64,000 bases of DNA from Tsukamurella sp. TY48 (GTDB taxonomy: Bacteria; Actinomycetota; Actinomycetes; Mycobacteriales; Mycobacteriaceae), in the NCBI RefSeq assembly GCF_019656655.1, contig NZ_BPMV01000001.1, positions 1,798,001 through 1,862,000 of the forward strand, read 5' to 3'. Below, one piece after another: positions 1 to 64,000 of the stretch (positions within the stretch are counted from its first letter, which is position 1; the number at the start of each line of letters is the position of its first letter). A program made the position numbers and the translations under genes. The notes beneath the pieces are model-generated. The model ran no database searches. It was not told the origin of the DNA and worked only from the letters and a program-made list of their open reading frames with translations.

Positions 1-348
1 GCGGGCGGTGTCGACGCTGTCGAAGATCTGCGGCACCCCGGACATCGCCGCGGCGAGCCCGCTCGACGAGGAGGTGACGGCGTTTGACAACAGGCCGAAG
101 ATGACCCGCGAATCGTCGGCCGCCTTGAGCGCCACCCGGACGTTCTCATCGGTGCTCGCACCGGTCGTCTTCTGCGGCGAGGCAGCGGGCGCGGCCGGTG
201 CGCGCAGGGCGTAGGTGGCGCCGCCGGCGGCGATCGCAACCATCACGGCGATCAAGGCCGTGCCCGACACAGCCCACGCCGCGCCGAGGGTCGAGGCGAC
301 CGCGGCGCGAAGTCGGGGGGTTCCTTCGCCAGGCACGGAGGCGATCAT
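1..348 (-). CDS. Membrane-anchored secreted protein, truncated by the window edge
   Basis: An open frame runs from an ATG at 348 to the left edge without a stop, so only the N-terminal 116 residues are visible. A short cytosolic start (MIASVPGEGTPRLR) is followed by one hydrophobic segment at about residues 25-48 and an Ala/Pro-rich stretch, which indicates a single-pass membrane or secreted protein. The extracytoplasmic part begins around residue 60 with SPQKTTGASTDENV and continues through VALKAADDSRVIFGLLSNAVTSSSSGLAAAMSG. I do not recognise the family. It lies downstream of, and in the same direction as, a small sigma-region-4-like gene, so a membrane-linked regulatory partner is conceivable but unproven. 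No strong ribosome-binding site is visible. Confidence 0.5.
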   Translation of the reverse strand, partial: MIASVPGEGTPRLRAAVASTLGAAWAVSGTALIAVMVAIAAGGATYALRAPAAPAASPQKTTGASTDENVRVALKAADDSRVIFGLLSNAVTSSSSGLAAAMSGVPQIFDSVDTAR

Positions 349-450
349 ACGGAACAACGATTTCCCGTGCTGCACTGGCAGATTCCGCACTTTGTGTACA
401 CGTATGGAGTGAACAATCCGCCGTGCGCGCCTATCACATAGTGAATCGCG

Positions 451-660
451 TCACCGGTCGGAGAAGTTCGCGCGCAACCGATCGAGCGCGCGATGCTGGT
501 GCCATCGCACCTCCTCCTCGGTCAGCTGCAGGACCTCCGCACACCGGGTCACGCTGAGCCCGGCCACGATCCGCAGGAGCAGCACGGTGCGCAGTTCCCG
601 GGGTAGGCGATCCACCGAGGCGCGCGCGTGCGAGGGCTCGGAAGGGTCTGGGCAGAGCAT
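451..660 (-). CDS. Orphan sigma-70 region 4-like DNA-binding protein
   Basis: The 69-residue product contains DRLPRELRTVLLLRIVAGLS followed by a helix-turn-helix, EVLQLTEEEVRWHQHRALDRLR. This is the usual layout of region 4 of ECF sigma factors. Region 2 is absent: the frame upstream reaches the stop of the acetyltransferase gene at 742 after only 27 more codons (741-661). The gene is therefore either a stand-alone region-4 protein or the surviving tail of a larger sigma factor. The ATG at 660 lacks a convincing Shine-Dalgarno sequence, and translation coupled to the upstream gene is possible. Function as a promoter-binding cofactor is inference. Confidence 0.5.
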   Translation of the reverse strand: MLCPDPSEPSHARASVDRLPRELRTVLLLRIVAGLSVTRCAEVLQLTEEEVRWHQHRALDRLRANFSDR

Positions 661-741
661 GCCGACGATGATGCTGCCGGCGTGCTGCGAGCACTCCTCA
701 GTACCGTCACAGCTCGGTCCCAGCTCCGCCCCGAGATGCGG

Positions 742-1395
742 TCAGTCGCCGGAGCGGGCACCCGGTGCGGAGTACGCCGCGAGATCGTGCAGCGCGGCGC
801 GGGTGGCAGGAGTGTTCTCGATGACCCAGATGTCGTGGTCGCGCGGCGCACCGTCGTACTCGCGCAGCGCCCGCCGGACGGCCCGGCGCTCCATCCCCAC
901 CGCCTCGAACATGCGGCACGGTCCGGGGTTGTTCCGGGCCACGGGGGCCACCACCCGATCCAATCGGTGCTCGGAAGCGAAGGCGGCCGCCACGAGGCTG
1001 GCGGTGGCCCACGGCATCACCGCATCGGGGAGGTCCGTCGCCCACACGCTGATTTCGCCGGAGGCCGTGACCGGATCCACCCCGCAGATCCCGACCTCGC
1101 CGACGATCCGCTCGTTCCCCCGCGGATCGCGCGCGACCACCACGTAGGTCAGCGACCTCCCCCGGCGGGAGAGGCCCGGCACCGGGCCGAAACGCTCCAA
1201 CCACGCCGACCGCGTGTTCAAGGCGGACCAGAGCCGGTCCGGGCTGCCGAAGGCCGGGGCGAGCCTCCGCTCGTTCGCCATCCGGGTAGCGCGCCAGGAG
1301 CGGTAGTCGAGGAGCCGGGCCGGTCGCACGAGATACTCGTCCCCCGCCGCGCCGTCGGCCACGGAGGGGAGGCGCGATCCGAGAGTGCTTCTCAT
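742..1395 (-). CDS. GNAT-family N-acetyltransferase, RimJ/RimL-like
   Basis: A 217-residue protein with the GNAT layout. The N-terminal strand is YLVRPARLLDYRSWRATRMAN. The central part is YVVVARDPRGNERIVGEVGI. A C-terminal segment carries the acetyl-CoA-region asparagine (VVAPVARNNPGPCRMFEAVGM). The ending (REYDGAPRDHDIWVIEN) resembles ribosomal-protein-alanine acetyltransferases of the RimJ type, which transfer acetyl from acetyl-CoA to protein N-termini. The substrate is not predictable. The sigma-like gene lies 81 bases downstream on the same strand. The annotated ATG has no obvious ribosome-binding site, so the true start could be slightly internal. Confidence 0.8.
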   Translation of the reverse strand: MRSTLGSRLPSVADGAAGDEYLVRPARLLDYRSWRATRMANERRLAPAFGSPDRLWSALNTRSAWLERFGPVPGLSRRGRSLTYVVVARDPRGNERIVGEVGICGVDPVTASGEISVWATDLPDAVMPWATASLVAAAFASEHRLDRVVAPVARNNPGPCRMFEAVGMERRAVRRALREYDGAPRDHDIWVIENTPATRAALHDLAAYSAPGARSGD

Positions 1396-1565
1396 GAATG
1401 AACTATAGGTTCAATTCCGCGTCCACAGCCTGATCGGAACCTGTATATCTCATGACATTGCCTGGGCGAGACGGTCATTACGGCGCAAACCGGGACGTCT
1501 CGGACAGCCTGCGAGGACTCCTGCGATCATGGCAGTACCCACGCGCTCCCGGAAGGACGTCGACG

Positions 1566-2002
1566 ATGCCGCAGCTCCAGGTAACCGCTCTGGGGATCGA
1601 CACCCGCCTCACCCTGCTCGCCGCGGGCCTCGTCTTCCTCTGGGCCCTGGCCCTGGGGTGTGGAAGTACCACGGCATCATGACCTCGCCCGAACACCACG
1701 CCCACGTGTACGTGGACATCGCCCACCGGGCGGCACTGATGTACTCCTTCGCGCTGGCGCTCACCGCGGTCTTCGTCCAGCTCAGCGCCTGGCCGACGGT
1801 GGTGAACCTGGCCGCCTCCGCGGTGCTCACCTTCTTCTTCGTGGCCGCGATCGGGAGCTACTGCTGGCACGGATACCGCCGCGACACCGATAACCAGCTG
1901 GCGCCGCCCGCACCCGGGGTGCGCGGCTTCATGATCGCGCTCATCGGCGCCGAGATCGGCGCCTTCGCCGTGCTGCTGGCGGGTTTCGTCGCGGCCTGGT
2001 GA
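1566..2002 (+). pseudogene. Small multi-pass membrane protein, interrupted by a frameshift
   Basis: Two overlapping frames together encode one plausible protein of about 145 residues. The first frame starts at ATG 1566 (MPQLQVTALGIDTRLTLLAAG) and carries the first membrane segment, ending at a TGA at 1680-1682. The second frame continues as VWKYHGIMTSPEHHAHVYVD with three more hydrophobic segments and stops at 2002. The frames join at a run of four G at 1655-1658: one extra G would fuse them. The stop of the first frame overlaps an in-frame ATG of the second (ATGA at 1679-1682), so re-initiation is also possible. A sequencing error, a real mutation or programmed slippage cannot be told apart here. 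The family is not recognised. Confidence 0.6.
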
Positions 2003-2983
2003 TCAGGGCAGGACGACGCCCTTCCCGCCCACCGTTCCGGCCTCCATATCGCGGTGGGCCCGCACGATGTCGTCGATCCCGTAGACGGTGCCGACGGGGA
2101 TCGTGGCGGTACCCGCTGCGACCGCATCGAGGAAGTCCTGGAGCACCGCGGCAGGGAGATCGGCCGAGCCGCCCGAGTACGCGGTGAGCCGGACGCCGTT
2201 GGGCAGCCAGTCCATCGGGTAGAAGTCGGGGATGGTCCACTGGTCGGAGAGCATGCCCGTGAAACACACGGTGCCGCCGGGCTTCACGGCCCGCAGGGTG
2301 TCCTTGAGAACGTCGGCTCCCACCAGTTCGACCGCACCGTCGACCCCGTCCCCGTGCAGTGCGCGGACCTGCTCGGCCACGGCACCGTCGTCGATGAGGA
2401 CACCGTCGGCACCGAGTTCCTCGAGCCGGGCCCGGGCCTGTTCGCGCCGGGTGGTGGCGTACACCCGCAGGCCGTCGCGCTTGGCCAGCACGATCAGTGC
2501 CATGCCGATAGACGAGGTACCGCCGCGCACCAGCAGGCTCTGCCCGGGCGCCGCGCGCACACCCGTGTACAGCGATCCGTAGGCGGTCTGCAGCATCTCG
2601 GGCACGGCACCGAGCTGCTCCCACGGCAGCTCGCTGGCGAACGGGATCACCTGTCCGGCGGGCACCGCGACGTACTCGGCGTAGCCGCCGTCGAATTCGC
2701 GCCCCATCCCGCCCATCAGGGTGACCACCTGTGTTCCCTCCGCGAGCGCACCCGACGGATCGGCCGCCACCACGCCGGTCGCCTCGATGCCGGGTATCCG
2801 CGGGAAGGAGCCGTTCGTGGCCACCCCCTGCCGGAAATGCAGCTCGGATCGGTTCAGGCCGAAGGCCTTCACGCGGATCAGCACCTCACCGGCGGCCGGC
2901 TCCGGGGTCGGCCGGGTCCGCAGCTGCAGCACCTCCGGCGGGCCCGGCTCGTCGATCACGACGGCGCGCATGTCCTTGCTCAT
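2003..2983 (-). CDS. Zinc-independent MDR-family quinone oxidoreductase-like protein
   Basis: A 326-residue medium-chain dehydrogenase/reductase. The GroES-like N-terminal half contains VKAFGLNRSELHFRQG and PGIEATGVV, and the Rossmann half contains LLVRGGTSSIGMALIVLAK for NADPH binding. The catalytic-zinc Cys/His-Glu pattern of alcohol dehydrogenases is missing, which fits the NADPH:quinone reductase branch. ATG 2983 is preceded by GAGGAG with a 7-base spacer. The gene follows a TetR gene by 62 bases and is probably co-transcribed with tspO and tetR, which suggests induction by a small hydrophobic or redox-active ligand (inference). Confidence 0.85.
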   Translation of the reverse strand: MSKDMRAVVIDEPGPPEVLQLRTRPTPEPAAGEVLIRVKAFGLNRSELHFRQGVATNGSFPRIPGIEATGVVAADPSGALAEGTQVVTLMGGMGREFDGGYAEYVAVPAGQVIPFASELPWEQLGAVPEMLQTAYGSLYTGVRAAPGQSLLVRGGTSSIGMALIVLAKRDGLRVYATTRREQARARLEELGADGVLIDDGAVAEQVRALHGDGVDGAVELVGADVLKDTLRAVKPGGTVCFTGMLSDQWTIPDFYPMDWLPNGVRLTAYSGGSADLPAAVLQDFLDAVAAGTATIPVGTVYGIDDIVRAHRDMEAGTVGGKGVVLP

Positions 2984-3045
2984 GGTGCAACTCCTCGCAG
3001 TCGGTCGACCCGGTCACGCAGCCCTTCGGGGCGGCGCTGACACCA

Positions 3046-3645
3046 TCATGGCGCGGTCGCGACCGCGACGGTGCGGCGCAGCCGCCCTTCCAGGTAGCTC
3101 GACACGGTCTCGCGGACGCCCTGCGGTCGCATGGGGCGCACCACCACTTGGCCCACCACGATCCGCCACAGTCCCTGGACGGTGGCCCGGGCGTCGTCCT
3201 CGTCCAATCCCAGTTCCCGGGCGGCGATCAGCTGCTCGTCGAGCGAGCGCTCGGTGAAGTCGTCGCCGATCTCGCCGCTGAGCAGGGCGGACACCGCCCA
3301 GGAGTGCGCCGACAGATGTTCGGCGAGGGCGAGGGACAGCTGCACGATGCGATCGCGGGGATCGCGCGCAGGCTCCTCGGCCGCGGTCCGGTTCGCGCCG
3401 TGCGCGAGCATGAAACCCAGCAGATCCGTCTTCGAATCGAAGTAGTAGTAGATGCCCATGGGGCTGGTACCCAGGCGATCCGCGAGGTACCGCATGGACA
3501 GCCTGCCGAAGCCCTCGTCGGCGATGATGTCGATGGCGGTGGCGATGATGCTCTCGCGGCTCAGCCTCGGCGGACGCCCGCCCCGCCCCTTCGCCGCCGC
3601 GGCGTCCTCCGCCGGCGTCCTCCCGTTCCCGGCCGGCCTAGGCAT
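3046..3645 (-). CDS. TetR-family transcriptional regulator
   Basis: A 199-residue protein. The N-terminal helix-turn-helix (RESIIATAIDIIADEGFGRL, then RYLADRLGTSPMGIYYYFDS) is typical of TetR repressors; the C-terminal half should bind a ligand. The start codon lies inside the end of tspO (8-base overlap), so the two are translationally coupled. It probably controls its own operon (tspO-tetR-oxidoreductase). The sentence-like order sensor, regulator, redox enzyme is seen in the sequence; the ligand is unknown. Confidence 0.88.
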   Translation of the reverse strand: MPRPAGNGRTPAEDAAAAKGRGGRPPRLSRESIIATAIDIIADEGFGRLSMRYLADRLGTSPMGIYYYFDSKTDLLGFMLAHGANRTAAEEPARDPRDRIVQLSLALAEHLSAHSWAVSALLSGEIGDDFTERSLDEQLIAARELGLDEDDARATVQGLWRIVVGQVVVRPMRPQGVRETVSSYLEGRLRRTVAVATAP

Positions 3646-4168
3646 TGAGCGACCAGACGGAGAAGTTCAGCGCCGTCGCGAACAGGATCCACGCGAGATA
3701 GGGCACAAGGAGAACGGCCGCGCGGCGGTCCCTGCGCCAGAACGCGGCGATCGTGGCCGCGACGAGAACGTCGAGGACCAGGATGTCCACCAGCGCCCAC
3801 CCTCGTTGCTCGGCCCCGAAGAACAGCGGCGACCACGCGAGGTTCACCAGGAGCTGTGCGCCGTAGAGCTGGATGGCGCGATTGCCGAAGGTGGGCTCGG
3901 TGCGCCACACCAGCCAGGCCGCGACCGCCATGAGCAGGTAGAGCACGCCCCACGCGGGTCCGAACAGCCAGCTCGGCGGCGCCCACGAGGGCTGTGCGAG
4001 CCGGCCGTACTCCTGCGCGGCATCCGCCGACGCCGCCCCGCCGATCGCGGCGACCGCACCGACGCAGATCAGCGAGACCAGCAGCGCGATCGGTCTCGTC
4101 CCGCCGGAACCGGCCGCGGTCGTCGCGGCATCCTCCGGTGCCCACTCCCGGTTCTTCTGCTGCTGCAT
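3638..4168 (-). CDS. tspO: TspO/MBR-family membrane protein
   Basis: A 176-residue protein with five hydrophobic segments and the family signatures QPSWAPPSWLFGPAWGVLY, WRTEPTFGNRAI and LVNLAWSPLFFGAEQRGWAL. TspO proteins bind porphyrins and sterol-like ligands in membranes and modulate stress responses. ATG 4168 has GAGGAG six bases upstream. The N-terminal 30 residues are a polar extension before the first membrane helix. The stop overlaps the start of a TetR gene. A close paralogue at 25487-27285 is split by an insertion sequence. Confidence 0.93.
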   Translation of the reverse strand: MQQQKNREWAPEDAATTAAGSGGTRPIALLVSLICVGAVAAIGGAASADAAQEYGRLAQPSWAPPSWLFGPAWGVLYLLMAVAAWLVWRTEPTFGNRAIQLYGAQLLVNLAWSPLFFGAEQRGWALVDILVLDVLVAATIAAFWRRDRRAAVLLVPYLAWILFATALNFSVWSLNA

Positions 4169-4250
4169 CGTCCACTCCTCGTCGCTCGTCGCCGACCCGG
4201 CGCAGTCGCCGTTGTCCTGTATTCGGCGCGAACCCCGGAATGGATGGGAG

Positions 4251-4886
4251 TCAGTGCGCGGGGAGCGGGAGTGTGCTGACGCGGGCCGCCTCGTCCGGGT
4301 CGATCCCGAGCATGACGAGCATCGATCGCGCCAGCTCGTCGGCGGAGGCCTCGTCGTCGCGCTCGGGATCGTCGACGAGCAACTGCCCCAGCATGAGAAT
4401 CGACCCGGCCGTCGCGGCGAGCGCCAGCTCGGGATCGGCGACGGTGAACCGGCCCGCCTCGACCGCCTGCTCGATGTCCCGGCGGGGGCTGCGCATGAAT
4501 TCGCCGGTGGTGCTCAGCATCGCGGTGCCGGTGCGCAGCAGGATCGCGCTCAGCTGCGGGAACCGACGGTGCATCCGCCCGATCAGCCGCAGGCTCGTGG
4601 CGAATCGCTCGACGGGGTCGGTGACCTCCGTCGTGAGGGCGTCGAGCCCGGCCACGATCTCCTGGGCGGCGGCCTCGGTCGCCGCGACGAAGAGTTCCTC
4701 CTTCGTGGCGAAGTGGTTGTAGAAGGAGCCGAGCCCCACATCGGCGAGCTCCGTGATGACGGAGACCGCGACATCGGGCCTCCCCTCGGACAGCAGCTGC
4801 TGACCCGCCGCCACCAGGGCCGCCCGGGTCTTGAGTTTGCGCTGCGCGAGGCGGCCGGTGGGCGCCTCCGGAACCACGTCGTTCAT
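4251..4886 (-). CDS. TetR-family repressor of the divergent exporter
   Basis: A 211-residue TetR protein: the helix-turn-helix is in KLKTRAALVAAGQQLLSEGR and ITELADVGLGSFYNHFATKE, followed by a ligand-binding C-terminal part. An upstream ATG at 4937 exists, but the ATG at 4886 has GGGAGG at the right distance and starts with MNDVVPEAPTGRLAQRK, so I prefer it. The gene is divergent from a DHA2-type exporter and a 20-base inverted repeat lies between them. By analogy with QacR and TetR systems it probably represses the exporter until a drug or metabolite binds. Confidence 0.88.
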   Translation of the reverse strand: MNDVVPEAPTGRLAQRKLKTRAALVAAGQQLLSEGRPDVAVSVITELADVGLGSFYNHFATKEELFVAATEAAAQEIVAGLDALTTEVTDPVERFATSLRLIGRMHRRFPQLSAILLRTGTAMLSTTGEFMRSPRRDIEQAVEAGRFTVADPELALAATAGSILMLGQLLVDDPERDDEASADELARSMLVMLGIDPDEAARVSTLPLPAH

Positions 4887-4910
4887 CGGCGCGACCTCCC
4901 TCTCGATCAA

Positions 4911-4930
4911 AAGTGATGGGAACGTCACTT
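4911..4930. promoter_or_regulatory. Candidate TetR operator
   Basis: The 20-base sequence AAGTGATGGGAACGTCACTT is an inverted repeat: the outer six bases match perfectly and the eighth positions also pair. It sits just upstream of the TetR start at 4886 and 105 bases upstream of the exporter start at 5036. A second, looser inverted repeat, GTGATGA (4976-4982) and TCATCAC (5003-5009), lies nearer to the exporter. Operator function is inferred from position and symmetry. Confidence 0.6.
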
Positions 4931-5035
4931 CTGACATTCCGTGCGCTCAAGTCTTGCACACGCGGATCGAAGTATGTGATGATTTCTTCAGTTCTGATCT
5001 TGTCATCACTATGTGCGTCCCTCGAAGGAGTCCCC

Positions 5036-6574
5036 ATGACCACCGATCCGTCCGCCCCCGGGCGCGTACAGGCGGGCCCGCGCCGCGGCACCGCCGGCGT
5101 CCTGTTCTCGATGTGCCTGTCGCTCGTCCTCGTGGTCGCCTCGGTCTCCGCGATCAACCTCGCGATGCCCGAGCTCGCGGTGAGCCTCGGCGCGAGCAAC
5201 GCCCAGCTGACATGGATCGCGGACGCCTACACCGTGGCGCTCGCCGCCCTGGTCCTGCCGCTGGGCGCCCTCGGCGACCGGTACGGCAGGCGGAACGTGC
5301 TGATCGCCGGCACCGTCGTCTTCGCGATCGGCGCGCTGTTCGCCGGAATGTCCGACTCCGCCGGTGAACTGATCGTCTGGCGGGTGGTGATGGGACTCGG
5401 CGCGGCGATGATCATGCCCGGCACGCTCTCCACCATCACCGCCTCCTTCCCCGCCGAGCAGCGGGCCCGCGGCGTCGCGGTGTGGTCCGGGTTCGCCTCC
5501 GCCGGCGCCATCATCGGACTGGTCGGCGCCGGCGCCATGCTCGAGGTGTGGTCGTGGACGTCGATCTTCTACGTCAGCGCCGCGCTGGCCGTGGCCGCCG
5601 GTATCGCCGCGCTCCTGCTCTCCGAGAACACCAGCGACGAGGAGAAGCACCGTCCCGATCTCCTGGGCGCGCTGTTCACCACCGTCGGGATCGGCACCCT
5701 CGTCTTCGCGATCATCGAGGGCAACGAGAAGAGCTGGACCGAGCCGATCGTCATCGCCTCCCTCGCCGTCTGCGTCGTCTCGTTCGCGGGTTACGTCATC
5801 GCCGGGCTGCGCACGGAGCATCCGCTGCTCGACCCGCGCCTGTTCGGCATCTCGGGTTTCCGGGCGGGCGCCGTGGTGATCCTGGTGCAGTTCATGGCGC
5901 TGTTCGGATTCCTGTTCGTGGGTCTGCAGTACCTGCAGCTGATCGTCGAGTTCAGCCCCTTCATCAGCGCCGTCGCGCTGATTCCCGTTGCGCTCGTAGT
6001 GGTCCCGGTATCGCTGGCCACACCGAAGATCGTCGACCGGATCGGCCTCAACGTGACGATGGGGGTCGCGCTCGTGCTGCTCGCCGCGGGCTTCATGGCG
6101 ATCTCCACGATGAACGCCGATTCGGGTTACCTGCCGTTCCTGGCCGGACTGCTGATCGCGGGCCTGGGAATCGGGTTGGCCAGCTCGACCGGGACCAGCG
6201 CCATCGTGGGCTCGCTACCGCTCGGCAAGCAGGGCGTGGCCTCGGCGATGAACGACACCACCCGCGAGGTCGGATCGGCGATCGGGATCGCCCTCATGGG
6301 CGCGGTGTACAGCTCCAACTACACCGCGAGCCTGCCGGACCTGTCGGGGCTCCCGGCCGACGCCGCCGAGGTGGCCCGCGAGTCCGCGGCGGGCGGGTTG
6401 GCCGTCGCCGCACAGCTCGGCGCCGCCGGGAACGGTCTGGCCGAAGCGGTGCGCACGGCCTTCATGGACGGACTCTCCGCGTCGATGGTCGTGGTCGCCG
6501 TCATCGTCGGTGTCGCAGCGGTGACCTCGTTCGTCTTCGCGCCGCGCACCCCCTCGGCCCCCGCGGAGGACTAG
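5036..6574 (+). CDS. MFS multidrug exporter, DHA2 (EmrB/QacA) family
   Basis: A 512-residue protein with about 14 membrane segments. Motif A (PLGALGDRYGRRNVLIAG) follows transmembrane helix 2 and the DHA2 motif near helix 5 is present (VWSGFASAGAIIGLVGAG). A longer frame extends upstream to 4913, but ATG 5036 is preceded by GAAGGAG at the proper spacing and begins MTTDPSAPGRVQAG, so it is the likely start. The family exports hydrophobic drugs in exchange for protons. It is divergent from a TetR gene, probably its repressor. The stop overlaps the stop of the convergent fetB-like gene. Confidence 0.9.
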   Translation: MTTDPSAPGRVQAGPRRGTAGVLFSMCLSLVLVVASVSAINLAMPELAVSLGASNAQLTWIADAYTVALAALVLPLGALGDRYGRRNVLIAGTVVFAIGALFAGMSDSAGELIVWRVVMGLGAAMIMPGTLSTITASFPAEQRARGVAVWSGFASAGAIIGLVGAGAMLEVWSWTSIFYVSAALAVAAGIAALLLSENTSDEEKHRPDLLGALFTTVGIGTLVFAIIEGNEKSWTEPIVIASLAVCVVSFAGYVIAGLRTEHPLLDPRLFGISGFRAGAVVILVQFMALFGFLFVGLQYLQLIVEFSPFISAVALIPVALVVVPVSLATPKIVDRIGLNVTMGVALVLLAAGFMAISTMNADSGYLPFLAGLLIAGLGIGLASSTGTSAIVGSLPLGKQGVASAMNDTTREVGSAIGIALMGAVYSSNYTASLPDLSGLPADAAEVARESAAGGLAVAAQLGAAGNGLAEAVRTAFMDGLSASMVVVAVIVGVAAVTSFVFAPRTPSAPAED

Positions 6575-7368
6575 CCGGAATCCGCGGGTGGAGACGATGC
6601 GTCGGGCCGGAACTGTCCGTACCAGCCCTCGGCGACGTACCGGCACACCAGCAGTGCGGCGATCGACCCGCAGCAGAGGATCGCCACGAGAACCAGCAGC
6701 TGCATCGCGGCGGCCGCGGCCGGCGACGCCCCGCCCAGCATCATGCCCACGAAGGCGCCGGGGATCGAGACCAGACCGACGGTGCGGGTCTGGTCGAGAT
6801 GCGGGATGATCGCTGCGCCGGCGCTGCGGCCGCACACCTCCCACCGGATGAACGGTGCCGGGAGTCCCAACGCCAGTCCTGCCTCCACCTCGCCCCAGCG
6901 CGCCGTGATCGCCTCGCGCGCATGGCGTCCCGCCAGCCCCGCGGCCGCCATCGCGCCACCCATCACGATCCCGGCGATGGGGATGATCGCGATGCCGCGC
7001 AGCGGAATCACCCCCAGCGCCAACAACACCCCCACGACCACCAGCGCGGGTACGGCGACCGCGGTGGCCGTCAGCGCGGCGTCGCGCGGCCGCGGGCGCC
7101 GTCCGACGATCCGTGCGGCCGCGGTGTACGACGAGACCGCGGCGATCACGGCGATGAACGCCGCGCTCAGCGCGAGACTGTCCATGATCGCGGCGACCAG
7201 CAGGCCCAGCAGGATCAACTGGACCGTCGCCCGGACGACCGCCCACCCGATCCGACTCCCGTACCCGGTGCGCCCGATGTACGCCACCGCGATCGCCGTG
7301 ACCGCGAGGAGGATCAGAACCACCGCGAGCGCGGGCCCCACCGCCACCACCGGTGATTCGCCTACCAC
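6571..7368 (-). CDS. fetB: FetB/YbbM-family ABC-type permease (UPF0014)
   Basis: A 265-residue integral membrane protein with about seven helices. The UPF0014 signatures VRATVQLILLGLLVAAI, PIAGIVMGGAM and IPGAFVGMMLGGASP are present. In E. coli FetAB exports iron under oxidative stress and FetB is the permease. No ATP-binding FetA partner is encoded nearby, so the ATPase must be elsewhere or the protein works differently. The start is a GTG at 7368 without a strong ribosome-binding site. It lies 28 bases downstream of a TetR gene on the same strand, so both are probably one transcript. Confidence 0.8.
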   Translation of the reverse strand: MVGESPVVAVGPALAVVLILLAVTAIAVAYIGRTGYGSRIGWAVVRATVQLILLGLLVAAIMDSLALSAAFIAVIAAVSSYTAAARIVGRRPRPRDAALTATAVAVPALVVVGVLLALGVIPLRGIAIIPIAGIVMGGAMAAAGLAGRHAREAITARWGEVEAGLALGLPAPFIRWEVCGRSAGAAIIPHLDQTRTVGLVSIPGAFVGMMLGGASPAAAAAMQLLVLVAILCCGSIAALLVCRYVAEGWYGQFRPDASSPPADSG

Positions 7369-7396
7369 GGGCTGCAGCGTTCCACGGCGTTGCCGG

Positions 7397-7927
7397 CTAC
7401 TGCGCGGTTTTCGGAGCCTGCGCGACAGCGCTGTCCGCGGTGATCCGCGAGATGAGCCACTCGGGGTCGGTGGCGGGATCGTCCAGGGCGCGGCGCCGCA
7501 GGATGCAGTCGAGGATGTGGCCGTCGACCGCCGCGATCAGCGAAACGGAGATCTCCTCGGAAAGCCCGCGCTCGACGAACATCCGCACCAGGCGCTCGCG
7601 TCCGCGCACCAGCTCCGCCGACAGCGCCGGGTCATGGAACGAGGCGACCACGAACTCGTACCGCGCGCGGGTCAGCGCCACGTTCGGACCCAGCAGCCGG
7701 CGGACCTGGTCCACCGGGCTCTCGCCGATCTGCGGCAGATCGAGATCGAGCATGTGTCGCAACATCGCGACCACCAGCCCCTGCTTGTTCGTGAAGTAGT
7801 GCCTCGCGGTGCCGTGCGGCACGCCCGCCTCATCCTCGGCGCCACGCAGCGACCACTCGCGGAAACCCACCCTGGCCAGCAATTCCAGCCCTGCATGGAG
7901 CAGGTGCTTGCGGGTCTCGAACTCCAT
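7397..7927 (-). CDS. TetR-family transcriptional regulator
   Basis: A 176-residue protein with a slightly divergent TetR-type HTH (TRKHLLHAGLELLARVGFRE, then DEAGVPHGTARHYFTNKQGL). The C-terminal half is helical and ends in a polar tail (TADSAVAQAPKTAQ). It precedes the fetB-like gene by 28 bases and is likely co-transcribed with it. It is also divergent from the zinc dehydrogenase module that starts at 8253, across a 325-base region containing several dyads, so it may control either direction. Confidence 0.85.
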   Translation of the reverse strand: MEFETRKHLLHAGLELLARVGFREWSLRGAEDEAGVPHGTARHYFTNKQGLVVAMLRHMLDLDLPQIGESPVDQVRRLLGPNVALTRARYEFVVASFHDPALSAELVRGRERLVRMFVERGLSEEISVSLIAAVDGHILDCILRRRALDDPATDPEWLISRITADSAVAQAPKTAQ

Positions 7928-8129
7928 GCGGGCAACTTATCGTGCCGTCCGGCCTCCAGATGGAGAACGGGCTGCTCCACACTCGTGTCGTCATCTCCGG
8001 CAGGGAATGAGCAGACGCACCCGCGGCCCGCGAGGAGGACCGGACACCACTGCGCGCCCCGCATCGTTCGCCTCTGTGAACACTTGTTTCTTGCATACCG
8101 GCAGGTCAACGCTGCCAACCGTTAGTAAT

Positions 8130-8197
8130 GTGAAACATCTCACTTCCCTGATTCCTTGACGCCGGCTCCCCCGCGACGTCTACTCGGCAGTGTTCAC
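8130..8197 (+). promoter_or_regulatory. Candidate promoter and dyads before the dehydrogenase-exporter-ketosynthase module
   Basis: A sigma-A-like pair TTGACG (8156-8161) and TCTACT (8179-8184) has a 17-base spacer and would start transcription near 8191. A small dyad, GTGA-N6-TCAC, lies at 8130-8143. AGTGTTCAC at 8189-8197 overlaps the predicted start point and is the inverse of GTGAACACT at 8076-8084. The remainder of the 7928-8252 intergenic region has no other gene. Confidence 0.4.
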
Positions 8198-8252
8198 ATT
8201 TGTGGACGCGGCGGAGTTCTCCGCAGCCTCGGGCTCGAAGGAAAGGGCAAGC

Positions 8253-9353
8253 ATGTCGTCACTGATCGAATCCCCCAGCGCCACACCGCACCGCACCCCC
8301 ACGGGCGAGATGTTCGGATACCAACTCGACGCGCCAGGAAGCCTCTCGTTCCGCAGCCTTCCCGTCCCCAGCACACCGGAAGACGGTGTACTGATGCGCA
8401 CGATCGCCACCTCGATCTGCTCCACCGACATCTCGTTCTACGAGGGGAATCTGTTTCCTCAGCAGTATCCGGTGACCCTCGGGCACGAGTACCTCGGCCG
8501 CGTCGTCGAGGTCGGGCGGCGACTGTCCGGAATCAGCGTCGGCGAGCGCATCGTCTACTGGGGCCAGTCGGACTTCGGCGGACTCGCTCAATACCAGACT
8601 CTGCGTCCAGTTTTCGCGCGTCAGTCGCTGCGCGACCACTTCTTCGCCGAGCGCGACTTCATGGACGACGCTCGGGCCGCCGCCGTAGTCGTGCCCGACG
8701 AGATCGGAGACGATCACGCCTCGCTCATCGAACCGGTGACCGGTGCGCTCCGATCCATCCTCCGCAACCCGCCGGAGGTCGGTGATCGGGTGCTGGTCCT
8801 CGGCGCGGGCCCCATCGGCATCATCGCCGGCGCGATCTTCGCGGCGCTGTACGCAACGTCGGGCGTGGACGCCACGGACGCCGTCCCTGCGCGCACGGCG
8901 CAGGCCTCGCACTTCTTCGCGGACAACGCGTACCTGCCGGACGAACTCGCGGCCGTTCCGGAGAGCACCTACGACTACGTCTTCGATTGCCTCCCGCCGC
9001 TCAACGTCGCGGACCCGGCGGCCTGCCCGCGGCGCAATGCCATGCTCGCGCTCAAGCCCGGCGGTAGGTACGTGCTCTACGGTGCATCACAGACCCGGCA
9101 GTTGCTCGACACCTGGCTGATGCTGTCGAAGGGACTCCGGATCGTCTCGGCATCGTTCGACGTCCGCTCGTACCCGATGCACATGACGGCCCTGGTGATC
9201 GACAAGGCCATGGAACTCATCCGCCGCGGCATCGTTCCCGCCGCAGAGATGGTGACCCAGCGTGTCCCGTTCACGGACGCCGCCGCCGTGGAAGGTGTCT
9301 TCGCGAACTACCGCGGGACTCCTCACCTCAAGACCGTGATTCATCATGAGTGA
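8253..9353 (+). CDS. Zinc-dependent MDR alcohol dehydrogenase-like enzyme
   Basis: A 366-residue protein. Likely catalytic-zinc ligands are Cys56 (SICSTDIS), His78-Glu79 (LGHEYLGRV) and Glu160 (LIEPVTGALR). The nucleotide-binding Rossmann motif GAGPIG is at 184-189. The four-cysteine structural-zinc loop of classic alcohol dehydrogenases is absent. An upstream in-frame ATG at 8190 exists, but the ATG at 8253 has AAGGAAAGGG in front. The last eight bases overlap the following exporter gene (ATGAGTGA), so the two are translationally coupled. Oxidation or reduction of a polyol or hydroxy-metabolite is likely; the substrate is unknown. Confidence 0.85.
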   Translation: MSSLIESPSATPHRTPTGEMFGYQLDAPGSLSFRSLPVPSTPEDGVLMRTIATSICSTDISFYEGNLFPQQYPVTLGHEYLGRVVEVGRRLSGISVGERIVYWGQSDFGGLAQYQTLRPVFARQSLRDHFFAERDFMDDARAAAVVVPDEIGDDHASLIEPVTGALRSILRNPPEVGDRVLVLGAGPIGIIAGAIFAALYATSGVDATDAVPARTAQASHFFADNAYLPDELAAVPESTYDYVFDCLPPLNVADPAACPRRNAMLALKPGGRYVLYGASQTRQLLDTWLMLSKGLRIVSASFDVRSYPMHMTALVIDKAMELIRRGIVPAAEMVTQRVPFTDAAAVEGVFANYRGTPHLKTVIHHE

Positions 9354-10776
9354 GGTACTCACTCGGGCCGGCCGGCGGATCGCGGGGGCGCGGGGAACAC
9401 CCGCTGCGGTGCTCGCCGTAGCGTGCACGTGTCAGTTCATCATCGCGATCGACTACAACATCGTCTTCGTCGCACTGCCCACCATCGGCTCCGAGTTGAA
9501 CATCGGTAGCAGTGGCCTGCAATGGGTCGTCACCGCGTACACCGTCGCTGTCGGCGGCGTCCTCATCCTGGGCGGGCGCCTGTCGGATCGGGTCGGCTCC
9601 CGTCGCATCCTCATGGCGGGAATGGCGTTGTACGGACTCGGTTGCCTGATCAGCGCCGTCGGCGCCGACGCCTTCCTCCTGATCCTGGGCCGCTTCGTCC
9701 AGGGGACGGGCGCGGGACTCGCCACACCCGCCTCCCTCGCCCTGATCTACGCGGCGTTCAGCGATCCCGCCGAACGCCACCGAGCGCTCGGCGGTTGGGG
9801 CGCAGCCACCGCGATCGGCCTGGCAGCGGGGTCCGCGCTCGGTGGTGTGCTCACCGGGCTCCTGGGGTGGCCGTCGGTGTTCTGGGTCAACACCGTTTTC
9901 GCCGTGCTGGCGATCGCGCTGGCCGCCGCGCTCCTGCCCCCGGATGCCCTCGCGCGGTGGAACGACTTCGATGTCTTCGGCGCGATCCTCGCGACGATCG
10001 GCTCCGTTCTGATCATCTACTCCCTCGCATCGATCCCCGAAGCCGGCTTCTTCTCACTCGCGGGAGGTGGGGCGCTCGTCGCCGGGATCGTCGTGGGTGC
10101 CGTCTGGTTGCGGTGGGAGCGATCCGCCCGTTCTCCCCTGTTCCCCCCGCGGGCAGCGCGCGATCGCGGATTCCTGGGCGTCGCGATCGCGCTGATGGCC
10201 GCCCAGGGGATGCTCGGCGCCGGCTACTACGAGTACACCGAGTACCTGCAGGATCGACTCGGTTGGGGCGCGGTCTCGGCCGGCCTCGGCTTCCTGCCCC
10301 TCGCGGTCGTGTCGATAGTTCTCTCACGCAGGGCCGTTCCCGGTGCCCTGAACCGCTTCGGACCCGCTCGAGTGGTGACCGCCTGCTTCACGGGCTCGGC
10401 GCTGGCCTTCCTCGCACTCAGCGTCGCGTACGCCGCCGGCGCAGGTTTCGCGATCGTCCTCAGCATCATGCTGGTGTGGGCCGTGGCCTGCGCCTACCTC
10501 TTCCCCGCCGCGATGGCGCTTCTCGGCCACCTACCGATCTCGTCCGAACTGCCGGGCGTCATCTCGGCCGCGGGCTCGTCGGCGCGGCAGATCGGCGCCG
10601 GCATCGGGCTCGCGCTCGCGGTCATCGCATCGCGGCTCGTCGACGGAACGGGCTTCAGCGGGACCGCGGCCGCGTGCGCCACGATCGCGGCGATCTGCCT
10701 CGTCGGATTGGCGGGAGCGGTCGTCGCCGAGCGAGCCGCGCGCACCACACCCCAGACCGTCGGGATCGGCGGCTGA
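9346..10776 (+). CDS. MFS exporter, DHA2-like
   Basis: A 476-residue protein with about 14 hydrophobic segments. Motif A is LGGRLSDRVGSRRILMAG, and the segment after helix 4 (GWGAATAIGLAAGSALGGVLTG) matches the drug:proton antiporter pattern. The start overlaps the end of the upstream dehydrogenase by eight bases, and the ketosynthase-like gene follows after 38 bases. The three look like one operon, so this protein probably exports the product of the two enzymes (inference). Confidence 0.88.
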   Translation: MSEVLTRAGRRIAGARGTPAAVLAVACTCQFIIAIDYNIVFVALPTIGSELNIGSSGLQWVVTAYTVAVGGVLILGGRLSDRVGSRRILMAGMALYGLGCLISAVGADAFLLILGRFVQGTGAGLATPASLALIYAAFSDPAERHRALGGWGAATAIGLAAGSALGGVLTGLLGWPSVFWVNTVFAVLAIALAAALLPPDALARWNDFDVFGAILATIGSVLIIYSLASIPEAGFFSLAGGGALVAGIVVGAVWLRWERSARSPLFPPRAARDRGFLGVAIALMAAQGMLGAGYYEYTEYLQDRLGWGAVSAGLGFLPLAVVSIVLSRRAVPGALNRFGPARVVTACFTGSALAFLALSVAYAAGAGFAIVLSIMLVWAVACAYLFPAAMALLGHLPISSELPGVISAAGSSARQIGAGIGLALAVIASRLVDGTGFSGTAAACATIAAICLVGLAGAVVAERAARTTPQTVGIGG

Positions 10777-10814
10777 AACCGTCGGCCACCTACCGCCAGA
10801 GAGCGAGGAACGCC

Positions 10815-11828
10815 ATGTACTCGAACATCGTCATCAAGTCGACCGGCGCCGTGATCGGAGAGCTCATCCCGATGGACCAGGCGGTGCAGGCCGGGCTCTA
10901 CTCGGCGAAGGAGGCCGATGCGGACGGCTACGAATCCCTCGCCGTATCCCATCGCGCCCCTGTCGATTCCGCGATCGCGGCCGCGCGTCTGGCACTCGCC
11001 AAGATCGACCCTGCCGAGGAGAACTTCACCTACGTCTCGCACTCCTCGACCGCGTACCAAGGTCTGGACTACTGGTCGCCGACGCCCTACATCCAGGCCG
11101 AGACGGTCGGCGGCCAGGCGTCTCCCCTGGAGATCAAGCAGAACTGCAACGGCGCCATGTCCGCGATCCACCTGTTGTCGCGCGTCTTGACGGCCTCGGA
11201 CCATCCGGAGTCCGCACTCATCACCGCGGCCGATCGCTACGCCCTCCCGGACTTCGACCGGTACAACTCGGACAAGGGCCTCCCGCGCGGAGACGGCGCT
11301 GTGGCACTCGTCCTATCGAACTCCGGCACCGGGGTCGCCCGCGTGCTGTCCACCTGCGCCATCGGGGACGTCGGCCACGAACGTATGTACCGCGGCACGT
11401 CCGAGTGGGGCGATCAGAGCTGGGCGCACGGAAGACCGGTCGACCTCCGTATCCGGTTGAAGGAGTACTTCAGCACCGGCGCGGACCGCGACGACATCGT
11501 CCGCGTGCTGGACCGCGGCATGGAGCGGGTGATCACCACGCTCCTGGCCGACGCCGGCTGCAAGGCAGGTGATATCGAGAGATTCGTGTTCTCCAACTCG
11601 GGTAACACACTTGTCGATTGGAACTCGCGTCGGGAGAAGTTCGGAATCACCCGTGAGCGCACGACCTGGCCCGCGGGTCGGAAGCTCGGGCACATGGGGG
11701 CAGCGGATCAGATCGAGGGCCTCAATCGCCTCCTCGACGACGGTGATGTCATCAGTGGTGATCTCGTCATGCTGATCGGAATCGGGGGCGGGTTCAGTTT
11801 CAGCGGCGTCCTCGTCGAAATCGCCTAG
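10815..11828 (+). CDS. Atypical ketoacyl-ACP synthase III-like enzyme
   Basis: A 337-residue thiolase-fold protein. The nucleophile is Cys111 in EIKQNCNGAMSAIHL, at the position of FabH Cys112. The FabH catalytic histidine of the PHQAN motif is replaced (FSNSGN, 259-264). The region of the catalytic Asn reads LGHMGAADQ (291-299) instead of HGNTSA. The C-terminal GIGGGFSFSG is conserved. This GHxGAxD pattern is, from memory, like acyltransferase-type KS-III relatives in natural-product pathways such as CerJ, which make esters rather than new carbon-carbon bonds. ATG 10815 is preceded by GAGGAA. The stop overlaps the convergent LysR gene. Confidence 0.8.
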   Translation: MYSNIVIKSTGAVIGELIPMDQAVQAGLYSAKEADADGYESLAVSHRAPVDSAIAAARLALAKIDPAEENFTYVSHSSTAYQGLDYWSPTPYIQAETVGGQASPLEIKQNCNGAMSAIHLLSRVLTASDHPESALITAADRYALPDFDRYNSDKGLPRGDGAVALVLSNSGTGVARVLSTCAIGDVGHERMYRGTSEWGDQSWAHGRPVDLRIRLKEYFSTGADRDDIVRVLDRGMERVITTLLADAGCKAGDIERFVFSNSGNTLVDWNSRREKFGITRERTTWPAGRKLGHMGAADQIEGLNRLLDDGDVISGDLVMLIGIGGGFSFSGVLVEIA

Positions 11829-12733
11829 ATCTCATCCGCTCCGGCGGGACGCCTCTCCACCCTCGAGCGGCGGCACGCGTCCAGGATCACCTGGTGACGC
11901 GGAGAATCGCGCTTGGCGGTCACCAGGAAAGCAGCCAGCGTGATCGGCTTCGCCAGTCGCGAGCTCACGATGCCCTCATAGCCCTGCGTCGCCTCGAACT
12001 CCTGGTACATCACCGTCCACGTGTTGTGCGCATGCGCGACCATCTCGGCGAAGGTCACCTCGGGCGACGTGAACGGAATCCCTCGCCGCGGAGTCAGGCC
12101 CTCCGCCGCCATGGCGCCGAGCAGGGTGGCGTGAAGTGCCGGGTTGCCGTCCTCGGGTCCCAGTGCCACCGGGTACTCGGCGAGATCGCGGAGCTCGAGC
12201 TCATCACGCCCCGCCAGCGGATGGCTCGCCGCGAGGGCGACCTCCATTCTGTCGTTCCACACATGGTGTGCCGCAACGGCGCTGTTGCGCACCCGCCCCC
12301 GGACCAGGGCCGCGTCCAGCTCTCCCGCATCGACCATCCTGCACCGCTCGGCCGGTGCTGCGTACACCGTGGTCGTCGAGTAACCCGATTCGGCGAGGCG
12401 CCGAAGGATGCTCGGCAATCGCCGCCCCATCCCCAGCCCGACTCCGATGCGCAGTCGGTGGTCGCTGTCGCTACTCGACTCGGCGAGGAACGGGAGCTCA
12501 TCGCAGTCCTCGACGATGCGACGGATGTGCGGCATGAGACGCGATCCGTGCTCCGTCACGGTGATCGATCGTCGGCTGCGGTCGAACAGCTCGACTCCCA
12601 GCTCCCGTTCGAGTCTCCGGATCTGTTCACTCACCACGGACTGCTGAACGTGAAGCCTGGCGGCGGCTCTGCCGAAGTGCATCTCGTCGGAGACCGCGAG
12701 GAAGTACCGCAACTGTCTCAGTTCGAGCGACAT
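11825..12733 (-). CDS. LysR-family transcriptional regulator
   Basis: A 302-residue protein. The N-terminal winged HTH is MSLELRQLRYFLAVSDEMHF, GRAAARLHVQQSVVSEQIRR and LERELGVELFDRS, followed by a periplasmic-binding-like effector domain. The frame is open for 87 codons further upstream, but ATG 12733 has GGAGGAAG directly before it and matches the usual LysR N-terminus. It is divergent from an NAD(P)-binding oxidoreductase gene and convergent with the ketosynthase-like gene. It probably controls the divergent neighbour in response to a small metabolite. Confidence 0.9.
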   Translation of the reverse strand: MSLELRQLRYFLAVSDEMHFGRAAARLHVQQSVVSEQIRRLERELGVELFDRSRRSITVTEHGSRLMPHIRRIVEDCDELPFLAESSSDSDHRLRIGVGLGMGRRLPSILRRLAESGYSTTTVYAAPAERCRMVDAGELDAALVRGRVRNSAVAAHHVWNDRMEVALAASHPLAGRDELELRDLAEYPVALGPEDGNPALHATLLGAMAAEGLTPRRGIPFTSPEVTFAEMVAHAHNTWTVMYQEFEATQGYEGIVSSRLAKPITLAAFLVTAKRDSPRHQVILDACRRSRVERRPAGADEI

Positions 12734-12769
12734 CGCTTCCTCCCGCGGGTGATCCCACTCATCTTGGAC

Positions 12770-12788
12770 CGCGAAGACTGATTTCGCG
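12770..12788. promoter_or_regulatory. Candidate LysR binding site
   Basis: CGCGAA-N7-TTCGCG is a perfect 6-base inverted repeat. It lies in the 130-base space between the divergent LysR gene (start 12733) and the oxidoreductase gene (start 12864). LysR regulators normally bind such dyads between divergent genes; binding here is inferred. Confidence 0.45.
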
Positions 12789-12863
12789 ATTCGAGCCTCG
12801 ATCCCGGCGTCCATCACCCGCATCGTGGGAAGCGTCCCCATCCGAACAGACAGGAGCACGACC

Positions 12864-13454
12864 ATGGCACAGATCACGATCGTCGGAACCGGCAGCGTCG
12901 GCGGGCCCCTCGCCACCACCGCCACCCGGACCGGACACGAGACCACAAGTATCACGCGCGCCACGGACGCCAGCGAGGCGCTGGGCGTCCTCAAAACGGC
13001 CGACCTCGTCTTCCTCGCTCTCCCTTATGAGGCGGCCCTCGACCTTCCCGTCGACTGGAAGGACGCGCTGGCCGACAAGGTCGTCGTCGACGTCACCAAC
13101 CCGCTCAAGCCCGACTTCTCAGGCCTCACCCTGGGTTTCGACGTCTCCGGTGCCGAACGAGTGGCTGCCGCGCTTCCGAAGAGCTCGGTCGTCAAGGCGC
13201 TCAACGCCGTCCTGGCGCCCAACCACGACCCCTCCGCATATCCCGCCGACTCCGTCTTCGTTCCGGTCGCTTCGGACGACGATGCCGCGAAGGCCACGGT
13301 GATCGCCGTCCTCGCCTCCCTCGGATTCGCGCCCATCGACGCCGGGCCGCTGGCCAACGCGCGCTACATCGAGCCGCTCGCCGAGCTTCTGGTTCAGTTG
13401 GCCTACTTCCAGAACAACGGCACGCAGATCGCCCTGTCGCTGCTGCGGGCCTGA
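12864..13454 (+). CDS. NAD(P)-binding oxidoreductase, F420-dependent NADP reductase-like
   Basis: A 196-residue protein beginning MAQITIVGTGSVGGPLATTA, a Rossmann GxGxxG dinucleotide site. ADLVFLALPYEA and VVVDVTNPLKPDF follow, as in the NADP oxidoreductase/F420H2:NADP+ family. The C-terminal half (LGFAPIDAGPLANARYIEPL) is also typical. An in-frame ATG at 12825 exists, but ATG 12864 has AGGAG seven bases upstream. It is divergent from the LysR gene. Whether F420 or another hydride donor is used cannot be read from sequence. Confidence 0.85.
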   Translation: MAQITIVGTGSVGGPLATTATRTGHETTSITRATDASEALGVLKTADLVFLALPYEAALDLPVDWKDALADKVVVDVTNPLKPDFSGLTLGFDVSGAERVAAALPKSSVVKALNAVLAPNHDPSAYPADSVFVPVASDDDAAKATVIAVLASLGFAPIDAGPLANARYIEPLAELLVQLAYFQNNGTQIALSLLRA

Positions 13455-13844
13455 CCCGGGGAGCCGGCGGCGCGCTCGGCGGCGCCGGCGGCGCGACGGC
13501 TCCGGACGGTGCATGATCGTCCGGCTCACCGGCCGGACGAGCGCTCGTGACCCGTGTGCCCCATTCCGGCACACGGGTCACACCGGCCGTCGGCCGGACG
13601 CGCTGTCACCAGGCCATCGGCGGCGAAGAGCGCCCTCCCGGCACCCCGCGCAACCGATCACCACGACTCTAGAAGCGCGGCCGGGCGCCGAGACACACGA
13701 TTCGTGTGCCTCGTCCCGGGCGCGCTCACCGAGCGCGCACGGCCGAGTGGCTGGAAGATGGCGTCGACGGTGCGGTGGCGGGGCGCGGACACCGAGGGAC
13801 CTGCCGCCGTCGGAACGAGTCGATAGGACGGGGCGGAGGCGATC
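13455..13844. other. Gene-free region with two strong hairpins
   Basis: No convincing gene. Just after the oxidoreductase stop there is a hairpin with 7-base arms at 13502-13524 (CCGGACG/CGTCCGG). It is followed by a perfect 14-base-arm hairpin at 13547-13581. The rest is GC-rich leader in front of the XRE regulator. Confidence 0.5.
13547..13581 (+). terminator. Probable terminator downstream of the oxidoreductase gene
   Basis: Arms GTGACCCGTGTGCC and GGCACACGGGTCAC are perfectly complementary over 14 bases with a seven-base loop. There is no T-run, which is common for actinobacterial terminators. The hairpin lies 93 bases past the oxidoreductase stop and ahead of the next regulator. Confidence 0.65.
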
Positions 13845-14978
13845 ATGGAGTCCGACACTCTGGGGGACCGGATCAAGTCGTGGCGTCTGCGACGCGGCAT
13901 GTCGCAACAGGACCTCGCCGACCGGATGTCCCGCTCGAAGTCCTGGATCCAGAAACTCGAGGGCAGCGAACGACACAGCGACCCGAGGCTGAGCGTCCTC
14001 CGTGAGGTCTCGCAGGCCTTGGGCGTCTCCCTCCCCGTCCTCATGGGCAGCCGGCACGACCGTGACGAGGCTCCCGGGCGGAGCCTGCGCGAGATCGATG
14101 AGAGGGTGGCGTGCGCCCCCTTGTCGACTCCGATGGACGCCGACCTCGCCCCGATTCGCAAGCAGGTGCGATGGGCGCACCACGCCTACGCGAACGCGCA
14201 GTACGTGCAGCTGGCCGCAGCGTTGCCCGACCTGATCACGGCCGTCCACGAGGCGAGAGGTGCCTCGGCACTGAAGTCCGACGTCTATCGGCTGGTCACC
14301 TACACCGCGTTCAAGCACGGCGCGATCCACCTCGCCGGCAGGGCGGCGGACAGATCGCTGGAATCGGCCACCGATCGGGAGTCGAAGCTGCTGGCGGTGG
14401 AGGCGTACGCCCTCGCGTTCTCGCGGATTCCCGAATCGGCCGCAGCTGCAGCCGCACTCGTCACCGCTGTGAGCGAGCGGTGGCGGGATCTGGATTCGAG
14501 CCCGCTCTACGGGGCGGCCCTCCTCCAAGGTGCGGTGGCGGCCGCTGCGGCCACGGACGGCCACCGCGCCCTGGCGCTCCTCGCGCGTGCCGAATCGACG
14601 GCCGAGCAGCAGAACGGAGCCGACAGCGGTGGCACCGGTTTCGGCGCCACCAACGTGCGACTGCACTACGTGGACGTCTACGCCCGGCTGGGGAAGTACG
14701 GCAAGAGTCGCGATCTCGCTCAGAGTCTGCTGGATTCCCCCGCGCTCAAGGAACTCTCGCGCGAGCGCCAGGCCCATTTCCGGCTCGACCTCGCGCTCCT
14801 CATCGCGAACGATCAGCCGGCGTCGGCCTGCGCTCATCTGCTGGAGGTGTCGCGCACCGCACCGGCCCAGCTGCTCCACCCCGACGCCACGAACCTGATG
14901 CGCACGTTGATGAATGCCGGTCCCGTATCCGGCGACTTCGAGCGACTGTGCACCACCATCTTAGGATCGGAAACATGA
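13845..14978 (+). CDS. XRE-family regulator with helical-repeat C-terminus
   Basis: A 377-residue protein. Residues 5-60 form an XRE helix-turn-helix (LGDRIKSWRLRRGMSQQDLA, then RSKSWIQKLEGSERHS). About 300 helical residues follow, resembling TPR-like sensor domains seen in actinobacterial XRE regulators. The start follows GGACGGGGCGGAGGCGATC, which contains a GGAGG-like site. The stop overlaps the flavoprotein start (ATGA), so the two are translationally coupled. XRE plus flavoprotein pairs recur in actinomycetes, from memory; regulation of the flavoprotein/transporter operon is a reasonable inference. Confidence 0.85.
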   Translation: MESDTLGDRIKSWRLRRGMSQQDLADRMSRSKSWIQKLEGSERHSDPRLSVLREVSQALGVSLPVLMGSRHDRDEAPGRSLREIDERVACAPLSTPMDADLAPIRKQVRWAHHAYANAQYVQLAAALPDLITAVHEARGASALKSDVYRLVTYTAFKHGAIHLAGRAADRSLESATDRESKLLAVEAYALAFSRIPESAAAAAALVTAVSERWRDLDSSPLYGAALLQGAVAAAAATDGHRALALLARAESTAEQQNGADSGGTGFGATNVRLHYVDVYARLGKYGKSRDLAQSLLDSPALKELSRERQAHFRLDLALLIANDQPASACAHLLEVSRTAPAQLLHPDATNLMRTLMNAGPVSGDFERLCTTILGSET

Positions 14979-15493
14979 ACCGACCGACCCTGTATCTGAT
15001 CGGCTGCGCCTCACCACCCGTTCTCCAGATGCACGAATGGGTCGACCGTGCACACGGTGCCGGATGGCGGCCGTGCGTCATCCTGAGCGAGGCCGCGAGT
15101 TCGTGGTTGACCGCAGACCAGGTGCGTCACCTGACGGAGGCCACCGGATACCCGATCCGTTCGGTTCCCCGGACACCGTCGGACCCTGATCCCCTGCCTC
15201 CGGCCGAGGCCGCCATCGGGGTTCCCGTCACCTTCTCCACCTTCAACAAGATCGCCATGGGACTGACCGACACCATCCCGGCGGGAAAGATCTGCGAACT
15301 GGCCGGGTCGGGTGTGCCCGTCGTTCTGATCCCCCGGTTCCATGAGGCCAACCTGTCCCACCCGCAACTACCACTGAGCAGGAAAGCCCTGGCCGCCATG
15401 CAGATACGAGTGGCACCCACCGAGAACGCCGACGACCCCGCCTTCGATCGCGAATTCGACACGGCGTTGACATGGTTGCGCGCATCGCTCTGA
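14975..15493 (+). CDS. Flavoprotein-family (PF02441-like) enzyme
   Basis: A 172-residue protein that starts TLYLIGCASPPVLQMHEWVD and has the flavoprotein hallmarks VTFSTFNKIAMGLTDT and VPVVLIPRFHEANLSHP. The family comprises FMN-binding decarboxylases of the CoaC/EpiD type and relatives. Its catalytic histidine cannot be assigned with confidence here. The gene overlaps the XRE regulator by four bases and the MFS gene by 22 bases, so the three are one operon. A role in modifying a small metabolite that the MFS protein carries is inferred. Confidence 0.75.
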   Translation: MNRPTLYLIGCASPPVLQMHEWVDRAHGAGWRPCVILSEAASSWLTADQVRHLTEATGYPIRSVPRTPSDPDPLPPAEAAIGVPVTFSTFNKIAMGLTDTIPAGKICELAGSGVPVVLIPRFHEANLSHPQLPLSRKALAAMQIRVAPTENADDPAFDREFDTALTWLRASL

Positions 15494-16614
15494 TCGTCGC
15501 GCTCGGTTCCTTCACCTTCGGGTACGACCTGGGATCGACCGCGACGGCCCTCGGGCACCTGGCCAAGCAATGGAATCTCAGCGCAGCCGAATTCGGGTTC
15601 ACGACTGCGGTACTGCCCGCCGCCGCAACGATATCCGCACTCGCTGCGGGCGAGTTGGCGGACCGCGTGACCCCGACGAGGGCGATCGCCGTATCGAACC
15701 TGACATTGATTGCGGGGTCGGTCGCGTCCGCGCTGGCACCGACCTTTCAGGTCATGATCGGCGCGCGTCTGCTCCTGGGCGTGGGAATCGGTGCCATGGC
15801 CACTCTCACGCCGCTGTACCTCCGCCTGCTGGCTCCCACCGGGGAGACCGGGCGGTATACCGCTCTCCACCAAGCGATGATCGCCGCCGGATACGCGGGC
15901 GCCAGCGCGGCCACGATCGTCGCGGGTGCCGACAACACCTTCCTGGTGCTGCTCCTGGGAGGGCTCGCGCCAGTGATCATCCTGCTCAACGTCCGAGCGA
16001 TCGCCGCGAGGTTGCCCGCGATCCGGACGACCGCATCGTCGAGCGACTCGGGGGCAGTGCGCTGGAGTGCGGTCGTGGTCGCCGTCCTGCAACAACTCAC
16101 CGGCATCAGCGCGCTCGTGTACTACGCGCCGACGGTGCTCCAAGAGGTGGGCGCGACGGAGACGACGGCAACCCTCCTCCTGCTCGGCATCAGCACGCTG
16201 AGCGTGGCGTCCTGCGTCGCAGCGGGACATCTCGCGGATCGCTACGGGCGGGTGCCGCTGCTCCAAGCCGGCGCGATCTCACTGGCGATCTCGATGACGG
16301 TGATCGGGCTGGCCTTCCAGTTCCACTCACTCCCGAGCCTCGCGGCAGCCACCGGCGTGGTCCTGATCGTCTTCCCCGCCACCTGGGGCGCACTCGCGTG
16401 GACCGCCATCACCGATCTCGCTCCGGCGGACCGCCCCGGCCGGACGATCGGCGCCGCGACGACGGCGAACTGGGTGACGACCGCGCTCCTGTCCTGGATC
16501 GCACCGTTCATCATCGCTGCGCGGTCGCCCGTACCCACCTGGTCGTTCATCTGCTTCGGAGTGATGTCGGTGTTCGCGGGGCTCTGGATCCGCAGGGCGC
16601 TGTCCCGGGGCTGA
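15472..16614 (+). CDS. MFS transporter, sugar-porter-like
   Basis: A 380-residue protein with about 11-12 membrane segments. It opens with VARIALIVALGSFTFGYDLG, contains the motif GELADRVTPTRAIAVSN after helix 2, VLQQLTGISALVYYAPTVLQ in the second half, and GHLADRYGRVPLLQAG after helix 8. These resemble sugar-porter family members. The protein is shorter than typical sugar porters (about 450), with a short N-terminus. It overlaps the flavoprotein gene by 22 bases. The direction of transport and substrate are unknown. Confidence 0.8.
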   Translation: MVARIALIVALGSFTFGYDLGSTATALGHLAKQWNLSAAEFGFTTAVLPAAATISALAAGELADRVTPTRAIAVSNLTLIAGSVASALAPTFQVMIGARLLLGVGIGAMATLTPLYLRLLAPTGETGRYTALHQAMIAAGYAGASAATIVAGADNTFLVLLLGGLAPVIILLNVRAIAARLPAIRTTASSSDSGAVRWSAVVVAVLQQLTGISALVYYAPTVLQEVGATETTATLLLLGISTLSVASCVAAGHLADRYGRVPLLQAGAISLAISMTVIGLAFQFHSLPSLAAATGVVLIVFPATWGALAWTAITDLAPADRPGRTIGAATTANWVTTALLSWIAPFIIAARSPVPTWSFICFGVMSVFAGLWIRRALSRG

Positions 16615-16734
16615 GCTTGGCAGCCCCATCCGGGGCTAGAGCTTGTTGCACCGCGCGGCCTCAGTCCCGATGACCAACCTCATTACATAAGGCTTTTCAG
16701 AAAATCTCGCGGAGACTACTTCATTCCCGCTCTA

Positions 16735-17298
16735 CTAGACTGCTGATACCAATTCGCTAAAGTTCTCTGGAATTGGGTCTCCGGAGCGGAGTCCTAGATC
16801 TTTCATCACCCGCAACGCTTTTGCGCAGTAGATCAGATATTCAGCCGTGGAGACGGTGTGATTCGCCCGGTCGCTGGGGTTCTCCAGGCCTGAAACAAAC
16901 TGAGGAGGATTAACGGGAACACACTCCGATTCCCCTATCGAGGATCGATCATTCGAGTTCAGCCATGCGTTAAATGAAGATGCATCAACAGCATTTAGCA
17001 TCGCCTCGCTCGGAAGTAGGCGCACAAACGACGCGAGATCGACAGTTTGATCATTTCCCATCGTAGAAGGATCAAAGATCCAAACCGGTGAGTTAGCGGC
17101 ACCACCTTCGCCGGCATCGACCCAGTACTGCACACCGCGCCAGTCTCCTGCAATGACCCTGGCCTGCTTACCTAGGATTGCACTGATGATGCTAGACAGT
17201 GTGCTTGCAGCGTTGGCGTCGTACACTTGCATCGCTCCACTTCCGATTGACACGAAAGCGTCACCGCTAGACGAGTCTCCTGATTCAACGGTAGCCAT
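16735..17298 (-). CDS. Putative immunity protein of the adjacent polymorphic toxin
   Basis: A 187-residue soluble, acidic protein with no signal peptide, located 50 bases downstream of the toxin gene on the same strand. This is the usual place for the immunity gene. It contains VIAGDWRGVQYWVDAGEGGA and VWIFDPSTMGNDQTVDLASF but no family that I recognise. Starts at 17328 and 17316 are possible; ATG 17298 has GGAAAGG in front and is preferred. The gene is visibly richer in A+T than the genes around it, as is the toxin tip, which suggests recent acquisition. The immunity role is inferred from position only. Confidence 0.6.
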   Translation of the reverse strand: MATVESGDSSSGDAFVSIGSGAMQVYDANAASTLSSIISAILGKQARVIAGDWRGVQYWVDAGEGGAANSPVWIFDPSTMGNDQTVDLASFVRLLPSEAMLNAVDASSFNAWLNSNDRSSIGESECVPVNPPQFVSGLENPSDRANHTVSTAEYLIYCAKALRVMKDLGLRSGDPIPENFSELVSAV

Positions 17299-17348
17299 TA
17301 AGTCGGGCCTTTCCATAGGTGGTGGCAACGAGGAGAGATACTACTATC

Positions 17349-20093
17349 TTAGCGTACTAGAGATTGTCCGCCTTTCCAAATGATCTCGGAAATCACATCT
17401 CCTTCAGTGAGTCCGGCTGCCTTGATTGCGTTCGCGATGCGGGCACCCATACTCTTATTGACTGAGGCGTTAAGGAGCTGTAGGTTTCCGAGCGCATTTT
17501 CCCCTCCCAGTTGGAGGTCAATTATGTGATCTACATTCCATCCCTTCGGAACAAGAAACTTACCAGCCGCATTGGTCGGTGCGTTTCCGAGCGCCGACAG
17601 GAACTTCTGCTTAATACTATCGAATCCTGATCGTACGGGCTTCGTTATTGTCAGACCATCATTGAGTATCGAGTCAAGATTTAGCTCTACAAGCTTCGCG
17701 ATCTCCTGATTGATCTGGTCGACAGTGAATTTCGCCGGCGGATGCGAGATCTCCAGGATCTTTCCTGGCGGGGGTGTGATGCCGCCTTCCGCAGCTTCCG
17801 CCAGCGCTCGCGCGGTATTCGCCCCCGCGCTACCCGCTGATTCAGCACCGCCACGCGCCGCCGTGCTGGCTGCATCACCTGCGGCGTCTGTCGCGGCTCT
17901 GCCTGCGGTGCTGGCCGCATCACCTGCGGAATCCGTCGCAGCCCTGCCTGCGGTGCTGGCTGCGTCACCTGCCGCGTCTGTCGCGGCTCGTCCGGCTGTT
18001 TGCGCGGCGTCGGAGGCGACCTGTGTACCGGTACTAGCCGCATCGCCTGCGGCGTCTGTCGCGGCTCTGCCTGCGGTGCTGGCCGCATCACCTGCGGCAT
18101 CCGTCGCGGCCCTGCCTGCCGTGCTGGCAACGTCACCGGCGGCTTCTGCTGCTTTGCCTGTTGTTTTGGCGGTGGCTTGGGCGGCTTCCTCGGCGCCCTT
18201 GGCGACCTTGCCAGCGGTGGAGGCGACCTTTCCTGCGCCCTTGGTGGGGTCGACTAGCACCTGGAGGACGTTGCCAGCCACCTTGCCGGAGGCGTATGCG
18301 GTGTCGCCGTTGGCGAAGTCATCGGCTGCGACGAAGGATTTGCCGACGGCTTTCCAGGAGTCGCCGACGCCGGGTGCGCCGTCGCCGCCAAGGCCCACGA
18401 GTGGGGCCATGCCCTTGGCGGTGTCGACGGGGTGGGCGACCATCTGGCCGACGCCTTCGGCGGTGTCGAGGACGCTGCGGCCGACGCCGGCACCGAAGTT
18501 CTTCACGCCACTGCCAACGCTTTTGACCTTGTCCCAGAACGGGTCGGCGATGATCGGGTAGACGTTGTCCGGTCCCGGTTCGATGTGCTGGACCATTTCG
18601 TCGCCGTCGATGTCGTACCAGGTGGGTACTTCCTTGCCGTTGGCGTCGTAGGCCCAGGGGGCGTTGAACTGGCCGACCTGCTCGCCATTGCGGTCGAAGA
18701 CGGAGATCGATCCGTCGTCGTTCTTGACCGACCGGCCGCCTTCTGGGGTGTTGAGCGGGAACCGGTACTGCTTAGGAGCGTCCTGGTTCTTCATCAGGAT
18801 CAGCTTCTGGTAGTCCCCGTCTTCCTTGGGGACGGTGATGATGTCGTAGCTCGGGTCGGCACTGGTGCCGTCCGGATTGAGCTTGAGACCCGCCATTCGG
18901 GCCATCTCCTCCGGGCTGCGGCCGGCGCTGCCACCGGGCTGCGCCTGATCCCACAGCTTCCACGCCTGATCAGCGGTGGGCTTGGAACCACCGCTGGTGT
19001 TGCGGCGACGGCCGGCCATGACACCGGTGGCCTCCGCGACGAGGTACGACCATGACGGTGCGCCGTCCTTGTTCTCACCGTCCCCGTCGGGACCGCTGCC
19101 GCCTTCCGTGCCGGGAGCGCCGGGGCCCCCGTTGCCGCCAGGAGCTCCGCCGTTGCCGGCGGCGCCGGGAGCGGGGCACTGCGATTGGGTCTGCGTGACG
19201 GTCACCGTCGACTGGGAGGGCTGCCCGGATTGTGTCGGCTGGCCGGTCTGCTGCTGGCCGGTCTGGTCGGGGCGCCCAGGGGCGGTCGTGCGGACCGGGT
19301 TCTGCTGGCCGGTCTGTTGGCCCTGCGCCGGCTGCTGCTGGCCGCCCTGGCCGGGCTGTTCGTTGCCGGGGATGTTCGGGGCCTGCTGGCCGGGGGTGCC
19401 GAACTCGGGGGTTTGGGCTTGGATGCCGGGGCCGTTGTCACCGCCCTGCGAGGGGGAGGTGGCGATCCCGTTGTCCTGCCCACCCTGCTGCCCACCTTGC
19501 TGCCCACCCGGCGCGCCGGTCTGGGCAGGCGGCGGTGTGAAGGTGAGCGTCGGCGCGTTCGGGTCCGGGCCGCAGGTGGCGGGTCCACCACCCGGGCATG
19601 GCGCCGCCGACGCGACACCACTGCCTGCGGTGGTGGCGGCGAACCCCATCATCCCGACCGCCACCACAATGCCGGCGACTGCGGCGGCGGCGCGCACCTG
19701 CTGCGGCGCCGGGGCCCCGACGCCGGCTTCGCGGAGCTTGTTCAGTCCGGTGAACAGGATCCGGCCGACGATGACCATAACGAGCCAGAAAGTCAGGAAC
19801 ACCACCGGCACCGGGGTGAACCGGGGCGCTTCGATGGAGAAGAGGACACCGCCGACGATCCCGGCGATACCGATGATCGTGAGGAACGCGCCCTGCAGAC
19901 GTTGCTGTAGCAGCTGCGGTCGCTGCCCAGCCTGCCCGCCCGGGTTGTTGGGGCGTTGCACCGGGAACTGGGCGGTATCACCCGCGGGGGTGTTGCGGGC
20001 GTGCCGCGGGCCACCCGCAGGAAGCGGTGTGGGCTGCGGCGGACGCCCGCCTGCGGCTGACCCGCCAGGGGTGGGGCTGCTGCTTACTGACAT
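17349..20093 (-). CDS. Polymorphic toxin with membrane segments, Ala-rich repeats and HNH-type nuclease tip
   Basis: A 914-residue modular protein. It begins with a Pro/Gly-rich cytosolic segment of about 60 residues, then three hydrophobic segments (LQGAFLTIIGIAGIVGGVLF, VVFLTFWLVMVIVGRILF, AAAVAGIVVAVGMMGFA). A long Gly/Gln/Pro linker follows, then a middle domain ending EPGPDNVYPIIADPFW. Next are five near-identical 15-residue repeats (STAGRAATDAAGDAA). The last 130 residues carry WNVDHIIDLQLGGENALGNL (from about residue 852), the DH...N...N pattern of HNH/Endo VII nucleases, followed by QLLNASVNKSMGARI. A GTG/ATG start at 20162 is possible, but ATG 20093 has GAGGAG upstream. DNA or RNA cleavage in a rival cell is inferred. 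Confidence 0.85.
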   Translation of the reverse strand: MSVSSSPTPGGSAAGGRPPQPTPLPAGGPRHARNTPAGDTAQFPVQRPNNPGGQAGQRPQLLQQRLQGAFLTIIGIAGIVGGVLFSIEAPRFTPVPVVFLTFWLVMVIVGRILFTGLNKLREAGVGAPAPQQVRAAAAVAGIVVAVGMMGFAATTAGSGVASAAPCPGGGPATCGPDPNAPTLTFTPPPAQTGAPGGQQGGQQGGQDNGIATSPSQGGDNGPGIQAQTPEFGTPGQQAPNIPGNEQPGQGGQQQPAQGQQTGQQNPVRTTAPGRPDQTGQQQTGQPTQSGQPSQSTVTVTQTQSQCPAPGAAGNGGAPGGNGGPGAPGTEGGSGPDGDGENKDGAPSWSYLVAEATGVMAGRRRNTSGGSKPTADQAWKLWDQAQPGGSAGRSPEEMARMAGLKLNPDGTSADPSYDIITVPKEDGDYQKLILMKNQDAPKQYRFPLNTPEGGRSVKNDDGSISVFDRNGEQVGQFNAPWAYDANGKEVPTWYDIDGDEMVQHIEPGPDNVYPIIADPFWDKVKSVGSGVKNFGAGVGRSVLDTAEGVGQMVAHPVDTAKGMAPLVGLGGDGAPGVGDSWKAVGKSFVAADDFANGDTAYASGKVAGNVLQVLVDPTKGAGKVASTAGKVAKGAEEAAQATAKTTGKAAEAAGDVASTAGRAATDAAGDAASTAGRAATDAAGDAASTGTQVASDAAQTAGRAATDAAGDAASTAGRAATDSAGDAASTAGRAATDAAGDAASTAARGGAESAGSAGANTARALAEAAEGGITPPPGKILEISHPPAKFTVDQINQEIAKLVELNLDSILNDGLTITKPVRSGFDSIKQKFLSALGNAPTNAAGKFLVPKGWNVDHIIDLQLGGENALGNLQLLNASVNKSMGARIANAIKAAGLTEGDVISEIIWKGGQSLVR
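17860..18140 (-). repeat. 45-base tandem repeats within the toxin gene
   Basis: Five near-complete copies of a 45-base unit encode STAGRAATDAAGDAA. One variant insertion (STGTQVASDAAQ) splits the array and a degenerate copy ends it. The unit lies just before the nuclease tip and probably forms an elongated alpha-helical linker. Copy number is likely variable between strains. Confidence 0.85.
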
Positions 20094-20243
20094 CGACAAA
20101 GCTCCTCGATGAGGGGATGAACCAGGGGGATGCGACGGAACTCGTCGCGTGATGCCCGGCAATCAACCACGCCAGTACGGTTTGTCAACCCCCAAACCGC
20201 CACCACATGTCATCGCCACAGGTAGAGGGGCAGAATTGTGTCC

Positions 20244-20297
20244 GAATACAGACCGGGGTCTGTAAAATACAGACCTTTCCGAGGGGGGCTGTATTCC
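20244..20297. promoter_or_regulatory. Cluster of inverted TACAGACC repeats between divergent genes
   Basis: TACAGACC-GG-GGTCTGTA forms an 18-base dyad at 20247-20264. A further TACAGACC lies at 20268-20275. GAATACAG (20244-20251) is matched by CTGTATTC at 20289-20296, so the whole block is an additional larger inverted repeat. The block sits in the 350-base space between the toxin gene (start 20093, minus) and the two-gene HTH/membrane module (start 20444, plus). It is probably the operator for one or both directions. Confidence 0.5.
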
Positions 20298-20443
20298 GGC
20301 ATACCGGACTCACGGACGTTGCGGCGGCATGAGGTTGTGGCAGCGTGTAACGTGCGCTGGTGTTCGGTGACAGCAACCGATGATTCGCCAGTAGTGAGTG
20401 GTGCTCGGGTCGCTTCTGGAAGCTCGGAACGAGGGGGATTTGC

Positions 20444-20740
20444 GTGACGCAGCAGGTGTCGGACACGACGGCACCGCCAGTGGGTGGTGACCCCGCGGCG
20501 GAGGCGGCGGACGCGCAGCGGGCGATGGCGATGAAGCTGATCGGCCTGCTGTTCGGTGCGGCCCTGTTGATCGGGTGCTCGTTCGCCGTCTCCCACCTAA
20601 ACGCCTGGGGGGCGAAGATCGGCATGCCCTGGGTGTTCCTGGCCTTCGTGCTAGCGATGATGATCGCCAGCCACTTCACCGTCGCCGGCGCCACCGCCCT
20701 CTGGCAGGCACTACGCCGCCCACCATCAGCGGCGAAGTAG
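20444..20740 (+). CDS. Small two-helix membrane protein
   Basis: A 98-residue protein, MTQQVSDTTAPPVGGDPAAE followed by two hydrophobic segments (KLIGLLFGAALLIGCSFAVS; MPWVFLAFVLAMMIASHFTV) joined by a short loop. It starts with GTG 20444 after CGAGGGGGATTTGC. Its stop is immediately followed by the ATG of the next gene (TAGATG), so the two are tightly coupled. I do not recognise the family. A membrane partner of the downstream HTH protein is the simplest idea. Confidence 0.75.
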   Translation: MTQQVSDTTAPPVGGDPAAEAADAQRAMAMKLIGLLFGAALLIGCSFAVSHLNAWGAKIGMPWVFLAFVLAMMIASHFTVAGATALWQALRRPPSAAK

Positions 20741-21859
20741 ATGCCCACACCGCCACCGCCACCGCAGCCGCGCTCATCCAGTGAGGGTGGGTTCGGCTCG
20801 GCACTGCGGGAGCTGTTCACCGCCGCCGGCAGTCCCACCCTCGCCGACACTGCGGAGGCGGCGAACGCGGCCGGAGCCCACGGCGTGACCGCCCAGCGGC
20901 TATCGAACTGGCGCTCCGGCCGGCACCTTCCCGACCGCTTCGACACCATCGCACCGGTCCTGATCTGGCTCACCCTCCGCGCCCGCGAACACCACAACAA
21001 TCATCCGGTCGATGGCCAAGCCGGTGGCGCTGTGTCGGTGCGGTCGATGCGTGATTGGTATCGCCTGTTCACCGGCGAGCAGAGTCCCATCGCGGCCGCG
21101 GCGCTGGATCTGAAAGCCCGAATCGACGCAGTCGAGTTCCTCCTCGCCCACCCCGAACCCGAGGGTGGGAACTACGACAACCCGCTGGGCGGCGACGGGG
21201 CCGCCGCGGGTGATTCCTTCGCTCCTGCGCGGCTGACCGCAGAGCTGAAGACGGCGGTCCTGCAACTGACCGGCATCGACCCTGTTACCAGCATTCCTGT
21301 GGCCACCGATGTTCCCTACGGTGAGCTTCCTGCCGACGCGGCAGACCTACTCTCCGCAACCGGCCTCATCACCGCAGCTACGGCCCAGCCCGAGCAAGTC
21401 CGATCGATGATGCGGTGGACGGACCCGAAGATCGCCACCCTCTGGGGTAGGGCCGCCCCGCTCATCGAGCAGTACCGGCCCGCTCTCGAAGCCCGGACCG
21501 CTCTGCTCGCCGATGCTGCGCGCTGGAACACTCGCCCCGACCCGCACAGCCTCTACACCTGGCAACAGCTCACCGCGTGCGGCAGGCACCTATACGCTCT
21601 CCCGGCAGCCATCGTCGCCACCACAGCGATCCCCGGCGGCAGCGCGCGCCCCGCGGCCTCGCCTGCTCCGCGGACATACCGATTCGGCGACGGGGCCACC
21701 GCCGAGCACATTCCCAGCCCAGCTCTGCCGTTCTGGGACGCCTCCCACACCGCAGCCGAACGACAGCTGACGGTGCACCGGCTGATCATGGCCACCGTCA
21801 TCGGCCTCATCGTCATCGGCGTGATCGCCGCCGGCATCGCTGGCATCCTCACCAGCTAA
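20741..21859 (+). CDS. HTH-like regulator anchored by a C-terminal membrane helix
   Basis: A 372-residue protein. Residues 17-75 (GSALRELFTAAGSPTLADTA, GVTAQRLSNWRSGRHLPDRF, DTIAPVLIWLTLRAR) resemble the atypical HTH that actinobacteria place at the N-terminus of signalling proteins. The middle is helical and Ala-rich. The final residues (LIMATVIGLIVIGVIAAGIA) form one membrane helix, so DNA binding, if real, would take place at the membrane. It is coupled to the small membrane protein upstream and is divergent from the polymorphic toxin. No known family is recognised. Confidence 0.75.
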   Translation: MPTPPPPPQPRSSSEGGFGSALRELFTAAGSPTLADTAEAANAAGAHGVTAQRLSNWRSGRHLPDRFDTIAPVLIWLTLRAREHHNNHPVDGQAGGAVSVRSMRDWYRLFTGEQSPIAAAALDLKARIDAVEFLLAHPEPEGGNYDNPLGGDGAAAGDSFAPARLTAELKTAVLQLTGIDPVTSIPVATDVPYGELPADAADLLSATGLITAATAQPEQVRSMMRWTDPKIATLWGRAAPLIEQYRPALEARTALLADAARWNTRPDPHSLYTWQQLTACGRHLYALPAAIVATTAIPGGSARPAASPAPRTYRFGDGATAEHIPSPALPFWDASHTAAERQLTVHRLIMATVIGLIVIGVIAAGIAGILTS

Positions 21860-22010
21860 TACACCCCGACAGTCAGTTCAACACCAGTGCAGGACAGACG
21901 GGTGTGACGCACTCGGGGTTGCCAAACCAGTGTTACACATGTTGCTATTGGGGCTGTTGTTAACGATGTGACATCGCTGATTGACTTCACCTGGGGGAGA
22001 CCGTTCGCAC

Positions 22011-22922
22011 ATGACCAGCACACGCACCCGCACGTCTGCGGCATCGAAGACACTCGTCGCGCTCTGCGCAGCCGCCGCAGCAGTCACCCTCGCCGCCGGC
22101 CCCGTCATCGCCGCACCCGCGCCGGCCCCCAAGCCGGCTCCCGCAGCGGCTGCCGCGAAGCCCGCGGCCCAGGCTGCGGTCACCCCGCCGCCCGCACCCC
22201 GCATGCGGGTCCCCGTCCCCGGGCAGATCCGCGAGGGCGAGTTCGCCGACACCAGCCGCGAACTGATCACCCGCGACGGCTGGAAGGTCACCGTTTCCAA
22301 GTTCGGGGAGAAGCTCGATTCCGTTCCGCCGCTGAACAGATCGCCCCAGAGCTTCGAGGGATTCAGCTCCGTAGGCGGTGAGGCGAAGATCGAAGCCGAA
22401 CACCCCAACGACCCAAAGCGTAAGCCCACCAGTCGAATCAAGTCGGCAACTCTCACTACAGGGGTCCAAGTTGGCTGTGCCGTCACCGCCGACAGCTTGA
22501 CCCTTGGTGGGTCACTGTCGAACGCGACCACCGCCTCGATCACCCCGACCGTCACCGCATCCGGCACCGTCACCGGGCAGGGCCAGGGCGGCTCCGGTGG
22601 CGGGCAAGGCGGCGGCAGCGTCTCCGGCACCGGAACAGGCTCGTTGTCGGGCACCCTCTCGGACACCGTCACCGAGACAGGCAACATCTCCGGCATCCTC
22701 AAGCCCGGCACCACCAAAGACATCCCCTACGCCAAGAAGGCCGTCGTCGGCCCCAACGCGCAAGTCATGTCCCGCGACATCCGCATCGCCGTCGACAACT
22801 GCATCGGAGGGGTCCAGGTCCGGACCTACGCCACCGTCGCCATCAGCACCGACGCCACCGACGACACCCTCACCACCTTCGGCAAGCCGATCTTCCTGAC
22901 CCGCCCCGAACAGAACCGGTAG
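22011..22922 (+). CDS. MspA-family porin-like secreted protein
   Basis: A 303-residue protein with a clear signal peptide (ASKTLVALCAAAAAVTLAAG, cleavage near AAPAPAP) and an Ala/Pro-rich linker of about 45 residues. The MspA-like pattern is GWKVTVSKFGEKLDSVPPLN, FSSVGGEAKIEAE, TLTTGVQVGCAVTADSLTLG, LKPGTTKDIPY, and DIRIAVDNCIGGVQVRTYAT with DTLTTFGKPIFL at the end. MspA proteins form octameric outer-membrane channels in mycolic-acid bacteria. A Gly/Ser/Gln-rich insert near residues 190-210 is unusual. I chose ATG 22011; an in-frame TTG at 21981 is an alternative. The segment 21860-22010 holds no gene. Confidence 0.85.
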   Translation: MTSTRTRTSAASKTLVALCAAAAAVTLAAGPVIAAPAPAPKPAPAAAAAKPAAQAAVTPPPAPRMRVPVPGQIREGEFADTSRELITRDGWKVTVSKFGEKLDSVPPLNRSPQSFEGFSSVGGEAKIEAEHPNDPKRKPTSRIKSATLTTGVQVGCAVTADSLTLGGSLSNATTASITPTVTASGTVTGQGQGGSGGGQGGGSVSGTGTGSLSGTLSDTVTETGNISGILKPGTTKDIPYAKKAVVGPNAQVMSRDIRIAVDNCIGGVQVRTYATVAISTDATDDTLTTFGKPIFLTRPEQNR

Positions 22923-23004
22923 CAGCCCTTGCGGCGGATGGTTCAATGCTGCACCAGCAGCTGTCACGAGGCCGCAGGCCAGCTGCACATGTAGACTGAC
23001 AAAC

Positions 23005-23433
23005 ATGCGATTGGTGAACCTGGTTTCGGGTGGTGTGGTCGCTGGGGCGGTCCTAGCGTCGAGCCCCGCGGCGGCGATCGCGTCCCCGACGTCCGGGCCG
23101 GGAACTGTGTGCGGTGTCGTGACAGGCCAGGCCGGCGGCAAGGCCACGGTCACCGTCACGCGAGGTCGGATCGATTGCGGAGTGGCGGTGTCCGCGGCGT
23201 CGAAGGTGATGCGGGGCGAGGTACAGCGGTACGACCCCACAACGAAGACGTTCAGCTACGAGGTTGCGGGAATGCACTGCGGCCATCGCAAGTCGCCCAG
23301 CGCGGCGGGGTTGCCGAAGACCTGGATGGAGTGCACCGGTCCGGCCGCTTCCCTGCGGCTCGACCCGTACAACCCCTCGCACCAGCCGAAAGAATCCAAT
23401 CCGTGCTGGGACGACATCTGCCGGTTCGCCTAA
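23005..23433 (+). CDS. Secreted small cysteine-rich protein
   Basis: A 142-residue protein with a signal peptide (LVNLVSGGVVAGAVLASSPA, cleavage around AIA-SPTS). The mature part has six cysteines (TVCGVV, IDCGV, MHCGH, MECTG, PCWDDIC), consistent with three disulfides in the cell wall or medium. No known family is recognised. It lies downstream of the MspA-like gene in the same direction, after an 80-base gap. Confidence 0.75.
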   Translation: MRLVNLVSGGVVAGAVLASSPAAAIASPTSGPGTVCGVVTGQAGGKATVTVTRGRIDCGVAVSAASKVMRGEVQRYDPTTKTFSYEVAGMHCGHRKSPSAAGLPKTWMECTGPAASLRLDPYNPSHQPKESNPCWDDICRFA

Positions 23434-23630
23434 CCGCCCGCGACCGCAGGACTCTGGCGCCGACTGCTCTGCGGAACTCCATTTTCGCACTGCCCGAGGA
23501 TCCCAACTCACCGTCACCAGTACGTCGGCGCGGTAGCGGCCGTGCGGAAAGAACCGCAGCACAGCCCCTCGTCCATGTGGTCTCGTCGACACCCTCTCGT
23601 GAGCTCTGTACCGCGGCTATTGTCAGTCTG

Positions 23631-23795
23631 ATGACCGAGGACGAGTCGATTGATGGCGCTCAGCGCCTTCCGGATTGGGTTGAGCGTGAGTTCGATCGCC
23701 GTCGGCAGTACTGGAGAGTGCTCCGCGATGGCGGTCTGATCTCCGCCCGCGAAGAGGTCAAGCGAAGAGGTCAAGTCGAGCGGCCGAGAGACTAA
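23631..23795 (+). CDS. Small hypothetical protein
   Basis: A 54-residue charged protein, MTEDESIDGAQRLPDWVERE then FDRRRQYWRVLRDGGLISAR and EEVKRRGQVERPRD. It is mostly helical and basic, with no membrane segment. It lies 31 bases before an MbcA-like antitoxin gene on the same strand. The codon pattern and composition are plausible, but no ribosome-binding site is strong. Function unknown. Confidence 0.4.
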   Translation: MTEDESIDGAQRLPDWVEREFDRRRQYWRVLRDGGLISAREEVKRRGQVERPRD

Positions 23796-23826
23796 CTGGC
23801 TACCCGGCTGATCGGAACCGGACCCA

Positions 23827-24213
23827 ATGATCGCTTTGACCACGGCATCCAATGAGACCGCTCGCCTGAGCAGCTACCAAGTAGCACGCTATCTGCTGGA
23901 CTACCTCGGCCCGACCCTCACGGCCTATATCGCCAACGTTCGCAGCCGGGCTTTGCCTGGCCGATGGGCACTCGAGCCCACGCAACCCGGCGCCGCCGAG
24001 CCGTCCAACGAGCAAGCGCGCCGCCTCCGGACCGCCCACACACTGCTCCTGGCCATCGAGCAAAACGACGGCGACCAGACCGCCCCGAACTGGCTGATCT
24101 CAGCGAACCCTCGCCTCGACGACCGCACCCCGGCAGCACTAATCCGCGAGGACCACGCCCCAGCCGTCCTCCGCGCCGCCGAGGCATTCATCGCCGACCA
24201 CACCAACGCATAG
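23827..24213 (+). CDS. MbcA/ParS-like antitoxin (DUF2384) without a RES toxin
   Basis: A 128-residue protein. Residues 12-45 (RLSSYQVARYLLDYLGPTLT, AYIANVRSRALPGRW) form the degenerate Xre part, and the C-terminal half (TAPNWLISANPRLDDRTPAA, LIREDHAPAVLRAAEAFIAD) matches the MbcA/ParS toxin-binding domain. In M. tuberculosis MbcA neutralises the NAD-consuming RES toxin MbcT. No RES-domain gene lies beside it here. A small basic open reading frame precedes it. The gene could be an orphan antitoxin or a stand-alone regulator. Confidence 0.75.
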   Translation: MIALTTASNETARLSSYQVARYLLDYLGPTLTAYIANVRSRALPGRWALEPTQPGAAEPSNEQARRLRTAHTLLLAIEQNDGDQTAPNWLISANPRLDDRTPAALIREDHAPAVLRAAEAFIADHTNA

Positions 24214-24455
24214 TCCCGTCCCTCTCGCTCGATGTACTCCGAGCACCTTCTAGGGGGTACCGAACGAGGGAAGGCGCTGTGATGATCGACCTCGCCGACC
24301 GCATTCTCGACTTTCGACCGACCTCGCGTAACGGAACCACTGCCCCCCCGGACGGAACACCGCGGCGGTGACGGCGACCTTGAAGTTCTTAGCTCCGACG
24401 TAGGTGAGTGGCCGGATCGGTGCCGGTCTAGCCCAGATCCGATTGGAACCGCGAG

Positions 24456-24674
24456 CTACGTGGTGGCGTCGTCTTCGTTGTCGTCGCGGCCGGCGACAGC
24501 GACGTCGAAGTCGCGGCGGTATATCCACACTGTTCGTTGGTCCTGTTTGTCGCGGAGTTGGAACCGCCACCCGGCCCCTTCGGCTGCGGCGCTTTGCTCG
24601 ACCAGCCAGTATCGGCCATCACGCCAGATACGTTCGCCGACAAGGACGTTGGATGCGATCTTCCGATATGACAC
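24456..24674 (-). CDS. Possible small hypothetical protein
   Basis: A GTG-started frame gives 72 residues, VSYRKIASNVLVGERIWRDG followed by RYWLVEQSAAAEGAGWRFQL and RDKQDQRTVWIYRRDFDVAV. The pattern looks like a short beta-barrel protein (SH3-like), which argues for a real gene; TTG 24713 is an alternative start. No good ribosome-binding site is visible. The flanks (24214-24455 and 24714-24961) hold no other recognisable gene. Confidence 0.35.
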   Translation of the reverse strand: MSYRKIASNVLVGERIWRDGRYWLVEQSAAAEGAGWRFQLRDKQDQRTVWIYRRDFDVAVAGRDDNEDDATT

Positions 24675-24961
24675 CCAGCGACGGTACTGGAAAATCCGCC
24701 AAAGACTCCGCAAGCGAACGCCGCGTGGTGCCCCTCGATCGGAGCCCGGCTAATCAGCCGCGCGGTCTGCACGCCAGAATAGTAGCGATCGATAGATTCC
24801 TTTCAGCAGATATCTGGTCGCGCTTGGGCGGCCCGAAGCGCTACTCTAGGGCGGCAAGAACGGCCAACGCGGCTGTCTCGCCTTGCCGCACGGCACCGTC
24901 TACGTGCTGGTAGCCCCGTGACGCGATGTCGGAACAGGCGTAGTTCGATCGGCTGTCCGGA

Positions 24962-25327
24962 ATGCTCTTCCCGATGATGGGCTGCGGTTTCATCATCCTC
25001 GCAGCCGGCGCATGGGAATGCCGAACCAACTTCCTCGGTTGGTGCTGCATTGCCCTGACCACGCTTGGGATTGCAGTCCCTAACGTGCAGGGCTGGTACC
25101 TCATCGCCGTCGTCGGCGGCACAACGAGTCTGTACCTCGCCCTCGGGCGGCACGCGCTTCGCGAACGAGATTCGACGACGCTCGCACTGCTCGCTATGAC
25201 AACAGTCGCAACCCTCCTACTTGGATGTCTAGCTCGACGGAACAGACCGTCTCCCTGCAATGGATCGAGCAGACCCTCAACACAGTCGGCCAGGGAGCGT
25301 TCGCCGCAGCCGCCGTGCGGCAGATGA
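24962..25327 (+). CDS. Possible membrane protein, C-terminus doubtful
   Basis: The 121-residue frame has three or four hydrophobic segments (MLFPMMGCGFIILAAGAWEC, GWCCIALTTLGIAVPNVQGW, YLIAVVGGTTSLYLALG, TLALLAMTTVATLLLGCLA). After residue 90 it becomes low in hydrophobicity and rich in Ser/Pro/Arg, and it overlaps another small frame at 25225-25398 that reads more naturally. The gene may therefore be degenerate or frameshifted. Function unknown. Confidence 0.35.
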   Translation: MLFPMMGCGFIILAAGAWECRTNFLGWCCIALTTLGIAVPNVQGWYLIAVVGGTTSLYLALGRHALRERDSTTLALLAMTTVATLLLGCLARRNRPSPCNGSSRPSTQSARERSPQPPCGR

Positions 25328-25398
25328 TTGAACATGCGCGGGCCGGGCGTACGCCCGGTGCGAAGCCATCCAAAGGCGCTGCGGCGCCGAATACTTGA
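25225..25398 (+). CDS. Possible small hypothetical protein
   Basis: A 57-residue frame, MSSSTEQTVSLQWIEQTLNT then VGQGAFAAAAVRQMIEHARA and GRTPGAKPSKGAAAPNT. It has one amphipathic helix and a disordered tail. It overlaps the end of the preceding membrane frame in another phase. Composition is natural for the organism, but no clear ribosome-binding site is visible. An inverted repeat, CGTTGGTGC/GCACCAACG (25421-25450), follows the stop and may be its terminator. Confidence 0.3.
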   Translation: MSSSTEQTVSLQWIEQTLNTVGQGAFAAAAVRQMIEHARAGRTPGAKPSKGAAAPNT

Positions 25399-25420
25399 TA
25401 GCGGCGAACAGAGCGTCGCG

Positions 25421-25450
25421 CGTTGGTGCACCGAAGCCGGCGCACCAACG
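25421..25450 (+). terminator. Possible terminator hairpin
   Basis: CGTTGGTGC (25421-25429) and GCACCAACG (25442-25450) form a nine-base stem with a twelve-base loop. It lies between small open frames and the interrupted tspO gene. No T-run follows. Confidence 0.35.
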
Positions 25451-25486
25451 ACATAAGGACAACCCAACGAATGTGAGCTGATCTGC

Positions 25487-25550
25487 ATGGTTACAGGAGC
25501 GCCCCACCGCAAGAATCTCGCCGATCGCCGAGAGTTCCACCCCGTCGCCC
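25487..25550 (+). pseudogene. tspO: 5' fragment of a second tspO, cut off by the IS3 element
   Basis: ATG 25487 opens a frame, MVTGAPHRKNLADRREFHPV A, that ends at the left end of the insertion sequence. Joining 25550 to 26840 (removing the element and one copy of the CCC duplication) continues it without a shift into ALVVSLLCVGIVAGVGGAAS, the first membrane helix of TspO. The rest of the gene is at 26840-27285. Confidence 0.75.
25548..25550. repeat. 3-bp target-site duplication of the IS3 element (left copy)
   Basis: CCC at 25548-25550 is repeated as CCC at 26837-26839 directly outside the right end. IS3-family elements commonly generate three- or four-base duplications. The element lies between them. 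Confidence 0.6.
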
Positions 25551-25592
25551 GGGTCTGCTGAAGGTTTCGTTGTCACTTCAGCTCAGTGATTG

Positions 25593-26468
25593 TTAGGCCG
25601 CGTTGGCGGCTGTGTAGATCATCTCAAATTCGATGGGTGTGAGCTTGCCGAGTGTGCGTTGTCGCCGGCGGCGGTGGTAGGTCCGTTCGATCCAGACGAC
25701 GATTGCCGTCCGCAGTTCCTGGCGGGTGGTCCACTGCTGGCGGTCGAGGACGTTCTTCTGCAGCAGCGAGAAGAACGATTCCATCGCTGCGTTGTCCCCG
25801 GCGGAGCCGACCCTGCCCATCGAACCGCTGAGCTGAAACCTGTTGAGCTGCTCGGTGAACCGGCGTGATCGGAACTGGCTACCTCGATCCGAGTGCACTA
25901 CGCATCCGGCAACCGCGGCAGGGCCACCGCGCCGGGTCACGGCGCTGTTGATGGCGTTGACCGCGATGCGGGTCTTCATCCGTTCGTCGATCGAGTATCC
26001 GACGATCCGATTCGCATAGACGTCTTTGACCGCGCACAGATACAACTTGCCCTCGCGGGTGTGGTGCTCTGTGATATCAGTGAGCCACAAACGGTTCGGG
26101 GCCTCAGCGGAGAACTCGCGTTCTACCAGGTCGTCATGGACCGGCGGTCCGGGACGTTTGCCGCTGCCGCGCCGGCGGCTGTGCGCGGAGAACAGACCAG
26201 CTTGTGAGCACAGCCGCCACACTCGCCGCTCCGACACACTGTGACCGGCAGCGACGAGTTCGTCGGCGATGAACCGATACCCGAACTCCGGATCATCACG
26301 ATGGACATCGACCGCAGCATTAGTCACCACCGCATCATCGACATCACGGTCACAGACTGGAACAGCGCTCCAGGCATAGAAGGCTTGGCGGGAGAACTTC
26401 AGAACCCGGCAGGTCACCGCGACGGCAATCCCGTCAGCGGCCAGCTCGCGGACCAGCGGGAACATCAT
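25593..26468 (-). CDS. IS3-family transposase OrfB (DDE integrase domain)
   Basis: A 291-residue protein with the rve catalytic triad in context: first Asp in NRLWLTDITEHH, second Asp in CVVHSDRGSQFRS, and Glu in GDNAAMESFFSLLQKNV. The N-terminal part (MMFPLVRELAADGIAVAVTC, RVLKFSRQAFYAWS) contains the HTH_21 region of OrfB. The start overlaps the orfA stop (ATGATG/TGA), so expression is by translational coupling, or by a -1 frameshift to give OrfAB as in other IS3 members. All key residues are intact, so it should be active. Confidence 0.93.
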   Translation of the reverse strand: MMFPLVRELAADGIAVAVTCRVLKFSRQAFYAWSAVPVCDRDVDDAVVTNAAVDVHRDDPEFGYRFIADELVAAGHSVSERRVWRLCSQAGLFSAHSRRRGSGKRPGPPVHDDLVEREFSAEAPNRLWLTDITEHHTREGKLYLCAVKDVYANRIVGYSIDERMKTRIAVNAINSAVTRRGGPAAVAGCVVHSDRGSQFRSRRFTEQLNRFQLSGSMGRVGSAGDNAAMESFFSLLQKNVLDRQQWTTRQELRTAIVVWIERTYHRRRRQRTLGKLTPIEFEMIYTAANAA

Positions 26469-26764
26469 TTTGGGGACGAACCGAGCTTCAGATTCGCCTG
26501 CGACAAATACGCCGCCGCCCGCCGAAGGACTTCATTCTCCTGCTCCAACAGCCGGATCCGCCGCCGCGCTTCCCGCAGCTCCTTCGCCTCGTCCCGGCTC
26601 ACACCGGGACGAACACCGTCATCGACATCGTCTTGCCGCAGCCACCGCCGCAAACACGACTCCGCGATCCCGAAATCCTCCGCTACCTGTTTGAGCGAGA
26701 CCTGCCCCGACCTGGCCACGCGGACCACATCAGCACGGAACTCCTCTGGATACGCCTTCGGCAT
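26465..26764 (-). CDS. IS3-family transposase OrfA
   Basis: A 99-residue protein with a HTH (SLKQVAEDFGIAESCLRRWL) and a leucine-zipper-like coiled coil (RRRIRLLEQENEVLRRAAAY). It matches the helix-turn-helix OrfA of the IS3 family. It ends in ...SPK directly overlapping orfB by four bases. Its role is to bind the inverted repeats and multimerise with OrfB. Confidence 0.92.
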   Translation of the reverse strand: MPKAYPEEFRADVVRVARSGQVSLKQVAEDFGIAESCLRRWLRQDDVDDGVRPGVSRDEAKELREARRRIRLLEQENEVLRRAAAYLSQANLKLGSSPK

Positions 26765-26839
26765 GGTCGATCATCCTTCCAGCAACAGTCCGCAGACCGC
26801 TACAGATCAGGTGACAACTAGACCTTCAGCAGACCCCCC

Positions 26840-27285
26840 TGGTGGTCTCGCTGCTGTGCGTCGGAATCGTTGCCGGCGTCGGTGGGGCGGCGTCGGCTGA
26901 CGCGGCGTCGACCTACTCGCAACTCGCTCAACCGTCGTGGGCGCCTCCAAGTTGGCTGTTCGGTCCCGTCTGGACCGTCCTGTATATCCTTATGGCGATC
27001 GCAGCGTGGCGAATCTGGCGCACGGAACCCACGTTCGGCAACCGAGCGATCGTGCTCTACGGCGCGCAGTTGCTCCTGAACCTGCTGTGGTCGCCACTGT
27101 TCTTTGGCCTCGAGCAGCGCGGATGGGCACTCGTCGACATCATCGCGCTGGACGCCCTAGTCGTTGCGACGATCGTGGCCTTCTGGTTCCGCGATCGCCT
27201 CGCGGCGATACTGCTTACGCCATACCTGGCATGGTCACTGTTCGCGACAGCGCTCAACTATTCGGTCTGGTCACTCAACTCCTAG
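26840..27285 (+). pseudogene. tspO: 3' fragment of a second tspO, disrupted by IS3
   Basis: From VVSLLCVGIVAGVGGAASAD to the stop, the 147 residues follow the intact TspO at 3638-4168 closely (QPSWAPPSWLFGPVWTVLY, WRTEPTFGNRAI, EQRGWALVDIIALDALVV, FATALNYSVWSLNS). A GTG at 26842 could initiate a shortened protein lacking only the polar N-terminus and the first residues of helix 1, so partial function cannot be excluded. The 5' end is at 25487-25550. Restored, the protein would be about 169 residues. Confidence 0.85.
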
Positions 27286-27838
27286 CGCGACCGAACGAAT
27301 CGTTAAGCAGTCCTGCCGGCCGCCGAATCCATCTCGGGGCGAAGCCCAAGCACTTACTCGAGCAACTTGAACACGTCCCGCTATCAGTTGGTTGCGTGCA
27401 ATGGAATGCACCGGCCGGCCATGTAACGCGAGCAAGCTGAACTCGAAGGGCGATCGACCTCGACAAAGCACGACAGTGACGACGCCACGTTCCAACCACC
27501 GGAACGGCCGTCGGCCGCGCTTTGGCTGGCGATCACGGCCGCGGTCCTCTACAAAGGCCTCACCTACGCGCGGGACTCGCCGGTGCAAATAATCTTCCAG
27601 GACCTCGTCCCCACCGTTCGTAGTGTGCGTTGGCCCGCGCCGCGAAGTAGATCCTGACTGGGCGCTGGCACGAACGTCAGCGGCGGCACGAGGTTGCCGC
27701 TCGCGACCCCGACGCCGAACGCATTCCCTAGCTAGTGGGTTGGCGGACGCAGCCAAGGGCGTCGATGGCCACCTCGACGATGGCTGGCCCCAGCGGAGGC
27801 TGATTAGGGTCCAGGTGCCAGGGCTGCTCCTTCGAAGC
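27286..27838. other. Gene-poor stretch with no recognised feature
   Basis: Frames exist on both strands, but none has convincing composition, start signals or recognisable motifs. There is no clear hairpin array. It is likely a decayed remnant next to the insertion sequence. Confidence 0.4.
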
Positions 27839-28273
27839 TCAGGCGAGCGCGTCCAGGTGCGCCGAGAGTCCCCTGGCCCCGTCCGTGAAGAGCTTGTTCA
27901 CGGCGACGGTGAAGACGGGCTCGAAGAGGCGGAATGCGCCATGGAAGCTGAACTCCACCACGTAGGTCACCGCGCTCCCGGCTCCGTCGGGCGCGACGGT
28001 GATGGTGTCGACCGCCGTTAGCGAACTCTTGTGCCCGCGCAACCGGATCAATGAGGCGGGCTCGAGATCGGTCAGTTCGTAGTCGAGGTCGGTGTGGGCA
28101 CCGGCGAACTTGCTCGTAACCCGGTAGATCGAGCCCACGCCGCCGTCACCGGCCAGGCGGGTGACCGCGACCGCGTTGGGATCCCACTGCTGAGCATGGG
28201 TGAAGTCCGCCAGGTAGGCGAACACGACTTCCACGGGCGCCGCGGTGCGCACGGTCTGCTGCTTGGTGATCAC
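27839..28273 (-). CDS. SRPBCC-family (polyketide cyclase/START-like) protein
   Basis: A 144-residue protein beginning VITKQQTVRTAAPVEVVFAY, with LADFTHAQQWDPNAVAVTRL and DLDYELTDLEPASLIRLRGH. This is the helix-grip fold of the SRPBCC superfamily, which binds hydrophobic ligands in a deep pocket. A longer frame runs upstream, but GTG 28273 has GAAGGA seven bases before it. It lies 52 bases downstream of a short-chain dehydrogenase gene in the same direction and is likely co-transcribed. Ligand unknown. Confidence 0.85.
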   Translation of the reverse strand: MITKQQTVRTAAPVEVVFAYLADFTHAQQWDPNAVAVTRLAGDGGVGSIYRVTSKFAGAHTDLDYELTDLEPASLIRLRGHKSSLTAVDTITVAPDGAGSAVTYVVEFSFHGAFRLFEPVFTVAVNKLFTDGARGLSAHLDALA

Positions 28274-28325
28274 TGTCTGTCCTTCCGGAGTTGGGCGAAG
28301 TGGCTCGGGGCGCGGGGCCCCCGGA

Positions 28326-29273
28326 TCAGGGTGTGATGCCCGCGAAGGAGCACACCTGGCGCCATACCGCGCGACGATCGCTGTCGCTGAACTCCGTGCG
28401 CCGCAGGTAATGCTCGGGGCGTTCGGCACGATCGTGCCAGAATTTGCCGCTCTCCGGCTTCGGCGTCGTCGCCGCTAGCCAGACCGCCGTGTCCGCACCC
28501 TGGTCCGCGTTCCGCAGCAGCGAGCCCGCCAGTTTCGTGAAACCGGGTAGGGAGTCGGCTATGCCCGGGGTGGCCACCCATCCGGGATGCATTCCCGCGA
28601 CGGTCACCTGCGCCGACTGCCAGCGCCGCGCCAGGACCGGCACCATCGCGACCTGGACGCGTTTGCTCCGCGCGTACGCGCTGGCCCCCTTGTACTCCCC
28701 CTCGCGGTAGTCGAGATCGTCGACGGGGAGTTCCGCGGTGTACATGCCTCCCGACGACATGAAGATCACCCGGGCGTCCGCACTGTCGGCCAACTGCGGC
28801 AGCAGCAGATCGGTCAGGAGCACGGGCCCCAGTACGTGGGTGGCGAGAGAGAGTTCGTGGCCGTTGCCGGCGGCCGTCCACTCCGGCGGCATCACACCGG
28901 CGTTGTGCACGATCACGTCCACGCCGTGCTTCGCGAGGCGAGCGGCCAACTCGGGGAGCGCATCGAGATCGGAGACGTCGCCGAGCTCGACGATGACGGA
29001 GGCGTTCGGCTGGCGGCGGAGGATCCCGTCTCGCACCGCGGTCGCGCGCCCACTGTTGCGCCCGACGATGACGACCGTCGCGCCCAGGTCCACGACCTGC
29101 TCGGCGATCGCCGCCCCGATGCCCGAGGTGGCTCCCGTGACGACGACCGTGCGCCCCGCCAATGATTCGGCGTGCGGATCGCGGCCGTCCCATCGCGCCT
29201 TGCGCAGCGCGAAGCCGATGTTCGAGTAGCCGAACACGATCGAACGGTCCAGCGCCGCATCGAACTGACTCAT
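28326..29273 (-). CDS. Short-chain dehydrogenase/reductase, DHRS12-like
   Basis: A 315-residue SDR: cofactor site VVVTGATSGIGAAIAEQV, NAG motif VDVIVHNAGVMPP, catalytic Ser in RVIFMSSGGMYT and YARSK (Tyr-x-x-x-Lys) in GASAYARSKRVQVAM. The N-terminal extension (FGYSNIGFALRKARWDGRD) and the C-terminal region with FWHDRAERPEHYL resemble the DHRS12 branch. ATG 29273 begins MSQFDAALDRSIV. It is followed by the SRPBCC gene. Substrate unknown, perhaps a lipid. Confidence 0.88.
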   Translation of the reverse strand: MSQFDAALDRSIVFGYSNIGFALRKARWDGRDPHAESLAGRTVVVTGATSGIGAAIAEQVVDLGATVVIVGRNSGRATAVRDGILRRQPNASVIVELGDVSDLDALPELAARLAKHGVDVIVHNAGVMPPEWTAAGNGHELSLATHVLGPVLLTDLLLPQLADSADARVIFMSSGGMYTAELPVDDLDYREGEYKGASAYARSKRVQVAMVPVLARRWQSAQVTVAGMHPGWVATPGIADSLPGFTKLAGSLLRNADQGADTAVWLAATTPKPESGKFWHDRAERPEHYLRRTEFSDSDRRAVWRQVCSFAGITP

Positions 29274-29385
29274 TCTCCAGGCCTTCCTCTCGTTGCCCCT
29301 GAGCTGTGCACCAGAGCCGAGACGGCCGCGCGGGTGCGCGGGTGCGCGCGGTCGCCTCGGGCTCCCGACGTCGTGCCGGGCCGGT

Positions 29386-30072
29386 CTAGTTCGGCATCAG
29401 GACGGTATCGATCAGGTAGACCGTCGCGTTGGCGGTTTTGACGCCGCCGCACACCACCGTCGCGTCCTTGACCTTGACGGTGGACTCCGGTGTGCCCGTC
29501 ACGCTGACCTCGCTGCCCTCGACGGTCTTGTGCATGCCCGCCACCTGCGCGGGAGCGAGCTGACCGGGTACGACGTGGTAGGTCAGGATCTTCGTCAACA
29601 GCGCATCGTCGACCTTGAGCTTCTCGATGGTCTCCGCCGGGATCTTCGCGAAGGCCGCGTCAGTGGGCGCGAACACCGTGAACTGCCCGTTGTTGAGGGT
29701 GTCCACCAAGTTCACCTTGGGGTTGAGCTTGCCCGAGAGGGCCGAAGTGAGGGTGGTCAGCATCGGATTGTTCGACGCCGCCGTTACCACCGGGTCGGCG
29801 GCCATACCCGCGACCGAGCCGGGGCCAGAGGGGTTCTGCGCGGCGTAGTCCGCGCACCCGGCACCGAACAGCGACGAAACACCCGCGGCGGGGGTACTCG
29901 GCATCGTGCTGGACATCGTGCCCGCCGTGGACGAGGTCGTCGCGGTCGCCATCCCTGAGGAGCCGGGAGCGCCCTCGCTACTGCTGTCGTTGCCGCACCC
30001 GGCGACGAGACCGATCACCAGACCCGCCGCTGCGATCGCGGCCGATCCTGTACGAATCTTTCTGTCAATCAT
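29386..30072 (-). CDS. Fasciclin-domain lipoprotein, MPT83/MPT70-like
   Basis: A 228-residue lipoprotein. The signal peptide ends in a lipobox ([11 protein letters not shown]), followed by a Ser/Thr/Ala-rich linker. One FAS1 domain contains [32 protein letters not shown] and [12 protein letters not shown]. The domain is close to MPT83 and MPB70 of mycobacteria, surface proteins with adhesion-like roles. A long frame extends upstream, but ATG 30072 has GAGGGAG five bases before it and is followed by the signal peptide. Confidence 0.92.
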
Positions 30073-30364
30073 TGGAACTCCCTCGGTCGATCTAACTGGA
30101 CATGAGATATTCGACGCAGAACGCGATCCGGATTGGAACAAGCAGAACCGAGAAACTGATCGATCTACCGATGGCACACCCAATAGCCTTGAGAACCAGG
30201 AGTCGGCGCCAGTGGACGTAGGCGATAGGTTCTCGGCAGTGGCGTGAACCGAAACCTGCTCGAGTCGCGACGAGGGTCCGCTACGACTCTGCTGCGCTTG
30301 GTGATTCGGGCCAGGAGCACACATAGCCTGGGATGCCACTGGCACGGTATGTACGCGGCGGGTG

Positions 30365-31573
30365 TCAGAGGCGGGCCGCGGAGCGCAGGGCGTCCACGCG
30401 GTCGGTGCGCTCCCACGGCAGGTCGATGTCGGTGCGTCCGAAGTGGCCGTACGCCGCGGTGGGCGCGTAGATCGGCCGGAGCAGGTCGAGGTCGTTGATG
30501 ATCGCGCGGGAGCGCAGGTCGAAGACCTGGGCGATGGCCTGCTGGATCTTGATCGGGTCGAGCTGCTCGGTGCCGAAGGTCTCGACGAACAGACCGACCG
30601 GCGAGGCCTTACCGATGGCGTAGGCGACCTGGACCTCGATCCGCTCCGCGAGGCCCGCGGCGACGGCGTTCTTCGCCACCCAGCGCATCGCGTACGCGGC
30701 CGACCGGTCCACCTTCGACGGATCCTTACCCGAGAACGCACCACCGCCGTGCCGCGCCATACCGCCGTAGGTGTCGACGATGATCTTGCGGCCCGTCAGA
30801 CCCGCATCACCCATCGGCCCACCGAGCACGAACTTACCCGTCGGATTCACCAGCAGCCGCACCGCAGAGGTGTCCAAGCTCGGCAGGTTCAGATCCGCGA
30901 TCACCGTGTTCAGCACATGAGTGCGCAGATCCGGGGCGAGCATGCCGTCGATGTCGATGTCAGCGGCGTGCTGGCTGGAGATCACCACGGTATCCAGACG
31001 CACAGGCTGCTCCCCCGCGTACTCGATGGTGACCTGAGTCTTGCCGTCCGGGCGCAGATACGGCAGCGTGCCGTTCTTCCGAACCTCGGTCAGCCGGCGC
31101 GAGAGCCGGTGCGCCAACGAGATCGGCAGCGGCATCAGCTCCGGGGTGTCCGAGCAGGCGTAACCGAACATCAAACCCTGATCGCCCGCGCCCTGCGCGT
31201 CGATCTCGTCCTGCGCACCGTCCACACGGTGCTCGTAAGCCCGATCCACACCCTGCGCGATCTCGGGACTCTGCGCACCGATCGCGATATTCACACCACA
31301 CGAATTGCCGTCGAAACCCTTCGCGGAGCTGTCGTAACCGATCTCCAACACCTTGTCCCGCACAATGTGCGGGATGTCGGCGTACGCGGAGGTCGTCACC
31401 TCGCCGGCGACGTGGACCTGGCCGGTGGTGACGAGCGTCTCGACCGCGACGCGCGAGGTCGGGTCCTCGGCGAGGAGGGCGTCGAGGATCGAATCCGAGA
31501 TCGCATCACAGATCTTGTCCGGGTGCCCCTCGGTGACCGACTCGCTGGTGAACAACCGCCTGACAGAACTCAT
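30365..31573 (-). CDS. metK: S-adenosylmethionine synthetase
   Basis: A 402-residue MetK with all family motifs: [20 protein letters not shown] at the N-terminus, [12 protein letters not shown] in the middle, and [20 protein letters not shown] near residue 270. It makes SAM from methionine and ATP. It lies directly downstream of a CmaA-like SAM-dependent methyltransferase gene, 95 bases apart and on the same strand, an unusual location for metK in mycolic-acid bacteria, where it normally neighbours coaBC and priA. A GAGGTGAGG site precedes ATG 31573. It may be a second copy; only a genome search can tell. Confidence 0.95.
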
Positions 31574-31668
31574 CCAACTAACCTCACCTCAAGCGACGAG
31601 ACGCGGACTTGGCACCACGCCGACGACGGAACAACTGCGACAGACGGTCCTCTGTCCAGAATGATCTA

Positions 31669-32631
31669 CTACCGTGTTGGAATGAACCGTGCAGCGGTGG
31701 TACCCGCAGCCGAGTCGACTTCAGGGTGGAGCGCCAGCACCTCCTCGAGCGACCGCTGCCGACCGCCCTGGGCTGGCTTGACCAGCGTGTGTTGCCGGAC
31801 GTCGATCAGACCGCGGCGGAATGCATCCGCGCAGCCCGTTAGATACTTGATGTACGTGTCGTACACACCCTCCGGGTGAATCTGCAGAGCCTGTACGCGC
31901 GCTGCCTCCAGGTTCGCCGCCCAGATGTCGAGGGTCTTCGCGTAGTGCGGCTGCAGGCTCTGCACCTGCGCAACATCGAAGCCACCCATTTCCGCAAGAA
32001 GGGGGAAGTACTTGGTAATAGGAAGTTCTCCACCCGGGAAAATTTCGGTGCGGATGAACCTAAAGAAATCGAAATCAGCGCGGGTGACTTTGCTATCGCC
32101 GCGGAACGTGTCCATACCGAAGGTCATGATGGTGTGAATCATCGCCCTGCCACCATCGGGGAGAATGTCGAAAGCGCGGTCGAAAAACGCGAGATGACGC
32201 TCATGAGTGAAGTGCTCGAAGGCCCCGATGCTGACGATCGCATCCACCGGCGCATCGAACTCCTCCCACCCCTGCAGCCGCACCTCAGCGGAACGATCGG
32301 ACTCCAGGCCGGCCAGGCGGCGGTTGACGGTCTCGTACTGGTTCTTCGACAGCGTCAGACCCACGACGTTGACGTCGTACTTCTCGACCGCGCGGATCAA
32401 CGTCGTTCCCCAACCACATCCCACATCAAGCAGGGTCTGCCCGGGCTTGAGATCGAGCTTGCCGAGCGACAGGTCGACCTTCGCCAGCTGAGCCTCCTCG
32501 AGCGTCATGTCCTCACGCTCGAAGTAGGCACACGAGTACGTCTGGGTCGGATCGAGGAAAAGTCGGAAGAAATCGTCCGACAGGTCGTAATGCGCCTGCA
32601 CATCCTCGAAGTGTGGGTCCAGCTCAGGCAT
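31669..32631 (-). CDS. Mycolic-acid cyclopropane synthase-family methyltransferase
   Basis: A 320-residue protein very close to the CmaA/MmaA/PcaA family: VQAHYDLSDDFFRLFLDPTQ, TYSCAYFEREDMTLEEAQ, SAM site LLDVGCGWGTTLIRAVEKYD, and IVSIGAFEHFTHERHLAFFD. The late segment VQSLQPHYAKTLDIWAANLE and the ending KYLTGCADAFRRGLIDVRQH are also conserved. The enzymes install cyclopropane or methyl branches on meromycolate chains using SAM. AAAGG precedes ATG 32631. The adjacent metK could supply the methyl donor. Confidence 0.93.
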   Translation of the reverse strand: MPELDPHFEDVQAHYDLSDDFFRLFLDPTQTYSCAYFEREDMTLEEAQLAKVDLSLGKLDLKPGQTLLDVGCGWGTTLIRAVEKYDVNVVGLTLSKNQYETVNRRLAGLESDRSAEVRLQGWEEFDAPVDAIVSIGAFEHFTHERHLAFFDRAFDILPDGGRAMIHTIMTFGMDTFRGDSKVTRADFDFFRFIRTEIFPGGELPITKYFPLLAEMGGFDVAQVQSLQPHYAKTLDIWAANLEAARVQALQIHPEGVYDTYIKYLTGCADAFRRGLIDVRQHTLVKPAQGGRQRSLEEVLALHPEVDSAAGTTAARFIPTR

Positions 32632-32791
32632 GGCGGCCTTTCGTTCGGCTACGGGTCTCCCGTGCGTTCAGCACGAGCGTCAGCTGGAAAGTAATACAGA
32701 ACACAGCGCCCCGCAGCGTCGAATAATTAGATTTCGGTGTACATAAACTCAGGCCGGTTACAGGACTCGGAAAATCGAGTAGAAACGACTC

Positions 32792-33343
32792 GTGCCCTCA
32801 CCGAACAGCCATCAGCAGGATGCTGCAGACGCCCCGCCTGCTGGCGGCTGGGACCTGTGGTTCCCCGACGCGTACGAGATCAGTTCCGAGACCGTCAGGG
32901 CCTTCGCTCGAGCCACGCGCGACCCCTACATCGCCTATGCCGGGCGTGGCATCCTCGACCAGGACAGTCCCGTGCCGATCACGCTGCTCGCCGCCCCTAT
33001 GTTCGACGCCGCGTCCGCCCTCGTCAGCAGGGCGATCCCGAACTGCAATCTCTCCCGCATCGTCCACACAGCACAGCAGTTCACCGCGGTGAGCACTCTG
33101 CGCATCGGTCAGCGGATCAGCCTCGGAGCGCGCCTGTCCTCGCACGTCGTCAAAGCGGGAACGAACATCATCACCATCGACACCACCGCCTACGCCGACG
33201 ACACCGCACAACTGGCCGCGGTCCTCACCATCGCCCACTCCGCGACCGCCGGCCCAGCTGTCGACCTCGACGCGGTGGCGGACGCCATCATGCTCACCGG
33301 AACCGGACCGTCGGACAGCAACAGCTACACCGAATCACTCTGA
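32792..33343 (+). CDS. MaoC/FAS1-type dehydratase-like hot-dog protein
   Basis: A 183-residue protein starting from GTG 32792. The segment DAYEISSETVRAFARATRDP, then ITLLAAPMFDAASALVSRA and QQFTAVSTLRIGQRISLGAR, matches the N-terminal hot-dog part of HadA/HadC-like (3R)-hydroxyacyl-ACP dehydratases. The catalytic Asp/His hydratase motif is not obvious, as in HadA and HadC, which need a HadB partner. It is divergent from the CmaA-like gene. A role in lipid metabolism is inferred. Confidence 0.65.
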   Translation: MPSPNSHQQDAADAPPAGGWDLWFPDAYEISSETVRAFARATRDPYIAYAGRGILDQDSPVPITLLAAPMFDAASALVSRAIPNCNLSRIVHTAQQFTAVSTLRIGQRISLGARLSSHVVKAGTNIITIDTTAYADDTAQLAAVLTIAHSATAGPAVDLDAVADAIMLTGTGPSDSNSYTESL

Positions 33344-34017
33344 ATACGCCACGTTCGCGCACGCCAACGCGGTGACCCATTTGGACAGATCTCGAGGTAG
33401 ACCTGCCCGAGGTCGTCTCTCGATCGCGGCATGGATCTAACCGCAGCCGCTGCCTCGTCTGCGGCATCTCCTAGCGTCGCAGCCGTGGTGACGCAATCCT
33501 CCGCTGCCGCGGATCCAACCGAGCTTCTTTACGTCGACGTACACGAGCGAGTCCGCTTGATCGTGCTCGAAACGCCGGTCGCACCCGCATGAACTTCGGA
33601 CAACTGCCTGGTGATCGGGTTCCGTTATCGACGCAGGAACGCAAACGACCCAGCAGACCGGCACAGGCTTGCTCGCGGCGGGCGCGGCCATTTACACGCA
33701 GTTGTCCGCGGCACACCCAAGTCGGCAACCGCAAGCGCGAACGGATTAACAGGCAGCGGCCCGCTCCACCACGTTCAACCTTCTCGCAGGCATCGAGGCG
33801 GGCGGCACTGTTGGTGTGTCCATGATCCGAGTCGAAGACTCAAGCACCGGCAACTCGCCCTTAACTCTGCGCAACCGCCGAGGCACGGGAACGGCACCCG
33901 CCGCACAAAGACGGACGACCAGGTTCTAGCAACGCCAGTGACCAACGCCCGACCTACGACATACGGCCTTCAGTCCTGACCGTCGCCGAGCCGCCGCTTG
34001 GACACCCCCCACGACAC
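33344..34017. other. Gene-poor stretch
   Basis: No reading frame here has recognisable motifs or a good ribosome-binding site. The region lies between a dehydratase-like gene and the tRNA-Leu terminator. I see nothing else of note. Confidence 0.4.
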
Positions 34018-34060
34018 AAAAAAACCGAGGTCACGACCTCTCTCAAGTTCGTGACCTCGG
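34018..34060 (-). terminator. Rho-independent terminator of tRNA-Leu
   Basis: On the minus strand a perfect 12-base stem, CCGAGGTCACGA/TCGTGACCTCGG (34025-34060), is followed by seven T (34018-34024 read as A on the plus strand). It lies 25 bases past the 3' end of tRNA-Leu. Confidence 0.9.
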
Positions 34061-34085
34061 TGGCGGCAGTATGTAGAACTGCTCA

Positions 34086-34171
34086 TGGTGGGCGAAGGGG
34101 GACTTGAACCCCCACGTCCCGAAGGACACTGGCACCTGAAGCCAGCGCGTCTGCCATTCCGCCACTCGCCC
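34086..34171 (-). tRNA. tRNA-Leu (CAG)
   Basis: A type II tRNA of 86 bases with the CCA end encoded. On the minus strand the acceptor arm GGGCGAG pairs with TTCGCCC. The anticodon loop is TTCAGGT (anticodon CAG), there is a long variable arm (TGTCCTTCGGGACG) and a T arm GGGGGTTCAAGTCCCCC. A strong terminator follows. tRNA-Leu next to fhaA matches M. tuberculosis leuT. Confidence 0.95.
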
Positions 34172-34382
34172 GAGCGACCGAAGAAGACTAACACGACGGA
34201 ACTGACTGTGCGAAATCGCTTCGCTACCTGGGCCGACACCCTTGCCCCGACCGGCGAGCCCGTGCTACCAAAGGGACGGTTGGGACCAATGGGGTTACGC
34301 TGGCTCCGTCGTGCGCGCAGCGCCGCTATCATCGATTGGTCAGAACACGTTCGCGACACGCTGAGGAAGGGAGGGAGTCGTT

Positions 34383-35651
34383 GTGGGAATCCTGCAACGG
34401 TTCGAGCGCAAGCTCGAAGGCGCGGTGGGCGATGGCTTCGCTCGCGTCTTCGGCGGGAAGGTCGTTCCCCAAGAAGTCGAGGGAGCCCTCCAACGGGAGG
34501 CCGAGGACCAGCTGCAACCGCTCGGAGACGGTGCGTACTTGGTACCCAACAAGTACGTCATCGCAGTCTCACCCACCGACCAACAGACCTTCGAGGCGGA
34601 CCGTGATCTCGCCATCCGCGCGTTCTCGAAGCACCTGGACGAATACATCCGGGACAATGGCTGGCAGACTTACGGTGACGTGGTCGTGCACTTCGAGCAG
34701 TCACCACAACTGCATACCGGACAGTTCCGGGCGCGCGGCACCGTCGACCCCGACGCTGTCCCGCAGAACCTTGTACCTCAGCGACCACCTGCAGAATCAG
34801 GAGCCGATTCGATGACCAACAACCCCGGATACGACCAGGGTCGGCACGGCGGACAGCAGTACGACCAGAGCGGCTACCAGCAGCAGGGCTACGACCAGCA
34901 GGGTTACGGCCAGCAGCCTCCGCAGCAGGGCGCCTACGACCCCAACTACCCCCAGCAGGGCTACGACCAGCAGGGTCAGCCCCAGGCCGGGTACGAGCAG
35001 GGCTACCAGCAGCCCGCCTACGACCAGGGCGGCTACCAGCAGCCCGGCTACGACCAGAACTACGGCCAGCAGAACTACGGTCAGCAGGGCTACGACCAGG
35101 GCGGCTACCAGCAGCAGCCCGGGTACGACCAGAACTACGGCCAGCAGGGCTACGACCAGGGCTACCAGCAGCCGGGTTACGACCAGCAGGGCTACGGCCA
35201 GAACTACCAGCAGCCCGCGTACGACCAGGGCTACCAGCAGCCCGGGTACGACCAGGGTGGCTACCAGCAGCAGCCCGGCTACGACCAGGGCGGCTACCAG
35301 CAGCCCGGCTACGACCAGAACTACGCCCAGCAGGGCGGGTACGACCAGGGCGGCTACCAGCAGCCCCAGACCGTGACCCTGTACCTGGAGGACGGCTCCA
35401 ACCGCACCTTCGCGCTGCGCGACGGTGCCAACGTGATCGGCCGCGGCCAGGACGCGCAGTTCCGCCTGCCGGACACCGGCGTCTCGCGCCGGCACGTGGA
35501 GATCCGCTGGGACGGCTACGCCGCCGTGCTCAACGACCTCGGCTCCACCAACGGCACCTCGGTGAACGATGTGCCGGTGTCCAACTGGGAGCTGGCGGAC
35601 GGCGACCGCATCCGCGTCGGGCACTCCGACATCGTGGTGCGATTCCAGTAG
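34383..35651 (+). CDS. fhaA: FHA-domain protein FhaA with N-terminal DUF3662 domain
   Basis: A 422-residue protein. The first 120 residues ([20 protein letters not shown], ... [14 protein letters not shown]) are the DUF3662 domain of FhaA. The middle, about 165 residues, is a low-complexity Gly/Tyr/Gln/Asp tract with GYQQPGYDQ-type repeats. Residues 335-422 are an FHA domain: [26 protein letters not shown] and [15 protein letters not shown] for phosphothreonine binding. FhaA is known to bind MviN/Fha partners and to be phosphorylated by PknB. It begins with GTG 34383 after a GGAAGGGAGGG run and opens the cluster with pstP, rodA, pbpA, pknA and pknB. Confidence 0.95.
34840..35370 (+). repeat. 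Low-complexity YDQ/GYQQ-coding repeat in fhaA
   Basis: An irregular array of short units encoding GYQQPGYDQ and NYGQQGYDQ. Codons are few (ggc tac cag cag ccc ggc tac gac cag), giving a repetitive DNA sequence prone to slippage. Tyr, Gln and Gly dominate the translated tract, as in prion-like or phase-separating proteins. Confidence 0.85.
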
Positions 35652-35747
35652 ATTTCTCTTCGGGCTCGCGGAAGCAACCCCGTACTCGCGCCGCTCGACC
35701 GGGCGGCGCGAGCCGAATATGCGCACAATTGGCCGGAGGGAGGCGCC

Positions 35748-36208
35748 GTGCAGGGACTGGTCCTACAGCTGACGCGCGCGGGTTTCCTCCTGCTGCTGTG
35801 GCTGTGCGTGTGGCTGGTGATCAACGCGCTGCGCTCCGATGCGCGCCTGGCCTCGGGTCTGCGGCCGAAGCAGAAGGAAGTGAAGCCGCCGCGCGGCAGC
35901 TTCTTCCAGCGCGGCAGCAAGACCGCCAAGTACCTGGTGGTCACCCACGGCCCGCTCGCGAACACGCGGATCACGCTCGGCCAGCAGCCGGTGCTGATCG
36001 GCCGCGCCGACGATTCGACGCTCGTCCTCAACGACGACTACGCGTCGACCCGGCACGCGCGGCTCGCCCGCGACGGTGACGACTGGTACGTCGAGGACCT
36101 CGGCTCCACCAACGGCACCTACCTCGCCCGCAACAAGGTCACCACGCCCACCCGCGTCCCGCTGGGAACGCCCGTGCGGGTGGGCAAGACCGTGATCGAG
36201 CTGCGCCC

Positions 36209-36212
<4 letters not shown>
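35748..36212 (+). CDS. fhaB: FHA-domain protein FhaB (FipA)
   Basis: A 154-residue protein with one N-terminal membrane helix (LTRAGFLLLLWLCVWLVINA) and a C-terminal FHA domain ([48 protein letters not shown]). It follows mycobacterial FhaB/FipA throughout. Known to interact with FtsZ and FtsQ after PknA phosphorylation. Its stop overlaps the pstP start (GTGA), so the genes are translationally coupled. Confidence 0.95.
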
Positions 36213-37623
<1,411 letters not shown>

Positions 37624-37627
<4 letters not shown>

Positions 37628-39051
37628 CGTCCGGTACCGCCACCAACACCCCGGGTACCGGCCTCGCGCTCGACCCGAACCGTGGATCCCGGTCGAAGGA
37701 ATTGGTCCTGCTGTGCGCCGCCACCGTGATCACCGGTGCCTCGCTCGCCATCGTCGAGTGGGCGCAGAAGCAGACCATCAGCTGGGACCTGGCCAAGTAC
37801 GTGGTGGCCTTCGTGGTGCTCTACGCCGCCGCGCACATCGCGGTGCGCCGCTTCGCGCCCTACGCCGACCCGCTGATCCTGCCCGTGGTGGCGATGCTCA
37901 ACGGCCTCGGCCTGGTGCTCATCCACCGCCTCGATCTGGGCCGCGCGCACGGCGAGAACGGCCGGATCCAGGAGATCAACGAGGCCAATCAGCAGATCCT
38001 GTGGACCCTGCTCGGCGTGGTGGTGCTGGTCGCGATCCTGGCGCTGCTGCGCGATCACCGCACGCTCGCCAAGTACGCGTACACGATCGGCCTCGTCGGC
38101 CTGATCCTGCTCGCGCTGCCCGCCCTGCTGCCGTCCAGCCTGTCCGAGATCAACGGCTCGAAGAACTGGATCAAGACCCCGCTGTTCAGCATCCAGCCCA
38201 GCGAGATCAGCAAGATCCTGCTGATCATCTTCACCGCGGCCTTCCTGGTGTCCAAGCGCGACCTGTTCACCACCGCCGGACGCCGCGTGCTCGGCATCGA
38301 CCTGCCCCGCCCGCGCGATCTGGCGCCGCTGCTGCTGGTGTGGATCGTGGCCCTGGCCGTGCTCGGCTACGCCAACGACCTCGGCACCCCGCTGCTGATC
38401 TTCTTCACCGTGCTCGCCATGGTCTACATCGCCACCGAACGCGTCGGCTGGGTCGTGGTCGGCCTCGCACTGGCCGTGGTGGGCGCCGTCGCGGCCTACT
38501 TCATGTTCAGCCACCTGCGGGTGCGCGTCGAGGTGTGGCTGCACCCCTTCGACCACTACGAGGACATCGGTTTCCAGCCCGCGCAGTCGCTGTTCTCGCT
38601 GGCCACGGGCGGTCTGGCCGGGACGGGGCTCGGCTCCGGCCGGCCCACGATGGTGCCCTTCGCCTCGACCGACTTCATCATCGCCGCGATCGGTGAGGAG
38701 CTCGGCCTGATCGGCCTGGCCGCCGTGCTCATGCTGTTCCTAGTGCTCATCTTCCGCGGCTTCCGGATCGGCCTGACGGTGCGCGACAGCTTCGGCAAGC
38801 TGCTGGCCGCCGGCCTGGCCTCGACGGTGGCGATCCAGCTCTTCGTGGTGGTCGGCGGCGTCACCAAGCTCATCCCGCTGACGGGTCTGACCACGCCCTT
38901 CGTGAGCTACGGCGGATCCTCGCTGCTCACGAACTACGCCCTCATCGCGCTGCTGCTGCGCATCTCCAACGCGGCCCGCGAACCCAAGGTCACGCGCAAG
39001 CCCGGTGCACCGGTCCCCGACCGGCCCACCGAGATCGTGAAGCGCGTATGA
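37624..39051 (+). CDS. rodA: SEDS glycosyltransferase RodA
   Basis: A 475-residue protein with at least ten membrane helices. SEDS family motifs include NGSKNWIKTPLFSIQPSEIS, VRVEVWLHPFDHYEDIGFQP, AQSLFSLATGGLAGTGLGSG and STDFIIAAIGEELGLIG. The end carries TPFVSYGGSSLL. RodA polymerises lipid II glycan chains together with a class B PBP, here the adjacent pbpA. Overlaps on both sides are four bases (GTGA at the start, ATGA at the end). Confidence 0.95.
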
Positions 39052-40562
39052 ATACCCCGATCCGCCGCGTCTCCGTCGTCGTCGTCCTGCTCGTGGTCGC
39101 GCTCCTCGCGAACGCCACCTACGTGCAGGTCTTCAAGGCGGACGACCTCCGCACCGATCCGCGCAACGAGCGGGTCCTGCTCGACGAGTACTCCCGCCAG
39201 CGCGGCTCCATCCTGGCGGGCGGTCAGGTGATGGCGCAGTCGGTGCCCACCGACGACCGCTACAAGTACCTGCGCACCTACCCCAAGGAGCTGGCGCCCG
39301 CCTACGCCCCGATCACCGGCTACTACTCGATGGTCTACAGCGCCGGCGCGCTCGAGCACGCCGAGGGCCCGATCCTCAACGGCAGCGACGACCGGCTGTT
39401 CGGCCGGCGCATCGTCGACCTGCTGTCCGGCCGCGACCCGCGCGGCGGCAACGTGGTCACCACGATCAACCCGGCCATGCAGAAGATCGCCTACGAGCGG
39501 CTGATCTCGGCGTGCGGTTCGAACGGGCCGTGCCACGGTTCGGCCGTCGCGATCGAACCGCAGACCGGCAAGATCCTGGCGATGGTCTCGACGCCCAGCT
39601 ACGACCCGAACCCGCTGTCCTCACACGATCCGAAGGTGGTCAGCGCGGCCTGGGAGCAGCTGACCAAGGCGCCGGACCAGCCGATGCTCAACCGCGCCAC
39701 ATCGCAGCTGTACCCGCCCGGGTCCACCTTCAAGGTGATCACCACGGCCGCGGCGCTCAGCCAGGGCAAGGGCATCGACCTGAACACCCGGCTCACGGCC
39801 GATAAGCAGATCACCCTGCCCGGGGGCGGCGGCACGACACTGCAGAACTACGCAGGGATGACGTGTCCTGAATCCTCGGGCGGTACCGTCAGCCTGTTGC
39901 AGGCGTTCCAGTACTCCTGCAACACCGCGTTCGTGGACCTGTCGACCCAGAAGATGCAGGACGGAGGAGAGGCGATCAAGCAGATGGCGAACAACTTCGG
40001 CGTGAACAGCTCTCCCGACTCGATCCCGCTGCCGGTCTCGCAGTCGGTGACCGGTCCGATGATCTACCCCGCGCAGGTGGGACAGTCGGCGATCGGCCAG
40101 CTCGATGTGGCGCTGACGCCCCTGCAGAACGCGGTGATCGCGGCGACCCTCGCGAACGGCGGCATCCGGATGCAGCCCTACCTGGTGGACAGCCTGCAGT
40201 CGCCCGATCTGTCGACGATCTCGACCACCTCGCCCAAGCGCGCGGGGCAGGCGCTCTCGCCCGAGGTCGCGGCACAGATGCGCGAGCTGATGGTGGCCTC
40301 CGAACGGAACACGAAGGGTGCGGGCGGCAAGGTGGCGATCGCCTCGAAGACGGGTACGGCGGAGCACTCGGAGGGTCGGTCGGTGGCCGAACCCCCGCAT
40401 GCGTGGTACATCGGCTACGGGCCGGTGAACGACCCGAAGGTGGCGGTCGCCGTCATCATTGAGAATGGTGGCAATCAAGGCGAGGCGGCGACCGGTGGGT
40501 CGCTCGCAGCGCCGATCGGACGTGCGGTGATAGGCGCCGCGGTGAACGGGCAGGGGAACTGA
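39048..40562 (+). CDS. pbpA: Class B penicillin-binding protein PbpA
   Basis: A 504-residue protein with an N-terminal membrane helix ([18 protein letters not shown]) and a transpeptidase domain. Active-site motifs: SxxK in [18 protein letters not shown], SxN in [15 protein letters not shown], and KTG in [18 protein letters not shown]. It crosslinks the glycan made by RodA and is a target of beta-lactams; PknB phosphorylation of PbpA is known in mycobacteria. It overlaps rodA by four bases and pknA by one (TGATG). Confidence 0.96.
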
Positions 40563-41998
40563 TGAGTCTGCAGACCGGCTCCATAATCGCCGACCGGTAC
40601 GAACTCCTCCGGCTCATCGCGACCGGTGGCATGGGTCAGGTGTGGGAGGCGATGGACACGCGGCTGGACCGCCGCGTGGCGATCAAGGTGCTCAAGGCGG
40701 AGTTCTCCGAGGACCAGGAGTTCCTCGCGCGGTTCCGCAACGAGGCCCGCACCACGGCCGCCCTGAACCACCCGGGCATCGCCGGCGTCTACGACTACGG
40801 CGAGACCGACGATCAGGCCGGTGGCGCGCCCCTGGCGTACCTGGTGATGGAGCTGGTGAACGGTGAGCCGCTCAACGCGGTGCTGTCCCGCCTGGGGCAC
40901 CTGAGCCAGGCGCAGGCGCTCGACCTGCTGGAGCAGACCGGCCGGGCGCTGCAGGTGGCGCACAGCGCCGGCCTGGTGCACCGCGACGTCAAGCCCGGCA
41001 ACATCCTGATCACCCCGACCGGCCAGGTGAAGATCACCGACTTCGGTATCGCCAAGGCGGTCGACGCGGCGCCGGTCACCAAGACCGGCATGGTGATGGG
41101 CACCGCCCAGTACATCTCGCCGGAGCAGGCCTCCGGTGAGGACGCCACCGCGGCCTCCGATGTCTACTCGCTCGGCGTGGTGGGTTACGAGTGCCTCGCC
41201 GGCAAGCGTCCGTTCTCCGGCGACGGTGCGATCACCGTGGCGATGAAGCACATCCGGGATCAGCCCGATCCGCTGCCGGCCGAGCTTCCGGCGCCGGTGC
41301 GCGAGCTGATCACGCTGACCCTGGTCAAGGATCCGCGGCAGCGGTACGCGAACGGCGGCGAGTTCGCCGATGCCGTGGCCGCCGTGAAGGCGGGCCAGCG
41401 CCCGCCGATGCCGCGGGGCTGGACCGGTGGCGCCGCGGGCGCCTCGCGCGAGCCGGCGACGGCCGCCACCACGGTGGTGCCGCCGCAGCCGCGTCCCGGG
41501 CCGCAGCCGGTGACCGCGAACCGGAACTCGACGCCCACGCCGCGGGCGGCCGCGCCCACGCAGTACGACAGCGACGGCTGGACCAAGGGCCAGAAGACGA
41601 TCCTGGGCGGTTCGGTGGTGCTGCTGCTGATCGCCGCGGCGATCATCGGCGGCTACCTGCTGTTCCAGAACGCGGGCAGCGATTCGCCGTCCACGACCAC
41701 ACCGACGGAGCCGACGGTCACCGCGCCGCCGCCCACCGGTGCGCCGACCTCGGTGCGTCCGACGACGCAGACGCAGGACACGCCGCCGCCCACGCGGACG
41801 GTGACGGAGACCTCGACGGCCGCCCCGCCGCCGCCCCCGCCCACCACGACGCCGCCGCCGAAGCCGACGACCACCACGCCGCCTCCGACGACGACGCAAC
41901 CGCCGACCACGACGGAGCCGCCGGTCACCGGCGGTGAGCCGACCACGACGCCGCCGCCGTGCGGCATCTTCGGGCTCCCCGTCCCCTGCAGGAACTAA
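40562..41998 (+). CDS. pknA: Serine/threonine protein kinase PknA
   Basis: A 478-residue kinase. The Hanks-type catalytic domain (residues 10-270) carries the glycine loop [14 protein letters not shown], Lys in [22 protein letters not shown] and DFGIAK. A TM helix ([20 protein letters not shown]) is followed by a short Pro/Thr-rich extracytoplasmic tail without PASTA domains, as is usual for PknA. It phosphorylates division and wall proteins. The ATG overlaps the pbpA stop (TGATG). Confidence 0.96.
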
Positions 41999-42017
41999 CG
42001 GATAACGGACACAGACG

Positions 42018-44006
42018 ATGACAACCCCGCCGCGTCGCATCAACGACCGCTACGACCTGGGCGAAACGCTCGGGTTCGGTGGCATGTCCGAGGTGCACCT
42101 GGCGCGGGACACCCGTCTGTCGCGCGATGTGGCGATCAAGATCCTGCGCGCCGATCTGGCGCGGGACCCGAGCTTCTACGAGCGCTTCCGGCGCGAGGCC
42201 CAGAACGCCGCCTCGCTGAACCATCCGACGATCGTGCAGGTGTACGACACCGGTGAGGCCGACACGCCGACCGGGCCGCTGCCGTACATCGTCATGGAGT
42301 ACGTGGACGGCGAGACGCTGCGCGACGTGTTGCGCCGCGACGGCACGATCGCGCCGCAGGCGGCGATGACGTGGATGGCCGATGTCTGTGCGGCACTGGA
42401 CTTCAGCCACCGCAACGGCATCGTGCACCGCGATATGAAGCCGGCCAACGTGATGCTCACCCGGGCGGGCGAGATCAAGGTGATGGACTTCGGCATCGCC
42501 CGCGCGATGAACGATCCCTCGGCCGCGATGACCCAAACCGCCGCCGTGATCGGCACCGCGCAGTACCTCTCCCCCGAGCAGGCCCGCGGCCTATCGGTGG
42601 ACGCCCGTTCCGATGTCTACGCCGCCGGCTGCGTGCTGTTCGAGCTGCTCACCGGCCGTCCGCCGTTCGTGGGCGATTCGCCGGTCGCGGTGGCCTCGCA
42701 GCACGTCCGCGAGGATCCGCCGACCCCGTCGTCGATCCTCGACACCGTGCCGCCGGAGCTGGACTCGATCACCCTCAAGGCGCTGGCGAAGAACCCGGAC
42801 AACCGGTACCAGACCGCTGGCGAGATGCGGCAGGACCTGATCCGGGTGCTCGCGGGCCGCAAGCCGGAGGCACCGATGGTGCTCACGGACGAGGAGCGCG
42901 ATGCGCTGCTCACCGAGCCCTCGAGGCCCCGCCGCGCGGCGAAGGCCGCTCCGGTCGCCGCCGCTGCCGCGGCCGCCCCTGCCGCGGGTGCGGCGGGCGC
43001 ACCGTCGGACGACGACGATCGGCCCACCGAGGCGGTGGCCGCGGTTCCGGCGGCCACGGGGCGGGCCAAGCATTCGACCGACTCCTCGGGCGGGCGTTCG
43101 AAGCTGCTGCTGTGGGTCTCGGCCGCGGTGATCGCGCTCATCCTGGTGGGCGGCACCACCTTCTACCTGCTGTCGGGTCCGGGCGAGACCAAGCAGGTCA
43201 CGGTGACCTCGCAGATCGGCCAGAACGCCAGCGACGCCCAGGTGGCGCTGCAGAAGCTGGGCTTCAACGTGCAGATCAAGCGGGTGCCCGACAACACGGT
43301 GCCCGCGGAGCAGGTGATCTCCACCATCCCCGGTCCGGACACGCAGGCCACCGAGGGGTCGACGGTGATCGTCGAGGTCTCGTCGGGCCCGAAGATCGCG
43401 GCGGTCCCCGATGTGGTGAACCGTTCGGAGAAGGACGCCCGCGACATCTTGACCAAGGCCGGTTTCACGGTGGCCAAGGACCCGAAGCGGGAGGCCTCGC
43501 CCACCGTGAAGTCGGGCGATGTGGTCTCCACGAATCCGGCGGTGGGTGCGAACACGCCGCAGAACACGCCGATCGTGCTCACCGTGAGCACCGGTAAGGA
43601 GCAGGTCCGGGTGCCGGACGTCTCCAACACGCCGCTCGCGCAGGCCGAGTCGAACCTCAAGGGCCTGGGGTTCGAGACCTCGGTCCAGGAGGTCGACGAT
43701 CCCGCCGCCGCCGGCACGGTGCTCCGCACCAATCCGACCGGTGGTACCTCGGTCGACAAGGGCAGCAAGATCACCATCGTGGTGTCCAAGGCGAAGTCGC
43801 TGCCGATGCCGAACGTGGTCGGTCAGGACGTGAACGCCGCCCGGGCGACGCTGATCTCCGCCGGATTCTCGGCGTCGAACATCGGCGTGGACGATTCCGC
43901 CAAGGCCGGTTTCCCGTGGGACGTGAACAAGGTCTACGACACCACTCCGCGCCCGGGAACCCCGGTGGACACGTCCACGCAGGTGACGATCAAGATCCGC
44001 CGCTAG
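42018..44006 (+). CDS. pknB: Serine/threonine protein kinase PknB with four PASTA domains
   Basis: A 662-residue kinase: catalytic domain with LGFGGMSEVHLARD, RDVAIKILRADL, HRDMKPANVML and MDFGIARAMN, a juxtamembrane Ala/Pro-rich segment, one TM helix (LLLWVSAAVIALILVGGTTF), and four extracytoplasmic PASTA repeats, starting with QVTVTSQIGQNASDAQVALQ, AAVPDVVNRSEKDARDILTK, VRVPDVSNTPLAQAESNLKG and LPMPNVVGQDVNAARATLIS. PASTA domains bind muropeptides or lipid II. It is the last gene of the cluster, 19 bases after pknA. Confidence 0.97.
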   Translation: MTTPPRRINDRYDLGETLGFGGMSEVHLARDTRLSRDVAIKILRADLARDPSFYERFRREAQNAASLNHPTIVQVYDTGEADTPTGPLPYIVMEYVDGETLRDVLRRDGTIAPQAAMTWMADVCAALDFSHRNGIVHRDMKPANVMLTRAGEIKVMDFGIARAMNDPSAAMTQTAAVIGTAQYLSPEQARGLSVDARSDVYAAGCVLFELLTGRPPFVGDSPVAVASQHVREDPPTPSSILDTVPPELDSITLKALAKNPDNRYQTAGEMRQDLIRVLAGRKPEAPMVLTDEERDALLTEPSRPRRAAKAAPVAAAAAAAPAAGAAGAPSDDDDRPTEAVAAVPAATGRAKHSTDSSGGRSKLLLWVSAAVIALILVGGTTFYLLSGPGETKQVTVTSQIGQNASDAQVALQKLGFNVQIKRVPDNTVPAEQVISTIPGPDTQATEGSTVIVEVSSGPKIAAVPDVVNRSEKDARDILTKAGFTVAKDPKREASPTVKSGDVVSTNPAVGANTPQNTPIVLTVSTGKEQVRVPDVSNTPLAQAESNLKGLGFETSVQEVDDPAAAGTVLRTNPTGGTSVDKGSKITIVVSKAKSLPMPNVVGQDVNAARATLISAGFSASNIGVDDSAKAGFPWDVNKVYDTTPRPGTPVDTSTQVTIKIRR

Positions 44007-44029
44007 GCCGCGGTATCGCGATGTCGCGC

Positions 44030-44671
44030 TCAGGCGAGCGCGGCGGCCACTTCCTGCTCCAGTTCGGCGACACGCGCCTCGGGGACCTGGAGGCCGCACA
44101 CGGCGAGCCAGTTCGCTAGCATCCGGTGACCGCCCTCGGTGAGCACGCTCTCGGGGTGGAACTGCACGCCGTGGATGGGCAGCTCGCGGTGTTTGAAGGC
44201 CATCACCACGCCGGATTCGGTGCGCCCGGTGATCTCCAGCTCGTCGGGGATCGTGGGCTCGAGCACCGTGAGCGAGTGGTAGCGGGTGGCGGTGAACGGA
44301 TCGGGCAGGCCCGCGAGCACGCCGTGGCCGTTGTGGTGCACCAGCGAGGTCTTGCCGTGCAGCAGTTCGGGGGCACGGTCCACGGTGGCGCCGAAGACGG
44401 CGCCGATGGCCTGGTGGCCGAGGCACACGCCGAGCAGCGGCGATCCGGCCTCGCGAGCGGCGGTCACCATGGGCATCGTCTGGCCGGCACGCTGGGGGGT
44501 GCCGGGGCCGGGGCTCAGCAGCACACCGTCGTACTGCGCGGCTGCGGCGGCCGGATCGTCCAGTCGCGGATCGTCGTTGCGCCAGACATCGGCCTCCACG
44601 CCCAGCTGGCCCAGGTACTGGACCAGGTTGAAGACGAAGCTGTCATAGTTGTCGACGACGAGGATTCGCAC
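44030..44671 (-). CDS. trpG: Anthranilate/aminodeoxychorismate synthase glutaminase subunit
   Basis: A 213-residue class I glutamine amidotransferase: MRILVVDNYDSFVFNLVQYL at the N-terminus, SPGPGTPQRAG, nucleophile Cys in GVCLGHQAIGAVFG, and the His-x-Glu pair in VQFHPESVLTEGG. It provides ammonia to TrpE or PabB. It is in the same relative position as trpG (Rv0013) in M. tuberculosis, convergent with pknB and divergent from crgA. Confidence 0.92.
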   Translation of the reverse strand: MRILVVDNYDSFVFNLVQYLGQLGVEADVWRNDDPRLDDPAAAAAQYDGVLLSPGPGTPQRAGQTMPMVTAAREAGSPLLGVCLGHQAIGAVFGATVDRAPELLHGKTSLVHHNGHGVLAGLPDPFTATRYHSLTVLEPTIPDELEITGRTESGVVMAFKHRELPIHGVQFHPESVLTEGGHRMLANWLAVCGLQVPEARVAELEQEVAAALA

Positions 44672-44752
44672 GTCGCTCAGCGTACTGGGGTGGGGTCACC
44701 CGGGCACATCCGATAACCTGGCTGGTGAAAAGCACCCAGGTAGAAGGAAGTC

Positions 44753-45046
44753 ATGCCGAAGTCGAAGGTCCGCAAGAAGACCGATTACACGATCAACACG
44801 GCGTCGGATTCGCGTACGCCCGTGAAGGTCAGCGCACCGTCGGGCCGCTGGTTCGTGGCCCTGTTCCTCGGATTCATGCTGGCCGGCCTGGCCTGGCTGC
44901 TGGTGTACTACCTCGGCGCCGATGAGTCCGGCATGGGTGCGCCCGGCAAGGCGCTCAACTGGATGGTCGAGCTGGGCCCGTGGAACTTCGCCATCGGCTT
45001 CGGCCTGATGATCGTCGGTCTGTTGATGACGATGTGGTGGAAGTAA
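44753..45046 (+). CDS. crgA: Cell division protein CrgA
   Basis: A 97-residue protein, [20 protein letters not shown] followed by two membrane helices ([20 protein letters not shown] and [20 protein letters not shown]). CrgA recruits septal peptidoglycan enzymes with FtsZ, FtsQ and PbpB. ATG 44753 follows AGAAGGAAG. Position next to trpG matches mycobacteria. Confidence 0.95.
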
Positions 45047-45088
45047 TCCTCACCAGCGGAAACACATCGATGTCATTCATCCCCAGTT

Positions 45089-45502
45089 GTGGACGAAGCT
45101 GTGGATAACTGGAGCGCTCCGCGCAGTGTGGGCGTGGTCCTGCTGGTGGCGGGCGTCGTGCTCGGCGCCGCGACCGCCTTCTTCGGCGCGGTGAGCGATC
45201 CCGTGGGCATCGTCCTCGTGGGGCTGGGCACCGTGCTGCTGGCGTACCTGGGCGCCTCGGTGCTGGTGCTGCGTCCGCGGCTGGCCGCCGACGCCGAGGG
45301 TGTCACCTATCGCGGCGCCTTCGGCCGCAAGCACTTCCCGTGGGACGGTCTGCAGATCAAGCGGACCAGCACCAAGCACTGGGGCCGCGAGTCGGTCCTG
45401 TTGGAGCTCAGCCGCGGGGACGATCTGCTCTTCCTGGGCCGCTGGGAGCTGGGCGAGGCGCCCACCGTGGTGGCGCAGGAGCTCGAGGAACTGCGCCCCT
45501 AG
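45089..45502 (+). CDS. PH domain-containing membrane protein
   Basis: A 137-residue protein with two TM helices (VGVVLLVAGVVLGAATAFFG; GIVLVGLGTVLLAYLGASVL) followed by a small cytosolic PH-like domain (DAEGVTYRGAFGRKHFPWDG, QIKRTSTKHWGRESVLLEL). It matches the Rv0010c-type protein in position. GTG 45089 lies just after crgA. The stop overlaps that of the convergent NlpC/P60 gene. Function unknown. Confidence 0.85.
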   Translation: MDEAVDNWSAPRSVGVVLLVAGVVLGAATAFFGAVSDPVGIVLVGLGTVLLAYLGASVLVLRPRLAADAEGVTYRGAFGRKHFPWDGLQIKRTSTKHWGRESVLLELSRGDDLLFLGRWELGEAPTVVAQELEELRP

Positions 45503-46008
45503 AAGCGGCGCGCGGTCACGAAGCCGCGGATCCCGGCCACGCGCACCGGGGTGCCGTAGGTGACCGCCTCGACCACCTGGCCGTCGCCCACGTAGAGGGC
45601 CGCGTGCCCGCCGCCCGCGGTGATCACCACATCGCCGGGGCGCAGTTCGCCCTGGGAGACCGGGGTGCCGGCGCTCATCAGCGAGTAGCTGCTGCGCGGT
45701 ACCGACAGGCCCGCCTGGTTCATGGCCCAGCTGACGAGGCCGGAGCAGTCGAAGGCCGACGGGCCCGACGCGCCGTACTGGTAGGGCATCCCCACGCGGG
45801 TGAGGGCGGCCTGGACGACGGCGCCACGGTCGGGTGCGGCGGAGACCTGCGGTGCGGGCGCCTGGGCCGCAGGGGCCTGCGGAGCGGGTGCCTGGGGCGC
45901 GGGGGCGGCCTGGGAGACGGCGGGTGAGGCGACGAGTCCGATCACTGCGACGGCGGCGCCGAGAGCGGCGCGGGTGCGGCGGGTGGTCTTCGTACTGTCG
46001 CTGGTCAC
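45499..46008 (-). CDS. NlpC/P60-family peptidoglycan hydrolase
   Basis: A 169-residue secreted protein with a signal peptide (AALGAAVAVIGLVASPAVSQ) and a Pro/Ala-rich linker. The NlpC/P60 domain has catalytic Cys in PSAFDCSGLVSWAMNQAG and His in ITAGGGHAALYVGDGQVVEA. It cleaves D-Glu-mDAP bonds in peptide stems, as RipA/RipB-type enzymes. Start GTG 46008. A longer regulatory leader (46009-46307) lies upstream. Its stop overlaps that of the PH-domain gene. Confidence 0.9.
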   Translation of the reverse strand: MTSDSTKTTRRTRAALGAAVAVIGLVASPAVSQAAPAPQAPAPQAPAAQAPAPQVSAAPDRGAVVQAALTRVGMPYQYGASGPSAFDCSGLVSWAMNQAGLSVPRSSYSLMSAGTPVSQGELRPGDVVITAGGGHAALYVGDGQVVEAVTYGTPVRVAGIRGFVTARRF

Positions 46009-46307
46009 TTTCGTTCACACTCCCTGTTCCCCGGAGCGGCGCGATGGTCACGCCTTCATCTCCTGAAGATCACGGCAAGGTTACGAAGGGTGAACGGCGG
46101 GTGTCCATCTGAGAACGGCTCGGTGGCGGTGAATCCGCCCACCCGCACGCGTTGTCCGTGTCCTGGACCACAGGTTTTCTTGTCCGGCGGGCAATTCCGA
46201 GACCGAAGCGGTTCGCCACGATGGACGTCTTAGGCTAAGGAACTTTCTTCACTGGCGTGCCTCCCTCAGCCCGCTCGCTCTCCGCCGGGTGGGGGCCGGA
46301 GCGCACG
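46009..46307 (-). other. Leader between NlpC/P60 gene and ppiA
   Basis: Within the leader of the NlpC/P60 gene lies GTAACC-N5-GTGATC (near 46066-46083, minus), faintly resembling MtrA boxes; the match is too weak to assign. No complete gene is present. I also looked for a c-di-AMP riboswitch and did not find its conserved core. Confidence 0.35.
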
Positions 46308-46337
46308 AAGGCCCGGCCGGAATCCCGGCCGGGCCTT
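46308..46337 (-). terminator. Terminator of ppiA
   Basis: AAGGCCCGGCCGG (46308-46320) and CCGGCCGGGCCTT (46325-46337) pair perfectly over 13 bases with a four-base AATC loop. The hairpin begins 18 bases past the ppiA stop. Confidence 0.9.
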
Positions 46338-46354
46338 GCGCGGATAGCTGAGGT

Positions 46355-46888
46355 TTAGGGCTCGATGGTGATCGAGTTGATGGTGACCTCCTTGACCGGG
46401 CGGTCGGCGCGGTCGGTGGGGGCGTGCGCGATGGTGTCGATGATGCGCTTGCTGTCCTCGTCCTCGACCTCACCGAAGATGGTGTGCCGGTTGTTGAGGT
46501 GCGGCGTCTTGCCGACGGTCACGAAGAACTGCGAGCCGTTGGTGGCGGGGCGGCCGATGTTGGCCATGGCCAGCAGGTACGGACGGTCGAACTTGAGCTC
46601 CGGGTGGAACTCGTCGACGAAGTCGTAGCCGGGGCCACCCGTGCCGGTGCCGGTCGGATCGCCGCCCTGGATCATGAAACCGTCGATCACCCGGTGGAAG
46701 ATCGAGCCGTCGTAGAACGGGCCCTCCGAGCCACCCGACGCATTGGTCGTGGTGTAGTCCTTGGTTCCCTGGGCGAGTCCGACGAAGTTGGCCACGGTCA
46801 CGGGCGCGTGATTACCGAACAGGGCGATCCGGATGTCGCCTTCGGAGGTGTGCAGAGTCGCGTGGGCGGTAGCGTTGGAGTTGGTCAC
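46355..46888 (-). CDS. ppiA: Peptidyl-prolyl cis-trans isomerase, cyclophilin type
   Basis: A 177-residue cyclophilin: [73 protein letters not shown] and [13 protein letters not shown] with the active-site residues intact. It matches PpiA (Rv0009) across its length. The frame is open further upstream, but GTG 46888 ([15 protein letters not shown]) is favoured by alignment to mycobacterial PpiA. It is divergent from cwsA, as in M. tuberculosis. Confidence 0.95.
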
Positions 46889-46991
46889 ACCGCCATTCTG
46901 CCATTTCGGCGGATGCGTCCGGTCGGGCTTTCCGAATCGGACGAACCGGCGGTGCACACTGTCACACGTCCGCCGAAAGGATTCCGCCACG

Positions 46992-47513
46992 ATGGCTACC
47001 CCACTGCTCGACGACGTCCAGGCCACCGACGAGTCGTCGCACGCCCCCACCAACGCCCAGCGCGTCGCGACCGGCTTCGGTCAGAGCTTCACCGGCCCAC
47101 TCAACATCGCCCGCGGGCTCACCGGGATCGGTCTGTCGATCGCCACCCGCGTGCTCACCACGTTCTTCTCCGTCACCCGTAAGACCATCGCCCTGGCGCT
47201 GGCCAAGAAGGTGGTCCGCAAGGTCCGCTCGTCCGACGAGGCGCCGCTCGCGCTGGTCGACGATGCGGCACCGTCGGGCACCGCGAAGGGCGGCACACGC
47301 AAGCCGCTCCTGATCACCCTCGTGGTGGCGCTGGTGCTGGCCGTGGGCGGCACCGCGTTCAAGCTGCTGCGCACCCCGAAGGCCCCGCCGATCGCCGCCG
47401 AGCCGCCGCGGGTGCGTCCGGCCAGTGGCGCCACGGGCGACAGCGCCCCGATCGCCGAGGAGGAGCCGGCGGTGGTGGCGGTCGACGAGGATCCGCGCAA
47501 GATCGGCGAGTAG
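46992..47513 (+). CDS. cwsA: Cell wall synthesis protein CwsA
   Basis: A 173-residue protein. An N-terminal soluble part with amphipathic segments ([20 protein letters not shown]) and a late membrane helix ([20 protein letters not shown]) match the layout of CwsA, which positions CrgA and Wag31 at the pole. The acidic tail ends [11 protein letters not shown] 46992 follows AAAGGA. It is divergent from ppiA, the same order as in mycobacteria. Sequence similarity is modest. Confidence 0.8.
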
Positions 47514-47541
47514 CCCGATCCGGTCGGCGGCGCGGTGGTCT

Positions 47542-47715
47542 CTAGCCGCGCCAGCCGACGGGTTGGTGCGCCTGGATGCCGAGCAGCACCCAGGCCAGCG
47601 CGATCACCAGGAAGAGCCCGTCGATGCCGCCGGGCCCGCCCCGGTAGAAGGCCACCCCGGCCACGATGAGGAAGAACACCGCGACCACCCAGCAGAGAAC
47701 GCAACGGCGGGTCAT
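47542..47715 (-). CDS. Small two-helix membrane protein
   Basis: A 57-residue protein, MTRRCVLCWVVAVFFLIVAG then VAFYRGGPGGIDGLFLVIAL and AWVLLGIQAHQPVGWRG. It has two membrane segments and a conserved-looking Cys-rich start. Its start codon and first codons lie within the 3' arm of a 13-base hairpin (47701-47741), so its translation could be controlled by that structure. It sits downstream of cbtA on the same strand. The family is not recognised. Confidence 0.6.
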   Translation of the reverse strand: MTRRCVLCWVVAVFFLIVAGVAFYRGGPGGIDGLFLVIALAWVLLGIQAHQPVGWRG

Positions 47716-47741
47716 ACCCACGAGGGTAGACCCGCCGTTGC
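47701..47741 (-). terminator. Perfect hairpin between cbtA and a small membrane gene
   Basis: GCAACGGCGGGTC (47701-47713) and GACCCGCCGTTGC (47729-47741) form a 13-base stem with a 15-base loop. It lies 22 bases after cbtA and contains the start of the small gene that ends at 47542. It could be the cbtAB terminator, or a structure that hides that start codon. Confidence 0.65.
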
Positions 47742-47763
47742 GGTTTCGCGGTGCGCTACGCGG

Positions 47764-48516
47764 TCAGGCCGCGACGGCCTCCGGGGCGCGGCTGCGCGAC
47801 AGCGTGAGCCGGTTGATCAGCTCACCGCCGATCAGTCCGATGGCGCCCCACAGGATCGCCTGCGCCAGGAACGAGTAGGTGCGGAACCAGTACAGATCGT
47901 CGGCGGGGAAGTCCTTGGCGGACAAGGGCGCCGGCAGCACCAGGAAGGCCAGCACGGAGCCGGCCACGATGATCGCGCCGCCGATGAGGGCCGACTCCCA
48001 GCCCCCGTACTTCGGGGTCAGTGCGAGGCCGACCACCCACGCCGTGGCCACCAGTGCCAGGGCGATGGCCACCATCAGCAGGTAGGTGCCGGTGCGTTCG
48101 CCGATGGAGTCGGGATCGCCCACGCCGGGCGGGTTGGGCGGGTACTTCAGGTACGGGATCAGGTAGAAGCCCGCGAACAGCGAACCGGCCACGGCGAGCG
48201 CCAGGGCGCGTGGGCTCCACTGCGGGAGCTTGGGCGCCGCCACGCAGTAGGCCACCGCGAAGAGCACGCCCATCGCGATGCCGAAGACGATGATGCCCGC
48301 GCCCAGACCGAAGTTCTCCTGGACGGCCCGGCTGTAGACCTCGGTGGAATCCATCGTCATGCCGGGCATCGAGGCGTGCTCCGCGGCGTCGGCGGCGTCC
48401 TGCCGTGCGATGGCGCGGCGGATGATGGGTTCCACCAGGAACCGGGCCACGAGGAAGGCGAGCAGCCCTCCGATCGCCCCGGCGAGTGCGCCGCGGGCGA
48501 TGACCTTCTTCTCCAT
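47764..48516 (-). CDS. cbtA: Cobalt transporter subunit CbtA
   Basis: A 250-residue membrane protein with about six hydrophobic segments. It begins MEKKVIARGALAGAIGGLLA and contains the typical CbtA segment NFGLGAGIIVFGIAMGVLFA. It follows cbtB by 13 bases on the minus strand, downstream of a cobalamin riboswitch, which supports cobalt uptake for B12 synthesis. Confidence 0.92.
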   Translation of the reverse strand: MEKKVIARGALAGAIGGLLAFLVARFLVEPIIRRAIARQDAADAAEHASMPGMTMDSTEVYSRAVQENFGLGAGIIVFGIAMGVLFAVAYCVAAPKLPQWSPRALALAVAGSLFAGFYLIPYLKYPPNPPGVGDPDSIGERTGTYLLMVAIALALVATAWVVGLALTPKYGGWESALIGGAIIVAGSVLAFLVLPAPLSAKDFPADDLYWFRTYSFLAQAILWGAIGLIGGELINRLTLSRSRAPEAVAA

Positions 48517-48529
48517 GGGTTCTCCCCCG

Positions 48530-48739
48530 TCAGTGGCAGGGGAAGCCCAGGAAGTGCCGGGCGTCGTGGAAGAACTCGTGGATGTGGGTGTCGTTCCCGA
48601 ACACCGAGACGGCGCCCTGGTCGATGCCGATGAAGTAGTACGCCAGCGCGGCGAGGACGGTGGCCGCGGTGAGCCAGACGGCCCGCCGCGAGATGCCCAG
48701 GGAGAGATCGCCCGCGTGCGCGGTGCTCAGATTCGCCAT
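48530..48739 (-). CDS. cbtB: Cobalt transporter subunit CbtB
   Basis: A 69-residue protein with one membrane helix (AVWLTAATVLAALAYYFIGI) and a C-terminal metal-binding His cluster (THIHEFFHDARHFLGFPCH). CbtB is the small partner of CbtA in cobalamin-regulated cobalt uptake. ATG 48739 follows AAGGAG. It is the first gene after the riboswitch. Confidence 0.93.
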   Translation of the reverse strand: MANLSTAHAGDLSLGISRRAVWLTAATVLAALAYYFIGIDQGAVSVFGNDTHIHEFFHDARHFLGFPCH

Positions 48740-48764
48740 GACGGTGGCTCCTTCGTCCGGGGTT

Positions 48765-48890
48765 TCGCGCCCGGATAGTGAATACGGTGTGCCGGAGCGG
48801 GTCTGGCTTCACAGTGGCGCGACCGCTCCCCGAGGGATTCCGCCTCCGGCCGACGAAGCATATCCCCGGCCCTGTTCCCCCGCGACCGAT
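48765..48890 (-). promoter_or_regulatory. Cobalamin riboswitch upstream of cbtBA
   Basis: On the minus strand the B12-box core GCCACTGTGAAGCCAGACCC (48799-48818) is preceded by GGAGGCGGAATCCCTCGGGG and the stem AGCGGTCGCGC. This is the conserved core of cobalamin riboswitches. A second helix (CCGGGCGCGAAACCCCGG) lies between it and the cbtB start and could sequester translation when cobalamin is bound. Exact ends are estimated. Confidence 0.85.
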
Positions 48891-49236
48891 CATCGCTCCG
48901 GTGCCCGAATCGTTCCGGATCACCGCAGGTGAGAGGCCGACTACCAAGGTTGTCTAAGGTATGAGGCGGTGGCGACCGGAGTCGGGTATCTTCCCATCAC
49001 CCACTACGCCATCGCAAAGCCCAGAAGGTATCCAGTGACTCCTGCCGGACGTGGTCCCGGAGGCCGAGGTAGATGCGGTCGACGAACCGGTCGGCCCCGC
49101 CTCCGAGGGCTCCGAGGTCTTCGATGCACCCGGCGACAAGGCCGGCGCCTCCCCCGCGAACTGACCACGGGCGGCCTCCACCGTGGTCGGGTACCTTGAA
49201 TCAGGTATTCGCTATCGCAACGTGTGGAGGTCCCCG
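48891..49236. other. Intergenic region between the riboswitch and the metalloprotease gene
   Basis: Short frames are present on both strands, but none has a strong start or family signature. The region probably carries the promoter of cbtBA (minus) and that of the protease (plus). Confidence 0.35.
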
Positions 49237-50037
49237 ATGTCACTCCGTCCCCGGGCGCGCCGCGTCCCCGTCGTGCTGGCCGGCCTGCTCGCCCTCGGCA
49301 CCGTCTCCCCCGCCGTCACCGTCGCCGCTCCCACGGCGCCCGTGATCGACCTTCTCGTCCTCTACACCCCCGAGGTGCTCAAGGCCCGGGGCGGCGAGGC
49401 GCAGGTGAAGGCGGCGGTGGAGACCGGGGCCTCCGCCATGAACGGCGCCCTGGCGCGCAGCGGTATCGCGGGCTCGGTGCGGGTGGTCGGGGTCGAGCAG
49501 AGCTCGGTACCGCAGGCGCAGACGGGGCGCGCCGGCGCCGGCATCAACTGGTTGAAGAAGAACGCCGGCGGGCTGCGCGACAGCTACCGGGCCGATCTGG
49601 TGTCCCTGGTGGTGACCGGCGGCGAGGGGATGGCCAGCAACCCATCTCTGCCCGTCACCGCCGCCAGCTCCTCGCAGGCGTGGAGTGTGGTGGGCAACGA
49701 TTGGCTGGAGCCGGATCTCAAGCGCGGCGAGGCCGGAGTCTTCGCCCACGAGCTGGGCCACAACCTCGGCGCCATGCACGATTGGGGCACCAATCCCGGT
49801 GCGGGCGGGGCGAACCCCGAGCGGCACGGTTTCGCCGACTCCACCGGCCGGGTGGACATCATGGCGTACAACACCTCCTCGCTGTGCAAACCCAGCGCGT
49901 GCAGCCGCCAGCCCTACTACTCGAACCCCGATATCACCGTGGGCGGCAAGCCCTTCGGCCAGCGCGGCGGCGATAAGCCCTCGGACATCGCCTCCGTCTT
50001 CGCGAAGACGATGCCCGTGGTGGCCGGGTACCGCTAG
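49237..50037 (+). CDS. Secreted reprolysin-like zinc metalloprotease (M12-type)
   Basis: A 266-residue protein with a signal peptide (RRVPVVLAGLLALGTVSPAV, cleavage near VAAP). The zinc site is FAHELGHNLGAMHDWG (HExxHxxGxxHD) and the Met-turn is DIMAYNTSS. TAPVIDLLVLYTPEVLKARG at the start of the mature part is typical of bacterial reprolysin-like (M12B/peptidyl-Asp) proteases. The upstream in-frame start at 49183 is less likely because ATG 49237 has GGAGG at correct spacing. Substrate unknown. Confidence 0.9.
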   Translation: MSLRPRARRVPVVLAGLLALGTVSPAVTVAAPTAPVIDLLVLYTPEVLKARGGEAQVKAAVETGASAMNGALARSGIAGSVRVVGVEQSSVPQAQTGRAGAGINWLKKNAGGLRDSYRADLVSLVVTGGEGMASNPSLPVTAASSSQAWSVVGNDWLEPDLKRGEAGVFAHELGHNLGAMHDWGTNPGAGGANPERHGFADSTGRVDIMAYNTSSLCKPSACSRQPYYSNPDITVGGKPFGQRGGDKPSDIASVFAKTMPVVAGYR

Positions 50038-51038
50038 GAGGCGGTCGGCATCAGCCGGCCCAGCAGATCGGACAGGGTGACCACGGCGGTGGCACCGTCG
50101 GCGCGTTGCACAACCACCAGGTGGGTGCGGGACTCCCGCATGGAACCCAGTGCGGCGTAGGCGGGTTCGTCGGCGGTCAGGAAGAGCACGGGACGCATCA
50201 GGTCCGTGGCGCGTGCCGCGTCGGGAACCTGTAGGCAGTCGCGCACGTGGACCATCCCGAGCACCGCGGCACCGTCGTCGATCAGCAGCCGCAGGTGGCC
50301 GGTGCGATCGGCCTCGGCACGCACCTGCGTCGGAGTCGCGGACGGCGCCACGGTGGACGGCGGCACGTCCCACCGGGCGATGTCGCCGAGCGTGAGCGCC
50401 TCCAGTTCCAATGCGCTGGTCAGGTGCCCGGAGTACTGGGCGTCGAGCGCGCCCACGGTGGCCGAGTGCTGGACCAGTTGGCGCAGCGCGGCGGGGTCCT
50501 GTCCCGATTCCACCTCGTTGACCGGTGTCACGCCCACGCGGCGCAGGCAGGCGTTCGCGGCGTTGTTGAGCACCACGAGAAGCGGGCGGGTCACGGTCAT
50601 GAAGGCGCGCATGGGCAGCGCGAGCAGCACCGCCGACCGCTCGGGGTGGGCGATGGCCCACGATTTCGGCGCCATCTCGCCCACCACCAGGTGCAGGAAG
50701 GTCACGATGAACAGCGCCAGCAGGAAGGCGCCCACATCGGCTGTCCACGTGGGTATTCCGGTGCTCTCCAGCACGGGTGTGAGCCACGAGTCCACGGCGG
50801 GTTTGGTGATCGCGCCCAGCGCCAGGGTGCACACCGTGATGCCCAGCTGCGATCCCGCGAGCAGCAGCGAGAGCTCCTGCGAGCTGCGCAGCGCCGCGCG
50901 CGCGGACCGGCTGGATGAGGCGGCGTCCTCCAGGCGGTGCCTGCGCACCGCGATCAGTGAGAACTCCACCGCCACGAAGAAGGCGCTGGCCGCGATCAGC
51001 GCGGCCGTGATCGCCACGATCACCCAGGGGTTATCCAT
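50034..51038 (-). CDS. CNNM-domain (DUF21) hemolysin-family transporter with CBS domains
   Basis: A 334-residue protein. The first ~190 residues form a CNNM/DUF21 membrane domain with three helices (VIVAITAALIAASAFFVAVE, QLGITVCTLALGAITKPAVD, FLLALFIVTFLHLVVGEMAP) and the EMAPKSWAI motif. A CBS pair follows (residues 205-330). The CorC/HlyC tail is missing. It follows a similar, longer gene on the same strand, overlapping by eight bases. Mg2+ or Co2+ transport is inferred from the family. Confidence 0.9.
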   Translation of the reverse strand: MDNPWVIVAITAALIAASAFFVAVEFSLIAVRRHRLEDAASSSRSARAALRSSQELSLLLAGSQLGITVCTLALGAITKPAVDSWLTPVLESTGIPTWTADVGAFLLALFIVTFLHLVVGEMAPKSWAIAHPERSAVLLALPMRAFMTVTRPLLVVLNNAANACLRRVGVTPVNEVESGQDPAALRQLVQHSATVGALDAQYSGHLTSALELEALTLGDIARWDVPPSTVAPSATPTQVRAEADRTGHLRLLIDDGAAVLGMVHVRDCLQVPDAARATDLMRPVLFLTADEPAYAALGSMRESRTHLVVVQRADGATAVVTLSDLLGRLMPTAS

Positions 51039-52386
51039 TGGTGGCCTTCTCGGTGCGCACGGTCAAGTGCACGGTCTCCGGGACGCGCCGGTCGACGGTG
51101 CGCACCTCGGCCCGCAGGATCCGGTGCGGTGGAGCGTCATCGAGCAGTGTCGCGGGTTCGGGCACCACCGGTAGGTCGACGGTGTCGCCGGGCTCGGGCA
51201 GGGCGCCGAGGTGGGCGATCACGGCGCCGCCGACGGTCTCGTAGTCGCCGGGTTCCAGATCGAGGTCGAGGAGCCGTTCGAGTTCGTCGATGTGCAGATC
51301 GCCCCGCACGAGCCAGCCCTCGCCGTCGGGGACGGCCGGGTCCGCTGCACCGTTGTCGTCGTGTTCGTCGTCGATCTCGCCGACCAGTTCCTCGGCGATG
51401 TCCTCCACGGTGACCACGCCGTCGAAGCCGCCGTACTCGTCGATCACCAAGGCCATCTCCTGCCCGGCGTCGGCGAGCTGCGCCACCACGGCGGGCAGGG
51501 GCAGGGAGCCGGGGACGACCACGGCGGGGCGGCAGCGGGTCGCGGCGGTGCCGGAGCTGTCGGAGAGCAGATCGTGCAGCGTGATCACGCCTATCAGATC
51601 GTCGGCGGTGGCACCCACCACGGGGTAGCGGGTGTGCCCGGTGGCCATCCGGTCGAGCACGGACCGCGCGGGTTCACCGGCCGCCACCACGTCGACCCGC
51701 GAGCGCGGGATCATCGCGTGTTCGGCGGTGTGCGTGGGGAAGTCGAGGATCCGGTCGAGCAGCGTGGACAGTTCGCGGGGCAGCTCGCCGGCGTCGCGTG
51801 ATGCCGCCACGATGTGTTCGAGGTCGCGCGGTGTGGCCGAATGCTCCACGTCGTGCACCGGTTCGATGCGGACCGCCCGCAGCAGCAGGTTCGAGGCCCG
51901 GTCGAAGAACCGGATGAGCCAGCCGAAGACGCGCAGGTACACGGTGGTCGACAGGGCCAGTTGCAGCGCAACGGGTTCCGGCCGGGAGATGGCGAGATTC
52001 TTGGGGAAGAGCTCGCCGAAGACCATCTGCGCCACGGTCGAGAAGCCGACGGCCGCCACGGCACCGATCGCGATGCCGACGGCGGTGGGCACGCCCACGC
52101 CGCCGAGCAGGGTGCCCAGGCCCTGGCCGATGAGCGGTTCCGCGACGTAGCCGACGAGCAGGCCCGTCACGGTGATGCCGAGCTGGGCTCCGGAGAGCAT
52201 GAAGGAGGTCCGTCGCGTGACGGACAGTGCGCGGGCCGCCGCGGGATCGCCGCTCTCGGCGCGCGCTTTCAGGCGCGACCGATCGACGGCCATGTAGGCG
52301 AATTCCTGGGCGACGAAGTAGCCGGTGAAGGCGGTGATGAGCAGCACCACCGCGATTCCCGCGAGGATGCCGAGTGCCGCTAGCAC
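51031..52386 (-). CDS. CNNM-domain hemolysin-family transporter with CBS and CorC/HlyC domains
   Basis: A 451-residue protein: CNNM membrane domain (residues 1-190, ending MVFGELFPKNLAISRPEPVA), CBS pair (HAMIPRSRVDVVAAGEPARS, GFDGVVTVEDIAEELVGEID) and CorC_HlyC domain (LEPGDYETVGGAVIAHLGAL). GTG start 52386. It is the first of two paralogous genes forming an operon. Family members export or import Mg2+; orientation unknown. Confidence 0.92.
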   Translation of the reverse strand: MLAALGILAGIAVVLLITAFTGYFVAQEFAYMAVDRSRLKARAESGDPAAARALSVTRRTSFMLSGAQLGITVTGLLVGYVAEPLIGQGLGTLLGGVGVPTAVGIAIGAVAAVGFSTVAQMVFGELFPKNLAISRPEPVALQLALSTTVYLRVFGWLIRFFDRASNLLLRAVRIEPVHDVEHSATPRDLEHIVAASRDAGELPRELSTLLDRILDFPTHTAEHAMIPRSRVDVVAAGEPARSVLDRMATGHTRYPVVGATADDLIGVITLHDLLSDSSGTAATRCRPAVVVPGSLPLPAVVAQLADAGQEMALVIDEYGGFDGVVTVEDIAEELVGEIDDEHDDNGAADPAVPDGEGWLVRGDLHIDELERLLDLDLEPGDYETVGGAVIAHLGALPEPGDTVDLPVVPEPATLLDDAPPHRILRAEVRTVDRRVPETVHLTVRTEKATNG

Positions 52387-52540
52387 GGGCTGTCACACCC
52401 CCGCTGTGCACGATCAATGGCCGGGTGGGCCAGGTCGGGTCTTCGGCGTTTGCGCGAGGCGCGTCTCATCATTCCTTCGGGGTCGTCGATGCCGTACCTC
52501 ACCCAGAATAGGGCAAAACTCCCTTCGCCTCGGCAATGAT

Positions 52541-52753
52541 TCAGTCTTCGAGCGACTGCTTCGCGTCGTGCCGCTCCGCGGGCTGGAGGAAGTCGGTCAG
52601 GTGGAAGGCGTTTCCTACCAGCAGGATCCCCACCAGCATCGCGAACCCGAGGCCGATCGCGGGGTTGAACCCCACCGCCCCGCCCGCCCCGCCCGCCCCG
52701 CCCGCCCCGGCCCACAGTGCCACGACGATCCTCGCCACATCCCACACGGTCAT
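52541..52753 (-). CDS. Small membrane protein with GAGGAGG repeat
   Basis: A 70-residue protein, MTVWDVARIVVALWAGAGGA then GGAGGAVGFNPAIGLGFAML and VGILLVGNAFHLTDFLQPAE. It has two hydrophobic segments and ends with a charged tail. The glycine repeat is encoded by tandem 9-base units (plus strand ccgcccgcc) near 52674-52705, so its length is probably variable. ATG 52753. Family unrecognised. Confidence 0.65.
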   Translation of the reverse strand: MTVWDVARIVVALWAGAGGAGGAGGAVGFNPAIGLGFAMLVGILLVGNAFHLTDFLQPAERHDAKQSLED

Positions 52754-52782
52754 TCGGCACGCCCGCTTTCCATGGAAACAGC

Positions 52783-52819
52783 TGTGCCGGGCATCGACTC
52801 CCCGTCGATGCCCGGCACA
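52783..52819 (-). terminator. Strong hairpin after the secreted-protein gene
   Basis: TGTGCCGGGCATCGAC and GTCGATGCCCGGCACA pair perfectly over 16 bases with a TCCCC loop. It lies between the stop at 52829 and the small membrane gene starting at 52753. It is a clear rho-independent-type structure without T-run. Confidence 0.85.
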
Positions 52820-52828
52820 GTGGTGGTC

Positions 52829-53401
52829 TTAGCGTGCGGCGATCAGGCTGCGCTCGGCGGCCTCGGCCTGCGCCTGACGATCCGGTGCCTCGACCGGAAC
52901 GGCGGAGAGGTAGTAGGTCTGCGGCTTCGTGTCCACGACGATCACGCGCAGCCGGTCGGCGCGCACGGGCGCACCGTCGAACTGCACCTCGGCGAGGGCG
53001 CGCGTGGCGGAGACCCCGGAGATGGTGGTGGGCGTGACCTGCACTCCCACGACGCGGCCCTTGAGACCCTTGTAGCCGTCGGACTCCAGGCTGCGGGTCA
53101 CGATGGTGCGAGCCACGGCCTCCGACGACTGCCCCTTGACCAGCGACGGGCCGAACTCGATCTGCGAGCCCCAGTTCTTGCCCGTGAGCTGCGCGCCGGC
53201 GACGACGGTGCCGTCGGCATCGGGCGCCATGATCTCCCAGCCCGGCAGGGCGGCGCGATCGAGCGACAGCGGCCCTGCGACGACGCGGGCCGGATCGGCC
53301 GCGGCCGGGGCGGCGGTCACGGTGGCGATGGACGCACCGGCGACGACGGTGGCCACGAGGGTACGGGCGGTTCGAGAGGTGAGTGCGATCATGAAGACCA
53401 T
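52829..53401 (-). CDS. Secreted protein of unknown family
   Basis: A 190-residue protein with a signal peptide (RTARTLVATVVAGASIATVT, cleavage AADPARV). The mature part contains LPGWEIMAPDADGTVVAGAQ and KNWGSQIEFGPSLVKGQSSE, and ends with AEAAERSLIAAR. This resembles actinobacterial secreted proteins of the LpqN or PhoN type only in size; I cannot assign the family. ATG 53401 or 53392 may be used; no good ribosome-binding site is visible. Confidence 0.8.
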   Translation of the reverse strand: MVFMIALTSRTARTLVATVVAGASIATVTAAPAAADPARVVAGPLSLDRAALPGWEIMAPDADGTVVAGAQLTGKNWGSQIEFGPSLVKGQSSEAVARTIVTRSLESDGYKGLKGRVVGVQVTPTTISGVSATRALAEVQFDGAPVRADRLRVIVVDTKPQTYYLSAVPVEAPDRQAQAEAAERSLIAAR

Positions 53402-53463
53402 GATTCCATATCAGTAAACTTTGTGCATTTTGCGGCATCCGGGTGTGACGAGGATCGAGCCGC

Positions 53464-54258
53464 TCAGATGTCGAGTAGCAGCGCCCGGTGGTCGGAAACC
53501 TCCGGGCTCGCGACGATCTCGAAGCCGCGGACCGCGCTCTCGTCGGAGACGAGCAGGTAGCTGGCGCTGCGGATCGGCTTGCGATACCGCGAGGCGCGGG
53601 TGTCGGCCGTGCCGACGAGATCGGTCATCCCGGCGGCGCGGAGCAGCGTGAAGGTCTCGCTGTGCGGGAGCAGGTTCAGGTCGCCACAGAGAACGACGAG
53701 GTCGCTGGCCACGCTCGCGGCGCGAACGGCGTCGGCGAGGCGACGGGCCTGGTCCATCCGGGCTGCGGTGTCCTGTTTACCGGCGGGGTCGCGCAGTCCG
53801 TGCGCCTGGATCACGGCCACCGTGCGGCCCGCGGCACGGTCGCGGACCGTCACGGTGAGCGCGGCCCGCGGCCGATCGTCGACGCTCCACTCCTCGTGGT
53901 CCACGGAGGAGGAGTGGACGAATCGCGCATCGAGGCCGGTCACGGGGTGCTCGTCACGGACGAAAGTGGCGATGCCGAAGTCCTGCCGCCGGCGCGCGCC
54001 GCCGGCGTCCACCACCGGTCCCGCATCGTTGACCACGAAGTGCGGCTGGTGCCGCGGCAGGCACCGGGCGAGGTCGTCGAGGAGGTTCAGCCGTTGCGGC
54101 AGGGTGCGCTCGCCGTCGGCGAAGGTCGACCAGCCGGTCGCGCCGGGGGTGCGGGTGACCTCCTGCAGGCAGACGATATCGGCGTTCGATTCCCGCAGCC
54201 ACGCAAGGAGCTCGTCATGCATCGCGCCGCCCCAGGCGTTCACCGACACGATTCGCAC
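53464..54258 (-). CDS. Endonuclease/exonuclease/phosphatase-family protein
   Basis: A 264-residue EEP-fold enzyme: MRIVSVNAWGGAMHDELLAW at the start, DIVCLQEVT with the metal-binding Glu, VVLCGDLNLLPHSETF with the catalytic Asp/Asn pair and YLLVSDESA before SDHRALLLDI with the SDH motif. Phosphodiester or inositol-phosphate hydrolysis is expected; substrate unknown. Start GTG 54258. No signal peptide, so it is cytosolic. Confidence 0.92.
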   Translation of the reverse strand: MRIVSVNAWGGAMHDELLAWLRESNADIVCLQEVTRTPGATGWSTFADGERTLPQRLNLLDDLARCLPRHQPHFVVNDAGPVVDAGGARRRQDFGIATFVRDEHPVTGLDARFVHSSSVDHEEWSVDDRPRAALTVTVRDRAAGRTVAVIQAHGLRDPAGKQDTAARMDQARRLADAVRAASVASDLVVLCGDLNLLPHSETFTLLRAAGMTDLVGTADTRASRYRKPIRSASYLLVSDESAVRGFEIVASPEVSDHRALLLDI

Positions 54259-54385
54259 GGCTCGATCGTAGGAGGCGCCTGCGCGTGTCGGCCACCGGAT
54301 TACGGGCGAGAACGATGAAGCCGGCCGCCGCCGTGCATCGCACCGACCCCGCGGAATGCGTCTCAGAGTCGTCCAGGTACACGCG

Positions 54386-54417
54386 GAGCCGATATCCGAG
54401 TGTTCGGATACCGGCTC
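54386..54417 (-). terminator. Hairpin downstream of tRNA-Ala
   Basis: GAGCCG-A-TATCCGA and TCGGATA-C-CGGCTC pair with a single mismatch and a GTGT loop. It lies 17 bases past the 3' end of tRNA-Ala on the minus strand. Confidence 0.65.
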
Positions 54418-54434
54418 TGACTATGAAATTCTTG

Positions 54435-54507
54435 TGGAGCCTAGGAGATTCGAACTCCTGACATCCGCCTTGCAAAGGCGGCGCTCTACCAACTGAGCTA
54501 AGGCCCC
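54435..54507 (-). tRNA. tRNA-Ala (TGC)
   Basis: A 73-base tRNA with acceptor GGGGCCT/AGGCTCC, D arm AGCTCAGTTGGTAGAGC, anticodon loop TTTGCAA (TGC) and T arm GGAGTTCGAATCTCC. CCA is not encoded. It follows tRNA-Ile, as in the alaT/ileT pair downstream of gyrA in mycobacteria. Confidence 0.96.
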
Positions 54508-54518
54508 GGGACGGGGTG

Positions 54519-54595
54519 TGGTGGGCCTAGGAGGACTTGAACCTCCGACCTCTTCGTTATCAGCGAAGCGCTCTAACCGCCTGAGCTATAGGCCC
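54519..54595 (-). tRNA. tRNA-Ile (GAT)
   Basis: A tRNA with acceptor GGGCCTA/TAGGCCC, D arm AGCTCAGGCGGTTAGAGC, anticodon loop CTGATAA (GAT) and T arm GGAGGTTCAAGTCCTCC; the CCA end is encoded. It lies between the DUF3566 gene and tRNA-Ala. Confidence 0.96.
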
Positions 54596-54648
54596 GTGAA
54601 CCGAGGTCAAAGATTACCAGTGCACCCCGGTTCCAACAAAATCGCTGG

Positions 54649-55359
54649 TCAGTCCCTATCTGCGAGGGTCACCTCGACGCCGCCCACGAGGTCGGCGCAG
54701 AGGTTGTAGATGAACGCGCCCACCGTGGCGAGCGCGGTCAGCAGCACCACGTTCGCCAGCCCCACGAGGCTCGAGTACAGGAAGACGTCGCCCGCGGTGA
54801 GGATCGACGATCCGGCCTGCTCGTTCACGAGCGTTTGGAAGCTGTCGTTGATCTTCGACCACACGCCCATCCCGTTGAGGATCACGTAGAGCGCGCCCAC
54901 GGCGATCATCCACACGAAGAACAGCACCACGGACACCACACCGGCCAGCTTGAACGTGGTCCACGGGTCGATGGACCGCAGCTGCATCGCGGCCCGCACG
55001 GGTCCCGTGGCCGCCTGGGTCTTCACCCCGGCGGCGCGGGCGGGCGTGGTGCCCACGGTGTGCAGGTTCGACGGTGCGGGCTCCGCCGCGGCCTCCGGCT
55101 GGGCCGGGGCGTCCGCGGGCGGTGCCGACGGCGGCGTGGTGGCCACGGGAGCCGTTGCCGCCTCCGCCGGCGTCACATGGTGGATCTTGTCGAGGTCGGG
55201 CAGATCCTTGGGCAGCTCATCCCGCTCCACGCCCTCGGTGGGCGCGTCGATGACGCGGCCGAGATCGGTATCGCGTCGCGGGATCCGGACGGGCTGTCGA
55301 CCCGCCTGCTCCGGCCCGGGCTCACTGGGCTGCCCGGGGCCGGTTCCAGGGGTACTCAC
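54649..55359 (-). CDS. DUF3566 membrane protein downstream of gyrA
   Basis: A 236-residue protein. A long Pro/Ala-rich cytosolic N-terminus (~125 residues) is followed by the DUF3566 domain (RAAMQLRSIDPWTTFKLAGV, VLFFVWMIAVGALYVILNGM, VFLYSSLVGLANVVLLTALA, TVGAFIYNLCADLVGGVEVT) with two membrane helices. It matches Rv0007 in location and layout. Role unknown, but conserved in Mycobacteriales. Confidence 0.93.
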   Translation of the reverse strand: MSTPGTGPGQPSEPGPEQAGRQPVRIPRRDTDLGRVIDAPTEGVERDELPKDLPDLDKIHHVTPAEAATAPVATTPPSAPPADAPAQPEAAAEPAPSNLHTVGTTPARAAGVKTQAATGPVRAAMQLRSIDPWTTFKLAGVVSVVLFFVWMIAVGALYVILNGMGVWSKINDSFQTLVNEQAGSSILTAGDVFLYSSLVGLANVVLLTALATVGAFIYNLCADLVGGVEVTLADRD

Positions 55360-55384
55360 ATGCGCTCCTCTTGAGTCACGGCGA

Positions 55385-57901
<2,517 letters not shown>

Positions 57902-57970
57902 GGAAATCCTTCAGGTTCAGGCGGTTCGACGGTGCGGTTCGCGCGGCCCGGTGGCCCGGGCCGCCGCGGA

Positions 57971-60166
<2,196 letters not shown>

Positions 60167-60289
60167 TCAGGACGTTAAATGCGGTTGCCACGCCCTGAAC
60201 GCGTCGCAGACGAATCCGACCTCGTTTCGGCGCGATCACTCCGAATCGGGTCTCGCTGGCCGCACGGCCCTGCTGGGCCGCAGATCGGT

Positions 60290-60832
60290 TTATCCGTAGG
60301 TATCGCGCGGACCGCGGCCCGATACGTGCAGCGGACCCTTGCGCCAGCTGGGTGCGGTGGGGCCGGTGATGTTGAGCGAGGTGACCACGCCCTGCCCGAC
60401 GGCGGCGTTGATCTTCGCGAGCAGCTGGGGCTGCATGAGCCGCAGTTGCGTGGCCCAGGCGGTGGATTCGGCGCTCACGTAGAGCACCTTCTCGCGCAGG
60501 CTGACGGCCCGCGCGTGCGCCGCGACATCGGCACCGACCACGGTGTCCCAGCAGCCGAGAACCGTTCCCTCGCCGACCTTTCGGTCCCAGCCACGGGCCT
60601 TCGCGATCCCACCGATCAGGGCGCCGAACTTCTGCGGATCACGGCCGTCCGGCGCGGGGCCGGACCACTTCCGCGAGCCCTGCCGCAGCCGCCGCACTCC
60701 GCCCGTCATCGGTGCGGCATTGCCGCGGCCCACGGACTTGCCGGCCGCCTTCGCAGCGGCGCGGGCCTCCTCGAGGGCACGGCGCGCGATATCGGAGCCG
60801 TGCAACTGACCGTTGTCGTTCGGACCCGTCAT
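60290..60832 (-). CDS. dciA: DciA-family (DUF721) replicative helicase loader
   Basis: A 180-residue protein with a polar N-terminus rich in Arg/Ala and the DUF721 core ([80 protein letters not shown]). DciA loads DnaB in bacteria that lack DnaC. It lies before gyrB, as Rv0004 does in M. tuberculosis, but on its other side an MFS gene stands where recF is expected. Confidence 0.92.
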
Positions 60833-60865
60833 GTGCGCTCCTCTCCTGGCCGCGATGCCCTCAGG

Positions 60866-62503
60866 CTACCCGCGGCCTCCGACAGGTTCCGTGTGTCCGC
60901 CGCCGGTGGGCTCGCCGGAGATCAGGTCCTGGACCCGCAGCTGCGGCCCGTCTCCTGTGCTCCGGTGCCTGCCCCCTGCGGTGCTGCCCGTGCTCCGCAT
61001 GAACACCACCACCGTGATGCCCGCGAACAGGGCCACACCGGCGGCCACCAGGTTGGCCGATTGCATGGCGTGCACGAAGCCCTGCTGCACGGTGTGGCCC
61101 ACCACGGCCTGCAGCTCGGGCGGTGCGGCTCCGATGGCACGCACGCCGCCGATCACCGACGATTCCGCCTCGGCCCGGATACCCGGCGTCACGGGCAGGC
61201 GGGCGAGATCCTCGGCGACCCGAGCGGAGTACAGGTGCGCGACCACCGAACCGAGGATCGCGACGCCGAGCGCACCGCCCACCTCACGCGTGGTGTCGTT
61301 GACCGCCGATCCGGCCCCGGCCTCACCCGATGGCACCGAGGTCATCACGGAGGTGGTGGCGGGGCCCTGCAACAGGCCCAGACCCACGGCGATCACCGAC
61401 ATCGCGGGCAGGATCTGCGTGAGGTAGTCGGCGGATTCGGTGAGCCGGGAGGTGACCACGAAACCGACGGCCATGATCCCCAGGCCGATCGAGATCGCGA
61501 ACCGCATCCGGCGCTCGGTGTTGGCCTGGGCCGCCAGCGGCGTCACCGCCACCGCCACGAGCGCGAACGGGATCACGCGCACCGCGGTCTCCAGCGGCCC
61601 GTAACCCAGCACCGCCTGGAAGTACATGATCGTGATGAAGACGAAGCCCAACAGGCAGAAGAAGCCGGCGCAGATCGCGAAGGAGCCCATCGCGAACCCG
61701 CGGGCGCGGAACAGGGTCACATCCAGGACCGGATTCGCATGGCGCCGCTCGTACGCCACGAAGGCCACCAGGAAGACCACCGCGGCCACCAGCGCACCGA
61801 CCACGGGCGCGCTGCCCCAACCGAAGTTCGGCGCCTCGATCAGGCCCCACACCAGCAGGGTGATGCCCGAGATCGACAGCAGCACCCCGAACAGGTCGAA
61901 GGACGGGCGTTCGGAACCGTAGGACTCCGGGACCAGCGTGAGACAGCCGATGATCGCGACGATCGAGATGGGCACGTTGATCCAGAACACCGACGACCAG
62001 GCGAAGTGCTCCACCAGGTAGCCGCCGACCACGGGGCCGATGGCGATCGATGCGCCGGCCGCGGCCGACCACACGGCGATCGCCTTCGTGCGCTCCTGCT
62101 TCTCCGGGAACAGCTCGGAGATGATGGCCAGGGTCGCGGGGAAGATCAGTGCCGCGGCGGCGCCCAATGCCGCACGCGCGGTGATCAACTGGGCCAGCGA
62201 GGTGGACCTGGTCGCCAGGATGGAGATCACGATGAAGCACGCGAGTCCGGCAACGAGCACCTTGCGCCGGCCGATCCGGTCTCCGAAGTAGCCCGTGGCC
62301 AGCAGCAGGCCCGCGAAGACCAGCGTGTAGGAGTCCACGATCCACTGCAGCGCGCTCATCCCGCCGCCGAACTCCTCGCTCAGCGTGGGCAGCGCGATGG
62401 TGACGATGCTGTTGTCCATACCCGTCATGAGGACGGCGATACACACGGTGCCGAGCGATATCCACCGCTTCGACGCGCTCAGGGCGCCAGGGGAAGCCGG
62501 CAT
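60866..62503 (-). CDS. MFS multidrug exporter, DHA2 (EmrB/QacA) family
   Basis: A 545-residue protein with 14 predicted membrane helices: motif A LLLATGYFGDRIGRRKVLVA and the antiporter motif VWSAAAGASIAIGPVVGGYL. A longer frame runs upstream, but ATG 62503 (MPASPGALSASKRW) begins just after the glycosyltransferase stop and is the natural start; ATG at 62626 lies inside that gene. The two form an operon, so it probably exports the glycosylated product. It is located between dciA and the expected recF. Confidence 0.9.
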   Translation of the reverse strand: MPASPGALSASKRWISLGTVCIAVLMTGMDNSIVTIALPTLSEEFGGGMSALQWIVDSYTLVFAGLLLATGYFGDRIGRRKVLVAGLACFIVISILATRSTSLAQLITARAALGAAAALIFPATLAIISELFPEKQERTKAIAVWSAAAGASIAIGPVVGGYLVEHFAWSSVFWINVPISIVAIIGCLTLVPESYGSERPSFDLFGVLLSISGITLLVWGLIEAPNFGWGSAPVVGALVAAVVFLVAFVAYERRHANPVLDVTLFRARGFAMGSFAICAGFFCLLGFVFITIMYFQAVLGYGPLETAVRVIPFALVAVAVTPLAAQANTERRMRFAISIGLGIMAVGFVVTSRLTESADYLTQILPAMSVIAVGLGLLQGPATTSVMTSVPSGEAGAGSAVNDTTREVGGALGVAILGSVVAHLYSARVAEDLARLPVTPGIRAEAESSVIGGVRAIGAAPPELQAVVGHTVQQGFVHAMQSANLVAAGVALFAGITVVVFMRSTGSTAGGRHRSTGDGPQLRVQDLISGEPTGGGHTEPVGGRG

Positions 62504-62504
62504 A

Positions 62505-63824
62505 TCAGCGACCGGACCCCTCACCCTCGGTGGCCGCGACCTCGGCCATGAAGGCGTCGAAGGCCGCGATGAACTGATCCCGGCCGTGCAAATCGTTCGC
62601 GGCGGCCGCACCGGTGCGGCGTGCACCCACGACCACCGCCTCGTCGCGCACCAGGGCTAGCACCTCGGCCGCGATGGTGTCGGCGGTCATCCGGCGGCGG
62701 GGCAGCACGGCGCCGGCCCGGGCGGCCTCGATCCGCCGGCCCCAGAAGTGCTGGTCGAAGGCCTGGCTGCACACCAGCGACGGGCTGCCCGAGGCCGCCG
62801 CGATGGCGGTGGTGCCCGCGCCGCCGTGGTGCACCAGGACCGCGCATCGCGGGAACACCGCATCGTGATCGACATCGGGGACCACCAGCAGGTCCGGCGT
62901 GTTGACCACCTCGTCGCCGGTGCGGGCCGACCATCCGGGCACGGCGATCACCCGCATGCCGTTGCGCGCCAGAGTGGCCGACAGCCCGCCGACCACACCG
63001 TCGAAATCCACGACCGGCATGCTGCCGAAGCCCACGTAGACGATCGGCCGGTCGTCCTGCGCGATCCAGGCCTCGATCGCGGCATCGCGATCGGCCCGGT
63101 CGGCGGGGCGGCCGCCGATCCGGATGAAACCGATCCGCGGCTGCCGCTCGTCGTGGCGGGTGCGCGGGGGCACCAGCGCCGTCCCGAAGGCCTCGATCCG
63201 CAGGATGTCGCGGCCGGCAAGCACCGACCGGGGATTGACGATCCGGTGGGGATAGCCCACACGCTTGGCCAGGTGCAGAGTCTTCTTGAAGATGCTCAGC
63301 GCCCAGCCCACGTTGAACACCCGGTAGGTGAGGGGCAGTACGGCCGGGATCTTCGCCGCCGCGTCCTGCAACCGGGGGCCCAGCAGAGGATTCGGCACCG
63401 GGCTGTGCGGATCGCCGGGGAAGTACTCCAGCATCACCAGCGGCGTGTGGCGCCGGTGGGTGACCAGGGCCGCGCGTTCCTCGATGATCCGGGTGCTGAT
63501 CACGCAGTCGGCGCCCTCGCACAGTGCCTCGAGGTGCTCGTCGAACTCATCGGCGTGTGAATCCGCGAGCCTGCCCACGGCCCGCAGCTGCGTGGTGGTG
63601 CCGGTGCCGAAGAACTTCTCCTGGCCGAGCGGCGACTGCAGGAATTCCTTGAGATTGAGCGTGGTGAGTACGCGCGGTTCGAAGCCGTGCGACCGCACGA
63701 AGTCCCGCGATTCCACCGTGCACCCGATCTCGACGGTGTCCCCCCTGTCGGCGAACACCCCCGCTACGGCGAGGAGCGGGCTGATGTCTCCGCGGGAGCC
63801 CATGCACGCGATCGCTATCCGCAC
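62505..63824 (-). CDS. GT1-family glycosyltransferase, UGT/Gtf-type
   Basis: A 439-residue GT-B-fold enzyme: N-terminal half begins MRIAIACMGSRGDISPLLAV, and the C-terminal nucleotide-sugar site contains VVPDVDHDAVFPRCAVLVHH, GGAGTTAIAAASGSPSLVCS and QAFDQHFWGRRIEAARAG. The HHGGAGT and DQHFWG motifs are those of GT1 enzymes that glycosylate lipids or natural products, such as vancomycin-type Gtfs and mycobacterial glycopeptidolipid Gtfs. It is the first gene of a two-gene operon with the exporter. Acceptor unknown. Confidence 0.92.
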   Translation of the reverse strand: MRIAIACMGSRGDISPLLAVAGVFADRGDTVEIGCTVESRDFVRSHGFEPRVLTTLNLKEFLQSPLGQEKFFGTGTTTQLRAVGRLADSHADEFDEHLEALCEGADCVISTRIIEERAALVTHRRHTPLVMLEYFPGDPHSPVPNPLLGPRLQDAAAKIPAVLPLTYRVFNVGWALSIFKKTLHLAKRVGYPHRIVNPRSVLAGRDILRIEAFGTALVPPRTRHDERQPRIGFIRIGGRPADRADRDAAIEAWIAQDDRPIVYVGFGSMPVVDFDGVVGGLSATLARNGMRVIAVPGWSARTGDEVVNTPDLLVVPDVDHDAVFPRCAVLVHHGGAGTTAIAAASGSPSLVCSQAFDQHFWGRRIEAARAGAVLPRRRMTADTIAAEVLALVRDEAVVVGARRTGAAAANDLHGRDQFIAAFDAFMAEVAATEGEGSGR

Positions 63825-63870
63825 GGTGCCTGCCTTCCATTGTTGTACAGCGAAAGAAAGATCGGAGGTT

Positions 63871-63904
63871 TGTCGCAGTTTGCGATATTGTCGCGGTCTG
63901 CGAT
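63871..63904. promoter_or_regulatory. Tandem palindromic operators before the glycosyltransferase operon
   Basis: Two 16-base direct repeats, TGTCGCAGTTTGCGAT (63871-63886) and TGTCGCGGTCTGCGAT (63889-63904), are spaced by 18 bases start to start. Each holds an internal dyad, TCGCA-N3-TGCGA (perfect in the first, one mismatch in the second). They lie 47 bases upstream of the glycosyltransferase start, which suggests a TetR- or MarR-type regulator coded off-window. Confidence 0.65.
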
Positions 63905-63971
63905 CGAATCAGGACAATACGGGACCACTAATCTTCGCGCACGCCTGCACTCACTCCGCCGAAGCCGGGCT

Positions 63972-63990
63972 CGATTCATCTGATGAATCG
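63972..63990. promoter_or_regulatory. Perfect 19-base palindrome near the window end
   Basis: CGATTCATC-T-GATGAATCG is perfectly symmetrical around one base. It could be another operator in the region upstream of the glycosyltransferase operon. An ATG at 63983 inside it (MNRRRP) might begin a divergent gene that leaves the window; with six codons visible this cannot be judged. Confidence 0.4.
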
Positions 63991-64000
63991 TCGACGGCCT

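Follow-up and report, generated by a model that had tools for sequence, protein, structure and literature searches.

A probable polymorphic toxin locus of Tsukamurella beside an MspA-family porin gene, with hints of toxin export through the mycolic-acid envelope

Introduction

It has long been an open question how proteins get across the mycolic-acid outer membrane. In CDI two-partner secretion (CdiB/CdiA) a dedicated outer-membrane pore is encoded next to the long toxin, whose tip can be exchanged. For polymorphic toxins, eight secretion routes are named by Zhang et al. (2012, PMC3482391), and MspA is not mentioned in the sections of that paper drawn on here. CpnT, according to abstracts, resides in the outer membrane itself and needs type VII secretion. 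The WXG-100 polymorphic toxins of Mycobacterium abscessus are likewise exported by type VII (PMC8092301); in the portion of that paper used here MspA has a single mention, in the legend to a figure, as a porin encoded on a plasmid and with no tie to the WXG-100 toxins.

Here we analyze a locus of Tsukamurella sp. TY48, within a stretch of 64,000 nucleotides of contig NZ_BPMV01000001.1 that we call the window. Judged from sequence, its probable toxin-immunity pair belongs to a cassette conserved among mycolic-acid bacteria. New here is the neighbourhood of MspA and toxin, which hints at a little-known export of toxins through the waxy envelope.

Results

Layout of the toxin gene and its partner

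A preliminary description of the locus had read a toxin of 914 residues followed by a partner of 187 residues, and both open reading frames exist as described, on the minus strand, with an intergenic gap of 50 nt. Their features are:

17349..20093, minus: toxin open reading frame, 914 residues, putative polymorphic toxin, start ATG
19611..19901, minus: the trunk's three hydrophobic segments (residues 65-161), from sequence and trunk conservation
19596..19613, minus: ASAAPC, a signal-peptidase-like site (residues 161-166), from a pattern in 24 of 25 trunk-1 proteins
19074..19595, minus: Gly/Gln/Pro/Thr linker (residues 167-340, end approximate), from sequence
18540..18875, minus: closticin-like proregion (residues 407-518) ending in YPIIADP, with a possible cut at Asp517/Pro518, from alignments
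17863..18148, minus: Ala-rich 15-residue repeats, 6.6 tandem copies of a 45-nt unit, from sequence
17352..17741, minus: HNH-like tip, the last 130 residues, GC 0.495, from a profile match below cut-off and aligned relatives
16735..17298, minus: candidate immunity protein, 187 residues, ATG, GC 0.530, directly downstream of the toxin

Most of the architecture first described is recovered. The Pro-rich start is read as a Pro/Gly-rich N-terminus, the three hydrophobic segments span residues 65-92, 89-120 and 131-161, the Gly/Gln linker is also rich in Pro and reaches about residue 340, the Ala-rich repeats have the period of 15 residues given for them, and the motif DHIIDLQLGGEN...N is present in the tip. 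Membrane anchoring is a different matter: the hydrophobic segments are there, but the third is followed by AxA and then CP in 24 of 25 trunk-1 proteins, so that the protein may not stay anchored. The ASAAPC site that represents this pattern here is a feature absent from the preliminary description. The downstream gene, called AT-rich, is so only relative to its surroundings, its GC content of 0.530 comparing with 0.679 for the whole window; within the toxin gene the value is 0.702 over the first 781 codons and 0.495 in the tip. An alternative TTG start 30 nt upstream would extend the partner to 197 residues.

Domain searches of the toxin returned no match to RHS, to haemagglutinin or other two-partner (TPS) domains, to the PrsW peptidase or to WXG or LXG N-terminal domains. 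The protein is thus unlike RHS or CDI proteins, as first proposed, and we reject RHS, CDI, PrsW and type VII delivery because it has no such domain. Five proteins of the window were also run through PADLOC, and none had a match at E 0.01.

A constant trunk with exchangeable tips

The N-terminal trunk (trunk-1) is found at 26 loci in 13 of the 16 genomes of the genus, a count obtained from 28 rows by merging two from one genome (G001) and omitting a 36-residue match with a stop from another (G008). Among the 19 strong trunks the median identity is 0.83 over up to 110 residues, and the tip is common (score >= 100) to only 10 of 171 pairs. Homologues therefore vary their tips, a check that the preliminary description had itself named. 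One locus (L019) is split in two open reading frames, so the ADP motif, the AxA/CP pattern and tip sharing were assessed on the other 25 proteins. The tips fall into 31 clusters, an upper figure because the ends of L016, L067 and L080 may reflect shifted frames.

Several tips at sister loci match known toxin families, namely WHH (3.8e-14), NS_2 (1.5e-9 and 1.3e-19) and TNT (2.6e-19), and SUKH partner genes (E 1.7e-7) occur in sister loci; a TNT tip is carried by one Rhodococcus cassette. The variation of tips on a constant trunk, the recognised toxin families and SUKH genes at sister loci and the drop in GC at tip and partner gene together make it very probable that the locus encodes a polymorphic toxin-immunity pair, a reading further supported by relatives of the tip on unrelated trunks.

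The tip and its partner

The preliminary description assigned the tip to the HNH type. A DH...N-type motif is present, but PF01844 (HNH) scores only 19.0 bits against the tip alone, below the Pfam cut-off of 21.4. Seven aligned tips share the invariant elements DH, D, LQ.GG, N and SVN; the structure model of the tip has a pLDDT of 42, too low to be of use. We take the tip as a probable HNH nuclease that would cut nucleic acid.

Matches to the tip were found in six genomes. Relatives terminate an RHS toxin (L170, RHS_repeat 3.7e-11) and a PT-HINT toxin (L169, 3e-17), while the matches at L171 and L172, the latter weak, lie mid-protein rather than at the C-terminus. A viral-contig scan gave no relative of the tip, and solved-structure searches with it gave nothing usable. 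At loci L013 and L014 the same tip has the same 187-residue partner behind it, and the RHS-borne tip may be followed by a distant relative (a weak match). On this comparison of sequences, the downstream partner gene travels with the tip.

A proregion shared with closticin-like bacteriocins

The YPIIADP domain noted earlier is present, the motif occupying residues 512-518, but its identity changes: it is a proregion common to closticin-like bacteriocins. It matches a 'putative closticin' with 29.3% identity over residues 409-533 (E 3e-11). No significant Pfam or NCBIfam match covers the proregion in the proteins tested, its structure model matches nothing in the PDB below E 0.04 but has two viral matches with E of 0.001 or less, and a solved-structure search with it gave nothing usable. 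The proregion resembles a maturation module that many secreted antagonistic proteins would have in common. A primer printed in PMC10888436 marks where the mature part of a relative is predicted to begin, and on this basis we propose that a cut at Asp/Pro perhaps frees the tip. The ADP motif is found in only 12 of 25 trunk-1 proteins, and two Rhodococcus toxins have ADG.

An MspA porin and small membrane proteins in the cassette

Three genes on the opposite strand adjoin the pair:

20444..20740, plus: small core partner of 98 residues, with two hydrophobic segments, from neighbourhood and profile comparison
20741..21859, plus: HTH-like protein of 372 residues, with a membrane segment at its C-terminus, from neighbourhood and a relative in L014
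22011..22922, plus: MspA-family porin of a toxin-linked clade (PF09203, E 4.4e-41, 141.1 bits against a cut-off of 22.9)

The PF09203 match is reported from 22014, one codon after the porin ATG. The name of the HTH-like protein rests on sub-threshold Pfam matches of its L014 relative, the window's own protein having no Pfam HTH match. The small protein's resemblance to SecE and CrgA scores far under the cut-off, and we do not claim it. A solved-structure search with the window's MspA gave nothing usable. The preliminary description, which called the delivery of such toxins not well described, had not seen the porin gene; we tentatively tie the route to it. The pore adjoining the locus is an MspA rather than a CdiB-type one.

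An MspA-family porin adjoins 19 of the 26 trunk-1 toxins (one as a remnant), in three gene orders; the other seven loci have none nearby, even with a broader model. It also adjoins all 15 examined toxins with an unrelated trunk (trunk-2) in other genera, a sample of 18 rows from which three short ones (29-39 residues) were left out, and all three examined Rhodococcus plasmid toxins, of four such records (the plasmid listing has 24 records, of which five were opened). Profile comparison found no trunk shared between the Tsukamurella and Rhodococcus types, and at E 0.2 we reject a common one. At the same position, however, each trunk has a hydrophobic YL... segment with basic residues after it.

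The small two-helix membrane proteins, by contrast with the trunks, are homologous across both cassette types (E 3.4e-10). They also resemble the trunk-1 membrane segments (E 5.2e-6 and 3.5e-5), although profile matches between hydrophobic stretches can be inflated. The small protein adjoins 14 of 26 trunk-1 loci, or 15 with a broader model. Weak matches to it in other genomes (L151-L158, L166), where the general model shows no neighbouring MspA, were set aside as chance or distant relatives.

In a tree of MspA proteins, which omits L227 (short) and L232 (no hit), most toxin-linked porins fall in two clades of their own. The labels on this tree change only four times against a mean of 16.9 after shuffling, most tree rows having been chosen via toxins. 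Neither nine loci of MspAs outside these clades nor those of the seven other MspAs in the window's own genome matched our models of trunk, proregion, HTH-like or small protein.

Discussion

Our best overall explanation, to which we would give about an even chance, is that the toxin leaves the cell by a two-step export whose second step runs through the MspA of its own cassette. The trunk would enter the inner membrane by Sec with its N-terminus inside, and the third segment would either be cleaved by signal peptidase or retain the chain, placing the protein from the linker onward outside the inner membrane; the small two-helix protein, which is like the first two trunk membrane segments, may assist there. 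The unfolded chain would pass, or be displayed through, the mycolic-acid outer membrane via the cassette's own MspA. A cut at Asp/Pro in the proregion would then release the repeat region and the tip, and the tip, a probable HNH nuclease, would enter a neighbouring cell and cut its nucleic acid, while the 187-residue cytosolic protein would protect kin and the membrane-bound HTH-like protein may regulate the cassette. Export role, cleavage, toxicity and immunity we infer throughout from sequence.

The MspA step taken by itself is tentative, a little short of even. The link is drawn because unrelated trunks share homologous small proteins and an MspA neighbour. Several points count against the scheme: adjacent genes do not by themselves prove export, the channel of MspA is narrow, the porin is missing near seven of 26 trunk-1 loci and only 14 have the small protein, ADP is kept in fewer than half of the trunk-1 proteins and replaced by ADG in two Rhodococcus toxins, and the nuclease family of the tip is sub-threshold, its structure model being of no use. 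A wider reading seems to us possible but not quite probable, namely a two-partner toxin secretion of mycolic-acid bacteria, in which a dedicated MspA and two-helix protein would export or display toxins whose trunks are of two or more unrelated kinds, one kind having absorbed a copy of the two-helix module.

Alternatively, the toxin could be surface-displayed or released without MspA taking any part in delivery, the two merely sharing a variable island for other reasons. The seven trunk-1 toxins without a nearby MspA would fit, as would the IS elements that are seen inside some cassettes. However, the genes remain together across three gene orders and two cassette types, and MspAs outside the toxin-linked clades lack such neighbours by the models used, which makes this somewhat unlikely. 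MspA could also act on target cells, as receptor or translocator: the toxin would enter neighbours through MspA-like porins, and kin would carry both porin and immunity. Colicins, which use outer-membrane proteins, offer a parallel, and linkage and separate MspA clades fit a porin matched to its toxin equally well. We nevertheless judge this unlikely and favour a role in the producer, because the porin tracks the type of trunk, together with the small membrane protein, and not any one tip. That the 914-residue protein is not a toxin but a component of the surface or envelope, with an unrelated downstream gene, is very improbable, since the sub-threshold tip family is outweighed by tip exchange, by the WHH, TNT and NS_2 tips and the SUKH genes found at sister loci, by the low GC of tip and partner gene and by the tip's relatives on RHS and PT-HINT toxins.

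MspA beside toxins of two unrelated trunks is a concrete candidate for an export route. MspA is also a pore used in nanopore work, and a natural relative that exports proteins would, if true, be of interest to that field.

In its constant N-terminal part, exchangeable C-terminal tips and directly downstream partner, the locus resembles polymorphic toxin systems as presented in the consulted sections of Zhang et al. (2012, PMC3482391). It shares with the WXG-100 toxins of Mycobacterium abscessus prophages, in the portion of PMC8092301 used here, the occurrence of toxin-immunity cassettes in a mycolic-acid genus. Like closticin 574-like bacteriocins, as far as the part of PMC10888436 used here goes, the toxin has a homologous proregion ending in ADP ahead of the active part, but those bacteriocins are short and secreted whereas the Tsukamurella protein is a large toxin. 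As with CpnT/TNT in the abstracts, a tip would have to cross a mycolic-acid outer membrane, and one Rhodococcus cassette has a TNT tip; unlike CpnT, pore and toxin are separate genes in the Tsukamurella locus. Relatives of the same tip are found on RHS and PT-HINT toxins, from which the Tsukamurella protein differs in having no RHS or HINT match. Finally, MspA belongs to a pore family unrelated to that of CDI (CdiB/CdiA) and the toxin has no two-partner domain match, but as in CDI a gene for a predicted outer-membrane pore adjoins that of a long toxin whose tip is exchangeable.

A constant trunk with exchangeable tips

The genes considered here, in the 4.37 Mb, two-contig genome of Tsukamurella sp. 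TY48, are:

16735-17298, minus strand: partner gene, 187 residues, 50 nt from the toxin gene
17349-20093, minus strand: toxin, 914 residues
20444-20740, divergent from the toxin: small protein, 98 residues, two hydrophobic segments
20741-21859, divergent from the toxin: HTH-like protein, 372 residues, C-terminal membrane segment (label based on sub-threshold matches of the relative at locus L014)
22011-22922, divergent from the toxin: MspA-family porin (PF09203, 4.4e-41)

The preliminary description had given the toxin a Pro-rich start, hydrophobic segments, a Gly/Gln linker, a YPIIADP domain, repeats and an HNH-like tip, and this anatomy is confirmed. The hydrophobic segments span residues 65-92, 89-120 and 131-161, YPIIADP (residues 512-518) ends what we call the proregion, and 15-residue repeats lie between proregion and tip. 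ASAAPC closes the third hydrophobic segment; because AxA and then CP are conserved in 24 of 25 proteins sharing this N-terminal part (trunk 1), signal peptidase may cut after that segment. The GC content is 0.702 for toxin codons 1-781, 0.495 for the tip (the last 130 residues), 0.530 for the partner gene and 0.679 for the window, as if, to judge from the shared drop, tip and partner gene had been acquired together.

Comparison with relatives supports the view that the 914-residue protein is a polymorphic toxin. Homologues do vary their tips, a point the preliminary description had proposed to check: among 19 strong trunks the median identity is 0.83 over up to 110 residues, while a tip is common to just 10 of 171 trunk pairs (score 100 or more). 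Three further proteins of the same genome (P0003-P0005) carry trunk 1, each with a different end: one has a glycine-zipper tail and, after it, a membrane-protein gene, another a DNA/RNA non-specific endonuclease (PF13930, 1.5e-9), and the third an end of unassigned type. Pooling trunk 1 with the second trunk type described below gives 31 tip clusters in 42 proteins, an upper figure. Sister toxins exceed Pfam cut-offs for WHH (3.8e-14, with two SUKH neighbours), TNT (2.6e-19) and NS_2 nuclease tips (1.5e-9 and 1.3e-19); matches to Tox-REase-5, DUF4258 and Gly-zipper all fall below them. Trunk 1 is present in 13 of 16 Tsukamurella genomes (28 match rows, counted as 26 loci) and matched in 4 of 298 genomes of the order, namely three Tsukamurella and one weak match containing two stops; the ten loci confirmed among named genomes are every one Tsukamurella.

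The window tip scores 19.0 bits against Pfam HNH, below the cut-off of 21.4, and its predicted structure (pLDDT 42) is too low in confidence to use. DH, D, LQ.GG, N, L and SVN.S.G are conserved across an alignment of seven tips. Relatives of the tip occur in 6 of 394 genomes of the class, including this one: an RHS protein of another genus (L170; RHS_repeat 3.7e-11) ends in one (40% over 55 residues, E 5e-12), as does a PT-HINT protein (L169, 3e-17), and the match lies nearly at the protein end in L173 and mid-protein in L171 and L172. The 187-residue partner has no match in Pfam or NCBIfam, and directly follows the same tip at L013 and L014 as well. A distant relative of the partner may be encoded by the gene that follows the L170 toxin (BLAST E 0.006; profile E 0.00026, probability just 42%). 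A related gene is also found on one Rhodococcus plasmid (26% over 96%, E 2e-7). This gene (L167:10582-11130; NZ_CP014942.1 440581-441129) lies ~7 kb from the plasmid's MspA cassette with no recognised toxin adjoining it, and is perhaps an orphan immunity gene.

An MspA-family porin beside the toxins

Among the 26 trunk-1 loci, MspA is found at 19 (one, L019, a remnant), the HTH-like protein at 20 and the small protein at 14. Three gene orders occur: all genes co-oriented (nine loci, the small protein being absent from four), MspA alone divergent (five loci), or MspA, HTH-like and small protein as a block divergent from the toxin (four loci, including the window). The fetched stretch of 7 of the 26 loci contains no MspA, by a broader model likewise; that model adds a small protein at L081 and a weak HTH-like match at L008. 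MspA and HTH-like protein are both absent by every model at L017 (truncated by a contig end), L020, L071 and L072. Decayed cassettes were also seen: L161 and L150 have transposase ORFs inside the toxin region, L237 keeps a toxin tail and partner gene next to MspA, and L019 has a split toxin with the MspA remnant.

Three of the four trunk-1 toxins of the genome have an MspA gene at most 6 kb away, a distance that takes in ~2% of the genome, though loci that share descent are not independent and probabilities computed from this enrichment overstate the case if read literally. The genome has 11 MspA domains, three adjoining trunk-1 toxins; the loci of seven others gave no match to the trunk, proregion, HTH or small-protein models, nor did nine other MspA loci. 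On an MspA tree of 50 rows, 27 of them toxin-linked, 4 label changes suffice, where shuffling gives a mean of 16.9; the majority of rows were picked via toxins, and a whole-genome count is fairer. That count covers 43 MspA matches in 7 genomes: 19 adjoin a toxin or remnant and 16 do not by the models used, the other 8 (two tandem clusters) being outside the comparison. Toxin-linked porins fall into two clades, one of Tsukamurella (support 100/99) and one of Rhodococcus type (94/98), with L031 outside both on a long branch. The single row that carries the non-linked label within the Tsukamurella clade, L225, has a glycine-zipper tail and membrane-protein gene next to it; we read these as a toxin remnant.

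Immediately downstream of a fourth MspA gene of the genome (region L064:5166-9244; L064 is G000:C1:2188000-2199000) comes a secreted Pro/Thr-rich protein with a motif we interpret as HNH-like (best Pfam match sub-threshold) and, ~0.9 kb beyond, a SUKH gene (1.3e-8); this may be an MspA-linked toxin of a third kind. In each of the four toxin-linked genes of this genome the MspA domain measures 203-207 residues, versus 172-189 in the other seven, apparently owing to a Gly-rich stretch; the linked domains of Rhodococcus type, at about 169 residues, are short. When L192:5097-5795 is aligned with solved MspA (1uun, E 3.1e-6), small neutral residues stand opposite the acidic IDDGD stretch of MspA.

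The same core with an unrelated trunk

On three Rhodococcus plasmids, described from three of four matching Rhodococcus records, a porin annotated as MspA-family is encoded with one small secreted protein, one two-helix protein, a large YPIxAD-domain toxin and a further gene. No relatedness is detectable between their trunk (trunk 2) and trunk 1. Trunk 2 occurs in 12 of 251 genomes of the family (18 matches, 5 genera); the 15 loci fetched have MspA in 14, the two-helix protein in 14 and the proregion in 13, and at the one locus not counted for MspA, L194, an MspA end lies at the contig edge. Homology links the two-helix proteins of the two cassette types (E 3.4e-10, probability 96.7%). They also resemble membrane segments 1-2 of trunk 1 (E 5.2e-6, probability 86%; E 3.5e-5, probability 72%; hydrophobic segments can inflate such scores), as if trunk 1 had absorbed a copy of the module. 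Since MspA and the two-helix module accompany both trunk types, they look like a constant core around which trunks and tips vary.

The proregion

Residues 407-518 match a domain on Streptomyces, Clavibacter and Rhodococcus plasmids and in phage Min1; a protein from a Paenibacillus phage that bears the annotation 'putative closticin' has it too. The domain has no significant Pfam match (the window toxin gives just Bflower, E 0.49); its predicted structure is all beta and confident (pLDDT 90.7), with no close match in the PDB. One alignment has ADP at the domain end in 12 of 13 proteins (ADG in L089), a second in 17 of 20 (the others IDP, VDP and ADAP); 12 of 25 trunk-1 proteins have the motif. 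The parts that follow are very unlike each other; those of L133 (above the Pfam cut-off) and L132 (just below) are phospholipase A2-like. According to one report, closticin 574 is made as a pre-protein of 309 residues, of which 82 are left once it has been secreted and processed outside the cell, and the predicted mature form of a relative starts with Pro, per the printed primer (PMC10888436), from which we infer that the proregion is cut at the Asp-Pro bond.

A YPIxADP proregion precedes many dissimilar secreted C-terminal parts in Actinobacteria and phages (L124-L133, L086, L087, L090, L091). A 1037-residue protein of this genome (L010:4677-7790) has the same proregion and a different N-terminus, and ORFs with the same transposase-like start flank it on both sides.

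A possible export route and comparison with known toxins

With homology, gene order, tip exchange and separate porin clades established by comparison, a most likely route can be proposed. The toxin would be inserted via Sec, its trunk possibly cleaved after AxA, and would pass through, or be displayed at, the cassette MspA; the tip part would be released at Asp-Pro and its nuclease would attack neighbouring cells. The 187-residue protein would confer immunity, and the HTH-like protein would regulate the cassette. MspA is a narrow pore, and the main doubts about the proposed route are this narrowness, the toxins without a porin nearby and the half of trunk-1 toxins without the ADP motif.

As a toxin the window protein is of an already known kind; the MspA cassette is new as far as could be seen. 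Nothing linking MspA to polymorphic toxins was found in the open-licence literature, judged by titles and abstract starts, which is not proof of absence. In PMC8092301, the sole mention of MspA is a plasmid porin, and the polymorphic toxins described there differ from the one studied here in being WXG-100 proteins, exported by type VII secretion.
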